DNA from: Methanosarcina sp. 2.H.T.1A.6
GTDB taxonomy: Archaea; Halobacteriota; Methanosarcinia; Methanosarcinales; Methanosarcinaceae
Assembly (NCBI RefSeq): GCF_000979455.1
Contig: NZ_JJOY01000005.1
Span: 186,001 to 250,000 of the forward strand
Reading direction: 5' to 3'
Length of the DNA stretch: 64,000 nt
Shown: positions 1 to 64,000 of the stretch, piece after piece
Layout: the number at the start of each line of letters is the position of its first letter
Position numbering within the stretch: the stretch's first letter is position 1
Position numbers and translations under genes: made by a program
Notes under the pieces: model-generated
What the model saw: only the letters and a program-made list of their open reading frames with translations
What the model was told of the DNA's origin: nothing
Databases searched by the model: none

Positions 1-373
1 CAGCAGTTCTGGAACTTATGAATATTTCAAGGAAGCCGTGTTGCTTGGGGACGAGTACCGGCCTGATGCCCTTACCCAGCCTGCTACAGGGGGAATTGTG
101 GGCGAGGTCACTCAGAACTCCAACGCAATCGGATACATAGGCGTTGCATATCTCGATGAGAGCGTAAAAGCCCTGAGCCTGGACGGTGGAAACGGCTCTG
201 AATACCCAAGCTCTGAAAACATTATCAGTGGTGCATACCCACTTTCAAGACCTCTCTACTTCTATACCAACGGGGAGCCCTCGGGCCTCACAAAGGAATT
301 CATCGACTATGTGATGAGTGAGGACGGGCAGAATCTGGTGCTTGAAGTCGGGTACTTCCCGATAAACCAGTAA
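1..373 (+). CDS. pstS: Phosphate ABC transporter substrate-binding protein PstS, C-terminal part
   Basis: The 5' end lies outside the window; the frame is open from base 2. It would bind phosphate outside the membrane and hand it to PstCA. The visible part begins with SSSGTYEYF, the phosphate-contacting loop typical of PstS, and continues through a periplasmic-binding fold ending in a short hydrophilic tail (YFPINQ) with a TAA stop. An internal GTG at 38 is not the real start because the conserved motif lies upstream of it. The pstC gene follows after 29 bases, so this is the first visible gene of a pst-phoU operon. Confidence 0.93.
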   Translation, partial: SSSGTYEYFKEAVLLGDEYRPDALTQPATGGIVGEVTQNSNAIGYIGVAYLDESVKALSLDGGNGSEYPSSENIISGAYPLSRPLYFYTNGEPSGLTKEFIDYVMSEDGQNLVLEVGYFPINQ

Positions 374-402
374 AATCGGAAAAACAATTTCAAGGGAATA
401 CT

Positions 403-1293
403 ATGCTCAACAGAAAGTATAAGGAAAAAACGATCGAATCGGTGCTTTTCTCAGTAAGTGCCCTTACTGTCGTCATCCTTTTCCTTATATGCCTCTTTTT
501 ATTCAGGGACGGTTTACTTCTTTTTAAAGACACGTCTCTTCTGGACTTTCTTACGGGAAAGTTCTGGTACCCGACATCCGTAAACAGGCAGTTCGGGTTA
601 TTGCCTCTGTTTTTCGGTTCACTTCTTGTTACTGCCGGAGCAATTCTTTTTGCTGTGCCTCTGGGGATTGCTTCTGCAATCTATATTTCCGAGATTGCGC
701 ACCCAAAGGTTGCGGATTTCCTTAAGCCCTTTATCGAGATCCTGGCAGGTATTCCTTCGGTTGTATTCGGGTTCTTCGGGCTTGTTGTACTGGTTCCGGT
801 TGTGCGGACCGCCTTTAACCTGCCCACGGGGCAAACTGCTCTCACAGGCTCCATTATGCTAGGGATTATGGCGCTTCCGACGATAATTACTATTTCGGAG
901 GATGCCATAAGTTCGGTCCCCAGTACTCTCAAGCAAGGTTCGCTTGCTCTTGGGGCCACAAGGTGGCAGACTATATACAAGGTCATAATCCCTGCAGCCC
1001 TTTCCGGAATTTCAGCAGCCGTAATGCTTGGCATAGGGAGGGCTATAGGGGAGACAATGACTGTCATGATGGTGACCGGAAATACTGCAATAATTCCTTC
1101 TTTTCCCGGAGGCATTCTGGACCCTGTGAGGACAATGACTGCCACAATCGCACTTGAGATGGGGGAGGTTCCCCAGGGAAGTACTCACTTTCATGCCCTC
1201 TTTGCGGTTGGGTCTGTACTTTTCATCATAACTTTCCTGATCAACCTGATTGCGGATTCAATTAAAAAGCGATACCGGTTCAAGGTGGACTGA
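403..1293 (+). CDS. pstC: Phosphate ABC transporter permease PstC
   Basis: Inner-membrane permease subunit of the high-affinity phosphate importer. The 296-residue protein has an N-terminal membrane segment (about 14-38), a further set of hydrophobic helices, and the cytoplasmic loop SLALGATRWQTIYKVIIPAALSG near residue 180-200, which is the EAA-type loop that docks on the ATPase PstB. The length is normal for PstC. It starts at ATG behind a purine-rich stretch, and its TGA is followed after two bases by the pstA ATG, so translation is probably coupled. Confidence 0.96.
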   Translation: MLNRKYKEKTIESVLFSVSALTVVILFLICLFLFRDGLLLFKDTSLLDFLTGKFWYPTSVNRQFGLLPLFFGSLLVTAGAILFAVPLGIASAIYISEIAHPKVADFLKPFIEILAGIPSVVFGFFGLVVLVPVVRTAFNLPTGQTALTGSIMLGIMALPTIITISEDAISSVPSTLKQGSLALGATRWQTIYKVIIPAALSGISAAVMLGIGRAIGETMTVMMVTGNTAIIPSFPGGILDPVRTMTATIALEMGEVPQGSTHFHALFAVGSVLFIITFLINLIADSIKKRYRFKVD

Positions 1294-1295
1294 GC

Positions 1296-2153
1296 ATGGG
1301 ATTGAATGCAAGAACAAGTGAAAAAATTGCCTTTGCACTGCTCAGGCTTGCAACACTGATGGTAGCAGGGTTTGTGCTGTTTATCCTTGCCTATATTGTC
1401 TATAATGGGTACAGTGTAATTAGCATTGAATTCCTTACCGAGATGCCCAGAAGGATGATGACGCAAGGCGGGATCTATCCGGCAATCGTGGGCACTTTAA
1501 CTCTTATCCTCGGGTCAATGGTTGTGGCTCTTCCCATGGGGATTCTGGCTGCCATCTACCTCAACGAGTACGCAGGAGAAACCCGAACTACCTGGCTTAT
1601 AGAAATGGCAATTAATAATCTTGCAGGAACTCCATCTGTGGTGTTCGGGCTTTTCGGGCTGGCACTGTTTGTTAAGTACTTTGGGTTTGGCCCTTCTATA
1701 CTTTCGGCCTCTCTAACCCTTTCTCTCCTGATCATTCCGGTGATTATCCGTTCCAGCCAGGAAGCCCTGATTACAGTCCCGAAAGAGTACCGGGAATCCT
1801 CTCTCGCGCTTGGGATCAGCAAATGGCAGACCATAAGGCATGTAGTACTGCCGGCAGCTATCCCGGGAATTGTTACAGGTTCCATCCTGAGTATTGGAAG
1901 GGTTGCAGGGGAAACGGCTCCTATTCTTCTTACGGGCGCAGCTTACTACCTGCCAAGGTTGCCTGACTCGATCTATTCCCAGTTCATGGCCCTTCCCTAC
2001 CATCTCTTCGTGCTGGCCACCGCCGGGACAAACATTGCCCAAACCAGGCCCCTTCAGTATGGCACGGCTCTGGTCCTTTTGATGATTGTGCTGGGCTTAA
2101 ACCTTATAGCGGTTCTGATCCGCAGGCATTACAGGCAAAAATTGAAAATTTGA
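1296..2153 (+). CDS. pstA: Phosphate ABC transporter permease PstA
   Basis: Second permease subunit, pairing with PstC in the membrane. The 285 residues hold about six hydrophobic helices and an EAA loop (SLALGISKWQTIRHVVLPAAIPG) around residue 170. The loop is very similar to that of PstC, as expected for paralogous partners. The start codon lies two bases after the pstC stop. A 53-base spacer with a GAGGT Shine-Dalgarno separates it from pstB. Function is secure from family and operon context. Confidence 0.96.
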   Translation: MGLNARTSEKIAFALLRLATLMVAGFVLFILAYIVYNGYSVISIEFLTEMPRRMMTQGGIYPAIVGTLTLILGSMVVALPMGILAAIYLNEYAGETRTTWLIEMAINNLAGTPSVVFGLFGLALFVKYFGFGPSILSASLTLSLLIIPVIIRSSQEALITVPKEYRESSLALGISKWQTIRHVVLPAAIPGIVTGSILSIGRVAGETAPILLTGAAYYLPRLPDSIYSQFMALPYHLFVLATAGTNIAQTRPLQYGTALVLLMIVLGLNLIAVLIRRHYRQKLKI

Positions 2154-2206
2154 TTTAAGTTTTGTTAATAACGTATCAGGGTTTATATGATAATTGAGGT
2201 CCATAA

Positions 2207-2983
2207 ATGACTGAAGCTGTTCAAAACGTAGCTCTGCCCCAGATAAAAGTAGAAAACCTTAATCTGTGGTACGGGGAAAAGCAGGCTCTTAATAATATCT
2301 CCATGCATATCCCCAAAAACAGCGTAACCGCTCTTATAGGTCCTTCCGGTTGCGGAAAGTCTACCTTCATCCGGTGTTTTAACAGGATGAACGATCTTAT
2401 CAAGAACTGCAGGGTCGAAGGTAAAATCTCGATTGAAGGCAAGGATATCTATGGAACGGGCGTGGATGTTGTTGACCTCCGGAAACGTGTTGGAATGGTT
2501 TTCCAGAAGCCTAATCCTTTCCCGATGTCCATTTACGACAACATCGCATATGGGCCGCGTATTCATGGTATAACTAAGAAAGATCTGGATGGTGTTGTCG
2601 AGGGTGCCCTTCGTTCGGCTGCCATCTGGGATGAGACCTCAGACCGGCTCAAGTCTCCTGCCCTTTCCTTGAGTGGGGGGCAGCAGCAAAGGCTTTGTAT
2701 TGCCAGGACTCTGGCAGTAAAGCCCGAAATCATTCTTTTCGATGAGCCCTGCAGTGCTCTTGATCCTATTTCAACATCAAGGATCGAAGAACTGATCATT
2801 AACCTTAAAAAAGATTATACGATAGTAATTGTAACTCATAATATGCAACAAGCGGCAAGGATTTCGGACTACACGGGCTTTTTCCTAATGGGTGAACTGA
2901 TTGAGTTCGGTCAGACAAGGCAGATTTTTCAAAATCCTATGGAACAAAGCACTGAGGATTATATTACTGGTAGGTTTGGGTGA
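2207..2983 (+). CDS. pstB: Phosphate ABC transporter ATP-binding protein PstB
   Basis: ATPase that drives phosphate import through PstCA. In 258 residues it shows a Walker A motif GPSGCGKST at 45-53, the ABC signature LSGGQQQR at about 155-162, Walker B ILFDEP at 176-181 and a switch histidine in [24 protein letters not shown] after the Q-loop is characteristic of PstB. Ribosome binding is probably at GAGGT about six bases before the ATG. The stop overlaps the region where phoU begins. Confidence 0.97.
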
Positions 2984-2988
2984 TTAAT

Positions 2989-3639
2989 ATGGTTCGAGAA
3001 CGATATCTAAGGCAGCTGGACCTGCTCAAGGAGTCCGTACTTTCTCTCGGGGAAATGTCTGAACTGATTTTTCACGACTCCATGGAGGCGGTTATAGACC
3101 TCAATGTCGAGCTTGCCAAAAAGACGCTTGCCCTTGAGCCGGAAGCAGATAAACTTGAGGAAGGAATCGAGGTTTCGATTTTTGACCTGCTTGCGCTTCA
3201 GCAGCCCATGGCCAGCGACCTCAGGCTTGTTGTGTCGGCGCTTAAGATGGCTGCAGACCTTAGAAGGGTCGTGGGGCTTTCAATCAATATTGCCAAAATT
3301 CCCGGAAAAATCGAAGGTGGGCATGTGAAACCGCTCATAGATACCAAAAGAATGGCAGATATTACCGCAGATATGATTGCAAATTCCATCAAAGCTTTCG
3401 AGACGCGGGACCCTGAACTTGCAAGAGCGACAGCTGCCCGGGATGAAGAGGTCGATCAGATCTTTTATGCGGTCTGGGTAGAGTTAATCGAAATGATGGC
3501 TAAAGATACAAGTATTATTTCCAAAGCCACACATTTGCTCTTCCTGATCCGCTACCTGGAAAGGATTGCAGACCACTGCTGCAACATCTGTGAGAGTGTT
3601 GTCTATCTTACGACGGCTGAACGCATTAAGTTAAACTGA
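2989..3639 (+). CDS. phoU: Phosphate-uptake regulator PhoU
   Basis: A cytoplasmic all-helical PhoU protein of about 216 residues that in other organisms restrains the Pst transporter when phosphate is sufficient. Two PhoU repeats are visible, each with the E/D-x-x-x-D metal-binding type (for example LEPEADKLEEGIE and ARDEEVDQIF). I prefer the ATG at 2989, which has GGTGA five bases upstream; an in-frame GTG at 2980 overlapping the pstB stop is the alternative. It is the last gene of the pst operon and is followed by a long T-rich run (about 3650-3830) suited to transcription termination. Confidence 0.92.
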   Translation: MVRERYLRQLDLLKESVLSLGEMSELIFHDSMEAVIDLNVELAKKTLALEPEADKLEEGIEVSIFDLLALQQPMASDLRLVVSALKMAADLRRVVGLSINIAKIPGKIEGGHVKPLIDTKRMADITADMIANSIKAFETRDPELARATAARDEEVDQIFYAVWVELIEMMAKDTSIISKATHLLFLIRYLERIADHCCNICESVVYLTTAERIKLN

Positions 3640-3840
3640 AACGGCTTTCTGGCTGTTTTCCTTCATTTTTTCTTTTCTTTTCTTTTTATCCGCTGCATCT
3701 TTTTTCTTTCCTTTTCTCTTCTGCATCTTTTTTCGTTTCTGTCATTTTTGTTTTCTCTCATTTTTTTCCTTTTACTCAAGTTTTTATTTTTTCGCCCCTT
3801 TTTCTCTCTTATTTCTCAATCTTTCAGTGATGTACATGTT

Positions 3841-3858
3841 TTAAGTATGTTTATAAGC
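3841..3858 (+). promoter_or_regulatory. Putative TATA region of pyrC
   Basis: Two TATA-like stretches, TTTAAGTA and TTTATAAG, end about 13 bases before the pyrC ATG. No Shine-Dalgarno is seen in the bases just before the ATG (ATAGACGCCC). If the first box is used the transcript would start at or next to the ATG, giving a leaderless mRNA. This is inference from spacing alone. Confidence 0.45.
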
Positions 3859-3870
3859 ATATAGACGCCC

Positions 3871-5274
3871 ATGCCTGATATTCATATCAAAAATACGAGG
3901 ATTTATTATAATAACTCTCTTCAGTCTGCCGAAATCCTTATTGAGAACGGCAAAATCACTAAAATCGGAAAGGACTTCAGGGTTTCAAGTTCGGACATGG
4001 TAATAGATGCAGGGGGTGCACTTACTCTGCCTGCCGGAATTGACGTGCATGTCCATTTCAGGGAACCGGGCATGACTCTAAAGGAAAACTGGTACACAGG
4101 GTCATGCTCTGCAGCTGCCGGGGGTATTGCCACTGTTATTGACCAGCCAAACACCATACCTCCTACAACAGACAGGCGCACTTTTGAACAGAAGCTCAAA
4201 CTTGCCCGGAACAAGTCAATTGTTGACTTCGGGATTAACGGCGGGGTTACGGGAAACATAGAGAAGCTCAAAGAACTCTGGAGGCTGGGAGTCACGGCTT
4301 TCGGGGAAATCTTCATGGCTGAGTCTACGGGCGGGCTAAACATCAATGAAGAAACATTTGAAGAAGCCCTTGCTGAGATCAAACGCCTTGGAGCCCTTGC
4401 TACAATCCATGCCGAGGATGAAAAGATGCGCCTTGAAATGGAGCAGCTGTTGAAAGATGATGTTTCTTATGAGTACCATTCAAGGGTACGCCCAAACGAA
4501 TGCGAGGCATCGGCTGTCAAGAGTGCTCTTGAACTCATTTCCAAACTCCAGGTCAGGGCACATTTCTGTCATCTAAGTACGCTTGAAGCTGTGGGAATGG
4601 TACGAAAAGAGAAATATCTTGCAAAAAGAGAAAACAAAACATCCCTTTTTACATGTGAGGTTGCTCCTCATCACCTGTTTCTCTCTACGAAGGATTGGGA
4701 GAGGCTCAGGTCTTTTGGCAAAATGAACCCTCCTCTGAGGGGAAGCCATAGCATCAAAGCGCTTGTAAATGGGTTGAATGACGGGACTATTGATATGGTG
4801 GCGTCAGACCATGCTCCACATCTTGAGTCTGAAAAGGATGTCGATATCAGGGTAGCTCCTTCCGGGGTGCCTGGGGTTGAAACCCTTATGCCTCTCATGC
4901 TTGCCGCGGTCAGAAAAAATATCCTGCCCCTTTCACAGATGATTATGGTAACAAGCAGAAACCCTGCAAAGGCTTTCGGGCTGGATCTTCAGGGAAAAGG
5001 CCGGCTTGAAGTGGGGTTTGATGCAGATCTTATAATTGTAGATCCACGCAACCTTCAACCCATAAAAGCTGAAATGCTGCACAGTAAAGCTGGCTGGACG
5101 CCTTTTGAAGGAATGGACGCGGTCTTTCCGCAATATACACTCTCCAGAGGCGAGGTAATCTGGATAGAAGAGTCCATTAATGCAAAGCAGGGAAGGGGTA
5201 AGTTCCTTGAAGGCGGCGGAACAAGGTTAGAAGAAGATGATGAAGAAAACTCTGAAGAGGCCGGATATGATTGA
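3871..5274 (+). CDS. pyrC: Dihydroorotase
   Basis: Third step of pyrimidine synthesis: cyclisation of N-carbamoyl-aspartate to dihydroorotate. The 467-residue amidohydrolase shows the metal-binding DVHVHFREPG (His60, His62), a later HAEDE, RAHFCHLST and the catalytic ASDHAPH motif. Where many class I dihydroorotases carry a carboxylated lysine in an FK-[IV]-F motif, this protein reads AFGEIFMAES (around residue 143-151), so the bridging ligand may differ. The C-terminal about 25 residues are very acidic and look disordered. The gene is alone, convergent with the KH-domain gene downstream, and probably leaderless. Confidence 0.93.
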   Translation: MPDIHIKNTRIYYNNSLQSAEILIENGKITKIGKDFRVSSSDMVIDAGGALTLPAGIDVHVHFREPGMTLKENWYTGSCSAAAGGIATVIDQPNTIPPTTDRRTFEQKLKLARNKSIVDFGINGGVTGNIEKLKELWRLGVTAFGEIFMAESTGGLNINEETFEEALAEIKRLGALATIHAEDEKMRLEMEQLLKDDVSYEYHSRVRPNECEASAVKSALELISKLQVRAHFCHLSTLEAVGMVRKEKYLAKRENKTSLFTCEVAPHHLFLSTKDWERLRSFGKMNPPLRGSHSIKALVNGLNDGTIDMVASDHAPHLESEKDVDIRVAPSGVPGVETLMPLMLAAVRKNILPLSQMIMVTSRNPAKAFGLDLQGKGRLEVGFDADLIIVDPRNLQPIKAEMLHSKAGWTPFEGMDAVFPQYTLSRGEVIWIEESINAKQGRGKFLEGGGTRLEEDDEENSEEAGYD

Positions 5275-5305
5275 GCTTCCGGAACTCTCCATTTTAAACA
5301 CTTTT

Positions 5306-5854
5306 TTAGTAATATTCAATTGAGTCCAGCTGGGAATGTAATAGCTCCTGATGCTTCTTTTCAAGGAACTTATATACCGCGCCGTGTGTAGCTCCGTCAA
5401 GCAGCATTTTTATGGCTGTTCGGATTATGGTGTTCTGTTCAGGGTATCCGAGTATGGATACGGTTTTTCCGTATACTGATATCTTGACATTTATCAGGCT
5501 TTCTGCAAGCTCTCTGGTTCGTCCACCTCTCCCTATAATCCTGCCTTTTACGCGCTGGAGCTCTTTTGGAGTGGTGGCGACGTCGGATAGGTCAATGATC
5601 TCAAGCATTAACATGTCATCTTCAAGGATTCCAAGGGCTTTTTCGGGACTAAAACCTCTTCCTATAGCTTTGAGGGTTTCAAGAATCCTGAATTCTTTCA
5701 ATGGATCTTCCCCGCAGGTAATATCGATTTTTCCGCTGTCGCTGTCTATGTCTAGTTGACAAGCGGTTTTGTCCTCGATAAATTTCTTTGTTTCTCCTTT
5801 AGGACCAATAATTGCTCCGATTCGCTCTTTGGGAATTTTAAGATACTGAGTCAT
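5306..5854 (-). CDS. KH-domain RNA-binding protein (archaeal Pno1/Dim2-like)
   Basis: A 182-residue protein with two KH domains: the first GxxG loop is GPKG at 17-20 and the second GRGG at 108-111 (GRIIGRGGRTRELAE). Its family is the archaeal relative of eukaryotic Pno1/Dim2, which binds the 3' end region of small-subunit rRNA during maturation; that role here is inferred. Its ATG overlaps the stop of the RIO1 kinase gene by four bases. The order aIF1A, RIO1, KH fits a joint function in small-subunit biogenesis, and the rRNA operon lies just beyond the divergent promoter region. Confidence 0.9.
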   Translation of the reverse strand: MTQYLKIPKERIGAIIGPKGETKKFIEDKTACQLDIDSDSGKIDITCGEDPLKEFRILETLKAIGRGFSPEKALGILEDDMLMLEIIDLSDVATTPKELQRVKGRIIGRGGRTRELAESLINVKISVYGKTVSILGYPEQNTIIRTAIKMLLDGATHGAVYKFLEKKHQELLHSQLDSIEYY

Positions 5855-6633
5855 GTTGTTTCCGCCTGTATTTTTGAAAGCAGTTCTTCAGGTTTGTCTG
5901 TTATTCCATAGCGGCTGAAGAACCTGAGTATATTTTGCACGTCTCTGTAGAGAAACTCTCTGGCATTAGGGTGTTCTAGAGTCACAGACTGCCCCATGTC
6001 GATGAAAATCGGGGTCGTATCTGCCGGATCAATGAGGATATTGTATTCACTCAGGTCGGCATGGACGAGATTCGCTTCTTTATTGAGGAGGCGCATATAT
6101 TCGACGATTCTGTCATAAACAAGCTTTGCTTCATCGTTTTCCAGGTGCGTGTTCTTCAATAGGGGATAGGGCACCTTTTCTTCTCCCATGAACTCCATTA
6201 TAAGAATATTTTTCTCCGCAACCAGTGGCTCAGGCACTCGTATTCCTGCGCTCTTTGCACGCGTCAGGTTCTGGAATTCCTTGCGTGTCCATGCAAAAAT
6301 GATGTCTCGCCTGTTATTTCTAATGTTTGTGAAGCGAGGGTCTTTCATAATATAGGCATCCATCGCCTTGAAAGTGCTGCTGGCCATTCTGTATATCTTT
6401 ATTGCCAGTTCTCTTTCCTCACCTTCTGCATAGAAGACATTTGCTTCCTTTCCAGTACTGATCGAGCCCCCCAACGCCTTTATTATGCCTTTATTGGAAA
6501 GGGTATAAAGGACTTTAAGGGTGGGCACGTCGAATACATTTTCTTCCACCTTCAGCCTGGAGGAGTCTTTCTCCCTGGCACGCGCTTTATCTTTGGCGCT
6601 GTCAAGGCGCCTTATTTTCTCGTCCTGGTCCAT
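5851..6633 (-). CDS. rio1: RIO1-type serine protein kinase
   Basis: An atypical protein kinase/ATPase that takes part in late small-subunit ribosome maturation. The 260 residues include the nucleotide loop STGKEANVF at 59-67, an invariant lysine in LAIKIYR (Lys79), the catalytic loop HADLSEYN with Asp193 and Asn198, and the metal-binding IDMGQ (Asp212). The N-terminal 30 residues are highly charged. AAAGGA, overlapping the end of the upstream aIF1A frame, is a suitable ribosome-binding site for the ATG. Both gene junctions (seven bases upstream, four-base overlap downstream) indicate one operon. Confidence 0.95.
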   Translation of the reverse strand: MDQDEKIRRLDSAKDKARAREKDSSRLKVEENVFDVPTLKVLYTLSNKGIIKALGGSISTGKEANVFYAEGEERELAIKIYRMASSTFKAMDAYIMKDPRFTNIRNNRRDIIFAWTRKEFQNLTRAKSAGIRVPEPLVAEKNILIMEFMGEEKVPYPLLKNTHLENDEAKLVYDRIVEYMRLLNKEANLVHADLSEYNILIDPADTTPIFIDMGQSVTLEHPNAREFLYRDVQNILRFFSRYGITDKPEELLSKIQAETT

Positions 6634-6640
6634 TACTATG

Positions 6641-6970
6641 TTATCCTTTCAGGTACCCTTTTCTCTCGAGCCAGTCTACCTGTGGCCTTGTGTATTTCCA
6701 TATAACGTCTGCCTTTTCGTTCTGAAACTCCCATGGCACAACGATGACAACATCTCCCTCTCTAATCCAGGTTTTCTTCTTCATCGAACCCGGAATTCTC
6801 CCCATACGGACGACTCCATCTATGCAACGGAGCTTAAGACGGTTTGCACCAAGGAGACTTTCAACGGTTGCCAGAATCTCGTTATTTTCCCTGCGCGGAG
6901 TACGTATTCTTGTTACTGTCTCTTCCGTGCTGGGATTGGCTTTTGATATAGGTTTCTTTAAGTCCGCCAG
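6641..6970 (-). CDS. Translation initiation factor aIF1A with an apparent CTG start
   Basis: Archaeal IF1A (OB-fold) that binds the A site of the small subunit during initiation. The frame encodes 109 residues, normal for the family, with [27 protein letters not shown] and VIVVPWEFQ, followed by the family's basic tail. Reading upstream there is a stop (TAA) shortly before the conserved N-terminus and no ATG, GTG or TTG before the OB-fold. The only sensible start is the CTG at 6970-6968 (CTG GCG GAC), six bases after GAGGT. It is the first gene of the minus-strand operon with RIO1 and the KH gene. Identity is firm; the start codon is inference. Confidence 0.9.
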
Positions 6971-7334
6971 TGTGATACCTCGTTATATGTAGTTTGCAAT
7001 TATTATATTATTTTTAATTTTTATACCCTATATATCCTATATCTCTTTTTTCGGGCTTTAAGGTTATTCATCGTGCCGCTTTCAACTTCCTGTTGTTATT
7101 TTAATGCTGCGCTTTTCTGCTTTCTTTTTATCCATTCTTATTATTATTATTTTTTATGTGATTTGCCTGGCGACAGGTATATATATCTGATACATGTTTG
7201 TATGTCTCACACGTAAAACAAGCGTGCACCGCTCTTGAATTATTAATTCCTGGGTGGGATTCAGGAACTGAAAAAAACAAAATTTCATTATATGTTATGT
7301 TTGTTTTTCTATACAATGTTGCCTGAATGAAAAG
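6971..7334. other. Divergent intergenic region between the aIF1A operon and rRNA promoters
   Basis: AT-rich, no gene. The left end (about 7000-7030) holds TATA-like DNA suited to the minus-strand aIF1A promoter. A further TATATATCTGATACATG stretch near 7179 might be an additional rRNA promoter, but it lacks the shared box of the three sites downstream. The frame at 7128-7316 on the minus strand does not look like a protein. Confidence 0.5.
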
Positions 7335-7346
7335 CTTTATATACTA
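7335..7346 (+). promoter_or_regulatory. rRNA promoter P1 TATA box
   Basis: The 12-base box CTTTATATACTA is the first of three identical copies before 16S rRNA. It is followed by AAAACTCGTGTATG, so transcription would start about 25 bases downstream. Confidence 0.75.
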
Positions 7347-7457
7347 AAACTCGTGTATGTATGTTTCCAGTACCAGCACGAATATTATTGTGTTGGTTGG
7401 TTCTCTCATAGTCATGTGGTTTGATATTTCGTCTTTTTTCAAAAGAGAAATACAATG

Positions 7458-7469
7458 CTTTATATACTA
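7458..7469 (+). promoter_or_regulatory. rRNA promoter P2 TATA box
   Basis: Second identical copy of CTTTATATACTA, 123 bases after P1, followed by TGAGCGTGTAC. The DNA upstream of P2 and P3 is also related (TCTCATAGTCA near 7403 and TCTCATAGCAA near 7526), which points to a duplicated promoter unit. Confidence 0.8.
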
Positions 7470-7575
7470 TGAGCGTGTACATATATCTCTCTCTGGCGTG
7501 GATCTCAAATCCCGCGAGAAAGTTTTCTCATAGCAATCTGGCGAAGGTTCTTCCTGTCAAGGGGGGATTCGATAC

Positions 7576-7587
7576 CTTTATATACTA
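7576..7587 (+). promoter_or_regulatory. rRNA promoter P3 TATA box
   Basis: Third identical copy of CTTTATATACTA, 118 bases after P2, followed by TGAGTGCGTAAC, close to the sequence after P2. It would give a leader of about 200 bases before 16S rRNA. Confidence 0.8.
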
Positions 7588-7691
7588 TGAGTGCGTAACT
7601 ATAATTTCCTGCATCATAAATGCAGCAATTACTACTCATTATTAATTTGGTGGAGACAGGAGTTATTTTTTCTGTCTGACGAGGATTTGTC

Positions 7692-7715
7692 GGTTCGGTT
7701 AATTCTGGGTGATAG
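7692..7715 (+). other. 16S rRNA processing stem, 5' strand
   Basis: GTTCGGTT and CTGGGTGATAG here can pair in nested order with CTATCACCCAG (9305-9315) and AACCGAAC (9325-9332) downstream of 16S. Unpaired bases between the blocks fit a bulge-helix-bulge cut by the archaeal splicing endonuclease. Pairing is seen; cleavage is inferred. Confidence 0.75.
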
Positions 7716-7813
7716 ATGTTTCAACATCTATCGCGAAATGAACTAACTGAATTGCTAGTTGTTAGTGCAAGTTTCTGCGACCAAGACCTTTAAGGAACAA
7801 AGTGTGTATAACA

Positions 7814-9291
<1,478 letters not shown>

Positions 9292-9304
9292 AAGCATAAA
9301 AACA

Positions 9305-9332
9305 CTATCACCCAGATGCCGATAAACCGAAC
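9305..9332 (+). other. 16S rRNA processing stem, 3' strand
   Basis: Partner of 7692-7715: CTATCACCCAG followed by AACCGAAC, in the order needed for a nested helix around 16S rRNA. Confidence 0.75.
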
Positions 9333-9376
9333 AAATCCTCAACTCTGAGATCCTTTGTGGATCTCTAGTCTCTCTC

Positions 9377-9449
9377 GGGCTTGTAGATCAGCTGGAAGAT
9401 CGCTGCCTTTGCAAGGCAGAGGCCCTGGGTTCAAATCCCAGCAAGTCCA
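9377..9449 (+). tRNA. tRNA-Ala (TGC anticodon)
   Basis: 73-base cloverleaf between 16S and 23S rRNA. Acceptor arms GGGCTTG and CAAGTCC pair with one G-U; the anticodon loop TTTGCAA gives TGC; the T arm is CTGGG TTCAAAT CCCAG. CCA is not encoded. A tRNA-Ala in this spacer is usual in euryarchaea. Confidence 0.97.
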
Positions 9450-9556
9450 TTTTTGTGCACCCGGTAAGTAGTTTACCGGGGAAGGGTGGATAGCCTGCGC
9501 GGAACCGCGGGCATATGAAGTCGTGTATAGGTGCTGTATATTGAACGCTAACTGGA

Positions 9557-9568
9557 CCTGGTTAGGTG
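9557..9568 (+). other. 23S rRNA processing stem, 5' strand
   Basis: CCTG then TTAGGTG can pair with CACCTAA then CAGG at 12468-12480 beyond 23S rRNA, giving an interrupted helix like that around 16S. Inference from complementarity. Confidence 0.6.
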
Positions 9569-9574
9569 TAACAG

Positions 9575-12450
<2,876 letters not shown>

Positions 12451-12467
12451 TAACTATCCGTTCCTTT

Positions 12468-12480
12468 CACCTAATTCAGG
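12468..12480 (+). other. 23S rRNA processing stem, 3' strand
   Basis: CACCTAATTCAGG, complementary to 9557-9568 upstream of 23S rRNA. Confidence 0.6.
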
Positions 12481-12545
12481 TCCAGGCGAAATTCAGTATG
12501 CAGCACCCCTATACATGACTTCTTTCCTATCCCCTTTATAAGGTC

Positions 12546-12672
12546 GAGCTTGGCGGCCATAGCGGCAGGGCAACTCCTGTACCCTTTCCGAACACAGAAG
12601 ATAAGCCTGTCCACGTTCCTTACTGTACTGAAGTGTGCGAGCCTTCGGGAACTCTGGATCGCTGCCAAACTC
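12546..12672 (+). rRNA. rrf: 5S ribosomal RNA
   Basis: About 125 bases. The ends pair (GAG-TTGGCGGC with GCTGCCAA-CTC) to form helix I, and the inner sequence GGCGGCCATAGCGGCAGGGC and CCGAACACAGAAGATAAGCC is typical of archaeal 5S rRNA. It is the last gene of the rRNA operon; a T-rich stretch follows. Confidence 0.95.
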
Positions 12673-13078
12673 ACCCTATACTACTTTAAATCTATTCTGA
12701 ATATCGTTTTCTCTAAAAATGTTTTTCTGATAATTGATTTTTTGATATTACTGTTGTTTTACTTCTTTGAAGCTGCTATTCTTCTTGATCTTGTTACTTT
12801 GTCTCTCTTCTGGACTATTTTGTCTGTTTCCTGGTTCTTTTACATGGCTTTCCACTATCTTTAGATATGTTTATTCTTTTGAAGCCGTTTCTAAGTTTTA
12901 TTATTCTTACCTTTTTTCATCCCGTTATTTTCATCTGTTATTTTTATTACTTGATTTTTATGTTCCGGCTCTCTTTTAGCTATACTTCTCTAAAAGCGAG
13001 TTCGAATCCATTTGAATTGCTGGATTTCTATCCCGACGCCCCTATCTAAGTCTCGAAGGATGCGCTCACCTTTAATAA
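12673..13078. other. T-rich spacer after the rRNA operon
   Basis: No convincing gene. The plus strand is T-rich and gives overlapping hydrophobic open frames, which I treat as composition artefacts. The first part probably ends rRNA transcription. A fragment GAGTTCGAATCCA near 13000 recalls a tRNA T arm, but no cloverleaf can be built around it. Confidence 0.5.
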
Positions 13079-13128
13079 CTGAAGCCGGACTCTTGCTGTA
13101 AGACAGAGTTATCTTAACGGAACTTCAG
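13079..13128 (+). other. Strong hairpin of unknown role
   Basis: CTGAAG-CCG at the left pairs with CGG-AA-CTTCAG at the right, and the interior can form a second short stem (CTGT-AAG-ACAG). It lies between the rRNA operon and the Yip1-like gene, about 27 bases before that gene's TATA box. It may be a small RNA or a terminator; no T run follows directly. Confidence 0.4.
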
Positions 13129-13182
13129 ACTTTCACTTTTTTCCTCACAAATCTCTTTAAATAAGGCTCATGCATATTTTTA

Positions 13183-13755
13183 ATGGGGGAAACTATGGAT
13201 TACATCGAAACATGGAAAGAAGTTATACAAAGGCCGTCTGATTTTTACAGGAAAATGCCAACGACCGGAGGATATAATGAACCGCTTACCTTTGCAGCAA
13301 TCAGTTATATCATATACGGGCTTTTAACTGGACTTTTTGGCCGCGGAATGATGAGAGGTATGTATGGGTACGGTGGTATCACTGAATTTGGCTTTTCCAC
13401 TGTACTTATGACTGTGATTATGGCACCTATTGTAGGTATCATCTCTATCTTTATCGGAGCTGCAATATTCTATATTATTTATAAAGTTCTTGGAGGAACT
13501 GGAAGTTACGAAGGCACTGTCAGGTTCATATCTTATGCATCTGCCGTGATGGCGCTTTCCTGGATTCCTTTAATCGGTTGGTTCTTCGGGCTTTATGAGA
13601 TATATCTCTATATTGTGGGCGGCATGATTGTACATGATGTAAGCATGGTGAAATCGGCGATAGCTGTACTCCTGCCTACTTTCGTAGTCATCTTACTGGC
13701 TATAGTTGCGGCAATGTTTGTTTTATCCAGTGTTTTTTCCAACATTTTTATCTAA
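13183..13755 (+). CDS. Yip1-family membrane protein
   Basis: A 190-residue membrane protein with a short cytoplasmic N-terminus (MDYIETWKEVIQRPSDFYRKMP) followed by about five hydrophobic segments, the pattern of prokaryotic Yip1-domain proteins. Biological role unknown. Two starts are possible: ATG at 13183, at about the distance from a TTTAAATA box (13155-13162) expected for a leaderless mRNA, or ATG at 13195, six bases after GGGGGA. No operon partner. Confidence 0.75.
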   Translation: MGETMDYIETWKEVIQRPSDFYRKMPTTGGYNEPLTFAAISYIIYGLLTGLFGRGMMRGMYGYGGITEFGFSTVLMTVIMAPIVGIISIFIGAAIFYIIYKVLGGTGSYEGTVRFISYASAVMALSWIPLIGWFFGLYEIYLYIVGGMIVHDVSMVKSAIAVLLPTFVVILLAIVAAMFVLSSVFSNIFI

Positions 13756-13792
13756 CTCGGTTTAATCTAACTCGGTTTAATCTAACTCGGTT
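13751..13792 (+). repeat. Tandem repeat, 15-base unit
   Basis: TCTAACTCGGTTTAA occurs twice in full and once as 12 bases, beginning at the stop codon region of the Yip1-like gene. The copies are identical. Confidence 0.9.
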
Positions 13793-13930
13793 ATCTCTTT
13801 CGGGGGATAACATAACACATTTTTTACCAAATAGTTGTAAAATTCTTTCAAAATTGTTGCATCCAGCTAAATATTTATATATTAGAAATTACTTTAATTG
13901 CATCTACACGACTAATCCGTGTTCAATAAT

Positions 13931-14002
13931 GCCAAGATGGCGGAGCGGCTACGCAATCGCCTGCAGAGCGATACCATTCCGGTTCGAATCCGGATCTTGG
14001 CT
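13931..14002 (+). tRNA. tRNA-Cys (GCA anticodon)
   Basis: 72-base cloverleaf: acceptor arms GCCAAGA and TCTTGGC, anticodon loop CTGCAGA giving GCA, T arm TCCGG TTCGAAT CCGGA, discriminator T. A TATA-like TTTATATATT lies about 55 bases upstream and a T run follows the gene. Confidence 0.97.
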
Positions 14003-14073
14003 TTTTCTCTTTTAGTAATCGATTTAACCTAAAACTATATATTCAATAAAGTGCTTTAAGAAAATCCACTTTG

Positions 14074-14112
14074 TGCCAAGGTGGCGGAGCGGCTACGCAA
14101 TCGCCTGCAGAG
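14074..14112 (+). pseudogene. Truncated second tRNA-Cys (5' half only)
   Basis: The first 37 bases match the tRNA-Cys at 13931 except for one position (GCCAAGG for GCCAAGA), through D arm and anticodon loop (CTGCAGA). It then stops matching and runs into adapter sequence. It has its own TATA-like box (CTATATATT near 14035), so the real genome very likely holds a full second tRNA-Cys here. Confidence 0.85.
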
Positions 14113-14142
14113 CTGTCTCTTATACACATCTGACGCTGCCGA
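14113..14142. other. Illumina Nextera adapter sequence (assembly artefact)
   Basis: The 19-base Tn5 mosaic end CTGTCTCTTATACACATCT is followed by GACGCTGCCGA, the exact continuation of the Nextera read-1 adapter. The match ends at 14142, after which genomic DNA resumes. This is not biological sequence; it marks a misassembled join inside a tRNA gene. Confidence 0.96.
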
Positions 14143-14270
14143 GGCTTTTTAAACTACTTTTAAAATCTCTTCTCAAAGCTTTTTAATTTCCTATTTTTTA
14201 CCTTTTTTAGCCTGTAATTTAGAATCCGGATTTTTATAATTTTTATATTAAGAGAATACTAACTCTGGAC

Positions 14271-14885
14271 ATGGACATTGATGAACTCATGCGGAGGCTT
14301 TTCGAACTTTATCCGGAGGGCTATGCTGATGGCTCGAGAGAGCCCTTTTTTGTGTTAATCTCCACTGTCATGTCTCACAGAACCCGGGACGACGTAACCT
14401 ATCCTGCAGCAAAGAGGCTTTTTGAGAGATTCTCTACTCCTGAGGAAATGGTCGAGACTGATGTTGAAGAGATTGAAGCGCTTATAAGAGATGTAGGCTT
14501 CTACAGGGTCAAAGCCGGAAGGATAAAGGAAATCTCCGGAATTTTACTGGAAGAATACAATGGCAGGGTTCCGGATGAGGTGGAAACTCTCCTTAAACTA
14601 CCCGGAGTCGGCCGAAAGACAGCTAACTGTGTACTTGCGCATGCATTCCTTAAAGATGCCCTTGCAGTCGATACACATGTTCACAGGATTTCTAACAGGC
14701 TCGGCCTGGTTGAAACAAAAGCTCCTGAAGAGACCGAAAGAGAATTAAAAAAGATATTTCCTCAGAGGTACTGGAAACATATAAATCTCTTGCTTGTAAA
14801 ATTAGGGCAAAATATTTGCCGGCCTATTTCTCCCAGGTGCGGAGTTTGCGTCCTGAACGACATGTGTCCTAAAATTCTCCTTTGA
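14271..14885 (+). CDS. nth: Endonuclease III-type DNA glycosylase/AP lyase
   Basis: Base-excision repair enzyme that removes oxidised pyrimidines and nicks the abasic site. In 204 residues it has the helix-hairpin-helix LPGVGRKTAN with catalytic Lys116, the catalytic Asp134 in VDTHVHRISNRLGL, and a C-terminal 4Fe-4S motif C183-x6-C190-x2-C193-x5-C199. Length and architecture are standard. It starts at ATG after GAATACTAACTCTGGAC, without a clear Shine-Dalgarno. A perfect hairpin follows the stop. Confidence 0.95.
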   Translation: MDIDELMRRLFELYPEGYADGSREPFFVLISTVMSHRTRDDVTYPAAKRLFERFSTPEEMVETDVEEIEALIRDVGFYRVKAGRIKEISGILLEEYNGRVPDEVETLLKLPGVGRKTANCVLAHAFLKDALAVDTHVHRISNRLGLVETKAPEETERELKKIFPQRYWKHINLLLVKLGQNICRPISPRCGVCVLNDMCPKILL

Positions 14886-14888
14886 TTG

Positions 14889-14906
14889 GGAGTTTTTGGA
14901 AACTCC
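14889..14906 (+). terminator. Hairpin after nth
   Basis: GGAGTTT, loop TTGG, AAACTCC: a perfect seven-base-pair stem starting three bases after the stop codon. No T run follows, so it may protect the mRNA end and not terminate by itself. Confidence 0.55.
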
Positions 14907-15103
14907 GTAATTATGGAATCAAAGTGCAGAGAACCTGTAGGCTGTCGAAAAACTGTTTGGGATGATACAAGATTATTTATATCAGGCTGGCGTTTAGCAG
15001 GCAAAAGGGTTATGCTATCCCTCGGTTCAATGATAAATTCGTTCTCAAACAACTAACTATCAAATATTCTAATATTTCTTTCATAGCATTTTCGAGGTTA
15101 AAC

Positions 15104-16282
15104 ATGTTTCAGATAGGAGAAGCATTAATGGGGCAGGGTGCAGAACTTGCCCATGTTGATTTGATGATAGGAGACAAGGAGGGTCCTGTAGGACAGGCTT
15201 TTGCAAATGGTCTTACTCAGCTTTCAGCCGGACACACTCCTCTCCTGTCCGTTATAAGGCCAAACCTGCCGGCTAAACCTTCAACCCTTATTATCCCGAA
15301 GGTCACTGTAAAGAACATGGAGCAGGCATCAAGAATTTTCGGACCTGCCCAGTCAGCAGTTGCAAAGGCAGTAGCAGACTCAGTAGAAGAAGGCGTAATC
15401 TCAAAGGCCCAGGCTGAAGACCTTGTCATTGTAGCTAGCGTCTTTATTCACCCTGATGCCCAGGACTATAACAAGATCTACAGGTACAACTACGGCGCCA
15501 CAAAACTTGCGCTCAAGAGAGCACTTGAAGGCTTCCCGGACATCGACACTGTGCTTGAAGAGAGCAACAAGTCCACCCACGCCATCATGGGCTTTAAAGT
15601 CATCAGGCTCTGGGACCCACCTTACCTGCAGATTGCTTTTGACAACCCGAACCTCGAGTTCGTGCTTTCGGCTATTTCTCAGATCCCGAACAGTGACCAC
15701 GTCATTATCGAAGCAGGCACCCCCCTTATCAAGCGCTACGGCATGGATGTAATTTCCAAGATCAGGGATGTCAAGCCCGACGCCTTCATTGTTGCTGACT
15801 TAAAGACCCTGGATACCGGAAACCTTGAAGCAAGAATGGTTGCAGACGCTGCAGGCGATGCCATTGTGGTCTCTGCCCTTGCCCCGATCAGCACCATTGA
15901 CAAGCTCATTGAAGAAGCCCACAAGACAGGCATCTATGCGGTCATGGATACTCTCAACCAGCACGACCCGATTTCGGTCTTAAAGCAGCTCAAGGTCATG
16001 CCTGATGTCATTGAACTCCACCGTGGAATCGACATCGAAGGTACCGAACACGCCTGGGGCAACATTGCTGATATCAAGAAGATTGCTCCAAAGACCCTGG
16101 TTGCAGTTGCAGGCGGAGTCCGTCTCGACAAGGTGCCTGTAGCCCTTGGTCAGGGTGCTGATATCCTTGTGGTCGGACGTGCTATCACCAACGCAAAAGA
16201 TATCAGAGATATGGCTGAGCAGTTCATTAACAGCCTTAACAAACCTGAAATCGACCAGTTCAGAATCATGACTGATTTCTGA
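15104..16282 (+). CDS. fae-hps: Bifunctional formaldehyde-activating enzyme / 3-hexulose-6-phosphate synthase (Fae-Hps)
   Basis: A 392-residue fusion. Residues 1 to about 163 are Fae, which condenses formaldehyde with tetrahydromethanopterin; the catalytic histidine (His17 in [12 protein letters not shown]) is present. From about 170 onward is Hps, a TIM-barrel decarboxylase relative that in archaea mainly runs toward ribulose 5-phosphate, releasing formaldehyde, with [14 protein letters not shown] and VAGGVR phosphate-binding motifs. It supplies pentoses where the oxidative pentose phosphate path is missing. ATG lies ten bases or less after GAGGT; a TATA box near 14973 gives a leader of about 100 bases. 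Confidence 0.96.
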
Positions 16283-16407
16283 GCAGGCTTTAAAAACTTC
16301 CATAAAAAGTTGCCGGAAAAACTGCTAAAACGGTTTGTTATATAAGCTGTTAAAAAAGCTGTTAATAAAACAAGTTGCGGCAAAATCTCCGGCAGAAACT
16401 ATTGAAG

Positions 16408-16436
16408 AAAGTGTGGGTTTTCACACTTTTTTCTTT
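16408..16436 (+). terminator. Hairpin with T run after fae-hps
   Basis: AAAGTGTG, loop GGTTTT, CACACTTT, then a T-rich run. It lies 125 bases after the Fae-Hps stop and 46 bases before the tpiA start, so it could separate or attenuate the two genes. Confidence 0.65.
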
Positions 16437-16481
16437 TTCATTTCGTTTCATTTTCTTTTCATTTTTCAGGAGGGGATTTTC

Positions 16482-17150
16482 CTGGGTTCACCATTCATTT
16501 TACTGAACTACAAAACTTATTTGCAGGGCACAGGCTACGGAGCAGTCGAGATTGCAATGGCCTGTAGAGCCGTATCCGAAGAATCAGGTATCGAGATTGC
16601 AGTAGCTCCCCAGTTTCCGGATATTTACAGGGTAGCCTCTGAGGTTGAACTTCCGGTTTTTTCCCAGCATCTGGATGGGGTAGGAGCAGGAAGTTTTACG
16701 GGGCATGTTTTTGGAAAATGCATAAAAGAAGCGGGAGCTGTCGGGACTCTTATTAATCACTCTGAAAGGCGACTGACCCTTGCAGAAATTGAGGCCTCCT
16801 TGAAGGCGGCAAAAGAATTCGGACTCAGGGCAGTTATCTGTACTAACAACGTTCCCACAACTGCAGCAGCCGCAGCCCTTGGACCCGATTATGTAGCAAT
16901 CGAACCGCCGGAGCTTATAGGCAGCGGAATTCCGGTCTCAAAAGCCGACCCTGAAGTTGTTAGCGGCTCGGTTGAAGCAGTTGCAAAAATCAATCCCGGA
17001 GTAAAAGTGCTTTGTGGCGCCGGAATTTCAAAAGGCGAAGACCTCAGGGCAGCCCTTGACCTTGGCTCGCAGGGTGTACTCCTGGCCTCGGGAATTGTTA
17101 AAGCAGCAGATCCCAGGGCGGCGCTGGAAGATCTTATCAGCCTGATTTAA
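16482..17150 (+). CDS. tpiA: Triosephosphate isomerase with an apparent CTG start
   Basis: Interconverts glyceraldehyde 3-phosphate and dihydroxyacetone phosphate. From the CTG the protein has 222 residues, normal for the short archaeal type, with the substrate residues Asn9 and Lys11 (LLNYKTY), catalytic His93 (INHSER) and Glu141 (VAIEPPELIGSG), plus the phosphate loop GAGIS. The longer open frame from 16335 adds a T-rich, low-complexity N-terminus that crosses a terminator hairpin and cannot be real. AGGAGG lies eight bases before CTG GGT TCA, and there is no ATG, GTG or TTG in that space. It is co-directional with Fae-Hps. Confidence 0.92.
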   Translation: MGSPFILLNYKTYLQGTGYGAVEIAMACRAVSEESGIEIAVAPQFPDIYRVASEVELPVFSQHLDGVGAGSFTGHVFGKCIKEAGAVGTLINHSERRLTLAEIEASLKAAKEFGLRAVICTNNVPTTAAAAALGPDYVAIEPPELIGSGIPVSKADPEVVSGSVEAVAKINPGVKVLCGAGISKGEDLRAALDLGSQGVLLASGIVKAADPRAALEDLISLI

Positions 17151-17256
17151 TTTTTCTTTTTATATTTTTTTCTTCTAATATTTAGTCCCAAAAAGAAGAA
17201 AATTTAAATCAAACACGGATTATCCGTAAAATGAGTACATCTGAATAAAAAAGAAT

Positions 17257-17279
17257 GCGGCTTTTTCAGCCGCTTTTTT
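17257..17279 (+). terminator. Intrinsic-type terminator after tpiA
   Basis: GCGGCT, loop TTTTC, AGCCGC, then six T. A clear stem-loop with T run between the convergent tpiA and HEAT-repeat genes, oriented for the plus strand. Confidence 0.8.
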
Positions 17280-17308
17280 CTTTGCAATTTCTTTTCAAGA
17301 TTTTTGAA

Positions 17309-18850
17309 TCATTGATAAGCCAGAATAAGAGGTTCAACTGCCCGCGGGTCCCCAATTTCAATAAGAATCAGGGCGGTCTCATCCTTCACTTTCTTATCTT
17401 CTGTTTTCAGGTTTTCTATAAGAGGATTAACTGCCGTTTCTCCCATATCTACAAGGGTTTCTCTGGCACTAACTCCAAAGTCTTTATCTCCCAGTTTTTC
17501 TACAAAAAACCCTGCAGTTTCCTGGTTTTCTGTTTTGCCAAGACCAAGGAGGGCTCCGTTTCTGATGCCCATATCCATGCCAGGGTTGTCAAATACCGTT
17601 CTAAGAGTACTTACAGCTTCAGGGCTTCCTATGTTCCCAAGAGCTGAGGCTGCAGCTATCCTTACCTCAAGAGTTTCCTTATTATCGTTTAGTACGCCGG
17701 TTAATGCTTCCGTAGCCTCAGAGCCTCCTATTCCTCCAAGGGCAAGGACAACGCTTTTTCGGACATCTGCATTTGTGTTCACGGTATCTTTTCTTCTTCC
17801 TTCAACTTCTTTTCCGCTTTCCAGAACGTCTATCAGGGGTCCTACCGCTGATTCGTTTCCCATTTTACCTAGTGTGAGGGCTGCAGTACTTCTTACCGAA
17901 GCTTTCGTGTCTCTCAGCCTCTCGATAAGATAGGGTACAGCTTCTTCTGATTCTGTTTTCCCAAGGGCGACTGCAGTGCTGCTCCTGATGTAATCTTTCT
18001 CATTATTTTTCAATTCCATCATCAGGGCATCTACAGCTCTTTCATCTCTGAGTTCTCCAAGTGCCATAGCTGCACTGTGTCTCGCCAGAGGATAATCCTG
18101 ATTAAGCATCTTCAGTAAGGGCTCTGTTGCGGCTTTTTCCTCCTTTTGTCCAAGAGCCATTGCAGCTGCAACTCTTACGTATCCTTTTTCGCTTTTAAGG
18201 GCTTTAAGAAGTATTTCGGTTTCGTCTCCGTTTTCTCCAGATTCGAAATTTGAAAGTGCAAAGGAAGTATAGAGAGTGGAATTCTGTTCTTCTGCCTTAA
18301 GGGCTTCTTCGAGAATATCCGTGTCGTTTCCATATTCACTGGTTAAGGATCTTGCAAGGCTCTCTCGCATGGCTTTATCTTTTGCTTCTATAGCCCGTGC
18401 AATATCTTCTGAAACTTCTCCATTTCTCTGCCCGTCGACTGCATTTTCGACTGCAGTCATACTTGAAGCCTCTTTTTCCCCAAGGTTTCCTGAAAGAACA
18501 GTTTCCGCTCTTTCATCTCCGGTTTCAAGAAGTGCAAGAAGCAGATAACTTTTTATTTCTCCTGAACTCGAATTTCCGGGTTCAATCTTTTCAATAAGAG
18601 CACTTGCTGCAGGTTCTCCGAATTTTCCAAGTTCGGTTACTGCGTTTAATCTTGTTTCATGGTCACCAGTTTCCAGCTTATTTATGGAATTTATGATCCT
18701 ATTTTCGCGTGAAACTCCAGCTACGGCTGTGGGGTTTGTTGTATTCCCACTGCTTTCCATGAACTTATCACCGCTTAAAAGAAGCGAAACAAATATAGAA
18801 AGAGTGATAAGTGCAAATAAAAGAGAAATTTTCCATTTGACCTGAGACAT
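17309..18850 (-). CDS. HEAT-repeat protein with N-terminal membrane anchor
   Basis: 513 residues. Residues about 8-26 are a hydrophobic signal/anchor (LLFALITLSIFVSLLLSG), after which the chain is a regular run of about 30-residue helical HEAT/PBS-lyase-type repeats of the form VRxxAAxALGxxxxxxAVxxLIxxL (for example VRVAAAMALGQ, ARHSAAMALGEL, IRSSTAVALGK, VRSTAALTLGK). Such repeats form a solenoid for protein binding. It probably sits outside the cell membrane or is anchored to it. Partner unknown. It stands 86 bases after tyrA on the same strand, with no functional link visible. Confidence 0.85.
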   Translation of the reverse strand: MSQVKWKISLLFALITLSIFVSLLLSGDKFMESSGNTTNPTAVAGVSRENRIINSINKLETGDHETRLNAVTELGKFGEPAASALIEKIEPGNSSSGEIKSYLLLALLETGDERAETVLSGNLGEKEASSMTAVENAVDGQRNGEVSEDIARAIEAKDKAMRESLARSLTSEYGNDTDILEEALKAEEQNSTLYTSFALSNFESGENGDETEILLKALKSEKGYVRVAAAMALGQKEEKAATEPLLKMLNQDYPLARHSAAMALGELRDERAVDALMMELKNNEKDYIRSSTAVALGKTESEEAVPYLIERLRDTKASVRSTAALTLGKMGNESAVGPLIDVLESGKEVEGRRKDTVNTNADVRKSVVLALGGIGGSEATEALTGVLNDNKETLEVRIAAASALGNIGSPEAVSTLRTVFDNPGMDMGIRNGALLGLGKTENQETAGFFVEKLGDKDFGVSARETLVDMGETAVNPLIENLKTEDKKVKDETALILIEIGDPRAVEPLILAYQ

Positions 18851-18936
18851 TATATTCCGTATCTATTTATTTATTGTTTATATTAATTTCTCTGCGATCA
18901 ATGATCAATATACAACTCTAAAGTAAAAGTTCTTTT

Positions 18937-20367
18937 TCATTCCTTCAGCCTCAGGTTTTTTTCCCTTACCCGGCATCCAAGCCCGCAGAGAAGGGTTGTC
19001 ACCTCAGTTTCGACAGAATCTGAACTACAATCTCCAAAAATAGTTATCCTATAAGTCACTCCGAGTCGGTCTGTCCCTCTTCTCTCATTTTCAGCTTCTG
19101 TCCCCTTAGTCCCATTGTAGGTATCACTGATCTGACAGGCTACAAGATGGTTGTTTGTGTTTACTGCGCTCAGGATGACTTCAGGATCGGCGCCTTCAGG
19201 GATCAGGACTGAAATATCCCTGATCGCATGCTTCAGGTTTTCTTTTCTCCACTCCCTCAATTCGGATTCTGAAAGAAGGCGAAGGTTTTCAAGTTTGAGT
19301 TTTATGAATTTGTTCTTTATATGGGGAGCGGTGCCTTTTGAGGCAAGTTTTGTAATTATTATCTCATTCGGTCCCACTTTTTCCAGTGTACCTACATGGA
19401 CCTTTCCGGAATAAAAGTGAGAAAAGCCGCAGACTTTTCCTACCGAGTTCATGATAGTCTCATACTCGGTTATTCTGGAATTAATCAGCTTATCCGACCT
19501 TCGCAGGGCATGGGCGGTATCATCATATTTCCGGGCAGCAGCTTTCATTTTCTTTACAAAGCCCTCCTCATCATGAGCCCGCACAAGGCTGGAAAGTTCC
19601 TCACATTCTTTTATAAATGCCTCATGCACCTCCGGAACACCCGGGTTTTCCATCTGGATAAGAGCGTAGAGGTAAGGGTTCTGGCCCAGAATCCTGCCAA
19701 CAAAGTCAAGCATTATACTGTAAACCGGACTTACGAATTTCCTGGATTTCTTGATATCAAAGTCAAGCCTGTCAATGGTCGTCCCTATTGCGATATAAGC
19801 AAAATGAGTAAGCCCCTGTACTACTGAGACCAGACGGTCGTGTTCGGCGGCTGTCGTGATTTCAACATGTGCGCCGCTTTCCTCAAAAAGTTGCCTGATT
19901 ACAGGAAACCATTTTTCCGAGCGCCCTTTTACCGGGACAAGGATTACTGTTTGCCCCCTGATGGTGGGAATTGTGGGGCCGAACATTGGGTGCGTTCCAA
20001 GAATCTCAACATTCGCAGGTGCAAATCTCCGCATGGCTTCAACAGGTTTTACTTTGGTGGAGGTGAAATCCATAAGGAGGCTTCCTGCTTTCATCTTCGG
20101 GGCGACTTCTGCAATAGTTTCTTCCGTTGCGTTGATTGGAACGGATACTATTACTATATCATTTTCAGGGATAGCTGCCTCAAGGTCCGAAGCAAAAGGC
20201 ACATTCAGTTTCCGGGCGACTTCCACCTTGCCCCCCTTTCCCCAGACTGTAACCTCATAGTCCCTTTCTTTAAAAAAATGAGTGAACCACTGCCCCATCT
20301 CTCCGGTTCCGCCAAGGATCAGAACCTTTGTTTTTCCGGAACTATGTTTCTCAGGGTCTGTGTTCAA
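18937..20367 (-). CDS. tyrA: Prephenate dehydrogenase with an extra C-terminal domain
   Basis: Oxidatively decarboxylates prephenate toward tyrosine. Residues 14-290 are a typical TyrA: nucleotide-binding LGGTGEMGQWF at 18-28, the conserved His126 in LGTHPMFGP, and EHDRLVSVVQGLTHF near 175-189. The protein then continues to 476 residues. Segment 378-470 (AIRDISVLIPEG ... ACQISDTYNG ... GVTYRITIFGD ... LGCRVRE) has the order and key positions of an FDX-ACB ferredoxin-like domain, as in phenylalanyl-tRNA synthetase beta. That assignment is mine and unproven; an ACT-type regulatory domain is the alternative. ATG overlaps the aroE stop by four bases. Confidence 0.92.
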   Translation of the reverse strand: MNTDPEKHSSGKTKVLILGGTGEMGQWFTHFFKERDYEVTVWGKGGKVEVARKLNVPFASDLEAAIPENDIVIVSVPINATEETIAEVAPKMKAGSLLMDFTSTKVKPVEAMRRFAPANVEILGTHPMFGPTIPTIRGQTVILVPVKGRSEKWFPVIRQLFEESGAHVEITTAAEHDRLVSVVQGLTHFAYIAIGTTIDRLDFDIKKSRKFVSPVYSIMLDFVGRILGQNPYLYALIQMENPGVPEVHEAFIKECEELSSLVRAHDEEGFVKKMKAAARKYDDTAHALRRSDKLINSRITEYETIMNSVGKVCGFSHFYSGKVHVGTLEKVGPNEIIITKLASKGTAPHIKNKFIKLKLENLRLLSESELREWRKENLKHAIRDISVLIPEGADPEVILSAVNTNNHLVACQISDTYNGTKGTEAENERRGTDRLGVTYRITIFGDCSSDSVETEVTTLLCGLGCRVREKNLRLKE

Positions 20368-21206
20368 GTCTGCAGAGCCTCCAGTACGGTTTTTTTCATG
20401 ATTTCTACTGGAGGTTCAACACCTGTCCAGAGTTTGAAAGCTTCTGCTCCCTGATAGACAAGCATTAAAACTCCGCTTACGGTTTTTGCTCCTGCAGCCT
20501 TTGCTTCCTTTAAAAGCCTGGTTTCAAATGGGTTATAGACTATGTCAAAAACAGTAAGGTCGCTGTGAAGGTCTTTTGCTGTTGCAATAGTTGCATCTGT
20601 GTTCGTGTGCATCCCGAGAGTTGTGGTATTGATCAGGATATCTGCATCCTGCAACAGTTCTTTTAATCCTGAAAGCCCGGTCCCGCTTATTTTTCCCGGA
20701 AGGGCTGCAGCTGAAATCTCTTTTGCAAGTTCTACTGCCCTTTCTTCTGTCCGGTTTATTATGGTGATTTCAGCTCCGTCGGCTGCAAGCTGAAAAGCAA
20801 CCGCCCTTGCTGCTCCTCCTGCCCCTGCAACCACCACTTTAGACCCCCCCATTTCCACTGCAGCCTCTCGAAGGGCCTGCCTTGCTCCCAGTCCGTCAGT
20901 GTTGTACCCCCGGATTTCTCCTGTTTTTCCGAAGACGACAGTATTCACTGCTCCAATTCTCTCTGCAAGGGGGTCAGGCTTGATGAATTCCAGTTTCAGG
21001 GCTTCTTCTTTTAATGGGACTGTCAGGTTAAGCCCTCCAAATCCCATAGCTTCAGCTCCAAGGATTGCTTTTTCCAGTTTTTCCGGCCTGACCCTGAAAG
21101 CGTGATAGACGCAGTCCATGCCAAGGGCTGAAAACGCTGCATTATGCATGGCAGGGGAAAGGGAATGACCTATAGGGTCTCCAAATACACCAAAAACTCG
21201 CTTCAT
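20364..21206 (-). CDS. aroE: Shikimate dehydrogenase
   Basis: Reduces 3-dehydroshikimate to shikimate with NADPH. The 280-residue protein starts FGVFGDPIGHSLSPAMHN, with catalytic Lys66 (LNLTVPLKEEA), Asp104 (YNTDGLGA), the dinucleotide loop GAGGA at 128-132 and the NADPH phosphate-binding NRT at 151-153. I place the start at the ATG 21206-21204, which overlaps the aroD stop by four bases (ATGA). A longer open frame reaching 21362 would add 52 residues that lie inside aroD and do not match the family. Confidence 0.95.
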   Translation of the reverse strand: MKRVFGVFGDPIGHSLSPAMHNAAFSALGMDCVYHAFRVRPEKLEKAILGAEAMGFGGLNLTVPLKEEALKLEFIKPDPLAERIGAVNTVVFGKTGEIRGYNTDGLGARQALREAAVEMGGSKVVVAGAGGAARAVAFQLAADGAEITIINRTEERAVELAKEISAAALPGKISGTGLSGLKELLQDADILINTTTLGMHTNTDATIATAKDLHSDLTVFDIVYNPFETRLLKEAKAAGAKTVSGVLMLVYQGAEAFKLWTGVEPPVEIMKKTVLEALQT

Positions 21207-21943
21207 TTTAGCATTTCCATTATCTTCTTTACTTCGTCTACCGGAAGCTGACCAGGGGCTGCGGCTGCACCGCTTTCTACTGAACCGTATGTCAGGACCG
21301 AACCATAAAGAGGGGCAACTACCCTTGTATGTTTTCCGGGTTTGCCCATTGAGATGGTGCATACTGATTTTCCTTCTTTCCTGAGGTCCAGTGTAATTCT
21401 CAGCAGATTAAGAACGTCTTCCATTGACTGAGGCATCACTGCAAGTTTGGCAATATCTGCCCCTGCAAGAAACATTTCTGTAAGAATTGCTTTCATTTCC
21501 TGAGGAGAAGGAGTTTTTGAAAAGTCGTGGGAAGAAACGATTACGGTTTTTCCGTGATCTTTAGCCGCTTTTATAACTTTATCTCTCTCTTCCCTGCTGG
21601 CAGAGAGTTCGATATCAACTGCATCCGGCCCGTCTTTAAGGGAAAGGGAATATGTAAGAAGCCCTATAAGAAGCCCTGTTCGGTCTTCCTCGGTCCCCTC
21701 CCATTTTCCTCCTTCTGCCCTGGAGCGGTTGGTAGCGATTACAGGAAGCCCGACTTCGGATTTTATTTCCCTTATTATTTCTGCGGCTCTCTCCAGATCC
21801 CTGATTCCCAGCAAATCCAACCGGATTTCAAGGATATCAGCTCCTTTTTCGGCTGCCTTTTTTGAAGTTTCAAGAGGCTTTTCAAGGATTACTGCAACAA
21901 CTGCAGTTTTTTTTTCAAGGTCAAATGGGCCTATTTGCGTCAT
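21203..21943 (-). CDS. aroD: 3-Dehydroquinate dehydratase, type I
   Basis: Dehydrates 3-dehydroquinate via a Schiff-base lysine. The 246 residues show Glu39 and Arg41 in ILEIRLDLL, catalytic His139 in VSSHDF and Schiff-base Lys166 in IAKLAVMP, plus the C-terminal GSVESGAAAAPGQLP that closes over the substrate. It overlaps aroE by four bases and follows DHQ synthase II after 55 bases, in pathway order. Confidence 0.95.
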   Translation of the reverse strand: MTQIGPFDLEKKTAVVAVILEKPLETSKKAAEKGADILEIRLDLLGIRDLERAAEIIREIKSEVGLPVIATNRSRAEGGKWEGTEEDRTGLLIGLLTYSLSLKDGPDAVDIELSASREERDKVIKAAKDHGKTVIVSSHDFSKTPSPQEMKAILTEMFLAGADIAKLAVMPQSMEDVLNLLRITLDLRKEGKSVCTISMGKPGKHTRVVAPLYGSVLTYGSVESGAAAAPGQLPVDEVKKIMEMLK

Positions 21944-21998
21944 TGCTCGCTCCGGGTTGGGAGTTAGGGAATCTGGTTATTATTCGGTTTTCCCTGGT

Positions 21999-23141
21999 TC
22001 ACTTCTCTATAATCGTTTCTTCTATTTTTTTGCCGAAATGTCTGGCTCCTTCCTCGAGGCGGACCAGGACCTCATCTCCTTTCTTGAGTTTTGCAACTGA
22101 GATAGGGTTTCCATCTTTTCCTACCAGTTTGATGGTTTCGGCATTTTGCAGGATTGCAGTTAAAGTTCTGTCTCTGGCTTTTGCTTCTATTAGCATGAGA
22201 GGGCGGCTTTCTATCTTGACTCTGCCAACTATACCTTCCCGCTGTTTCCCTTTTGAGTCTACAATAGTTACGGCATCTCCGGTCTGGAGTTCCGAAAGAT
22301 AGCGGGTTTTATCCCCAATTTTGATGTAAGAGTGAACCGCACCTGCATTTACCCTGAAGGGACGGGCTGCCACGTAAGGGCTTTCATCGGATTCCGAGTT
22401 TACCAGGAACATCCCGCCTGCCTGCGAACCTATGAGCATGCCTTCTCCACGCTGCATGAGATTGCATGTATCCACGCAGACCCTGTCTCCCATCCCAAGG
22501 GGTTCTACCCTGGTTACAACCGCAGCCTCAAGTTTGGCACTTTCGCTTTCCAGTTCTCTTGCAGCCTTGATCGTATCTTTTATTTCCTGCGGATTTCCAC
22601 TATCCAGAAGGACTCCATCAGCTCCTGTTTCAAGAGTCTGGAAGGCGAGTCTTGCTTCCTCTGCACTTTTTACTCCGAAAATGATCTTTACTTTCTCTCG
22701 CTGGAGATCAGCTATCAGGTTCTCGAGAGGGATGACTTTCCAGTCAGTGCCTGTAACAAGCAGATAATTGCAGATTTTTCCCATTTCGGCTGCGAAGCGT
22801 TCATAATGTTTATCCTTTATGATTACGTATCCGCCTACGGTTAAGCCTTTGTCCATGAGCAGGGTTGCTGCGTTTACGTCTAAAGAACCCGGAATTTCCA
22901 GGGGCAGAGGTTTTGTCCCGTCACCTTCTCCTCTCTTTCCCACGACCACGATGTCAGCTCCGGACTTATTGTCGCGGGCAAAGGCTGCTACTGTAATGTT
23001 TCCCAGTTCCCGGACTTTTTCCACCTCTTCCGGGTTTACCAGTATACAGTCGGCTCCGGATTCCAGGCCTGTCGTGATCCTCTCTTTCTGTTCTTCCCAT
23101 CCGCCTTCATCGGCTTTTATCCAGACGCTTTTCTTTTTCAA
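21999..23141 (-). CDS. 3-Dehydroquinate synthase II (archaeal type)
   Basis: NAD-dependent enzyme that oxidatively deaminates and cyclises 2-amino-3,7-dideoxy-D-threo-hept-6-ulosonate to 3-dehydroquinate; the archaeal replacement for AroB. The 380 residues begin MKKKSVWIKADE and include GMGDRVCVDTCNLM and GMLIGSQAGGMFLVNSE, blocks I associate with this family. Position between ADH synthase and aroD supports it. The 116-base gap to the upstream gene is T-rich on the plus strand and holds a short CCGG-paired hairpin. Confidence 0.94.
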   Translation of the reverse strand: MKKKSVWIKADEGGWEEQKERITTGLESGADCILVNPEEVEKVRELGNITVAAFARDNKSGADIVVVGKRGEGDGTKPLPLEIPGSLDVNAATLLMDKGLTVGGYVIIKDKHYERFAAEMGKICNYLLVTGTDWKVIPLENLIADLQREKVKIIFGVKSAEEARLAFQTLETGADGVLLDSGNPQEIKDTIKAARELESESAKLEAAVVTRVEPLGMGDRVCVDTCNLMQRGEGMLIGSQAGGMFLVNSESDESPYVAARPFRVNAGAVHSYIKIGDKTRYLSELQTGDAVTIVDSKGKQREGIVGRVKIESRPLMLIEAKARDRTLTAILQNAETIKLVGKDGNPISVAKLKKGDEVLVRLEEGARHFGKKIEETIIEK

Positions 23142-23257
23142 AGGCTTTCAACCCCGTTCATAAATCTGTTTTTTACTCCGGCCTTTAATCCGGTATTTTT
23201 CTTTTTTTGTTTTTATTTTTTTACTTCGGGCTTGATTTTTGCTTCCTAATATCCTTT

Positions 23258-24055
23258 TTACTTTAACTGCTCCAGGGCTTCTTCCACAGGCCTTCTATGG
23301 TGTACGATTTCGCAGATAGCCCTGGTCAGCCTGACAGGGTCCCGGTGCTGGAATACATTTCTTCCTATTGCAGCTCCTCTTGCACCCGCTTCCATTGCCC
23401 CGTCAATCATTTCAAGAAGTTCCAGGTCGGTTGAGGTCTTCGGTCCGCCTGCAATTACTACAGGTACAGGGCAGCCCCTTACCACGTCTCTGAAACTGTC
23501 AGGATCTCCGGTGTATACGGTTTTTACAACGTCAGCTCCCAGTTCAGCTCCAATCCTTGCAGCATGTGCCACATTTACAGGGTCGTGGGGGTTTGTGATC
23601 TTTTTACCTCTGGGGTACATCATAGCAAGAAGAGGCATGCCCCATTCTGTGCAGTCCCTGGAGATTGTTCCGAGCTTTTCGAGCTGGTCGGTTTCTGTAT
23701 CAGACCCTATGTTGATATGCATGGAAACTGCATCAGCTCCCATCTTTATCACTTCTTCAACAGTACATACCTGCACCTTGGCGTTGGGGTCAGGGCTCAG
23801 AACGGAAGAGGCACTGATATGCACAACAAGCCCGATGTCATGACCGTATCCTCTATGCCCGTACTTGACCATGCCTTTCTGCATGAGAACTGCGTTTGCT
23901 CCTCCTTCGGCAACCTTATTAACTGTATCTGTAACGTTGATAAGCCCTTCAATAGGTCCGTCGGAGAGCCCATGATCCATGGGAATGATGACCATGTTTC
24001 TGCTCTCCCGATTCATCAGCCTTTCTATGCGTATTTTTTTGCCAATTTCTGACAT
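23258..24055 (-). CDS. 2-Amino-3,7-dideoxy-D-threo-hept-6-ulosonate synthase (ADH synthase)
   Basis: First committed step of the archaeal shikimate route: an aldolase that joins 6-deoxy-5-ketofructose 1-phosphate and aspartate semialdehyde. The 265-residue class I aldolase (DhnA family) has IIPMDHG with Asp27, a conserved Tyr147 in MMYPRG and the Schiff-base Lys178 in VVKTVYTGD. Fructose-bisphosphate aldolase of the same family is the alternative, but the downstream DHQ synthase II, aroD, aroE and tyrA settle the role. It is the first gene of the operon and follows a TATA box with an inverted repeat at the start site. Confidence 0.94.
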
Positions 24056-24136
24056 CGTGGTTCCCCTAAATTCTGAATTGGTTTACTTCATTTGTAAATT
24101 TTATTGATTTTTATTAACTGATTCTTTTTAGCGTGC

Positions 24137-24153
24137 TAGTATGTCACATACTA
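24137..24153 (-). promoter_or_regulatory. Inverted repeat at the predicted start site of the aromatic operon
   Basis: TAGTATG, spacer TCA, CATACTA: a perfect seven-base inverted repeat. The minus-strand TATA box lies about 24 bases upstream, so the repeat covers the expected transcription start. This is the position of a repressor operator. The regulator is not known. Confidence 0.65.
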
Positions 24154-24163
24154 ACACACATCT

Positions 24164-24173
24164 TATATTTAAA
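24164..24173 (-). promoter_or_regulatory. TATA box of the aromatic operon
   Basis: On the minus strand the sequence reads TTTAAATATAAG, a good archaeal TATA element, 110 bases before the ADH synthase ATG. Confidence 0.65.
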
Positions 24174-24304
24174 CCTATTCAAGCCCTGATTCTGATCCAG
24201 TTTTCCAGTCACTATGGATTTAGATAATTCTAATTGAACTACTTTGTACATCTATGTACTAGAATGTTCAGTTCTTAAAGTTTTCTCTTATTTGACAGTT
24301 TATT

Positions 24305-24451
24305 ATGGTTAGATATTTATTCCTTATTTCAATTCCTGCGATAGTTGCTCTGGCATATCTTCTCTTTTTGAGGTAGCTGTATGAGTCTGAAAACTGTGGA
24401 TTTGAAAAGTATGAAATAGCTGAAGCAAAGCCAAAAGGATACAAGAATTAA
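24305..24451 (+). CDS. Possible small membrane protein with an in-frame TAG
   Basis: From ATG 24305 the frame encodes a 23-residue, strongly hydrophobic stretch (MVRYLFLISIP then AIVALAYLLFLR), then TAG at 24374-24376, then 24 more codons rich in charged residues (LYESENCGFEKYEIAEAKP then KGYKN) to a TAA. In Methanosarcina TAG can encode pyrrolysine, so the frame could make one 48-residue protein, a 23-residue peptide, or be a decayed gene. No clear Shine-Dalgarno was seen. The coding claim is weak; the layout is directly visible. Confidence 0.35.
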
Positions 24452-24488
24452 AATAGGATAACATGGGCTAAAATAGGATAACATGGGC
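24449..24488 (+). repeat. Tandem repeat, 20-base unit
   Basis: TAAAATAGGATAACATGGGC occurs twice, back to back and identical, 61 bases before the guaA start. Confidence 0.9.
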
Positions 24489-24549
24489 GAAGAGAATAAG
24501 CTCAGAGCTAAGAATCATTTCATATTTGTAAAAAGGAACGGAAGACACT

Positions 24550-25119
24550 ATGAATGAATTAAAAATCCTTGTTGTAAATAATTACGGACAATTTTGTCAC
24601 CTTATTCACAGGGCTGTCCGGGATCTTGACATGGATACAAAAATTATTCCCAATATAACCCCAATCGAGGATATTCTGGCAGAAGAGCCTGATGGGCTGA
24701 TCCTGAGCGGAGGGCCGGATATGGAAAGGGCAGGCCTTTGTTTTGACTATGCCCGGGAAATCGATATCCCTATTCTTGGAATCTGCCTTGGGCACCAGGC
24801 AATTGCCCTGGCTTACGGGGGGCATGTCCACGCAGGGAAAAAAGGCGGGTATGCCGAGATTGAAATAGAGGTTCTCGAAGAAGACGACATCCTCAGGGGA
24901 CTTGGCCCAAAAACAACTGTATGGGCTTCCCATGCCGATGAGGTTGTTATTCTTCCTGAAGGCTTTATCCATCTTGCCCGCTCAGATGTCTGCGAGATTG
25001 AAGCCATGCGTCACCCAACAAAACCGATTTATGGCGTTCAATGGCATCCTGAGGTTTCCCACACCAGGCAGGGAGAAGAGTTACTGATGAACTTCTTTGA
25101 GGTTTGTGATCAGTACTGA
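24550..25119 (+). CDS. guaAA: GMP synthase, glutamine amidotransferase subunit
   Basis: Class I glutaminase that supplies ammonia to the separate archaeal GMP synthase ATP-pyrophosphatase subunit. The 189 residues carry the catalytic triad Cys79 (GICLGHQ), His166 and Glu168 (VQWHPEVS). The synthetase subunit is not in this window. The ATG follows AAAAAGGAACGGAAGACACT, which contains a purine-rich ribosome-binding site. Convergent with srp54. Confidence 0.94.
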
Positions 25120-25270
25120 AATGTGGTCAGCACTGACGGTTTTCTAATTTTTTCATGAATGTGCTAACCGACTCAGGTTTTTCTAAAAGAATCCTGCAAG
25201 TTTTAAGAATCACAGAAAAAGATTCAAAGATAATTAAAGTATAAAAAGACAGAAAAGATTCCCGGGATTA

Positions 25271-26602
25271 TTACATCCCGAGTTTTTTCTTCATCATTTT
25301 CTGAATATTGAATTTCCCGCCTCTAAAGCCTTTCAAAGCCGTCTGCATGGTTTTGTGGTACTTCAGAAGCTCTCTTATATCTTCCGGGCTGCAGCCCGAA
25401 CCCCTTGCGATTCTCTTGATCCTTGAACCACCTATGAGTTTGGGGTCTGTCATTTCCTCTTCTGTCATTGAGTCCATGATGACCTTGTAGTTTTTCATCT
25501 TGTCACTGGTAGCCTGGAACATCTCGTCTGATAACTTCATGCCTCCCATTCCTCCCATGCCCATCGGGAGCATTGACATGATTTGTTTCAGAGGCCCCAT
25601 CTTATTCATTGCTTCGAGCTGCTTGTACATATCCTTCAGGGTGAAGCGTCCCTGCATCAGGGCTTCAACATTTACGTCTTCTTCACTCAGGCTTTCCTCT
25701 GCCTTTTCCATCAGGCTCTTAAGGTCTCCCATTCCTAAAAGCCTTGAAATGAACCTGTCAGCTTCGAACTTTTCAAAGTCCTCCGGGGTTTCCCCAACTC
25801 CAATGAAAGCAATCGGAGCTTTTGTTTCGGAAACTGCTGAAAGGGCTCCACCACCTTTTGCTGTTCCGTCCAGTTTTGTGATAATAACTCCTGTGATCCC
25901 CACAGAGTTATTGAAAGCATGAGCCTGCTGGCTTGCCTGCTGCCCTATGCCTGCGTCCAGGACCATGAACTTGTGGTCGGGTTTTGCAACAGCATGGATC
26001 TGTTCCATTTCTTCTATCAGGTCGGCTTCAAGGGCGTGCCGCCCTGCAGTGTCCACTATTTTTATATCGTATTTTTCAAGTGCTTTAAGCCCATGTATGG
26101 TAATCTCAACAGCATCGGGATTTCCTTCTTCTCCATAAAAACCAACATTGAGCTTTTCACAGAGGGTCTTGAGCTGGTGGTAAGCTCCGGGCCGGAAGGT
26201 ATCTGCGGCAACAACACCTGCTTTGAGCCCTTTTCTCTGGAAATAGCGGGCAAGTTTTGCAGCGCTTGTGGTTTTTCCGCTCCCCTGCAGCCCCACCATC
26301 ATGATGGTCTGGGGTTTGAGTTGTATCTCCGCTCCCTTCCCGATGATTTCCATCAATTCCTGATACACAATGCGGATTACATGCTCCCTCGGATTCACAC
26401 CCGCAGGAGGTTCTTCTTTCATTGCACGTTCTTTGATTCTCTGGGACATCCCCATGACAAGTTTTACGTTAACGTCGGCCTGGAGCAGAGCCCGCTGAAT
26501 ATCCTTTACTACTTCGTTGACCGTGCGCTCATCAATTCTCCCTGCGCCGATCAGCTTCTTGAGTGCCCCCTGTAAGGAGTCTCCGAGTTTTTCCATTACC
26601 AT
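25271..26602 (-). CDS. srp54: Signal recognition particle 54 kDa protein
   Basis: GTPase that binds signal sequences on nascent membrane proteins together with SRP RNA. In 443 residues it has an N-terminal helical bundle, the G domain with GLQGSGKTT at 104-112, DTAGR and [10 protein letters not shown], and a methionine-rich M domain ([16 protein letters not shown], then [15 protein letters not shown], the RNA-binding helix-turn-helix). Length is standard. The start could be the first or third codon (M-V-M). A TATA-like TTTATATAAGG lies about 110 bases upstream on this strand. Confidence 0.96.
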
Positions 26603-26829
26603 ATGAGAATCGTCCTGCTTAATTTTGAGAATGGATAAAAAGATAGTTTAAGTTCCGTTTATTAACCTGTGCAAGAAGGTTACTTTTTCTTGCGTTTATT
26701 TTTACCTTATATAAAAGGTGATCTTTTTTGAATTTATTTTAATCCTGTTAATCCTGTATAAGAAAGTGATCTTTACTTAATAAGCCTTTGAGTTTTTGAC
26801 GCTTTAAAAAGGTATGATAGAACGCATAA
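26603..26829. other. Upstream region of srp54
   Basis: No gene. It holds the srp54 promoter and three loosely similar AT-rich stretches (AAGGTTACTTTTT near 26677, AAGGTGATCTTTT near 26716, AAAGTGATCTTTA near 26764) of unknown meaning. Confidence 0.5.
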
Positions 26830-26886
26830 GATAGGATTGATTTATCAAGATAGGATTGATTAATCAAGATAGGATTGATTAGTCTG
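26830..26886 (+). repeat. Tandem repeat, 19-base unit
   Basis: GATAGGATTGATTTATCAA, then the same with TA for TT in the middle, then a partial third copy GATAGGATTGATTAG. It lies in the spacer between srp54 and the tRNA-Met genes. Confidence 0.85.
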
Positions 26887-26997
26887 GATATTAATGAGTG
26901 CCCGGATATAAAAAATAGAGGTACGGTACAAAACCTGAGCTAATGCAAAATTATTATGTACAAAAAAATGAAACCAATTCCTAAAAAAATTGTTTGA

Positions 26998-27072
26998 TAG
27001 CGGGGGATGGATTCGAACCATCGGTCTACGGGTTATGAGCCCGTCGGGATCTCCTGGCTACCCCACCCCGCT
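26998..27072 (-). tRNA. Initiator tRNA-Met (CAT), copy 1
   Basis: 75-base cloverleaf on the minus strand: acceptor AGCGGGG with CCCCGCT, anticodon loop CTCATAA, three G-C pairs next to it (GGG and CCC), T arm GATGG TTCGAAT CCATC. The A1-T72 acceptor end and the GC-rich anticodon stem are initiator marks. CCA is not encoded. Confidence 0.95.
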
Positions 27073-27140
27073 ACGGGGCTTTTCGCTTTTTTGACCAAAA
27101 AGATATACTTCAGGAAAAGAGTTATCTGATAGTTTTCCGA

Positions 27141-27215
27141 TAGCGGGGGATGGATTCGAACCATCGGTCTACGGGTTATGAGCCCGTCGGGATCTCCTGG
27201 CTACCCCACCCCGCT
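27141..27215 (-). tRNA. Initiator tRNA-Met (CAT), copy 2
   Basis: Identical to copy 1 over all 75 bases. It probably starts from the TATA-like AGTATATAAGT about 65 bases upstream on this strand; copy 1 lies 68 bases further and may share the transcript. Confidence 0.95.
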
Positions 27216-27511
27216 ACGGGGCTTTATAGGTCAGGCATCTTGCCTGAGACAACTACCTGAACATACTAACGATTACTTATATACTTTTCGCTTGACCCCC
27301 GGTCTTTCCGTATAGTCTGGAAAATTTATCTCCGCAGGCGGGAAGACTCCTTCCTCAAAAATCTGAGCCGTTAGGCAAAGATTTTAGGGAGGGGTAGTTC
27401 ACTTTTCTGTTTTAGAAGCTTTACGGTTTCAACCCAACTTTACCAGGTTTTAGTTCAAATTTCATCTCTGGTAGCTCTTCGGGGCTTTTAGGGGCTTTTC
27501 GGGAAAGATAT
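27216..27511. other. Spacer between tRNA-Met and the small Cys-rich gene
   Basis: Just under 300 bases. Holds the minus-strand tRNA promoter; nothing else supported. Confidence 0.5.
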
Positions 27512-27538
27512 TTGAAAGCCCGAGTCCCATATTATATT

Positions 27539-27730
27539 ATGACCAGATGTTTGTTTTGCGGAGCCTATTGTGAGGTAAAATGCGGGGTCTATTGCGAAAG
27601 CTATTCCGGAAACCCGGAAGAAATAGAACACAAGGAAGATGTAAATATACTTGGGTGTACCCAGATAGGCACGTCGCATGTCTGCGATAGTTGTCTCAAA
27701 GACTTAAAACAAGCTCTGGGACTCCCGTGA
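27539..27730 (+). CDS. Small cysteine-rich protein, probably zinc-binding
   Basis: 63 residues from ATG 27539 (or 72 from an in-frame TTG at 27512). Cysteines are arranged as CLFCGAYC, CGVYC, a single GC and CDSC, enough for two zinc sites; the last pair sits in a short helix-like tail. I do not recognise the family, and a role in nucleic-acid or protein binding is only a guess. There is no obvious Shine-Dalgarno. It stands alone and is convergent with the lipoprotein gene. Confidence 0.6.
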   Translation: MTRCLFCGAYCEVKCGVYCESYSGNPEEIEHKEDVNILGCTQIGTSHVCDSCLKDLKQALGLP

Positions 27731-27774
27731 GGTCGCTGGAAAAAGAGGCTGCATCTTACATAAAATATTTTTTT

Positions 27775-27824
27775 TCATGCCCCGGCTCTCTTACATGAAT
27801 GAAAAAAAGGTGGGAGAGGCATGA
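27775..27824. terminator. Inverted repeat between convergent genes
   Basis: TCATGCC and GGCATGA form a seven-base stem around a 36-base loop, flanked on the left by a run of nine T. It may end transcription from either side. Confidence 0.45.
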
Positions 27825-27840
27825 AAAGCGAGACTGCAGT

Positions 27841-28686
27841 TCAGACCACTTTGACATTAAGTGTAAATTTGTCTTCCGTGCCAGTTTCATTTTCCCAGGG
27901 TCTTTTATATACCGCTGTTACCTGCTGGTTTCCCTCTGAATCGGCTTTGATTTCCCACTGACGAACCCCTCCGGCCCCAACAAGAGGCTCTTCGCCTTCT
28001 TTAGATTCCGGGGGATAGTATTTGTCCGAAATCCGACTGAGTCCCTGGCTCAGGTTGAGTTCCCAGGAATAGCCTGTAGTCGGGTTTTCCTTAAGTTTCA
28101 GGTAAAAAGTCTCTCCTTTTTTGAGACCAATGGTCGTTCCGTTGCCAGATTCTGTTATTTCCTGTAGTCCAGATGGCGCAGGACCTGGCAATTCATCTAA
28201 CGTGTTATCAACCGCAAGTTCGAATGATCCGGTTACTCCGTTAACGTTTACAGTATAGTTTCCGGCGCTGAGGCCCTGCACATCAAGAGGAATCGTTGTT
28301 GTAAAGTTCTCTATAGCCTGGGTACACATTGCATCTTTTGGACGCTTTGTAGTGATAGTGATATTGAAATTATTTCCTTCCCTTTCAGTATTTATTTCGT
28401 CAATCTCTGTGCATCCGTCAGGCAGGTAGCCTTCTGATATCACTTTTATCTGCACGGGGAAAGATTCCAGAGTCAGAATTTCAATACTTTCTACGTTTGC
28501 CATACCATATATGTATTCTTCATTACTTGTATTCTGACCCTCGTCTGTTGGATCTTCTGTCTGGTTATCCGTCGTATTATTCTGCTCGTCCTCAACACAG
28601 CCGGAAAGAGCAACTGTAAATATCATGAACAGGACTGCAATCAGTCTAATAGTTTTTATAGAACTGCTATTTATCCTTCTTTTCAT
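27841..28686 (-). CDS. Lipoprotein with a C-terminal chagasin-like (I42) peptidase-inhibitor domain
   Basis: 281 residues. The N-terminus is basic then hydrophobic and ends in a lipobox-like VALSGC with Cys30, so the protein is probably exported and anchored. A linker rich in Asn, Thr, Glu and Gln follows. The last about 100 residues carry the three loops of family I42: ENPTTGYSWEL, GAGGVRQWEI and YKRPWENET. Chagasin-like proteins block papain-type cysteine peptidases; that activity is inferred. The middle part (about 60-165) has no family that I can name. No target peptidase is visible nearby. Confidence 0.82.
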   Translation of the reverse strand: MKRRINSSSIKTIRLIAVLFMIFTVALSGCVEDEQNNTTDNQTEDPTDEGQNTSNEEYIYGMANVESIEILTLESFPVQIKVISEGYLPDGCTEIDEINTEREGNNFNITITTKRPKDAMCTQAIENFTTTIPLDVQGLSAGNYTVNVNGVTGSFELAVDNTLDELPGPAPSGLQEITESGNGTTIGLKKGETFYLKLKENPTTGYSWELNLSQGLSRISDKYYPPESKEGEEPLVGAGGVRQWEIKADSEGNQQVTAVYKRPWENETGTEDKFTLNVKVV

Positions 28687-29091
28687 TTATCTCCCTCTTG
28701 TTTCTTCGAATTTATATATGGAAGGATAAGACTGTTTGGATTTATCCTTTGCTTAAACTTCAGTTCTGTTCGCAGCTTTAACAGTAAGTTTATTTTTTTC
28801 TTTTGAATAGCAATAGTCCTGCCACTTTTTCGAGTATACATAGTCCTGTAAAGATTCTAATAATCGATAGCAACAGATAATGTTATAGAACTCCACTCAT
28901 TTTTTCATCTTAATAAATAGGGAAATTGAAACACCCGGGTTTACAGCATTAAGTTTTCTCATATTTTTTATTGTATGAACTACATTCCTCTCTTTAAGAT
29001 GAATTGTTTTTGTAATAATCTAAAATAATATGCGGAACTGGCTCAGGCAGGCTTTTAATTTGAGTCCACAAAACATAGATAGTTAAAATCG
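28687..29091. other. AT-rich spacer with no gene seen
   Basis: Divergent region upstream of the lipoprotein and the formyltransferase-like gene. No protein or RNA gene could be supported. Confidence 0.5.
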
Positions 29092-29156
29092 GCTTAAGTA
29101 GTCAGCTTAAGTAGTCAGCTTAAGTAGTCAGCTTAAGTAGTCAGCTTAAGTAGTCA
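29092..29156 (+). repeat. Tandem repeat, 13-base unit, five copies
   Basis: GCTTAAGTAGTCA five times, all identical, with a partial sixth. Each unit contains the palindrome CTTAAG. No spacers, so it is not a CRISPR. It lies 112 bases before the formyltransferase-like gene. Confidence 0.95.
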
Positions 29157-29267
29157 GCTTACGGTGCGAGTTGGCTTAAGGTGGGAATTAAAGGAGGAGT
29201 TAATAAAAGTGCCTTTAGCAAGCTTTACTTTTTTCCGGTGTCAAATGAAATTTCCGGGGGGATTTGA

Positions 29268-30224
29268 TTGAGGGTTGTGGTTATCACACAGGGCATCACG
29301 CAAGTTTTACAATCAGTTATAGACTCGAAACACAAAGTGGTGGGAATTGTTGATTGTGCCCCAACAAACGAACCAAATAAATTTCTCCGAGCAACAGGAA
29401 GGTTTCTTACAGGTATTCACTATTCTTTTACCTCAAATCCTTTAAGCTTAGAACTGTTCTCCAGAAAACTGCAGATCCCTTATTATTATCTCAGAAAAGG
29501 GGACAGTAAGAATTTGGAAAAATGGATCCGGTGTGTGGAACCTGATCTTATCGTTATATATTCTATGTCTTACCTGTTGAAGGAGAATATCTTCAATATT
29601 CCTTTATATGGTACTATTAACCTTCATTATTCGTACCTTCCGGAGTACAGAGGACCAAATCCGCTGTTCTGGGAATATTATGATTATATACTTGATCCCG
29701 GTATAACCCTTCACTATGTGGATAAGGGAGAAGATACAGGGGATATCATCTGCCAGGAACGTGTCTTTATAAGTTCTGGGGAGAAACTCGAAGAAACCGG
29801 TCAAAAGTTAGTCTCTGCCGGAATTAAACTGTTCTCAGAGACGATGGAGGCTCTTGAAAACGGGAGTGTTGGGATTAAACAGCAGCCAGTTTACACTCCA
29901 ACACGAAGAGCCAGAAAAATCAAACCCGAAGAATATAATAAGCTAATAAAGTGGGAGGATTGGAGTGTCGAGAGGGTCTTTCATTTTTTAAACGGCACTC
30001 CGAAGTATCATTCTACTCTGTTGAAGAAAAACAGCCTGTACAGGCTGGGGTTCAGTATCAGGGTTCTTGATTACGAAAATTGCAATACTTCCGGATATAA
30101 TGTCGGTGACCTATATAAAGAAAAATCAGGATCTTTTTTAGCCTGTAGAGACGGAAAAATATATGTTGAGATAAAGCTTTCTCTTGATGACTTTTTTGCC
30201 AAAATTTATCCCTTTATCTCCTGA
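29268..30224 (+). CDS. Formyltransferase-domain protein
   Basis: 318 residues with a formyl transferase N-terminal fold: GTINLHYSYLPEYRGPNPLFW carries the Asn118 and His120 of the catalytic set, and VDKGEDTGDII supplies Asp156. Relatives use formyl-tetrahydrofolate or -pterin to formylate tRNA, amino sugars or nucleotides. Archaea do not formylate initiator tRNA, so a sugar or cofactor substrate is likely, but none can be named. The start is TTG, behind GGGGGGA. The 3' end overlaps the convergent HTH gene by 19 bases. Confidence 0.8.
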   Translation: MRVVVITQGITQVLQSVIDSKHKVVGIVDCAPTNEPNKFLRATGRFLTGIHYSFTSNPLSLELFSRKLQIPYYYLRKGDSKNLEKWIRCVEPDLIVIYSMSYLLKENIFNIPLYGTINLHYSYLPEYRGPNPLFWEYYDYILDPGITLHYVDKGEDTGDIICQERVFISSGEKLEETGQKLVSAGIKLFSETMEALENGSVGIKQQPVYTPTRRARKIKPEEYNKLIKWEDWSVERVFHFLNGTPKYHSTLLKKNSLYRLGFSIRVLDYENCNTSGYNVGDLYKEKSGSFLACRDGKIYVEIKLSLDDFFAKIYPFIS

Positions 30225-30997
30225 GCCTGACATTTATAATTGAGAATCAGATCTTCAGCCCATTTCAAAGGAGCAGTTTCAAAGCTTATGATACTCTCCT
30301 GATCATAGGCTCCTTTCCATGTAAGGAAATCAGCCATCATGAAATGTTCGGTTTTTGTCAGCATGGCTATTTTTACTTCGTCAGCGCAGACAAAAAGTCG
30401 CTTCTTTTCCTGGTTCAGATAAAGTTTTAGTTCTTTTTCAAAGTCGTTTTTTAGCCTTTCATAAATTCTTTTTGTTACTATAAGGGTAATTTCAGCATCG
30501 TTATTCTCAGTACGCAGAAACGTCTCCAGAAATACCGGATGGAATATCGAAGATAGAGATAGTATGTTTGTTGATTTTTCCATATTTTCCAGAAACACTG
30601 CAGGAGTCTCGAAAATTTTGTCGGGATCGGGTTTTACAAGAGAATAAGGTTTTAATTCGTTAAGCCTCTTAAGAAAGGCTGGAGACAAACCAGTCAGATC
30701 ACGCTCCTGCCAGAAATCCTTATGTTCCTCAATAACCTCAAGAATGTCAATCAGGGGTTGCATTTTTTCTACCAGAACTTCTGCCAGAGGGGTGAGCCTG
30801 TATTCCCTATCCTCCTGCAAAACCAGAAACTCCTCCTTTAATTTTTTGATCTGGGGAAGCATTCCTGTCGGGGTAACATTAAGAATATCTACGATCTCTT
30901 CTAGTGTTTTCCCTCCGTCTCTTAGAAGGAGTAAAAGGTCCTTTCTTTTCTGGGACATAAAGAGCAGTTCTATCAGCATTTTATCCATTGGTCTCAC
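30206..30997 (-). CDS. Winged-helix transcriptional regulator (FilR1/DUF1724-like)
   Basis: 263 residues. Residues about 10-80 are a winged helix-turn-helix (SQKRKDLLLLLRDGGKTLEEIVDILNVTPTGMLPQIKKLKEE) followed by an effector-type region with FETPAVFLENMEKS and MADFLTWKGAYDQESIISFETAPLKWAEDLI, the hallmark C-terminal block of the many DUF1724 (FilR1 middle-domain) regulators of Methanosarcina. The signal it reads is unknown. ATG at codon 4 is an alternative start. It is not clearly in an operon; its promoter region includes AT-rich direct repeats near 31097-31125. Confidence 0.85.
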   Translation of the reverse strand: MRPMDKMLIELLFMSQKRKDLLLLLRDGGKTLEEIVDILNVTPTGMLPQIKKLKEEFLVLQEDREYRLTPLAEVLVEKMQPLIDILEVIEEHKDFWQERDLTGLSPAFLKRLNELKPYSLVKPDPDKIFETPAVFLENMEKSTNILSLSSIFHPVFLETFLRTENNDAEITLIVTKRIYERLKNDFEKELKLYLNQEKKRLFVCADEVKIAMLTKTEHFMMADFLTWKGAYDQESIISFETAPLKWAEDLILNYKCQAQEIKG

Positions 30998-31329
30998 TTT
31001 CCAGATTCCCTTTTCTACTGGAGAATTTATTTTTTACTCCTCCTGAACTCATGGAGTTTTCTAAAAGGAGGCTGTTCTTCCCGGAAATATTATTAAAGGT
31101 CTTTAATTTAAGGATCTTTAATTTAAAGACTTCTTTAAAATAATAGTTTAACTGTGTCATGTTAAACAGACAAGGCTTTTAAATTTGTTTTTAAAGCATT
31201 TCTTTTTTAGTCTTTTTCGGAACTATTTTTTTAACAAGATAAGAAAACTTAAAGTCTATGGTCTGAATTATATAATCTCGAAGGTAGAGCCTGGAAACAA
31301 GTGCTCCTTAAACAGTAAATTTCCTTACA
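30998..31329. other. Divergent spacer with imperfect repeats
   Basis: No gene. AGGTCTTTAATTTA at about 31097 is followed at once by AGGATCTTTAATTTA, then AAAGACTTCTTTAAA, which can pair with it. This could be a regulator site for the HTH gene. The rest is AT-rich. Confidence 0.5.
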
Positions 31330-32055
31330 ATGTACCGGGTTCCGGATCCGGGAGGGTTTTACATAGAATCGTTTAGATGTGTGCTTACTAACTGGGATTA
31401 CATTTACAACCTGTGCCGAAACATTTCAAGAGAAATCAAAAGTTCGGGGTATGAGCCGGACGTTATTATCGCGCTTGCCAGAGGAGGCTGGTTTGCAGGA
31501 CGTGTGCTGTGTGATTTCCTGGGGCTTGATGACCTGTCCAGTCTGAAAATCGAGCACTACATCGGGACTGCAGCTATTGACACTGGTGAACCCTATATAC
31601 GGTACCCTCTCTCAAACAATGTAATGGAAGGCAAAAAAGTGCTTATCGTAGATGACATTGTAGATACCGGGGAAAGTATGATCAGTGCTAAGGTTTATGT
31701 AGAATGCAGGAACCCCAAAGAGGTCCGAACCGCTTCCTTACAATACCTGGGGAGCTCGAAAATCGAGCCTGATTATGTGGGAGAGCGACTTGAAGACTGG
31801 GCCTGGATTGTCTATCCCTGGAATTTTATGGAAGACATGATAAGTATTCTGGCAAAAAGCATGAGAAAAAATCCTAAAAAACTCTGGAGTCTTGAAGATC
31901 TTAAACACAGCCTCTACGTAAACCATGCCCTTGACCCCGTAGTTTTTGAAATCACTCAACCTGGCAGGCTTCCGGAAGTTCTGGAAGAAATGGTTCGAAT
32001 CCATAGAACCAGTTCTGAGGTTATTGATGGGAAGGAGTACTGGAAACTTCTATAA
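31330..32055 (+). CDS. Phosphoribosyltransferase
   Basis: 241 residues from the first ATG. The PRPP-binding motif VLIVDDIVDTGES is at about 103-115, and IIALARGGWFAGRVL forms the usual substrate-side loop. The family covers xanthine, hypoxanthine and related transferases; the base is not predictable here. The start is uncertain: the first ATG has no good ribosome-binding site, whereas GGGAGGG inside the frame precedes an ATA and, further on, a GTG at 31381 (VLTNWDYIYNLC), which fits the family's N-terminus better. Stands alone. Confidence 0.82.
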   Translation: MYRVPDPGGFYIESFRCVLTNWDYIYNLCRNISREIKSSGYEPDVIIALARGGWFAGRVLCDFLGLDDLSSLKIEHYIGTAAIDTGEPYIRYPLSNNVMEGKKVLIVDDIVDTGESMISAKVYVECRNPKEVRTASLQYLGSSKIEPDYVGERLEDWAWIVYPWNFMEDMISILAKSMRKNPKKLWSLEDLKHSLYVNHALDPVVFEITQPGRLPEVLEEMVRIHRTSSEVIDGKEYWKLL

Positions 32056-32516
32056 AAAGGTCTACTATTTGTTTGTGCATAGTTAGTTTGTACATAGTTA
32101 GTTTGTGCATAGTTAGTTTTGGTATCATCAATTTGCATATCAATGGCTTACAGTAGATACCAGGAAAACTAAGAATTATGCCTTCTACTGAAAAAAGGCG
32201 GTTTGCAGCCGGTAAGGGCAAAACACCCTCTTTCAAAAGCAAATCTTTCGTTTATAACTACCACTAAAAAAGTTGTAAATACAAATATACATATTTATTA
32301 AAGGTATTTATTCAAGAGACCATTTAAGGTATACTAATATAAGTGCCAATCTCGTATAAAGAGCAAATCTCATATTTCATTAAGGCACCCATTTAAGTCA
32401 CTCATTTAATATAAATTTAAGACATATACCTAAGACATGTACCCAAGTAAGCTATTTACTGTACGGTTATAAGACTTGCAGCAATTAAGTTCATATTATT
32501 GATTACCGGTGAACTC
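32056..32516. other. AT-rich spacer upstream of the zinc-ribbon gene
   Basis: Contains the 15-base tandem repeat listed separately and several TATA-like stretches from about 32280 on. No gene seen. Confidence 0.5.
32071..32115 (+). repeat. Tandem repeat, 15-base unit, three copies
   Basis: GTTTGTGCATAGTTA, GTTTGTACATAGTTA, GTTTGTGCATAGTTA, followed by a partial copy. The middle copy has one change. Confidence 0.92.
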
Positions 32517-32975
32517 ATGCCCCATAGATGTACCAGATGCGGAACCATTTTTGAAGACGGGGATTCTGTAATCCTCAGTGGCTGCCCGAGCTGCGGCTGG
32601 AATAAGTTCCTCTATGTGAAAATAGAACCTGAAGATTTGGAAAACCAGGGAAGGCTCGTTCTGGAAGAACAAAAATTGGATCTGGAAGCCTCTCTGGACG
32701 AGGCTGTCAGGAATATTGACGAGGCTCTTGCATCTGGAGAAATAGACAGGGGGCAGCAGTCAGAAAATGAAAACAAAACTGAGGAAGAGAGGGTGGAATC
32801 TGTAAGGATTCTCGGGCCTGGCTCTTATGAACTTAATCTGGATTCCCTTTTAGAGCGAAAAGAACTTGTTATGGCAATCAGGGAAGAAGGTTCATATGCC
32901 CTCCACTTACCCTCTGTTTTTAACCAGCAGAAGGAAAGACAAAAAGATAAATCAAAAGCAAAAAAGCATAGATAA
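32517..32975 (+). CDS. OapC/ArvC-family zinc-ribbon protein
   Basis: 152 residues. The N-terminus is a zinc ribbon with C5-x2-C8 and C23-x2-C26 (PHRCTRCGTIFEDG, LSGCPSCGWNKFLYV), a family widely found in archaea. A long acidic linker follows, then a second conserved block YELNLDSLLERKELVMAIREEGSYALHLPSVF and a basic tail. Function is not established. I use ATG 32517, which follows GGTGA, in place of an in-frame ATT/ATG further upstream that precedes the family's usual MPHRC start. Confidence 0.82.
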   Translation: MPHRCTRCGTIFEDGDSVILSGCPSCGWNKFLYVKIEPEDLENQGRLVLEEQKLDLEASLDEAVRNIDEALASGEIDRGQQSENENKTEEERVESVRILGPGSYELNLDSLLERKELVMAIREEGSYALHLPSVFNQQKERQKDKSKAKKHR

Positions 32976-33237
32976 TTCTGATCATTTTCTTTTTTGTCAA
33001 CCTTTCCATTTTAATCTCATCTTCAAAACTTTTTCACGTTCTTTAATGCTCTATCGTTTCAGTCTAACTTTTTATACTTATTTCTCATGTCACAAAGCTT
33101 TTTTATTTCTTTTATTGGCGTTATAGTGCCAATGTACAAATGTATGAACTAAAAGAACAAAGTTCTTCTAGGAAGAGCGCAGATCTATTCTTGGTTGGAG
33201 TGTTTGTTATTTATTATCTCCACGTTGGGGGATTCGA

Positions 33238-33999
33238 ATGAAATTAAGTAGTACAATAATAGTACTTACAGCCTTTCTGACTCTGGCTGCTTTTTCAGTA
33301 TTTCTGGTTTTAGCTGATGACAATAGCAAAGCTAAAACTTCTGAATATTCTGGAACGCAGCTTGATGAAATTGTTTTTAATGAAAGCTCCTTCAAGGAAT
33401 TTTCAGGAATCCCTGGAGACAATATCGTTCAGAAGATCGAGATTCAGGATAGTTCGCTTGAGTTCCAGGGACACTGGGATGGGTTTGAAACTGTTACAAT
33501 AGATGTTCAGGAGTTCGAGAATACCGCTGCAAATGGGAATGTTAATCTCAGGTTATTGGAGAGAGATTTTGAAGTAAAAATCGAGGAAATTTCCAGACTT
33601 AACGGAGGGAAATCATATTGCTATTCGGGGTATGTTAAAGGAATCCCTCAAAGCAAGGCAACTTTCTACGTATGCGGTGAGCTATTTAGCGGTTCCATAG
33701 AGTTTGAAGACCTGATGTATAATATTGCAGTTACCTCTGAGCAATATAATGGGAAAACTGTTCATACTATATTTGTAATTGACTGGAAACAAGATCATGA
33801 GCGGCTGATACACTCGTTGAATCCCCTCAGGCTCATTTTTATCTCTGGTTCAGCAGGAAGTTTTTCTGAGATTGAGATATGTATGGTCGATGAAGACGGT
33901 ATATTCGAAGAAATAGAGCCCGGCTCATCTAAAATACTGCATATCGACCTCATCGACCACCCGGAATCTCCGATGGCAACCGGGATTGAATCTGCCTGA
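33238..33999 (+). CDS. Exported protein resembling a metallopeptidase propeptide, no catalytic domain
   Basis: 253 residues with an N-terminal signal/anchor (about 6-26). The middle (about 100-165) reads FEVKIEEI then YSGYVKGIPQSKATFYVCGELFSGSIEFEDLMYNI, a pattern like the propeptide of M12-type zinc peptidases (V-x-G-x-V-x-G-x-P-x-S-x-A and G-x-I). No HExxH zinc site is present anywhere, and the tail (LHIDLIDHPES) is short. I cannot name a function. GGGGGA precedes the ATG. A second exported protein follows after 15 bases. Confidence 0.65.
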   Translation: MKLSSTIIVLTAFLTLAAFSVFLVLADDNSKAKTSEYSGTQLDEIVFNESSFKEFSGIPGDNIVQKIEIQDSSLEFQGHWDGFETVTIDVQEFENTAANGNVNLRLLERDFEVKIEEISRLNGGKSYCYSGYVKGIPQSKATFYVCGELFSGSIEFEDLMYNIAVTSEQYNGKTVHTIFVIDWKQDHERLIHSLNPLRLIFISGSAGSFSEIEICMVDEDGIFEEIEPGSSKILHIDLIDHPESPMATGIESA

Positions 34000-34014
34000 G
34001 GAGGTTTAATACAT

Positions 34015-34668
34015 ATGCAGGAAAAAGCAAAAAGTGTAATTGCAATCATCATTGGCATGGCAATATTATACTGTGCTCTTCCTCTATTCTATGAGACTTT
34101 TAATTATTATCCTCCCATGAAAGAGGATACGCCTTACAGAAGGACTGTACAGATATGGAACACTCTTACAAATCAAAGAGTAACCCTTGACACTGAAATT
34201 CCTTCAATACCTGTAAATCAGCTTCCGGTGTATCAGGGGAAATCTTCCTCAAGCACCCTGAATGTCAGTTTTATTAGCTCCAGCGAGTCTTATAATAACA
34301 GATCTACCGGGGAAATCTATTTCCTCGTCACGAATAATGAGATTGCGGAAAGCAGGTTTAACTTAACCGATAGTGCTACTGATCTGGAGCCCATACAAAT
34401 AGCCAGTTTCCAAACAATGGGTTTCAATGACTCCGGTAAATACATAATCCAGCAGGTAAGAAACAGAAACTTCGTCACTCAGAAGGGTAATCTGCCGATG
34501 TTTTCACTGGGAAGGATCAGGATCACTGATGTCAAATTTGTTTATTTCAACGGTTTTGACACTTATCCCTACGGATATGACGGTCAAACTACATATTACC
34601 CGACCTGGAAAGTCACGGCTGAAACCTCAAATTATGGGGATGAAGTTTTGATGATTAAGGCATTTTAA
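34015..34668 (+). CDS. Membrane-anchored extracytoplasmic protein of unknown function
   Basis: 217 residues: one N-terminal hydrophobic segment (about 7-25) and then a soluble Ser/Asn/Tyr-rich domain with several N-glycosylation-type sites (NNRS, NLT, NDS). No known domain was recognised. GAGGAGG lies about ten bases before the ATG, and the 15-base gap from the preceding exported protein indicates that both are made from one mRNA. They may form a surface pair. Confidence 0.65.
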   Translation: MQEKAKSVIAIIIGMAILYCALPLFYETFNYYPPMKEDTPYRRTVQIWNTLTNQRVTLDTEIPSIPVNQLPVYQGKSSSSTLNVSFISSSESYNNRSTGEIYFLVTNNEIAESRFNLTDSATDLEPIQIASFQTMGFNDSGKYIIQQVRNRNFVTQKGNLPMFSLGRIRITDVKFVYFNGFDTYPYGYDGQTTYYPTWKVTAETSNYGDEVLMIKAF

Positions 34669-34741
34669 CGACCGGGTAATAAATGTTGCCCGGTATCTCA
34701 TACCTTATAGCCATTTATCCTGTTTTTCCAGATCAGGTCTC

Positions 34742-36187
34742 TTATCCCTGTTTTCTTTTCATGATGATTGATGCCATCCCAACAGTGGCTATTGTCATAA
34801 AGCAACCGATGAACGGCATCTCTCTTAACCGCGTCCCCGACTCTTTCCCCATTTCCTGTGAACTGCCTTCAGGTGTGCTGAGTTCACTGGAGCCAATAAG
34901 AGTATCATCGGAACTGACCAGAACCTTTCCCAGCTGGTTTGAATCTATACTATTATCTTCAAGCTCATTATTGCGGCTTGCTTCCGCAAGAAAAATTCCG
35001 TATTTTCCGTTTGAGTATATCGAATTATTCTTCAGCGTATTGTTGTCACTTGAAATGCCGATGTAGATGCCGTAAGCCGTGTTATTTGAAGCGGTGTTGT
35101 TGCTCAGGATATTGTCACCTGACCCTCCCCATTCAAAAATAGCATCATCATCAATTTCAGTTCCCTCGTTCCAGAGCTGAATGCCGTTTGCATTATTCCG
35201 GTTCACGAAGTTGTTATTGAGAATATTATAGTCACAGTCCATCAGGCCGATCCCGTGGTTTACGTTATTCGAAGCATTATTGCCGTTCACTGTGTTATTA
35301 TTTGAGTAAAGTACAAAGATGCCATCCATGCCATTAAAGTTTATAGTGTTGTTTTTCAGGGTGTTGTTCTTCGAAAATCCAATCAAGATGCCGTTTCTTT
35401 TGTTCAAGTTTACTGTGTTATTGCTTATTGCATTGTCAGCAGAAGATTCAATGCCTATTCCGTATTTCTCATTATCCAGTATGGTATTGTTCCTTATGGT
35501 GTTGTTATTTCCCTGGATTTCAATGCCTATTGTGTTTTCGGAGACTGTATTTCCGTCTATCGTGTTATTGGCGGAAGAATAAATTATTAAAATTCCTGCG
35601 ATATTGCCTGACGCATGATTGCTCCTGACCGTGTTGTGGTCCGAAGATCTGAGTATAATGCCAGCGTCGTTGTTCTTCGGAAGCTTGTTGTTAATAAGGG
35701 TGTTGTTGCTGGAATCAATTAAAAGAATACCTTCCCTGTTGTTTGAGATGTAGTTGTTATCAATTATGCAGTTTTTTGTCCCGTCAAGATAAATCCCATA
35801 TTTATAGTTCCCCGGAATTCCCGAGGCATCTTTTATTTTAAATCCTCTAATTGTCACATTATCCGAAGCAACTTTGAAAACATGCTCTTTTTGAGTGGCA
35901 GCCAGGACGATGGTATCTTCCGGATTTCCGGATTTTGATATGATTCTTAATTCCCTGTCGACGACAACATTCTCTTTGTAAGTGCCGGGATAAACGAGGA
36001 CTATGTCTCCTGGATTTGCATTATTTATTGCTTTCTGTATTGATTTGTAATCCTCTTCCCCACCGTTGTTCACTGTAATGGTATCTGCTGATGCGGGGCC
36101 TGCAAGTACTAGAAATGCGAGTCCGATGAAGACGCAAATTTTGATTTTCACATTCCGGTTTAGATACAACAGAATCTTTCCAGCCAA
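34742..36187 (-). CDS. Cell-surface right-handed beta-helix (NosD-like) protein
   Basis: 481 residues. A signal peptide (about 14-34) is followed by DYKSIQKAINNANPGDIVLVYPGTYKENVVVDRELRI, the usual opening of NosD/pectate-lyase-like parallel beta helices, then about 20 Asn-rich coils of the type NNTIxxNxxxxN. After a Ser-rich linker comes a C-terminal membrane segment (IGCFMTIATVGMASIIM) and the basic tail KRKQG, so the protein is probably anchored at the surface or sorted by an archaeosortase. Such proteins are common in Methanosarcina envelopes; the ligand is unknown. Convergent with the gene at 34015. Confidence 0.85.
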   Translation of the reverse strand: MAGKILLYLNRNVKIKICVFIGLAFLVLAGPASADTITVNNGGEEDYKSIQKAINNANPGDIVLVYPGTYKENVVVDRELRIISKSGNPEDTIVLAATQKEHVFKVASDNVTIRGFKIKDASGIPGNYKYGIYLDGTKNCIIDNNYISNNREGILLIDSSNNTLINNKLPKNNDAGIILRSSDHNTVRSNHASGNIAGILIIYSSANNTIDGNTVSENTIGIEIQGNNNTIRNNTILDNEKYGIGIESSADNAISNNTVNLNKRNGILIGFSKNNTLKNNTINFNGMDGIFVLYSNNNTVNGNNASNNVNHGIGLMDCDYNILNNNFVNRNNANGIQLWNEGTEIDDDAIFEWGGSGDNILSNNTASNNTAYGIYIGISSDNNTLKNNSIYSNGKYGIFLAEASRNNELEDNSIDSNQLGKVLVSSDDTLIGSSELSTPEGSSQEMGKESGTRLREMPFIGCFMTIATVGMASIIMKRKQG

Positions 36188-36396
36188 GCTCTAATTCTTT
36201 TCAATTAAAATTAGTTTCTTATGTTATTTGCTTATTGTGGTTTTTTGCTCTTCGCGGTCTTTTTTCATCTTCTTTTTAGCTATTCATGCAAAATGCGGGT
36301 ATCACTCTTTACCTTAATACAAGTTGATTTAAATATGAGTAAAGATTGCAATGTTCATTGGGTTTGATTTGCCATGGTGGTGTTGGTGTGGAGAAA

Positions 36397-36843
36397 ATGA
36401 CGACAAGGAAAATGATTCAATCAGTAATTGTACCATTGCTTGTATCTGCATTGATTCATATCTTTGCGCTGTCCGTCTTCATTTTTGATATTTTTCGCAT
36501 ATTGCCAGAGCTGTTTGGAGTTCTTATTGTACTGATTAGTATATTTGTATACCCAATGGCTCCTATCTTTTATGGATCACAGACAAAAGATAGACTCGGA
36601 TCGATTATAGTTGGAACAGTGCCGACATTATGTTTGTTCTATGAACTACATCTAAGTTCATTTATTGCTGGAAATATTCCAGAAACCGAGCGGATTATCG
36701 ATATTTTTACTTATTTTGGAAGTTTGATAATTATTGGTGGACTGGAAGGGTATTATGCATCAAAAGAAAAGATTGAATCTCTTATCATTGCAATAGTTTT
36801 TGCGATATTTTGGATAAGCATATTTCTAAACGGATTAGATTAA
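36397..36843 (+). CDS. Small integral membrane protein of unknown function
   Basis: 148 residues from ATG 36397, with about four hydrophobic helices (roughly 9-33, 38-55, 65-90 and 125-145). No family recognised. The longer frame from 36346 adds residues with no sign of conservation; GTG three codons upstream of the chosen ATG is another option. It stands alone, and the AT content is higher than in the housekeeping genes nearby. Confidence 0.6.
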   Translation: MTTRKMIQSVIVPLLVSALIHIFALSVFIFDIFRILPELFGVLIVLISIFVYPMAPIFYGSQTKDRLGSIIVGTVPTLCLFYELHLSSFIAGNIPETERIIDIFTYFGSLIIIGGLEGYYASKEKIESLIIAIVFAIFWISIFLNGLD

Positions 36844-37338
36844 AATCACTCCGTATAAATAATATATATATGTTGGGTCCCTCTTGCAAACATTCCAGCT
36901 AAAAATAAAACAATACTTTCTTTTTTCGTGTTTAATTTTTATCCACTCGACACCAGATCTAGTTTCAATGTGTTCATTTAAATTATCCTCAACTCCTAGC
37001 TATCGGTTTTGATTTCGATCTGTAAACTCAGTTTTTTTGTCCTGCGAATATCCGATTTTCACTGATTTTCGAGGCAAAGCGAGCTTCATAGGAAACCTTA
37101 TATTCTATTATTGCTAACTAATGGTTACTAACTATTGTGCAATCGCAATATTTAGTATCCTGACCGATACTTCTGACATGGATTTCCTGTATCTCCTGCC
37201 ATACAGATTCGTGAATTTTTTTACTGGAGATTTGAGTAGCAGGAAGACAACAATTCAAACGAATTGTAGAAAAGGATCGGAGTTACTATTTAATCTATGT
37301 CCTATATAATGTATATATTATAATCATCATCACAAAAA
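36844..37338. other. AT-rich spacer upstream of the heat-shock cluster
   Basis: No firm gene. A 62-codon frame at 37121-37309 starts at an ATG about 25 bases after a TATA-like stretch but has no recognisable domain. CTAAC-N5-GTTAC at 37114-37128 is described in the findings. A near-palindrome ATAATGTATATATTAT lies at about 37308-37323. Confidence 0.4.
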
Positions 37339-37348
37339 TATATAAATA
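37339..37348 (+). promoter_or_regulatory. TATA box of the regulator-cdc48 operon
   Basis: TATATAAATA, 66 bases before the regulator's ATG, giving a leader of about 45 bases. Confidence 0.6.
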
Positions 37349-37413
37349 CAAAAATTCAAAACATGTTGCTAATTATTCATCATAACATTTCAGGAATCAC
37401 AAGAGGGAAAAAC

Positions 37414-38106
37414 ATGGACCCGGCAAAATTACTTGACATCCTGGGGAATGAAAACCGCAGGAAGATAATTCAGCTTCTTGCAAACCGCCCCTGCTATGTC
37501 AGTGAAATTTCAGGCAGGCTGGGGGTAGGACCAAAGGCGATTATCAGTCATCTGAGCCTGTTAGAGCAGGCAGGGCTGATCGAGTTCAGTGTGGATGAGC
37601 AGAGGCGCAAGTACTTCAATATTGCAAATAACATGAGGCTTGAGGTGTCCGTATCACCTTATGCATATACAATGTCTCTTCAGGACATTCATTTTGACAG
37701 GGAGAATAAAGGGGAAAGATCTGCTGTCGAGAGGAATGAAACTATTGCTAGAGATGAATCATCCTGCTTCTTTCTGAAACTGAGCGACAAGCTTCGGGAA
37801 CTTAAAGCAAGGCAGGAAGAGCTTGTGCAAATGCAGAAAAAGCTACAGGTTGAATATACGGAACTGATGGACAGATGCCTGGACTCAATTGAAGAGGTTG
37901 CCAGAAACCCTGTAGAATGTGAGCTCCTGTTCGAGCTTCTGAAAAATGAGGCTACATCGGCTGTCCTCTGCTATAACCTGCGTCTTCACCCTAGCATTAT
38001 AATGTCTAACCTTACGGACCTTGCAGAAAGGGGTTTTGTTGAATACACGATTAAAAATAACCAGCAGTACTGGAGAGTATGTGAGACCGGGGTTGAGAAT
38101 AAATGA
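37414..38106 (+). CDS. ArsR-like transcriptional regulator, probable heat-shock regulator
   Basis: 230 residues. Residues 1-75 are an ArsR-type winged helix ([52 protein letters not shown]). A long coiled coil (about 125-165) and a second small helix-turn-helix-like C-terminal block follow. It lies directly before cdc48 with a four-base ATGA overlap, and two hsp20 genes come next. The same order (HSR1, cdc48, hsp20) is known in Archaeoglobus fulgidus, where HSR1 controls this operon. The start is ATG 37414 behind AGAGGG; longer starts at 37363 lack support. Confidence 0.86.
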
Positions 38107-40367
38107 CTGAAGAAATGAATCTGAGAGTAGCTGAGGCGTATCATAAAGATGTGGGTAGGGGAATTGCAAGAATCGATATCCTTCTGATGCAGCAAATGGA
38201 TCTTGTGAGCGGAGATATAATTGAAATTTCAGGTAAATCCAGGACTTATGCAATTGTCTGGCCTAACGTCGAGCGCGGGCAGGAGAACAGGATCAGAATA
38301 GACGGAAACCTGCGCAGCAATGCAAAGGTTGGAATTGATGACAGGGTTACGATCCAGAAGGTCCAGGCAAAGCATGCGCAAAGGGTCACACTTGCTCCAT
38401 CCCAGCCTGTCAGGCTTGTGGGCGGCGCCCATTACATCCTGAGAATAATCGAGGGCAGACCTCTGAACAAAGGTCAGCAGATCAGGGTTGAAACTGTAAA
38501 TAACCCCCTTACTTTCATCGTAGCATCTACAAGACCCGCAGGGCCGGTTGTTGTCACCAAAGACACTGAAATTGTTATCAAGGAAAAATCATTTGAGGAA
38601 ATCAAGGCTCCGGAAGGTATCTCATACGAGGATATCGGGGGGCTCAGGCGGGAAATCCAGCTTGTCAGGGAAATGATTGAGCTGCCAATGAGGCACCCTG
38701 AACTCTTCCAGAAGCTGGGAATCGAGCCTCCTAAAGGGGTTCTTCTTCATGGGGCCCCCGGGACGGGAAAGACAATGATTGCAAAGGCAGTCGCAAGTGA
38801 AACTGATGCCAGTTTCATTACCATAAGCGGTCCTGAAATCGTTTCCAAATATTATGGGGAAAGTGAACAAAAGCTCCGTGAGATTTTCGAAGAGGCAGAG
38901 AAAGATGCACCTTCCATTATCTTCATAGACGAAATTGACTCCATTGCCCCCAAACGCAGTGAAGTCACCGGAGAAATGGAACGAAGAGTAGTTGCTCAGC
39001 TGCTCTCCCTGATGGACGGGCTCAAGTCCAGGGGGGAAGTCGTGGTCATAGCTGCCACAAACCGCCCAAATTCCATTGATGAAGCTCTCCGTCGCGGTGG
39101 AAGGTTTGACAGGGAAATTGAAATTGGAGTTCCTGACCGGAACGGCAGAAAGCAGATTCTCCTGATCCACACCAGAGGTATGCCTCTTGAAGATGAAGTG
39201 AACCTTGGCGAAATTGCAGATGTGACCCATGGTTTTGTGGGAGCTGACCTGTCCTCGCTCTGCAAGGAGGCCGCGATGCATGCCCTTAGACGGATCACTC
39301 CTGAAATCGATATCGAAGAGGAAATCCCACAGGAAATCATTGACAACCTGGTGGTTACGAAGGAGGACTTTAGGGAAGCCCTGAAGAACATTGAGCCTTC
39401 GGCCATGCGAGAAGTCTACGTTGAAGTTCTGCATGTGGGCTGGGATGATATCGGTGGACTTGAGAAAGCAAAACAGGAACTTATCGAGTCTGTGGAATGG
39501 CCCCTCAAGTATCCTGAAATGTTCAGGGCTGTCAGTATAAAGCCTCCGAGAGGTGTACTGCTTTTCGGGCCTCCGGGTACTGGTAAGACTTTGCTCGCAA
39601 AAGCTGTTGCAAGCGAGAGTGAAGCCAACTTTATAAGTATAAAAGGTCCCGAACTGCTTAGTAAATATGTGGGGGAATCCGAGCGTGCAATCAGGGAAAC
39701 ATTCCGAAAAGCAAAGCAGTCTGCACCAACTGTAATTTTCTTTGATGAGATTGACTCCATTGCTCCGGAAAGAAGCTCTGTTTCCGATACCCACGTCTCC
39801 GAAAGAGTGGTAAGCCAGATCCTTACAGAACTTGACGGGGTAGAGGAACTCAAAGACGTCATCATAGTTGCTGCTACAAACCGACCGGACATGGTAGACC
39901 CTGCTCTCCTCAGACCTGGCCGTTTTGACAGGCTCATTTACATCAAGCCGCCCGGAAAAGAAGGCAGGGAGAAAATCTTTGAGATCCACACAAAAGAAAA
40001 ACCCCTTGCAGAAGACGTAAACCTCTCCGAGCTTGCTGAGATGACCGAGGGATATGTGGGTGCGGATATCGAAGGCGTCTGCAGGGAAGCGGCAATGCTC
40101 GCCCTCAGGGAAATAGTTACCCCGGGTATCAACCGAAAGGACATCCGGGAGAAGATAGGGGACGTTAGGCTTTCCAAAAAACACTTTATAAAAGCAATCC
40201 GCCGTGTAAAGCCTACAATATCCAGAGAAAACCTGAGTGCGTATGAGAAGAGTGCCGAACTCTTTGCCAGGTATGCAACTGAGCTTGAGGAAGAATCTTC
40301 CGAAGCAAAAGAACAGGAAAAGGAAAGCGAGGGAACAGAAGTTCCGAGTTTTCCGCAGTCCGAATGA
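38103..40367 (+). CDS. cdc48: CDC48/p97-type AAA ATPase
   Basis: Hexameric unfoldase that extracts or unfolds proteins, feeding degradation. The 754 residues have a CDC48 N domain (1 to about 165) and two AAA modules: Walker A GAPGTGKT at 217-224 and GPPGTGKT at 489-496, Walker [10 protein letters not shown] and VIFFDEIDS at 272-280 and 544-552. D1 reads [10 protein letters not shown] where most relatives have RPGRFD. The C-terminal tail is acidic, without the hydrophobic HbYX end. A long open frame on the opposite strand is a shadow of codon use. Confidence 0.96.
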
Positions 40368-40382
40368 GGCTTTGCATGACAT

Positions 40383-40404
40383 ACCGGTTAATACCGGTCT
40401 TTTT
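40383..40404 (+). terminator. Terminator after cdc48
   Basis: ACCGGT, TAAT, ACCGGT, then C and five T. The two blocks are complementary and form a six-base stem with a T run, 15 bases after the stop codon. Confidence 0.7.
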
Positions 40405-40505
40405 AATTTTAGTGGAAAATAACCATTTCAATTAATAACCTTACTGATTTGGGTAATACTCACTTAAGAAACTCAAGACGCATAACTTAATAATGATGTG
40501 ATGAG

Positions 40506-41030
40506 ATGGACAGAGACAGGAGAAAAAGAAGTTTTTTCGATGAAATATTCGGAATTGATCCCCTTAAGGACATGGACGAAATGTTCGAGCGCCTTAGCAG
40601 GGCTATGGGCATGAGTATGGATAACTTCGGGCAGCACCCTTTTGTTTACGGTTTTTCCGTAACCCAGCGGGCAGGGGAAGAGCCTGAAATCCGGGAATTT
40701 GGGAATATCCCGATGTTTGAACAGATGGAAACCGGAGAAAAACGCTATCTTGACATAAGAAAACCCCTTATTGATGTACTGGAATCCGAGGAAAAAGTCC
40801 ACGTGGTTGCCGAGATGCCGGGCATCGAGAAAGAAAACATTCAACTGAACGCAACTGATTTAATACTTGACATCGAAACATTAGATGGGAATCCAAAATA
40901 CTCCGAACGTGTGGAACTGCCCGTAAAGGTGGACCCCCAGAGTGCTAAAGCCACATATAAAAATGGTGTGCTGGAAGTTACCTTTAACCGGCTGGAGTCC
41001 AGTTCCCGAACTTCAATCGATATAGAGTGA
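40506..41030 (+). CDS. Hsp20/alpha-crystallin-family protein 1 (GvpH-like)
   Basis: 174-residue small heat-shock protein. An N-terminal region with FDEIFGIDPLKDMDEMFERL and FVYGFSVTQRAGEEPEIREFGNIP is followed by the alpha-crystallin domain (about 85-170) with AEMPGIEKENIQL and ATYKNGVLEVTF, whose A-x-x-x-NGVL element is typical. It holds aggregating proteins. The YGFSV/REFGN block is shared with archaeal GvpH-type Hsp20. It is the first of two tandem paralogues next to cdc48. Confidence 0.9.
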   Translation: MDRDRRKRSFFDEIFGIDPLKDMDEMFERLSRAMGMSMDNFGQHPFVYGFSVTQRAGEEPEIREFGNIPMFEQMETGEKRYLDIRKPLIDVLESEEKVHVVAEMPGIEKENIQLNATDLILDIETLDGNPKYSERVELPVKVDPQSAKATYKNGVLEVTFNRLESSSRTSIDIE

Positions 41031-41064
41031 TTTTTCGGGAGCAAGAGGAAAATCAGAGGTAATA

Positions 41065-41562
41065 ATGGTGGGCATAAGAAAAAGAAAGGATTTCTTTGAA
41101 GATTTTGGGTCTGAACTTTTTGACAACCTGGAAGAGATGATCGAAGCCCTCCTGGAAGAAATGGGAGAGTCCGTTCCCTTTGTTTACGGATTTTCTATCA
41201 TTCATCGCCCGGGGGAAGATACTGAACTCCGGGAATTTGGAAACGTTCCGGAATACTCTCAAAAAGAAGAGAACTTCTTTGCCTCAGAAACAAAAGAACC
41301 TTTAATTGATATATTTGAAAACGAGGACATGGTGCACGTACTTGCAGAATTTCCGGAGGTTGAAAAGAAAGATCTCCTGCTGCACGCTACCGCTCAGCAC
41401 CTTGAAATTAAAGTCATTGGGCTTTCAGAATATTCGGAAGACGTGGAACTCCCTGTCCTTGTGGATCCGAAGAGTGCAAAAGCAAGTTACAAAAATGGAG
41501 TGCTTGAGGTTACCTTCAGGCGTTGCCCCGAGGAAAGTCCTGTAGCAATAGAGATCAATTAA
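41065..41562 (+). CDS. Hsp20/alpha-crystallin-family protein 2
   Basis: 165 residues, clear paralogue of the preceding gene: DFFEDFGSELFDNLEEMIEALLEEM, VYGFSIIHRPGEDTELREFGNVP, AEFPEVEKKDLLLHA, VDPKSAKASYKNGVLEVTF. The two differ at many positions, so the duplication is not recent. The 34-base gap and CAGAGGTAATA before the ATG suggest co-translation from one mRNA. Confidence 0.9.
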   Translation: MVGIRKRKDFFEDFGSELFDNLEEMIEALLEEMGESVPFVYGFSIIHRPGEDTELREFGNVPEYSQKEENFFASETKEPLIDIFENEDMVHVLAEFPEVEKKDLLLHATAQHLEIKVIGLSEYSEDVELPVLVDPKSAKASYKNGVLEVTFRRCPEESPVAIEIN

Positions 41563-42869
41563 TTCGAAAAGACAGAGGACCGACCGTTTCAGGGCGAAGG
41601 ACAGGAAACAAAAGCCTGAACCCTGATAAATATGTGAGTGTAGAATCAGCATATAGAGGATTTTTTATTTTTCTTCTCTTATTATAGAAGAGAAAATAAT
41701 TCTGAACCTTTTTTCTCCTAAGGCTAGTATTTACTGGCGTTTTAGGGATCTTTGTGTTTGGTTTAATGTACCTTTTTAAGGTAGCATGGGTAGTTTTTAA
41801 ATTATTCGTCCTTTTGCAATTCTCTTAAACATTTTTAAGTATGCCCTGTATATTTTTTAATTTTTATTCTTTTATCGAGAATCTATTCCTTAACGCATTT
41901 CTAGAACAATTCTCTGATCGTTTCAAAACCAGAAGGTTTCGAATAATTATGTTAGATATACTCTTTTCCTTTTTGTGACCTTTTTTTGCCCGCAGTTTCT
42001 TTTTTTTGACAAATTACTTTCTTTCAAGTTTCTTTCTATTTTGATTTTTTTTACTTTCAATGCGCATATTTCTCTTTTTTATCTATTTGATTCATTTTAT
42101 ACGTACGTTTCATTTTTTTGATATATGCACATATATATTTTAAAACTGACTTACTTTCACTGAACCTGCTACTGAATCATTCTCTATTGCTTTCTCAAAT
42201 TAGATTTACAGATTCACAGTTTTAGTGTATAAATAACTTATACTGATTAAGGGAATTACTTACTAACTAATTTCACTAATTATCCTGATTAAATTGCTAC
42301 TCCAAATGGAAATTTTTTTCTTCTGATCTTTATTTTCATATTTTTTTTCCTTGAAATTGCTCTTTTCTTGATAGTGTTTTTTGGAAATATTCAAATATTT
42401 GAGAATCCACATGGAAATTAGTAAACCAGATGCTATCGGTTTTATACCTTTATATTTATTTAGTTCTTATTTGAAGTATTGTATATCGTTTCATTAAACC
42501 CCTCTATGATAAAATCGATAGCGTTAAGAACTGAGAAAAGCTAAAATTTCAATGAGAAAAGTGGGATTTAATTCCAATTACGTAAAAATCTGCAGTTTTG
42601 AAAGGGAGGTATTTGCTGTAATCAGGGAACAATTTGGCAAGATTTCATGTGCAATTTTGGACGCAAAATAGTTTGCTTGATGCTGAAGATGCGTCCAGTA
42701 AAAACCGAAACATTTTTACTATATGACAAAAGAGTATACGCGAGGAAAATATAAGATTACATTATATCTTTATTTTCTATGTGGATTGAATTCTGGATTG
42801 AAACTTTTGAACCTGACTAGTGTTCACTATTAAATAACCAAAAAACTACAGAGGTTGGGTTGATGATTC
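41563..42869. other. 1.3 kb AT-rich intergenic region
   Basis: No gene supported. It is T-rich in the first 800 bases. A 39-codon frame at 42552-42671 (MRKVGFNSNYVKICSFERE...) is the only one that looks protein-like and ends in TAG; it has no recognisable domain. A TATA-like AAATATAAG at about 42747 suits the mrp operon. Confidence 0.5.
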
Positions 42870-45281
42870 ATGGATCCATTTAATGCAATAGTAATAGCTG
42901 TCTTTTTACCATTTATACTTGCATGGACATTACCTGTATTATATAGAGTATTCAAACAGAGGATTGGCTGGATTTCGGCACTTATTGCATTTACGTGTTT
43001 TGTGTTGAACGCTCAGGTAATCCCGTACGCTATGGCAGGCACTCCTGTTAAGGGTTCGTGGGACTGGTTACCGGCAGCTGGTCTATCCTTAGACTTTTAC
43101 GGAGACGGCATGGCCGTTCTCCTGGCATTAATCGTTTCAGGCGTTGGTGTTATCATCATGTCCTATTCAAACGGTTATATGTCCACAAAGGAAGACCTAC
43201 CAAGGTACTACCAGTGGCTCTTACTCTTTATGGGTGCAATGCTGGGCATTGCCTATACAGATAATACTATCCAGATGTTTATTTTCTGGGAACTGACTAG
43301 TATAACATCTTTTATGCTTATCGGATACTGGAGAGAAAGACCAGAATCCGTATATGGCGCAACCAAAGCCTTTCTGATAACTGCCGGTGGCGGACTTGTC
43401 ATGTTCGCAGGCTTCCTGATGCTTAGGGTTGTTACAGGCACCTATGGTATCTCTGAAGTCGCTCAGAGTTCAGAACTCCTTTCAACATTACACGGAAGTC
43501 CGTTTTATGTTGCAGTCCTGGTTCTGATCTTCATTGGAGCTGCTTCCAAATCTGCACAGGGCCCATTCTATATATGGCTACCCAACGCTATGGAAGCTCC
43601 GACCCCTGTGAGCGCCTTCCTGCACTCGGCTACAATGGTCAAGGCTGGTGTCTATCTGGTTGCAAGGATGCATCCTATCCTTTCGGGAACCCCCGAATGG
43701 CTGATCCTGGTTTCAGGAACGGGGATGTTCACCATGGTTATGGCGGGCTTCCTGGCTTTCCGGCAGACCGACATCAAAGCCATCCTGGCTTACTCGACAA
43801 TCAGCCAGCTGGCCTACCTGATGACCATGTATGGTTACAGTACGGCTGAACATCCGGGACTGGGTTTTGCTGCAGCAACCTTCCACCTGCTGAACCACTC
43901 CACCTTTAAGGCTACCCTCTTCCTGGTGGCAGGTATCGTGGCTCACGAGGCGACAACTCGAGATATCAGAAAACTGGGTGGTTTGCGTAAGGAGATGCCA
44001 AAAACGTTCATAGTTGCGGTGATCGCAGCAGCTTCGATGGCAGGTGTCCCTCCCCTCAACGGGTTCCTGAGCAAGGAAATGTTCTACGAGACATCTCTTG
44101 AAATCGGAGAACTGGTTTCAGAAACTTATGGAGGACCGTGGGCTATTGTCTTCCCCGCTGTTGCAGTGGCCGGTGGTGTGTTCACCCTCATGTACTCTAT
44201 CAAACTGATAGATGGGATCTTCCTCGGAGAGAGGACACACGACCACGATGTCCCTCACCACATTCACGATGCCCCCTGGGTTATGCTGGCTCCGGCAGTC
44301 TTCCTTGCAGGTCTGATCATCTTCTTCGGGCTCTACCCCAAGTTCCCGGTTGATTATCTGATCCAGCCTGCCTATAGCGGACTTGTCCCGCATGCTGATA
44401 CTCTGCACATCAAGCTCTGGCATGGGATTACCACGCCGCTTTTGATGACGATAGCAACTTTTGCCATCGGTCTTGTACTCTACAAGTTCTATGACTCAAT
44501 TGCTGCCTGGCAGAACAGTTTCAATGCCAAGCTCCCCTGGATCAGCGTGAACTACTGGTATGATGCAACAGTAAACAATGCAAAGGGTATAGCCGCCAAG
44601 TTCGGAGCAGTTACCCAGCCAGGACCTATCGGAGGTTATATCAAAGCTGCAATGCTTTTCATGATCTTCCTGATCCTGTGGCCAGTGTACACCCAGGGTA
44701 TAAGTCTGGGAAGCATCTTCCCTGAAGGACTGAACTTCAATTCACAGCCTTATGAGATCGTGCTTTATGCTCTGATGATTGTGGCAGCGCTTGGTGCTGC
44801 GATAATCCCTAAATATCTGCCTGCGGTCCTGTCTCTCTCGGCTCTGGGTTTCCTGGTATCCCTGCTTTACATGTACCTGAAGGCTCCTGACCTTGCAATG
44901 ACACAGGTCTGTGTGGAAACGCTGTCAACCATTATCTTCATCCTGGCAATCATTAAGATTCCTCAAAAATTCAAGGAACCTATGCCAGCGGGTAAGGTTA
45001 TGGTGAATTTCGCAATCTCGGCAGTGGTTACATTTGCAGTTTTTGCCTTAATGGTAAACGCAAACGCCGGAATGCTTGCACCGTTTGAGTCCTTCTCTCA
45101 CTACTTCATAGACAAAAGCCTGCAAATGACAGGTGGGCTTAACGTTGTCAACGTGATAGTCGTGGACTTCAGAGGGTATGATACCATTGGAGAAATTTCG
45201 GTTCTTTCCCTTGCAGCTCTTGGTGTCTATAACCTGATCCTGAGCAGAGCAGGAAAAGCTGAGGGAGGTGAAGAAGAGTGA
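42870..45281 (+). CDS. mrpA: Mrp-type Na+/H+ antiporter subunit A
   Basis: 803-residue membrane protein related to complex I subunit NuoL: about 16-18 helices with the conserved FWELTSITSFMLIGYW glutamate and the lysine in PTPVSAFLHSATMVKAGVYL. The last about 170 residues (DLAMTQVCVETLSTIIFIL ... VVNVIVVDFRGYDTIGEI) form the MrpB-like domain that is fused to MrpA in many organisms. It forms an antiport channel with MrpD. The ATG follows GAGGT at a rather long distance. GTGA overlap links it to mrpB. Confidence 0.95.
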   Translation: MDPFNAIVIAVFLPFILAWTLPVLYRVFKQRIGWISALIAFTCFVLNAQVIPYAMAGTPVKGSWDWLPAAGLSLDFYGDGMAVLLALIVSGVGVIIMSYSNGYMSTKEDLPRYYQWLLLFMGAMLGIAYTDNTIQMFIFWELTSITSFMLIGYWRERPESVYGATKAFLITAGGGLVMFAGFLMLRVVTGTYGISEVAQSSELLSTLHGSPFYVAVLVLIFIGAASKSAQGPFYIWLPNAMEAPTPVSAFLHSATMVKAGVYLVARMHPILSGTPEWLILVSGTGMFTMVMAGFLAFRQTDIKAILAYSTISQLAYLMTMYGYSTAEHPGLGFAAATFHLLNHSTFKATLFLVAGIVAHEATTRDIRKLGGLRKEMPKTFIVAVIAAASMAGVPPLNGFLSKEMFYETSLEIGELVSETYGGPWAIVFPAVAVAGGVFTLMYSIKLIDGIFLGERTHDHDVPHHIHDAPWVMLAPAVFLAGLIIFFGLYPKFPVDYLIQPAYSGLVPHADTLHIKLWHGITTPLLMTIATFAIGLVLYKFYDSIAAWQNSFNAKLPWISVNYWYDATVNNAKGIAAKFGAVTQPGPIGGYIKAAMLFMIFLILWPVYTQGISLGSIFPEGLNFNSQPYEIVLYALMIVAALGAAIIPKYLPAVLSLSALGFLVSLLYMYLKAPDLAMTQVCVETLSTIIFILAIIKIPQKFKEPMPAGKVMVNFAISAVVTFAVFALMVNANAGMLAPFESFSHYFIDKSLQMTGGLNVVNVIVVDFRGYDTIGEISVLSLAALGVYNLILSRAGKAEGGEEE

Positions 45282-45724
45282 CCACGGTAATTACCAAAAC
45301 GATTGCAAAGATCTGCCTGATGGTGGACATGCTGTACTCTATCGATCTTTTGTTGATTGGTGGAAACAGGCCAGGCGGCGGTTTCATTGGTGGTGTGCTG
45401 TGTGCTTGTGGAATCGGACTTATCTACGTGGCATACGGATTCGATGACATCAAGAAAATCTGGAACCCCGACTGGCACACATGGTTTGGCTATGGGCTCC
45501 TGTTTGCAAGTATTACGGCATGGTCTCCCTTATTTGCAGGCCACAACTACTTCAGAAGTGCCTTTGATTTCATTCCTGTAGTAGTAGGAGGCATTCACCT
45601 TGGTGAGATTGAACTGGTTTCTTCCATGTTCTTTGACCTTGGTGTGTACTTTGTAGTGGTCGGAGGACTGCTATTTATTGTGACTAAAGTAGGAACTGAC
45701 AAAGCTTCGGAGGGTGGAAAATGA
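45278..45724 (+). CDS. mrpB: Mrp-type Na+/H+ antiporter subunit B
   Basis: 148 residues with four hydrophobic helices and the MrpB motif RPGGGFIGGVLCACG near residue 30. GTG start overlapping the mrpA stop (GTGA), and its own stop overlaps mrpC in ATGA. AGGTGAAG lies just before the start. Confidence 0.93.
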   Translation: MTTVITKTIAKICLMVDMLYSIDLLLIGGNRPGGGFIGGVLCACGIGLIYVAYGFDDIKKIWNPDWHTWFGYGLLFASITAWSPLFAGHNYFRSAFDFIPVVVGGIHLGEIELVSSMFFDLGVYFVVVGGLLFIVTKVGTDKASEGGK

Positions 45725-46146
45725 ATAACACTCTTCTCGCACTTACCATTTCCCTGCTCTTTGGAATCGGAACTTTCCTGATTTTCCGCAGGGATATGAT
45801 GAAAGTCATCATCGGTTTCGGGATCATATCCCACTCTATAAACCTTTACATAGTTGCCGGCGGAGTCTTCAGTGACGGTACGCTTGTACCGATTCTGGAG
45901 CACCAGCAAGCTGTTGAGGGCCTTAACCAGGGCCTTATCTATAACGATAACCTGGCAGCTGGAATAATCGGGCCAATAACAACCAATCCGTATACAGCAT
46001 TCGTGGATCCTCTTGTGCAGGCTCTCGTGCTCACGGCAATTGTGATCGGGCTTGCAACCACTGCTTTCATATTGACCCTTGCGTACCGCATTAATGAAGA
46101 ATATGGTACTATTGATGTAGGGGAACTCAGGAGGTTGTGGGGATGA
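45721..46146 (+). CDS. mrpC: Mrp-type Na+/H+ antiporter subunit C
   Basis: 141 residues, three helices, related to NuoK: FRRDMMKVIIGFGIISHSINL and VDPLVQALVLTAIVIGLATTAF, the second being the invariant Mrp/NuoK D-P-x-x-Q-A-L-x-L-T-A-I-V-I block. Four-base ATGA overlaps with mrpB and mrpD. Confidence 0.94.
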   Translation: MNNTLLALTISLLFGIGTFLIFRRDMMKVIIGFGIISHSINLYIVAGGVFSDGTLVPILEHQQAVEGLNQGLIYNDNLAAGIIGPITTNPYTAFVDPLVQALVLTAIVIGLATTAFILTLAYRINEEYGTIDVGELRRLWG

Positions 46147-47711
46147 GCTTCTTAATGCAGCATCTGCCCATGTTCCTGATCGCCATACCTTTGTTAATGG
46201 CTCCTCTTACTATCCTCAGCAAGAATTACCCTGGATTCCAGAAAGCTCTTGATATAGTAGTGAGCATCGGCTTACTGGCTTTAAGCGGGCTGCTTATCTA
46301 TACGGTCTGGAACGACGGAATAATAGTATATGAGGTAGGTGAGTTCGGAAAGTACGGAATTGTGCTTGTAGCCGATCTTTTGAGCTCAAGTATGGTTGTC
46401 CTGAGTTGCCTTATAGGCTGTATGGGTCTGATTTATTCCTACGATTATATAGAGAGTAAATCCCTGAACCTGACCTATCATTCCCTGTACAACCTGATGC
46501 TTGCAGGTATCAACGGAATCTTCCTGACAGGCGATATTTTCAACCTGTTTGTCTTCTTCGAGATCATGCTGCTCTCTTCAGGAGCTTTGATCGTTGCAAA
46601 TGAAACCTCAAAGGTTACGAAGATCTCGGATAAGATGGAAGCTACCATGAAGTACATTGTACTGAACATGCTCGGTTCAAATGCGATGCTGCTTGCAGTC
46701 ACTTCTCTGTACGCATCCGTCGGTTCTCTGAACATGGCTGACATTGCACTTAAGGTCAGGATTCTTGCCGATGCAGGTACAATGCCCTGGCACATGTACG
46801 CTATTGGTCTGCTTTTCATTATCGTATTCGCTGGAAAAGCAGCAGTCTTTCCTCTGCACTACTGGCTTCCGGATGTTCACCCCACAGCTCCGTCCCCGAT
46901 CAGTGCGATGCTCAGTGGTGTGATTATCAAGATCGGAGCCTATGGTATACTCAGGGTCCTCTTTGTTATCTTTGCACCTCTCAAAGGAGTGTACGGACCG
47001 ATCATTCTACTGCTCGCTCTCATCACTATAGGACTTGGAGCCACAGCTGCAATAGGACAGAACGACGTCAAACGTTTGCTAGCTTACTCCAGTGTATCCC
47101 AGATAGGATATGTTTTCCTGGGTTTTGGAATGGGAGCAATTGCACTTGAAGCAGGTGAAATTGCAGGTGGGACTTTAATCGTTGCGGCATCTTTTGTCTA
47201 CCTGGTAAACCACGCTATTGCCAAGAGTATGTTGTTCCTTACTTCGGGTGGTATTATTCACCATGCAGAAACCAGGGACATGCGTAAGATGGGAGGCATG
47301 ATCAACAGTAATCCCTTAATGGCTTTCTCCTTCCTTGTAGGAGCCATGTCCATTGGTGGAGTACCCCCGATGGGCGGATTTATTGGTAAGTTCTCTCTCT
47401 TCGATGCAGGACTCAGATCGGCATTCTATCTCCCTATAGCTATTGCGTTATTATTTGCATTCTTTACTCTGTTCTATATGTTCAGAGGCTGGATGCTTAT
47501 TTTCTGGGGAGAGAGAGACCCGCAGTACGGCGAGTATTCCCACCACAAACTGTCCATATTGATTGTAGGTCCGATCATGCTGCTGGCAGCTCTTGTGTTC
47601 ATTCTCGGAATATTTGGCAACCCGATCCTTGAAATTGCACAGACCATAGCGATGCAGATCACTGATCCGCAGCCGTATATTGATGCAGTATTATTGAGGG
47701 TGATTAGATGA
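46143..47711 (+). CDS. mrpD: Mrp-type Na+/H+ antiporter subunit D
   Basis: 522-residue antiporter subunit of the NuoM/N type with about 14 helices; FNLFVFFEIMLLSSGALI carries the conserved glutamate and KAAVFPLHYWLPDVHPTAPSPISAMLSG the lysine. I choose ATG 46143, which overlaps the mrpC stop as ATGA and lies seven bases after AGGAGGT; a GTG two codons earlier is less likely. Confidence 0.94.
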   Translation: MSFLMQHLPMFLIAIPLLMAPLTILSKNYPGFQKALDIVVSIGLLALSGLLIYTVWNDGIIVYEVGEFGKYGIVLVADLLSSSMVVLSCLIGCMGLIYSYDYIESKSLNLTYHSLYNLMLAGINGIFLTGDIFNLFVFFEIMLLSSGALIVANETSKVTKISDKMEATMKYIVLNMLGSNAMLLAVTSLYASVGSLNMADIALKVRILADAGTMPWHMYAIGLLFIIVFAGKAAVFPLHYWLPDVHPTAPSPISAMLSGVIIKIGAYGILRVLFVIFAPLKGVYGPIILLLALITIGLGATAAIGQNDVKRLLAYSSVSQIGYVFLGFGMGAIALEAGEIAGGTLIVAASFVYLVNHAIAKSMLFLTSGGIIHHAETRDMRKMGGMINSNPLMAFSFLVGAMSIGGVPPMGGFIGKFSLFDAGLRSAFYLPIAIALLFAFFTLFYMFRGWMLIFWGERDPQYGEYSHHKLSILIVGPIMLLAALVFILGIFGNPILEIAQTIAMQITDPQPYIDAVLLRVIR

Positions 47712-48205
47712 AGCGTCGTTTGATTACTTACATGGCACTCCCGGTCGTCTGGTGTCTGGTCAGTGGGTATGTAACCATCGGCAGTCTGTTTCTTGGCCTC
47801 ATCTTCGGAATGATAGTTGTAGAGCCTTTCAGCAAACTGTACAGGCTGGATGAAGTGGTACACCCGACAGGGGATTGGCTGGCAAAGATTCCCAAGAAAA
47901 TAAAGTACTTCTATGTGCTGATAAAGGAGATTATAAAAGCCAACATTGTTGTCGCAAAGATCGTTCTTAGTCCCACAATCAACATCAAACCCGGAATTAT
48001 CGCGGTTCCTATAAGGACCAAGACCAATATAGGCATCACCGGGATTGCAAACACGATCACGCTGACTCCCGGAACCCTGACCGTGGACATATCGGATGAC
48101 AAATCCATTCTTTATGTCCATTCAATCGATGCGACCGATCCGCAGGGAGTTCGTGATTCCATCAGGGATGATCTTGAAAAATATGTGCTGGAGGCATTCG
48201 AATGA
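47708..48205 (+). CDS. mrpE: Mrp-type Na+/H+ antiporter subunit E
   Basis: 165 residues: two N-terminal helices (about 5-40), then a soluble domain with NTITLTPGTLTVDISDDKSILYVHSID, the MrpE signature. Overlaps mrpD and mrpF by ATGA. Confidence 0.93.
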   Translation: MKRRLITYMALPVVWCLVSGYVTIGSLFLGLIFGMIVVEPFSKLYRLDEVVHPTGDWLAKIPKKIKYFYVLIKEIIKANIVVAKIVLSPTINIKPGIIAVPIRTKTNIGITGIANTITLTPGTLTVDISDDKSILYVHSIDATDPQGVRDSIRDDLEKYVLEAFE

Positions 48206-48477
48206 TTATCTCACTGGAACAGGCAGATTTCCTAGCGTTGATCGTGATGGTCGTCGCCACAGCTCCCTGTATTTACAGAGTGCTGTATGGTCCGACCCTT
48301 GCTGACAGGATTGCGGCAGAAGATGCCATGGGTAATGCCCTGTGTGTTATTTTCGCACTTTACGCTTATCAGGCAAGTTCGATCTTCCTGATGGACGTAG
48401 CCATGCTTCTTGCAATCATTTCCTTCGTAGGAACGGTTATAGTGGCAAAATACCTTGATAAAGGGGAGGTGCTCTGA
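48202..48477 (+). CDS. mrpF: Mrp-type Na+/H+ antiporter subunit F
   Basis: 91 residues with three helices and YRVLYGPTLADRIAAEDAMG, the MrpF motif, followed by FLMDVAMLLAIISFVGTVIVAKY. Overlaps mrpE by four bases and mrpG by one. Confidence 0.93.
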   Translation: MIISLEQADFLALIVMVVATAPCIYRVLYGPTLADRIAAEDAMGNALCVIFALYAYQASSIFLMDVAMLLAIISFVGTVIVAKYLDKGEVL

Positions 48478-48827
48478 TGGCTGGCGAATTGGCACTTGTT
48501 GCAGATATTCTAAGTATCATCAGTCTGCTTATAGGGATCTTTTTCCTCTCTCTGGGTATGATTGGTCTCCTTCGCCTGCCTGATGTCTATAACAGGTTGC
48601 ATGCAACTACCAAGGTCGGCACCCTGGGAGCTTTCGGAGTTCTCACGAGCATTATTATTCAGGAAGGTATCACTCCCATGGGTGTAAAAGCCTTCACTGT
48701 CGCACTTTTCATCCTCCTTACCAACCCGATTTCCGGACACATGATCGCCCGGGCGGCCTACAGGATGGGAGTGAAATGCTGTGAAGTCACTTGCATGGAT
48801 GAATACGCAGGAAAGAGAAGAAAATAA
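48477..48827 (+). CDS. mrpG: Mrp-type Na+/H+ antiporter subunit G
   Basis: 116 residues, three helices, with GMIGLLRLPDVYNRLHATTKVGTLG and LTNPISGHMIARAAYR, both typical of MrpG. Last gene of the operon; the stop codon lies inside the first copy of a direct repeat and a terminator hairpin follows. Confidence 0.93.
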   Translation: MAGELALVADILSIISLLIGIFFLSLGMIGLLRLPDVYNRLHATTKVGTLGAFGVLTSIIIQEGITPMGVKAFTVALFILLTNPISGHMIARAAYRMGVKCCEVTCMDEYAGKRRK

Positions 48828-48862
48828 AGATGAAATAAGAGAGAAGAAAATAAAGATGAAAT
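48815..48862 (+). repeat. Direct repeat at the end of mrpG
   Basis: A 22-base block (GAGAAGAAAATAAAGATGAA plus AT) at 48815 recurs at 48841. The mrpG TAA is inside the first copy. Confidence 0.9.
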
Positions 48863-48865
48863 GAG

Positions 48866-48897
48866 TGTGTTTCCCAAACACATTCATCCTTTTGTTT
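48866..48897 (+). terminator. Terminator of the mrp operon
   Basis: TGTGTTT, CCC, AAACACA forms a seven-base perfect stem, followed by a T-rich run (CCTTTTGTTTTTT). Confidence 0.75.
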
Positions 48898-49788
48898 TTT
48901 ATCGGGTTTTTATTTTTCTGATTTGTAACTATTAGATCAGGTTTCTGCTTCTTTTTTATCAGTTCTGATTCGGTTTTTTTATTCAATAGAATTCCTGTTT
49001 TCAGATTCTTTTTCGTTTTTCCATATAATATCCGTAAAAAATTATGCGGCTTCAAATTTGAGGGAACGAGTTTATTTCAGCAGGATGAAAATCGCCCTCG
49101 ATGTAAAAAAGGCTTATTTTGAAATTGAAAGTCTAATGTTTTTTTTGCAAATAATAAATTCTTTTTTGCCTTCTAAAAAGAGAGTCGGTTATGTTATCTA
49201 TTTTCATATCTCATTTATATATACCAGTAAATCCCGGTGAAATATAAGGCGTCCTTTGTCAGATACGCAGAATCTTGACTCTTTTTTAGGAAGCAACTTG
49301 AAAGCGGGTCATAACGGGGTCTGAAAAGAGGTCTGAACAGGATTCTACAGAGATAAGACCAAATTTGAAATTGGAAAAGTCATGAATCAGGAAAGTTCTG
49401 ATAAAGGACAGAAACGGTCTTAAAAGAGTCTAATTGGATCGAAAAATGAATCAGAGCCATCTTTTAACAAGTGATCCGCCATTGAAGAAGATCCCTTAAT
49501 TAAAATCATGGATGGAATATTGCCGGGATTCAAACTGGCTTTTTTAAAGGATTATTCAAGACCCTGGGTTCATAAAACCTCAGCAGGAAACCCGTTAAAT
49601 CTTTAGATTTAGCGGGCAGTTGACAGGATATTTTCCGAGCAGCCTTTATTATTTACCTTTTCTTCCTTTCAATATTTCTTCCCCTCTATTATTTCGTACC
49701 CCTCAATATTTTGCCCTCCTGCAGAACCTTATACTCCTGCAAAATTCTGATCGGCTATGTTATATTTTTTTGGAAATGAATTATAACT
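48898..49788. other. AT-rich spacer between mrpG and the hydantoinase-family gene
   Basis: No gene supported. A 60-codon frame at 49058-49240 lacks any known motif. The T-rich 49640-49740 stretch and a weak hairpin near 49592-49617 (CCCGTTAAATC and GATTTAGCGGG) are the only structures noticed. Confidence 0.45.
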
Positions 49789-51747
49789 ATGAAACTAGGT
49801 TTAGGAATCGATACTGGTGGAACATACACTGACGCTGTTTTAATGGATCTTTCAGAAGGCAGGATTCTTGATTCTAATAAAGCCCTAACGACGCATTCTA
49901 ATCTGGTCGAAGGGATCGAAAAAGTAGTTGCAGGCTTAAAACAAGAGTATCTGAAGGATATCAGACTGGTCTCAGTATCCACAACTCTTTCTACAAACTC
50001 CACACTGGAAGGCAAAGGTCATCCAGCAGGCCTGATCCTGGCAGGGTATACGGTCAATGGAACTATCCCGGCGCGTGAGACTATTTCCATAGATGGCGGC
50101 CACGATTCAAAAGGAAATGAAGTTAGCTGCCTTGACCTTAAATCTGTGGAGCAATTCGTTAACGACACCAGAGGCAGGCTCTTTTCATATGCCGTATCTT
50201 CTTACTTTTCCGTACGGAACCCGGAACACGAACTTTCAGTAAAAAAAATAATAGAACAGCTGACCGATAAACCCGTGGTCTGCGGGCACGAACTTTCCCT
50301 GAGCCTGGGAGCTTACGAAAGGGCAGTAACGGCAGTTCTGAATGCTCGCTTGATCCCGATAACTTCCCAGTTCATCCGGGCCGTTCTATCGGTAATGGAA
50401 GCAAGAAATATCAAAGCTCCCATGATGGTAATGAAATGTGACGGCTCCCTTGCACGCATAGAAGAGGCTCTTGAAAAGCCTGTGGAGTCTATTTTTTCAG
50501 GCCCTGCCGCAAGCCTTGTAGGGGCTGCCCATATAAGTGGCTTGAAAACCTGCGTGGCTGTGGATGTAGGAGGTACGAGCACCGATATTGCTCTGATAGA
50601 GGACGGAGTTCCCGAGATCAGTGAAAACGGGGCTGTAGTGGGAGACTGGAAAACTATGGTCAAGGCGGTCAGGATAAGAACCTCAGCTATGGGAGGAGAC
50701 AGCCACGTCTGGGTACAGAGAAAACTCTATATTGGCCCTAACCGGGTTATTCCTATCTGCCTTGCGGCTTCAGATTATCCTCTCCTTGAAGACAAGTTGA
50801 GGAATGCTGAAAAAATTTCTGATAGGATAATGGATGATATCTTCCAGCCAGCAAGCTTCTTTGTCAGGAGTGGAAACCCGAGGTCTGATGATGACATACA
50901 GGCCCTTAATTACTCTATCGAATTTGAACTGGAAAACCATGAACGTCAGATCTTTGACGCTATAGGATATGAGCCGGTTTCAATATCCGATATTGCAGAA
51001 TCAATTGGAAAACATCCCCTGCAGTTTGTAAAGGTTCTGCGTTCCCTGGTCCAGAAACGCTGTATCTGCCATATAGGTTTCACACCTACGGATGCCCTCC
51101 ATGTGCTTGGAGAGTATGAAATGTGGAACAGTACCGCCTCCTGGCTGGGAGCAAAACTTCTTGGCAGCTACATCGGGCTGGATCCGGAAAGTTTTTCCAG
51201 GGAAATAAAAAGAAGTTTTGCAAAAAATATTGCTCTTGACCTGCTGGCATTCTTTGCAAAAGACTTCAAGCGGGAAGACCTTGAAAAACTGCTGGCAAGC
51301 TCACGTTTCACAAAGTTCAAGATCAATATTCCGGTCATAATGATCGGGGCGCCTGTCAAAGCCTATGTGCCCGAACTCAGAGAATTTATCGATGCAGATA
51401 TCCGTATTCCGGAATTCCATGAGGTAGGCAATGCCGCAGGAGCCCTGGCTGGCAACATCGTCAAGAGAAGTGAAATTCTAATCCGCCCGGCAGGTTCCGG
51501 AACCGAGCAGTATCATGTGTTCTCTGAAGTCGAAAGGAAGGTTGCAGATAATTATCTCGAGGCTGTGGACTATGGGCTGGAGCTTATGGAAAAACTGATT
51601 TTCGACCATATGGACGGGTACGGGCTTCAGAAAGAGCAGATCCGGTTTGACCTTGAAAGAAAGGATCTCAATCCAGGTTTCGGAGCCCAGAAAGAGACCC
51701 GCCTGATGGGCCTTGGTATCGGAAACCCTTTGAAGCTGGAGCAGTAA
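49789..51747 (+). CDS. Hydantoinase/oxoprolinase-family protein
   Basis: 652 residues of the HyuA/oxoprolinase fold, an actin-like ATPase family. Two phosphate loops are visible: LGIDTGGTYTDAVLMDL at 5-21 and VAVDVGGTSTDIALI at about 257-271, with FSGPAASLVGA between. Family members open cyclic amides with ATP or carboxylate ketones. The C-terminal part includes a helix-turn-helix-like SISDIAESIGKHPLQFVKVLRSLVQKR. The substrate is not known. It lies 300 bases before the Rubisco gene on the same strand; no HyuB-like partner is present. Confidence 0.85.
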   Translation: MKLGLGIDTGGTYTDAVLMDLSEGRILDSNKALTTHSNLVEGIEKVVAGLKQEYLKDIRLVSVSTTLSTNSTLEGKGHPAGLILAGYTVNGTIPARETISIDGGHDSKGNEVSCLDLKSVEQFVNDTRGRLFSYAVSSYFSVRNPEHELSVKKIIEQLTDKPVVCGHELSLSLGAYERAVTAVLNARLIPITSQFIRAVLSVMEARNIKAPMMVMKCDGSLARIEEALEKPVESIFSGPAASLVGAAHISGLKTCVAVDVGGTSTDIALIEDGVPEISENGAVVGDWKTMVKAVRIRTSAMGGDSHVWVQRKLYIGPNRVIPICLAASDYPLLEDKLRNAEKISDRIMDDIFQPASFFVRSGNPRSDDDIQALNYSIEFELENHERQIFDAIGYEPVSISDIAESIGKHPLQFVKVLRSLVQKRCICHIGFTPTDALHVLGEYEMWNSTASWLGAKLLGSYIGLDPESFSREIKRSFAKNIALDLLAFFAKDFKREDLEKLLASSRFTKFKINIPVIMIGAPVKAYVPELREFIDADIRIPEFHEVGNAAGALAGNIVKRSEILIRPAGSGTEQYHVFSEVERKVADNYLEAVDYGLELMEKLIFDHMDGYGLQKEQIRFDLERKDLNPGFGAQKETRLMGLGIGNPLKLEQ

Positions 51748-52045
51748 AGAACCTTAAAATTATTTTCCAATTAGAGAACTGATCTTATTAGGGGGCTGTA
51801 AAAGACTTCCGAATAGAACCTCAGTTCTCATAATATTCTTTTTGTTTCCCTCCCCTTCTTTTGGAGATTACAGGAGGTCCCTCTTTTTTCCTTCTCTTCC
51901 AGTCCCTTTTTCTGGTCCAGTCAGGTTTTTCGGTTCTGATAAACATATTTTTATTTATGTTCAGTTACCTCCTTCAATCAGAACTATTATTCTATATAAC
52001 TGGATTTTATTCTGCAAAATTGCTTATTCCAAAGGAGTGACGAAA

Positions 52046-53332
52046 ATGCGCAGGGACTACATCGACATGGGCTACAGCCCAAAAGACACAGATATGGTCT
52101 GTGAATTCCACATTGAACCGTCAGCAGGAGTAAATTTTGAGGAAACTGCCACCCACATGGCAGGGGAAAGCTCTATAGACTCCTGGACTGAGATTTCCAC
52201 ATTGAGTCCCGAACTTGCAGCGAAATTAAAACCTCACGTTTTTTACCTGGACGAAGAATCACAGACCGTAAGGGTGGCTTACTCGGAAGATCTTTTTGAA
52301 CTGGGTTCGGTTCCCCAGGTGCTGAGTGCTGTTGCAGGAAACATCTTCAGTATGAAAATCGTTGACAACCTCAGGTTGCAGGACATAGCCTTCCCAGAGT
52401 CAATGCTTCGCGAGTTCAAAGGTCCGAACTTCGGGCTGCAGGGGATCAGGAAACTTGTAGATGTGCATGACCGGCCTCTTATTGGGACTATCGTTAAGCC
52501 GAAGGTTGGCTTAACCTCTGAGAAACATGCAGAGGTTGCGTACAATTCTTTTGCCGGAGGCTGCGACCTCGTTAAAGATGATGAGAACCTTACCGACCAG
52601 AAGTTCAATGGCTTTGACAGAAGGGCTGAACTTACCCTGAAAATCGCAGAAAAAGCCGAAGTCGAGACCGGGGAGAAGAAGATGTACCTCTGCAACATCA
52701 CAGCCCCGACATGTAAGGAAATGTCCCGGCGCTTAAATGTCCTCAAAGACCTGGGTGCCAGCTATGCAATGATCGATATCGTGCCTGTGGGCTGGACTGC
52801 CCTTCAGACCCTGCGGGAAGAGGCTGAAGACGCGGGCCTTGCCCTTCATGCCCACCGCTGCATGCACTCGGCCTATACCCGGAACCCCCACCATGGGATA
52901 AGCATGGTTCTCGTTGCCAAGCTCTGCAGGTTGATAGGGCTTGACCAGCTCCACATAGGCACGGTTGTCGGGAAAATGCACGGGGAAAAACATGAGGTAC
53001 TGACTCTGAGAGACGAGTGTGTGCTCAATAAAGTGCCTGCGGATGAGAGCCAGCATGTCCTTTCCCAGGACTGGGGGGAATTAAAGCCAATGTTCCCGGT
53101 AGCTTCCGGAGGGCTTGCTCCTACAATGATTCCTGACCTTTACTCTATCTTCGGAAAAGATGTTATTATGCAGTTTGGCGGTGGAATCCATGCTCACCCA
53201 ATGGGCACGGCAGCCGGAGCTACTGCCTGCAGGCAGGCACTTGATGCAAGCCTTGAAGGAGTCAGCATGCAGGACTATGCAAAGGACCACAAAGAACTTG
53301 AAGTTGCTCTCAAAAAGTGGCTTAAGAAATAA
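52046..53332 (+). CDS. rbcL: Ribulose-bisphosphate carboxylase, form III, large subunit
   Basis: 428 residues. Active-site lysines and ligands are all present: Lys151 in GTIVKPKVGL, the carbamylated Lys177 with Asp179 and Glu180 in GGCDLVKDDEN, His270 and Arg271 in HAHRCMHSAYT, and loop-6 Lys310 in GTVVGKMHG. Archaeal form III enzymes act in the AMP/nucleoside ribose route and not in a Calvin cycle; no small subunit or phosphoribulokinase is seen. The start is ATG 52046 after AAAGGAGTGA; the open frame extends 68 codons upstream into T-rich spacer without support. Confidence 0.95.
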   Translation: MRRDYIDMGYSPKDTDMVCEFHIEPSAGVNFEETATHMAGESSIDSWTEISTLSPELAAKLKPHVFYLDEESQTVRVAYSEDLFELGSVPQVLSAVAGNIFSMKIVDNLRLQDIAFPESMLREFKGPNFGLQGIRKLVDVHDRPLIGTIVKPKVGLTSEKHAEVAYNSFAGGCDLVKDDENLTDQKFNGFDRRAELTLKIAEKAEVETGEKKMYLCNITAPTCKEMSRRLNVLKDLGASYAMIDIVPVGWTALQTLREEAEDAGLALHAHRCMHSAYTRNPHHGISMVLVAKLCRLIGLDQLHIGTVVGKMHGEKHEVLTLRDECVLNKVPADESQHVLSQDWGELKPMFPVASGGLAPTMIPDLYSIFGKDVIMQFGGGIHAHPMGTAAGATACRQALDASLEGVSMQDYAKDHKELEVALKKWLKK

Positions 53333-53412
53333 GTTGCATAATGAGAACAAGTTACAATCTGTAAAACACAGAAACAATAGCATGATAATAATCAGTAAGG
53401 AGTTTACCTTCG

Positions 53413-54504
53413 GTGCAGACAGAAAACGGAAATAAAACAAAGACCCGACTTTTCCGGGTCTCCGAAGAGAACTTTGACGCCGTTCTTGACGAGGCTGCAG
53501 CGATTATCAGAAGGGGCGGGACAGTCGCCTTCCCCACGGAAACCGTTTACGGGCTTGGAGCTGATGGGTTGAACCCTGATGCCGTCCGGAAAATCTTTGA
53601 AGCAAAGGAACGCCCGCCTGGCAATCCTCTTAGTCTGCTCGTCCATTCCAGGGAAGACCTCGGAAAGATCGCAAAAAACATCCCTGAAAAAGCTTTCAGG
53701 CTTATGGACGCTTTCTGGCCCGGGCCCCTTACGATTGTTCTTGAGAAAAACGATATTGTCCCGGAAATTACCTCGGGAAACCTGCCGTCAATAGGGCTCC
53801 GCATGCCTGATCACATGATTCCTCTGGAGCTTATAAAGAGGGCAGGCACTCCTCTGGCGGCTCCGAGTGCGAACCTTTCGGGAAAGCCCAGCCCCAGTCT
53901 GGCATCTCATGTCCTGGCTGACCTTACAGGCAGGATTGATGCGGTCATTGACGGAGGGGGAGCAGCCATAGGGCTTGAGTCAACTGTTGTCGATATGACG
54001 GTAGAACCTCCTGTAGTGCTGCGGCCCGGAGCCGTGGGAATTGGCGAGCTTGAAAGAGTTATAGGTAAAGTCAGGCCCGCGTATGGGGAGTCTGAAGCCG
54101 GGGCTGGAGAGGCTATGCCTGAAAAGAAGGCAGGCCAGAAATACAGTCATTATGCCCCGGATGCGCAGGTCGTGCTTGTGGAAGGGGGAATAAAAAAGGT
54201 TTCCGAAAAGATTGACACCCTGCTCGAAAATTATCGGCGTGAAGGTAAGAAAGTCGGACTTCTGCTCAGCGATGAGACCGCAGGCTTTTTTGCTTCTGAA
54301 AGATTGAGTGCACATGAATGCTTTTTACTTGGGTCTCGCGAAGGGCCGGAAGAAGCTGCCAGAAGACTTTTTGAAGGGCTCAGGGTTCTGGACGCGAAGG
54401 GTCTGGATGTGATTCTGGCTGATGGCTCCTTTAACCCTTCAGGACTTGGAGCTGCACTCCTTAACCGGTTAAGAGAAGCCGCCTCCGTAAGACATGCTGT
54501 TTAA
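53413..54504 (+). CDS. sua5: Threonylcarbamoyl-AMP synthase (Sua5 type)
   Basis: Makes threonylcarbamoyl-AMP for the t6A37 modification of ANN-decoding tRNAs. The 363 residues have a YrdC domain (about 15-205) with GGTVAFPTETVYGLGAD, APSANLSGKPSPS and GLESTVVDM, then the linker and C-terminal Sua5 domain (about 240-360) with GQKYSHYAPDA and FNPSGLGAALLNRLREAA. The GTG start at 53413 is preceded by AAGGAGT at about 53396. Confidence 0.95.
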   Translation: MQTENGNKTKTRLFRVSEENFDAVLDEAAAIIRRGGTVAFPTETVYGLGADGLNPDAVRKIFEAKERPPGNPLSLLVHSREDLGKIAKNIPEKAFRLMDAFWPGPLTIVLEKNDIVPEITSGNLPSIGLRMPDHMIPLELIKRAGTPLAAPSANLSGKPSPSLASHVLADLTGRIDAVIDGGGAAIGLESTVVDMTVEPPVVLRPGAVGIGELERVIGKVRPAYGESEAGAGEAMPEKKAGQKYSHYAPDAQVVLVEGGIKKVSEKIDTLLENYRREGKKVGLLLSDETAGFFASERLSAHECFLLGSREGPEEAARRLFEGLRVLDAKGLDVILADGSFNPSGLGAALLNRLREAASVRHAV

Positions 54505-54599
54505 ATTGGTTGTACCGGTTAAATTGCAATAGTATAGAGTGAGAGTTTGACAGTCAGATTTGATAGTTATTGGTTGTTCAGGTACCTGGAGAGATCTTC

Positions 54600-54845
54600 T
54601 TGAAAGCAGAAAAAAGAGAAAGGATGGAAAAAATGCGGGCTTATAAAAAAGTCCGGGCGCAGAACAATAAAACAACAGGAGTAAGCCTTGCGATCCTGGC
54701 AGCAGGCCTGCTTTTGAAGACTCTTAATATAACTATTCTTGGTATTGATATCGGGTACTATCTTCTCTGGGCAGGGGTTTTTGTCTTCTTTGTGACTTCG
54801 ATGTCAGGCCTCTTCGCTGCGGGATCCCTGCGTAAGCAGAGATAA
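54600..54845 (+). CDS. Small membrane protein of unknown function
   Basis: 81 residues from TTG 54600, which lies about seven bases after GGAGAG; ATG 54624 is a shorter option. The N-terminus is strongly basic ([23 protein letters not shown]), followed by two hydrophobic helices ([15 protein letters not shown] and [16 protein letters not shown]). No family recognised. It sits between sua5 and the DNA polymerase gene with 37 bases to the latter, so may be co-transcribed. Confidence 0.6.
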
Positions 54846-54882
54846 TCTTTTTTCATTCTTTTCCAAAAAGGGACTTTTCAAT

Positions 54883-57800
54883 ATGGGTGAAACAATCGCA
54901 AGTGAGGAAATGCATGAATACTTCAACGGGCTTGAGGCAAGGCTAAAAGAGGCAATTGAGGTTGCAAATAGGGCTCGGGCCCGGGGAGGAGATCCGAAGC
55001 CCACTGTAGAAATTCCACTTGCCAAAGACCTTGCAGATAGGGTCGAAAACCTTATCGGAGTCCAGGGAGTTGCTGCAAAGATCCGGGAACTTGAGGTCAG
55101 GATGTCCAGGGAAGAAGCTGCCCTTGAAATCGGGCGTCAGGTTGCTGAAGGGATAGTAGGAAGCTTTCCAACAAAGAAAGATGCCGTGGAAGCCGCTATT
55201 CGTGTTTCCATGGCAGTCCTGACCGAAGGGGTAGTTGCAGCTCCCATCGAAGGAATCGATAAGGTAGATCTCGGGAAAAATGACGACGGCTCTCAGTATA
55301 TCCGAATATTTTATTCCGGGCCCATCCGAAGTGCAGGAGGGACTGCGCAGGCTCTTTCTGTGCTGGTCGGCGACTATGTGAGGCGCGGGATAGGGATTGA
55401 CCGCTACAAACCAAGAGATGAGGAAGTAGAACGCTATGTAGAAGAAATCCTGCTTTACAAGAGGGTTGCAAGCCTGCAGTACATGCCTTCAGAAGATGAA
55501 ATCCGCCTGATTGTCCGGAACTGTCCCGTTTGCATTGACGGGGACCCGACTGAAGAAGCCGAGGTCGAAGGACACAGGAATCTTGAGAGGATAGGGACAA
55601 ACCGTGTCCGGGGAGGAATGTGCCTTGTGCTTGCCGAAGGTCTCGCCTTAAAGGCCCCCAAGGTCAAAAAGCACGTCAACAAGTTGAAGATGGATGGATG
55701 GGACTGGCTGGAGATACTTATCGGGGGTGCTAAAAGCGGGGAGAGTGCTGAAGATGAGCACAAAAACAAGATCAAGCCAAAGGATAAATATATCCGTGAC
55801 CTGATCGCCGGAAGGCCTGTTTTCTCCCACCCTTCAAGGCCAGGAGGTTTCAGGCTGCGGTACGGGCGGTCAAGAAATACTTCGTTTGCTTCGGCAGGGA
55901 TCAGTCCTGCAAGCATGGTCTTGCTTGACGATTTTATAGCTAACGGGACTCAGCTCAAGGTTGAAAGGCCCGGAAAAGCTGCAGCCATGTCTGCCGTGGA
56001 CTCCATAGAGGGACCTACGGTAAGACTTTTTTCTGGAGACCTTATCCGTATAGACGATATAAAGGAGGCATATGAACTCCGCCCACAGGTTGAGGTTATT
56101 GTCGATATCGGGGAAATTCTGATCAATTACGGGGACTTCCTGGAAAATAACCACCCTCTCATGCCTTCACCTTATGTTTTCGAATGGTGGCAGTATGATT
56201 ACCAGGCAGCTTGCCCTGAAAAAATTCCCGAAGAAGAGCTGAAAAATCCATCTGCTGCCCTTGCTCTCAGGCTTGCAGAGGAGTTTAATGTGCCATTGCA
56301 TCCGAAGTTCACCTATCTCTGGCATGACATAAACCGGAAAGAGTTTGAAGCTCTCAGAAAATTTGTGGCTGAAAAAGGGAGCTTTCTGGCAGGTGAGGTG
56401 GCTGGGGCAGGAGTTCTTAAACTGCCCCTTGAAGCTTCTCTTGAAGAGAGAATAAAGCCGGTGCTTGAAAAGCTCCTTGTACTGCACAGGGTAAAAGATG
56501 ATGAAATCCTTATCGAAGAGGCTCTTCCGTTTATTTTATGCCTCGGGTTTGACCATTCCCTCAAAGAAAAAGCCAGTATGCCAGATATAGATGATATGGT
56601 GGAAGCGGTGGGTGTTTTGAGCGGGTTTAAGGTTTACCCGAGAGCTCCTTCAAGGATAGGGGCACGGATGGGAAGGCCGGAAAAATCTAACCTGCGCAAG
56701 ATGTCTCCTGCAGCCCAGGTTCTCTTCCCGATAAACAATTCAGGAGGAATCACGCGAAATCTTGTCTCTGCCTCCGACTACACATCCTGTATGAATGGGA
56801 AGATAGGGGAAATTGAAGTGGAATTAGGGCTGAGAGAATGCCCTGCCTGCAGGAAAGAGACTTATTTCTGGCGCTGTGAATGCGGAGAATTCACGAATTC
56901 CAAACTTTCCTGTTCTCGCTGCAAGATCGATGTAAGGGGTGCTGAGGTCTGCCCTAAGTGTGGGAGAAAGCCGACTTCCGTTGCAAACGTAAAACTGGAT
57001 TTCCGTTCCATTTACAAGCAGGCTTTTGAGAACTTAGGGGAAAGGGAAAAAATGGGTCTGATCAAGGGAGTAAAGCGGCTCATGAACGGGCAGATGACCC
57101 CCGAGCCTCTGGAAAAAGGAATCCTGCGCGCAAAACATGATGTCTACGTTTTTAAGGATGGGACTATACGCTACGACATGTCAGATATTCCCCTTACTCA
57201 TATTCGGGCTGATGAACTGGGAATTACGGCAGCCAAACTCCTTGAACTCGGTTACCGGGAGGATATTTGTGGAAAACCCCTTGAGAGGGACGACCAGGTT
57301 GTTTGCCTGAAGGTTCAGGATCTTGTGATATCTTATGACGGGGCTGAGTATATGCTGCGTACTGCAAAATACGTGGATGACCTTCTTGTGAAGTATTACA
57401 AGATTGAGCCCTATTACAATGCCGAAACTATTCAGGACCTTGTGGGGGTATTGCTCATCGGGCTTGCTCCTCATACTTCCGCAGGAGTGCTTGGGCGTCT
57501 CATAGGGTTTACGAAAGCTTCCGTAGGCTATGCTCATCCTTTTTTCCATGCTTCAAAACGCAGGAATTGCGATGGGGATGAAGATTGCATAATGCTTCTT
57601 ATGGACGGAATTCTCAATTTTTCAAGGTCATATCTGCCCGACAAAAGGGGAGGGAAGATGGATGCTCCTCTGGTGCTAACTACCAGGATCGATCCCAAGG
57701 AAGTGGATAAGGAAGCCCATAATATCGATGTTTCTGCGCGCTATCCGCTCGAGTTTTACAGGGCTACGCAGGAGATCAAAAGCCCCACTGAACTTGAACG

Positions 57801-58335
57801 TATTATGGACCTGGTTAGCAGCCGGCTTGGGAAACCTGAGCAGTACGAACATTTCATGTTTACACATGATACATCGGACATTGCTGCCGGCCCTCTTAAT
57901 TCTTCATATAAGACCCTTGGAAGTATGATTGAAAAGATGGAGGCTCAGCTCACCCTGGCCAACAGGATAAGGGCAGTAGATGCACCGGATGTAGCTGAAA
58001 GGGTGCTCAAGTCCCATTTCCTTCCGGATCTTATCGGAAACCTCCGTTCTTTTTCCAGACAACGGATGCGCTGTATCAAATGTGCAGAGAAATTCAGGCG
58101 CCCACCCCTTACCGGTGCCTGTCCGAAATGCGGAGGCAATGTGATACTTACCGTGCATGAGGGATCTGTCCGCAAATATCTTGAAATTTCAAAAGAGATC
58201 GGAGAAAGGTACGGGGTCTCCAGCTATACCAGACAGAGGATAGAGCTTCTGGATTATGATATCAGCTCTCTGTTTGAAAACCACAGGGTTAAACAGCTGG
58301 GACTTTCAGATTTTATGTCAGGGTCTGCGCGCTGA
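54883..58335 (+). CDS. polC: DNA polymerase II (family D) large subunit DP2
   Basis: Catalytic subunit of the euryarchaeal replicative polymerase D; works with the DP1 exonuclease subunit, not in this window. 1150 residues, uninterrupted by an intein. Visible are [26 protein letters not shown] near 145-170, a cysteine-rich zinc region at about 653-705 ([24 protein letters not shown]), the catalytic NCDGDEDC at about 895-902 and a C-terminal zinc module (CIKC ... CPKCGG) at about 1063-1085. The C-terminal end ([13 protein letters not shown]) is the type that contacts PCNA or DP1. ATG at 54883. Confidence 0.96.
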
Positions 58336-58576
58336 GGCAAGAGCAGAGAGCTTTAAGAGCGTTAAGGGTATGAAAAGACTTTCTTATGACCAGTAGGGAG
58401 GAGATAGGGCAGTCTAAAAGCCTGAAGAACTCGGGATGTTTGTCCATAATATCTCCAAGCTTTCCTGCAGAATTTTTTCTTCTGGAAAAGGGTTTTTTCA
58501 TTTTCTGGTTCTTTTTTTATTAATGTTTGGCTTTCTCCAGAGTTTGACTTTAACACCTCTCGGGCCGGGTGAGGCT

Positions 58577-59812
58577 TTACTTTACAGGCAGCCCCAGGGA
58601 GTTAATCTGGCTAATAAGCTCCGTGAAGTTCTCTATTTCCAGTTCCAGAACCTCTTCCCTGGTCATGCCTATGGACATTTCCCCGTCCACGGAAAGATGC
58701 TCAGGTCCTCTGCGTACAAGTCTGTCTACCCCGTCTCTTTTGAGAGCTTCTTTTATTTCCGGATCATGGGCAAAAGCTCTTCCCGGAATAAAGACCGTTT
58801 CAGTCACCTCAGAGAGGTCCAGGGTTTTGAAATCGTCAATCGTAATTAGGCAGCCAATGTCCTTTTTAAGTGGAACTACGTTTACAGTTCCCCCAAGGGC
58901 TTCAAATATTTCCGTAAGCCTGGAGGCTGCGACCTGACCTGTGATGATAGTTGCTTTTTTGGTCACCCTGGGAAGTTTTGAAAGGGCTTCAGGAACGTTG
59001 CGGATTGCAAAAGGTGAGCCAATTAATGGGTCTTCCAGTGGCGTTCCTGTGATCCTGATTGAAGGATGCTTTTCTGCGGAACTGCGCACAATTTCAGTAA
59101 ATTCAGAAACCGTATGTGGAGTTATTCCGGGAATGATAGGAGAATTATTGAGAATCAAACCGTTTTCCTGAAAGTTTGCAAATCTCATAAGAATAGCTCC
59201 CTTTGCACCCATTGTTTCCAGGTCACTAAGGGTCTTTTCAAGAACCTCTCCATCATTTATTCCCGGAAGGAGAACTATTGCTCCGTAGACTTCACAGTGG
59301 GCACAGAAGTCCCGAAGAACCTGAATTGAAGCTTCAGGCTCAGGATCTTTCATATATTCGGCTCTCAAAGCCGGGTCTGTTGCAAAGACTGTGAAACTAA
59401 CTTCCGTAACTCCATTATCGATGTAGAATAGAGCGTCATCAGGCTTATTGAAGCCTTTTCCGCTGGTATATCCCAGATGTATTGGGGTGTTGAACTGAGA
59501 TAGAAAAGTAACAAGATTCTTCAGTTCGGGGTAACAGCTTAAGTCCCCTCCTCCACTAACAGTGAATTTTTTTACCTCTCCGCTTGTGAAGCAAAGTTTT
59601 CTTGAAGTCTCTTCGAGTACCATCTGGAGAGACTTGAAGCCTGAGTACGATTCTTTTACACTGCGAGTACAGTAATCACACCCTTTTTTAAAAGGGAGAC
59701 AATACTTGCAGCCCAGGGGCTGAACATCTTTTACCTTCTTAAAATAACAATATTTGCAAAAGCCTTTGCAGTCTACCCCGGGATTTCCGCCTACGTCGAC
59801 AACTACTTCCAT
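58577..59812 (-). CDS. mmp10: Methanogenesis marker protein 10, McrA arginine methyltransferase
   Basis: Radical-SAM enzyme, cobalamin dependent in studied Methanosarcina, that C-methylates a conserved arginine in the alpha subunit of methyl-coenzyme M reductase. The 411 residues begin with the short form of the cluster motif, Cys15-x3-Cys19-x2-Cys22 ([12 protein letters not shown]), followed by a second set Cys35, Cys38, Cys45, Cys48 ([15 protein letters not shown]). It is divergent from the mcr operon with 419 bases between, matching its substrate. Family identity is confident; the exact residue modified is knowledge from relatives. Confidence 0.93.
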
Positions 59813-59997
59813 ATTAAACTTTCGTATTACGAGGATATTACTAAATCTTTTTGGTATGATTCTTTTGATTGGATATGAACCTTTTAATAAAAATTAAGTT
59901 ATATTAGTCGTTACTCGGGGAAATTATTAAATAAGTGCTTACGGCTATTGTCGGTAGTTTTAAGTAATCTCGAAATTCCTTTTTTCCATTGCTATCG

Positions 59998-60231
59998 TTT
60001 TTTTATATACTCCTAAAATAATATATGTCTTCTTAATAAAATTAATTTTAAAAAAATACACTAATTCATCTAGCGGAGAACACAAAAGATTTAAGTACCT
60101 TCTAAACGAATGAGATTTCATTGGGAAAGTGGACACTTAAAAACGAAGCGGTACTTGATTTGTGAGTGCTTTTGCACTCGAGTAGGTGACCAGTCCCAAA
60201 ATGATTTTAATAAATTAAGGAGGAAATTAAA
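59998..60231 (+). promoter_or_regulatory. Promoter and long leader of the mcr operon
   Basis: A TATA element TTTTATATACT lies at about 60001-60011, so the leader is about 200 bases. It contains a perfect hairpin GAGTGC, TTTT, GCACTC at 60164-60179, and AAGGAGG ends a short distance before the mcrB GTG. Confidence 0.65.
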
Positions 60232-61536
60232 GTGTCTGACACAGTAGACATCTACGACGACAGAGGAAAACTGCTCGAGAGCAATGTCGATATCATGAAC
60301 CTTGCTCCAACAAGAAACGCAGCAATTAAAAAAATCATATTGGACACCAAGAGGTCCGTTGCAGTCAACCTCGCAGGTATTCAGGGCGCACTTGCAAGCG
60401 GCAAGATGGGTGGCAAAGGCCGTCAGATCTTAGGCCGTGGACTCAACTACGATCTCGTAGGCAATGTTGATGCTATTGCAGCAAGCGTTAAGAGTCTTAT
60501 CCAGGTCGATGAAGGCGACAATGCAGATGTAAAGGTCCTCAAGGGCGGAAAGAGCTTGCTCGTTCAGGTCCCAGAGTCCAGGATAGTCGCTGGTGCTGAC
60601 TACATGTCCGCAACCACAGTAAGTGCAGCAGCAGTCACCCAGACTGTTCTTGATATGTTCAAAACCGACATGTACGATGCACCCATAGTGAAGGGCGCTG
60701 TCTGGGGAAGCTACCCACAGACAATGGACCTCATGGGCGGAAACGTTGCAGGTATTCTGAACATCCCCCAGAACAACGAAGGTCTTGGCTTCTCCCTCAG
60801 GAACATCATGGCCAACCACGTTGCAGCAATCACCAACCGTGGTGCAATGAACGCAGCAGCTCTCTCCTCAATCTATGAACAGTCCGGTATCTTTGAGATG
60901 GGCGGCGCAGTTGGTATGTTCGAGAGGCATCAGCTCCTCGGTCTGGCTTACCAGGGCCTTAACGCCAACAATGGCGTATACGATATTGTAAAGGAAAACG
61001 GCAAGGATGGTACCGTCGGAACCGTTATCGAGTCTGTTGTCGGCAGGGCAATTGAAGACGGTGTAATCTCCGTTGACAAGACCGCACCATCCGGATACAA
61101 TTTCTACAAGGCAAACGACGTCCCAATGTGGAACGCCTATGCAGCAGCAGGTACCCTTGCAGCCACTCTCGTGAACTGTGGTGCAGGCCGTGCAGCCCAG
61201 AACGTATCCTCAACACTTCTGTACTTCAACGACATGCTTGAGAAAGAAACCGGTCTCCCAGGATGCGACTATGGTAAAGTACAGGGTGTCGCAGTAGGAT
61301 TCTCATTCTTCAGCCACTCAATCTATGGTGGCGGTGGACCCGGTGTCTTCAACGGTAACCACGTCGTTACCAGGCACTCAAGAGGCTTCGCAATCCCCTG
61401 CGTATGCGCAGCAGTAGCCCTTGATGCAGGTACTCAGATGTTCACAATCGAATCAACATCCGGCCTCATTGGTGACGTGTTTGGTGGAATAAAGGAATTC
61501 CGCGAGCCGATTAAGGCAGTTGCAGGAGTGCTCTAA
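60232..61536 (+). CDS. mcrB: Methyl-coenzyme M reductase subunit beta
   Basis: Beta subunit of the enzyme that releases methane from methyl-CoM and CoB. 434 residues, with ISNP-type conserved blocks such as [45 protein letters not shown] and [38 protein letters not shown] start after AAGGAGGAAATTAAA. First gene of mcrBDCGA. Codon use is strongly biased, as expected for a very abundant protein. Confidence 0.98.
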
Positions 61537-61560
61537 ACATATAACTCGAAAGGTCTAACG

Positions 61561-62073
61561 ATGTCAGACTCTGCTTCAAACACGGAAGATTCTATCCAAA
61601 TCGAAATCTTTCCCAGTAGAATCCTGTCCCCCGAAACCGCTCAGAAGCTTATTACTGAGCTCTATAGGATTGACGGGATAATCCGCGTTATGGTCCAGGG
61701 CTCGAGACTCCCCGAAAAGGTGTCTTCAGGCCCCGGTACTGGAGAAAAGGTGGAACACCCCTTAAGGAAGCCTATTCAGATCGGAGATCAGGTTATTGAA
61801 CTTAAGATCAGTGTAGGTAGGATCAGGCTTGAAATCTCGAATGCCGAAACTAAAGAAAAGGTCAGGTCAGTATGCGAAAAAGTGCTCCCGTTCTCTTTTG
61901 AATTCAGGGAAGGATATTTCTTCAGGAAACAGCCTACCGTGACTGACTATGCAAAATTTGGTCCTGATACTGATCCTCTCATGCTTGGTATGGTAGATCC
62001 CAAATCCAAGGGAAACCAGCTTATCTTCATCGAGAAACAAGATACAGAAGATTTCAATGATACAGATGAGTGA
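61561..62073 (+). CDS. mcrD: Methyl-coenzyme M reductase operon protein D
   Basis: 170-residue accessory protein encoded in all mcr operons of this type; it binds the apo or inactive reductase during assembly, not a part of the active enzyme. IQIEIFPSRILSPETAQKLITELYRIDGIIRVMVQGSRLP is a family block. ATG at 61561 after GAAAGGTC. Confidence 0.95.
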   Translation: MSDSASNTEDSIQIEIFPSRILSPETAQKLITELYRIDGIIRVMVQGSRLPEKVSSGPGTGEKVEHPLRKPIQIGDQVIELKISVGRIRLEISNAETKEKVRSVCEKVLPFSFEFREGYFFRKQPTVTDYAKFGPDTDPLMLGMVDPKSKGNQLIFIEKQDTEDFNDTDE

Positions 62074-62079
62074 AAAGGT

Positions 62080-62700
62080 ATGATGATCGATCGGGAAACA
62101 CAGGTAGTGGACTGCCGATGCGGCGGAGGACTAGGCAAAGGAGGAGGGCTTGCTCAAAGAGGCACTCTTTCGGAAGCTGGTCGTGCCGATGTGGTAGCTA
62201 TTGCTATGAGTCCCGGCCAGAGGCATATCACAAAACCGGTATGTGAGATTACATACGGAATGAGGAAAGAAAACATTCAGGTGAGTGTGCTCGTACTTTA
62301 TTCAGGTTCAGGGATTCCCGAATCAGGCATGAGGACAGGATCATTTGTACTGAGTCCGGTAGAAGTCGCACAGATTGAAATGCACAAACTGGCTGTTATT
62401 CACCTCGGAAATATTAAGGACCATGTAATTAGAAAAACAAGGGAGATACTGAGCCAGGCTGATATTCCGGCAATTGTAGTCAGCCAGATCCCGGTGGATT
62501 TTGAGGATTTTGCAGAAGCAGGGATAAAGACGAGATTAGTGATGCCAAGGGATGAAAATATTCGTACCAAGGGAATTGTAATGGATATGGTAAGTGGAGT
62601 TACACGTGGTGACTTCTGTCCCAGGGATAAACTAAATCTAATCGTAAAATACGTCAAGACGACATTAGACCAGTTAGAAAATCACAAAGGAGTTGCATGA
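62080..62700 (+). CDS. mcrC: Methyl-coenzyme M reductase operon protein C
   Basis: 206 residues. McrC is part of the ATP-dependent activation complex that reduces the nickel of F430. VVDCRCGGGLGKGGGLAQRGTLSEAGRADVVAIAMSPGQRHITKPVCEITYG is the conserved N-terminal region with its CRCG motif. Starts at ATG-ATG 62080 and ends one base before the mcrG ATG. Confidence 0.95.
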   Translation: MMIDRETQVVDCRCGGGLGKGGGLAQRGTLSEAGRADVVAIAMSPGQRHITKPVCEITYGMRKENIQVSVLVLYSGSGIPESGMRTGSFVLSPVEVAQIEMHKLAVIHLGNIKDHVIRKTREILSQADIPAIVVSQIPVDFEDFAEAGIKTRLVMPRDENIRTKGIVMDMVSGVTRGDFCPRDKLNLIVKYVKTTLDQLENHKGVA

Positions 62701-62701
62701 G

Positions 62702-63448
62702 ATGGCATACAAACCACAGTTTTATCCAGGCGCGACATCAGTTGGCGCTAACCGCAGAAAGCACATGTCTGGGAACCTTGAGAAACTCAGGGAGATTTCA
62801 GACGAAGACTTAACTGCAGTCCTTGGACACCGTGCACCAGGGAGCGACTACCCAAGCACCCACCCACCACTTGCAGAGATGGGAGAGCCCGCATGCTCGG
62901 TCCGCGAGGCTGTAGCAGCAACACCCGGTGCAGCAGCAGGAGACAGGGTCAGGTACGTTCAGTTCGCTGACTCAATGTACAACGCTCCAGCTACCCCTTA
63001 CTTCAGATCATACTTCGCAGCAATTAACTTCAGAGGTGTAGATCCAGGTACCCTTTCCGGTCGTCAGATCGTTGAAGCCCGTGAAAGAGACATGGAACAG
63101 TGCGCAAAGGTTCAGATGGAAACCGAAATGAGCTGCCCTGCACTTTCCGGTATGCGCGGTGCAACTGTGCACGGACACTCTGTCCGTCTTCAGGAAGACG
63201 GTGTAATGTTCGACATGCTTGACAGAAGGAGATTCGAAAACGGCACCATCATCATGGACAAGGACCAGGTTGCAATTCCACTCGACAGGAAAGTAGACCT
63301 TGGCAAGCCCATGTCTGAAGAAGAAGCCGCAAAGAGAACCACCATCTACCGTGTGGACAATGTAGCCTTCAGGGACGACGCAGAAGTCGTTGAATGGGTA
63401 CACAGAGTATTCGATGAGAGAACTACCTACGGATTCCAGCCGAAATGA
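62702..63448 (+). CDS. mcrG: Methyl-coenzyme M reductase subunit gamma
   Basis: 248 residues starting [24 protein letters not shown]; contains [23 protein letters not shown] and LPR-type residues that help bind CoM/CoB in the dimeric complex. The start is ATG 62702; three codons of open frame upstream lie in the mcrC end and are not part of the gene. GGAGTTG precedes it. Confidence 0.97.
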
Positions 63449-63458
63449 GGTGACCACA

Positions 63459-64000
63459 ATGGCAGCAGACATTTTCTCAAAATTCAAAAAGTCAATGGAA
63501 GTCAAGTTCACACAGGAATACGGTTCAAACCAGCAGTCCACCACGGACATCACTGACAAGACCGAGAAGTTCCTGAGACTTGGACCTGCACAGGACGCAA
63601 GAAAGGCCGAGATGATTAAGGCCGGAAAGGAACTTGCAGAGAAGAGAGGCCTTGCATTCTACAACCCAATGATGCACACCGGTGCACCACTCGGTCAGCG
63701 TGCAATCACTCCTTACGTCATCTCCGGTACTGACATCGTTGCCGAACCTGACGACCTGCACTACGTGAACAACGCTGCAATGCAGCAGATGTGGGACGAC
63801 ATCAGGAGAACCTGTATTGTCGGTCTTGACATGGCTCACGAGACCCTCGAGAAGAGGCTTGGTAAGGAAGTTACTCCTGAAACCATCAACCACTACCTTG
63901 AGACCCTCAACCACGCCATGCCCGGTGCAGCAGTGGTTCAGGAAATGATGGTCGAAACCCATCCTGCCCTTGTTGACGACTGCTACGTCAAGATCTTTAC
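63459..64000 (+). CDS. mcrA: Methyl-coenzyme M reductase subunit alpha, N-terminal part
   Basis: The first 180 codons of the catalytic subunit, which carries the F430 pocket and is about 570 residues in full. It starts [20 protein letters not shown], ten bases after the mcrG stop with GAGGTGA as ribosome-binding site. [44 protein letters not shown] is clearly McrA. The residues modified after translation, including the arginine methylated by Mmp10, lie beyond the window. Confidence 0.98.

What the first reader, a model, noticed from the sequence alone, without database searches (positions are those of the whole stretch)
14074..14142. Illumina Nextera adapter embedded in a tRNA-Cys gene
A second tRNA-Cys, with its own TATA-like box, breaks off after the anticodon loop. 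The next 30 bases are the 19-base Tn5 mosaic end CTGTCTCTTATACACATCT plus GACGCTGCCGA, which is the Nextera read-1 adapter. A natural transposon would not carry the adapter half. The assembly is therefore wrong here; the 3' half of the tRNA, and perhaps more DNA, is missing. Near-identical neighbouring tRNA-Cys genes would explain a weak assembly point.
Basis: partly seen in the sequence, partly recalled or inferred. Interest (0 to 1): 0.7.

Follow-up and report, generated by a model that had tools for sequence, protein, structure and literature searches.

The report
Sequencing adapter left in a genome
The odd 30 bases inside this archaeal tRNA gene are a piece of the Illumina Nextera sequencing kit that was never trimmed from the reads and overwrote part of the gene during assembly, so the broken tRNA is a data error and not biology.

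Summary
Confirmed artefact. Window 14113-14142 is an exact 30-base match to the reverse complement of the Nextera Tn5ME-A oligo: the 19-base synthetic mosaic end plus 11 bases of read-1 adapter. It sits inside a second tRNA-Cys that starts at 14075.

The proof comes from the rest of the assembly. Nine of its 108 contig ends run out into the same adapters (10-45 bases, all pointing outward). The longest i5 and i7 tails read on into standard sample indices, i5 504 (AGAGTAGA) and i7 703 (TTCTGCCT, read as AGGCAGAA). Two more exact copies lie inside other contigs; one is followed by a 21-N gap and an unmerged 121-base duplicate.

No other genome of the family (0 of 111) has the mosaic end, and this genome has no Tn5-type transposase DNA-binding domain.

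One point changes: the 3' half is not deleted with an unknown amount of DNA. The adapter overwrote 29 bases in place; the tRNA length and the downstream GGCTTTTT are kept. Thirteen aligned Methanosarcina relatives carry two intact tRNA-Cys genes here, so the second tRNA-Cys is most likely intact in the organism. Interest is low: a clear example of buried adapter contamination.

The parts
13931..14002 (+). intact tRNA-Cys (GCA), first copy of the tandem pair
   Evidence: ARAGORN; Rfam RF00005 55.5 bits
14034..14045 (+). TATA-like sequence upstream of the second tRNA-Cys
   Evidence: read directly; the stretch is conserved in the closest relatives in the alignment; function as a promoter is inferred
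14075..14112 (+). native 5' part of the second tRNA-Cys (acceptor 5' strand, D arm, anticodon arm up to GCAGAG)
   Evidence: identical to the first copy except one base; matches 13 relatives
14113..14131 (+). Tn5 synthetic mosaic end (Tn5MErev), sequencing-adapter residue
   Evidence: exact match, unique in window; oligo sequence in PMC4248319
14132..14142 (+). GACGCTGCCGA, first 11 of 14 bases of the Nextera read-1 (i5-side) adapter, reverse complement
   Evidence: longer runs of the same adapter, up to the i5 index, at other contig ends
14143..14150 (+). native sequence resumes: GGC (last acceptor-stem bases of the tRNA) and T-run, in register with relatives
   Evidence: ungapped comparison with the first copy and alignment with 13 relatives

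Best explanation
The 30 bases are untrimmed Illumina Nextera (tagmentation) adapter that entered a short-read assembly. A sequenced fragment ended in the anticodon arm of the second tRNA-Cys, and reads longer than that fragment ran on into the adapter (inferred). Because adapters were not removed (shown by the other tails), contigs ending at weak points carry adapter tails. At this join the adapter tail was laid over the true sequence when the two sides were placed or gap-filled at the correct distance (inferred from the conserved length; my confidence in this particular step is about 0.6). The organism most likely carries an intact second tRNA-Cys.
For: Exact identity to 30 bases of the adapter. 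Nine of 108 contig ends of the same assembly end in outward-pointing adapter (45, 42, 38, 38, 27, 26, 17, 14 and 10 bases), of both the i5 and i7 types. The longest read into index AGAGTAGA (as TCTACTCT, followed by GTGT of the P5 primer) and AGGCAGAA; these are Illumina indices 504 and 703. Interior copies: C20:34349 (23 bases of i7 adapter) overwrote intergenic DNA with near-conserved length. C52:53635 has 32 bases of adapter, then 21 N, then an unmerged duplicate of the preceding 121 bases (120 of 121 identical), a contig join blocked by an adapter tail. Fourteen relatives have two tRNA-Cys genes here by ARAGORN; in the 13 aligned the second is intact and the adapter has the same length as the native segment it replaces. 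The mosaic end is absent from 111 other genomes of the family, and there is no Tn5-type transposase DNA-binding domain in this genome, while the control search finds it in E. coli.
Against: No raw reads are available here, so coverage and clipping could not be inspected. The exact software step that gave an in-place overwrite is not known. The spacer from the tRNA to the next gene is 46 or more bases shorter than in the closest relatives, though inside the range of the genus; this is unexplained and may be a natural indel.
Confidence: 0.99

Rival explanations
1. A natural Tn5/IS50-family or MITE-like insertion in the tRNA gene.
For: The 19-base mosaic end is derived from Tn5 ends, and tRNA genes are common insertion sites (general knowledge).
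Against: The mosaic end is a laboratory replacement of the natural outside and inside ends (PMC4248319). The sequence runs on into synthetic adapter. It replaces rather than inserts, so there is no second end and no target duplication. No Tn5-type transposase domain in the genome, none of 111 relatives has the motif, and other copies carry sample-index bases.
Confidence: 0.002
2. Misjoin: the adapter marks the junction of two contigs that are not neighbours in the genome.
For: Adapter tails mark contig ends elsewhere in the assembly.
Against: The same order (two tRNA-Cys genes, then the downstream gene beginning ATGGAC) is found in the closest relatives, aligned continuously across the join, and the replaced segment keeps its exact length.
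Confidence: 0.01
3. The second tRNA-Cys is truly degenerate in this strain and the adapter merely happens to cover the defect.
For: The true bases under the adapter cannot be seen.
Against: The visible parts on both sides of the adapter are intact and in register, and 13 of 13 aligned relatives have an intact gene.
Confidence: 0.02

Closest known systems
Illumina Nextera / Tn5 tagmentation adapter read-through (Tn5ME-A; PMC4248319)
   Same: All 30 bases are identical; elsewhere in the assembly the same adapter runs on into index and primer sequence.
   Different: Stops 3 bases short of the 33-base Tn5ME-A oligo because native sequence resumes.
Adapter tails on contig ends in public draft genomes and MAGs
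   Same: The same 30-mer occurs in at least 120 stretches of the public species-genome collection; 121 of 127 occurrences start within 75 bases of the outward end of the stretch.
   Different: Here the adapter lies inside a 308-kb contig, about 108 kb from the nearer end, and overwrites a gene in place. None of the 127 occurrences listed is more than 499 bases from the end of its stretch.

Membership tests
Nextera adapter contamination | exact mosaic end plus transposon-specific adapter bases | tested here: met
   30 of 30 bases
Nextera adapter contamination | further adapter copies in the same assembly, at contig ends and pointing outward | tested here: met
   9 of 108 contig ends
Nextera adapter contamination | one consistent sample index pair | tested here: met
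   i5 504 and i7 703; all shorter tails are consistent with these
Nextera adapter contamination | clipped reads or coverage drop at the site | not testable with these tools
   no raw reads available
Natural Tn5/IS50-type element | Tn5-type transposase in the genome | tested here: not met
   PF14706: no match; the control genome E. coli matches
Natural Tn5/IS50-type element | two inverted ends and a target-site duplication | tested here: not met
   a single end in the window, replacing rather than inserting
tRNA-Cys | complete cloverleaf | tested here: not met
   the second copy is not called by ARAGORN or Rfam as written; relatives have two called copies

The most novel reading that the evidence does not exclude
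The only open biological reading is that the second tRNA-Cys, or the unusually short spacer behind it, differs in this organism from its relatives and is hidden or altered by the adapter.
Probability: 0.03. Interest if true: 0.1.

Novelty: not a real feature. Interest (0 to 1): 0.08.

Why it matters
It matters for data quality only. An annotator will count one tRNA-Cys gene too few in this genome, and similar buried adapters can look like gene disruptions or mobile-element ends. The case shows that adapter can be buried inside a long contig by an in-place overwrite, where a check of contig ends alone would miss it.

Tried and rejected
Natural Tn5 or other transposon: rejected (no transposase domain, no second end, adapter and index bases present). 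Misjoin of distant contigs: rejected (synteny with relatives). Two low-score Rfam hits at the site, far below gathering, are chance. A search for a published 54-contig Nextera Methanosarcina genome gave nothing that fits. The first ungapped tRNA comparison was off by one base and was redone.

Full report
Observation. The sequence at 14113-14142 is CTGTCTCTTATACACATCTGACGCTGCCGA. The first 19 bases are the Tn5 mosaic end, the only match in the window with up to three mismatches, against 0.01 expected. The next 11 are the start of the Nextera read-1 adapter. A published protocol gives the oligos Tn5MErev (CTGTCTCTTATACACATCT) and Tn5ME-A, whose reverse complement is matched here for 30 of its 33 bases (PMC4248319). 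The tRNA-Cys at 13931-14002 is intact. The second tRNA-Cys starts at 14075, one base later than reported, and matches the first at 38 of 39 bases before the adapter begins.

What was overwritten. In ungapped comparison with the first tRNA-Cys, the adapter fills exactly the length between GCAGAGC and GGCTTTTT; after it the sequence is again in register. ARAGORN finds two tRNA-Cys genes at this place in 14 relatives. In the 13 that I aligned, the second gene is intact and has that same length. The adapter is therefore a substitution of 29 bases (30 counting the shared C), not an insertion and not a deletion. Gene order on both sides agrees with the closest relatives.

The rest of the assembly. 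The window is part of a 308-kb contig (C11) of a 4.07-Mb, 54-contig assembly that holds nine exact mosaic ends, six at contig ends and three inside contigs. I read all 108 contig ends. Nine end in adapter, counting three shorter tails that stop inside the mosaic end, always pointing outward, with 45, 42, 38, 38, 27, 26, 17, 14 and 10 bases. Both adapter sides occur. The longest i5 tail runs GACGCTGCCGACGA-TCTACTCT-GTGT, so the i5 index is AGAGTAGA; the longest i7 tail runs CCGAGCCCACGAGAC-AGGCAGAA, so the i7 index is TTCTGCCT in primer orientation. These are Illumina indices 504 and 703 as tabulated in PMC4712552. All shorter tails agree with this pair. A tail that carries a sample index can only come from a sequencing library. 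Several tailed ends follow tandem or low-complexity repeats (C10, C35, C36, C51), the usual places where short-read contigs stop.

Other interior copies. At C20:34349, 23 bases of the i7-side adapter replace intergenic DNA, with the length kept to about one base against relatives. At C52:53635, 32 bases of i5-side adapter are followed by 21 N and then by a second copy (120 of 121 identical) of the sequence before the adapter: two overlapping contigs that could not be merged because one ended in adapter. A 14-base partial match at C53:50400 is probably of the same kind but could be chance.

Rivals. A natural Tn5-like element is excluded in practice. The mosaic end is a laboratory sequence that replaces the wild-type ends (PMC4248319). 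There is one end only, and no Tn5-type transposase DNA-binding domain in the genome, although the control search finds it in E. coli. None of 111 other genomes of the family has the motif. A misjoin of distant contigs is contradicted by synteny and by the conserved length.

Mechanism. Shown: untrimmed adapter is present in this assembly at contig ends and at joins, from one index pair. Inferred: reads from fragments that end in the second tRNA-Cys ran into adapter; coverage there was poor, perhaps because two near-identical tRNA genes start 144 bases apart; and the adapter tail was then laid over the gap when the two sides were joined at the right distance. Which program did this cannot be told without reads.

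How common. In 121 of 127 occurrences it starts within 75 bases of the outward end of the stretch, and the largest distance is 499. A copy about 108 kb from the nearer contig end, as here, is unusual in that sample, which is neither random nor complete.

What remains open. The spacer from the second tRNA-Cys to the downstream gene is 158 bases (from GCAGAG to ATGGAC), against 204-225 in the closest relatives and 142-193 in others of the genus. This may be a natural indel. The bases under the adapter are unknown in this strain; relatives have intact copies.

Verdict. The correction is that the adapter overwrote 29 bases in place and nothing more is shown to be missing at the join. It is not a biological feature.

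Noticed in passing
G000:C52:53600-53800 (L039): 32 bases of Nextera i5 adapter, then 21 N, then a 121-base duplicate (120 of 121 identical) of the preceding sequence: a false duplication at a contig join.
   Followed up: yes
G000:C20:34349-34371 (L004): 23 bases of the i7-side Nextera adapter overwrite intergenic DNA in place, at nearly unchanged length.
   Followed up: yes
G000:C53:50400-50413 (L049): 14-base partial adapter match inside a contig, directly after a dispersed repeat; probably the same artefact.
   Followed up: partly
14146-14270: The spacer between the second tRNA-Cys and the downstream gene is 46 or more bases shorter than in the closest relatives and holds GAATCCGGA (14222), also found in the T arm of tRNA-Cys; a natural indel and chance are the likeliest reasons.
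   Followed up: partly
contig ends of C3, C12, C15, C23 of the window's assembly: Four contig ends share the same terminal sequence, so one repeat breaks the assembly at several places.
   Followed up: no
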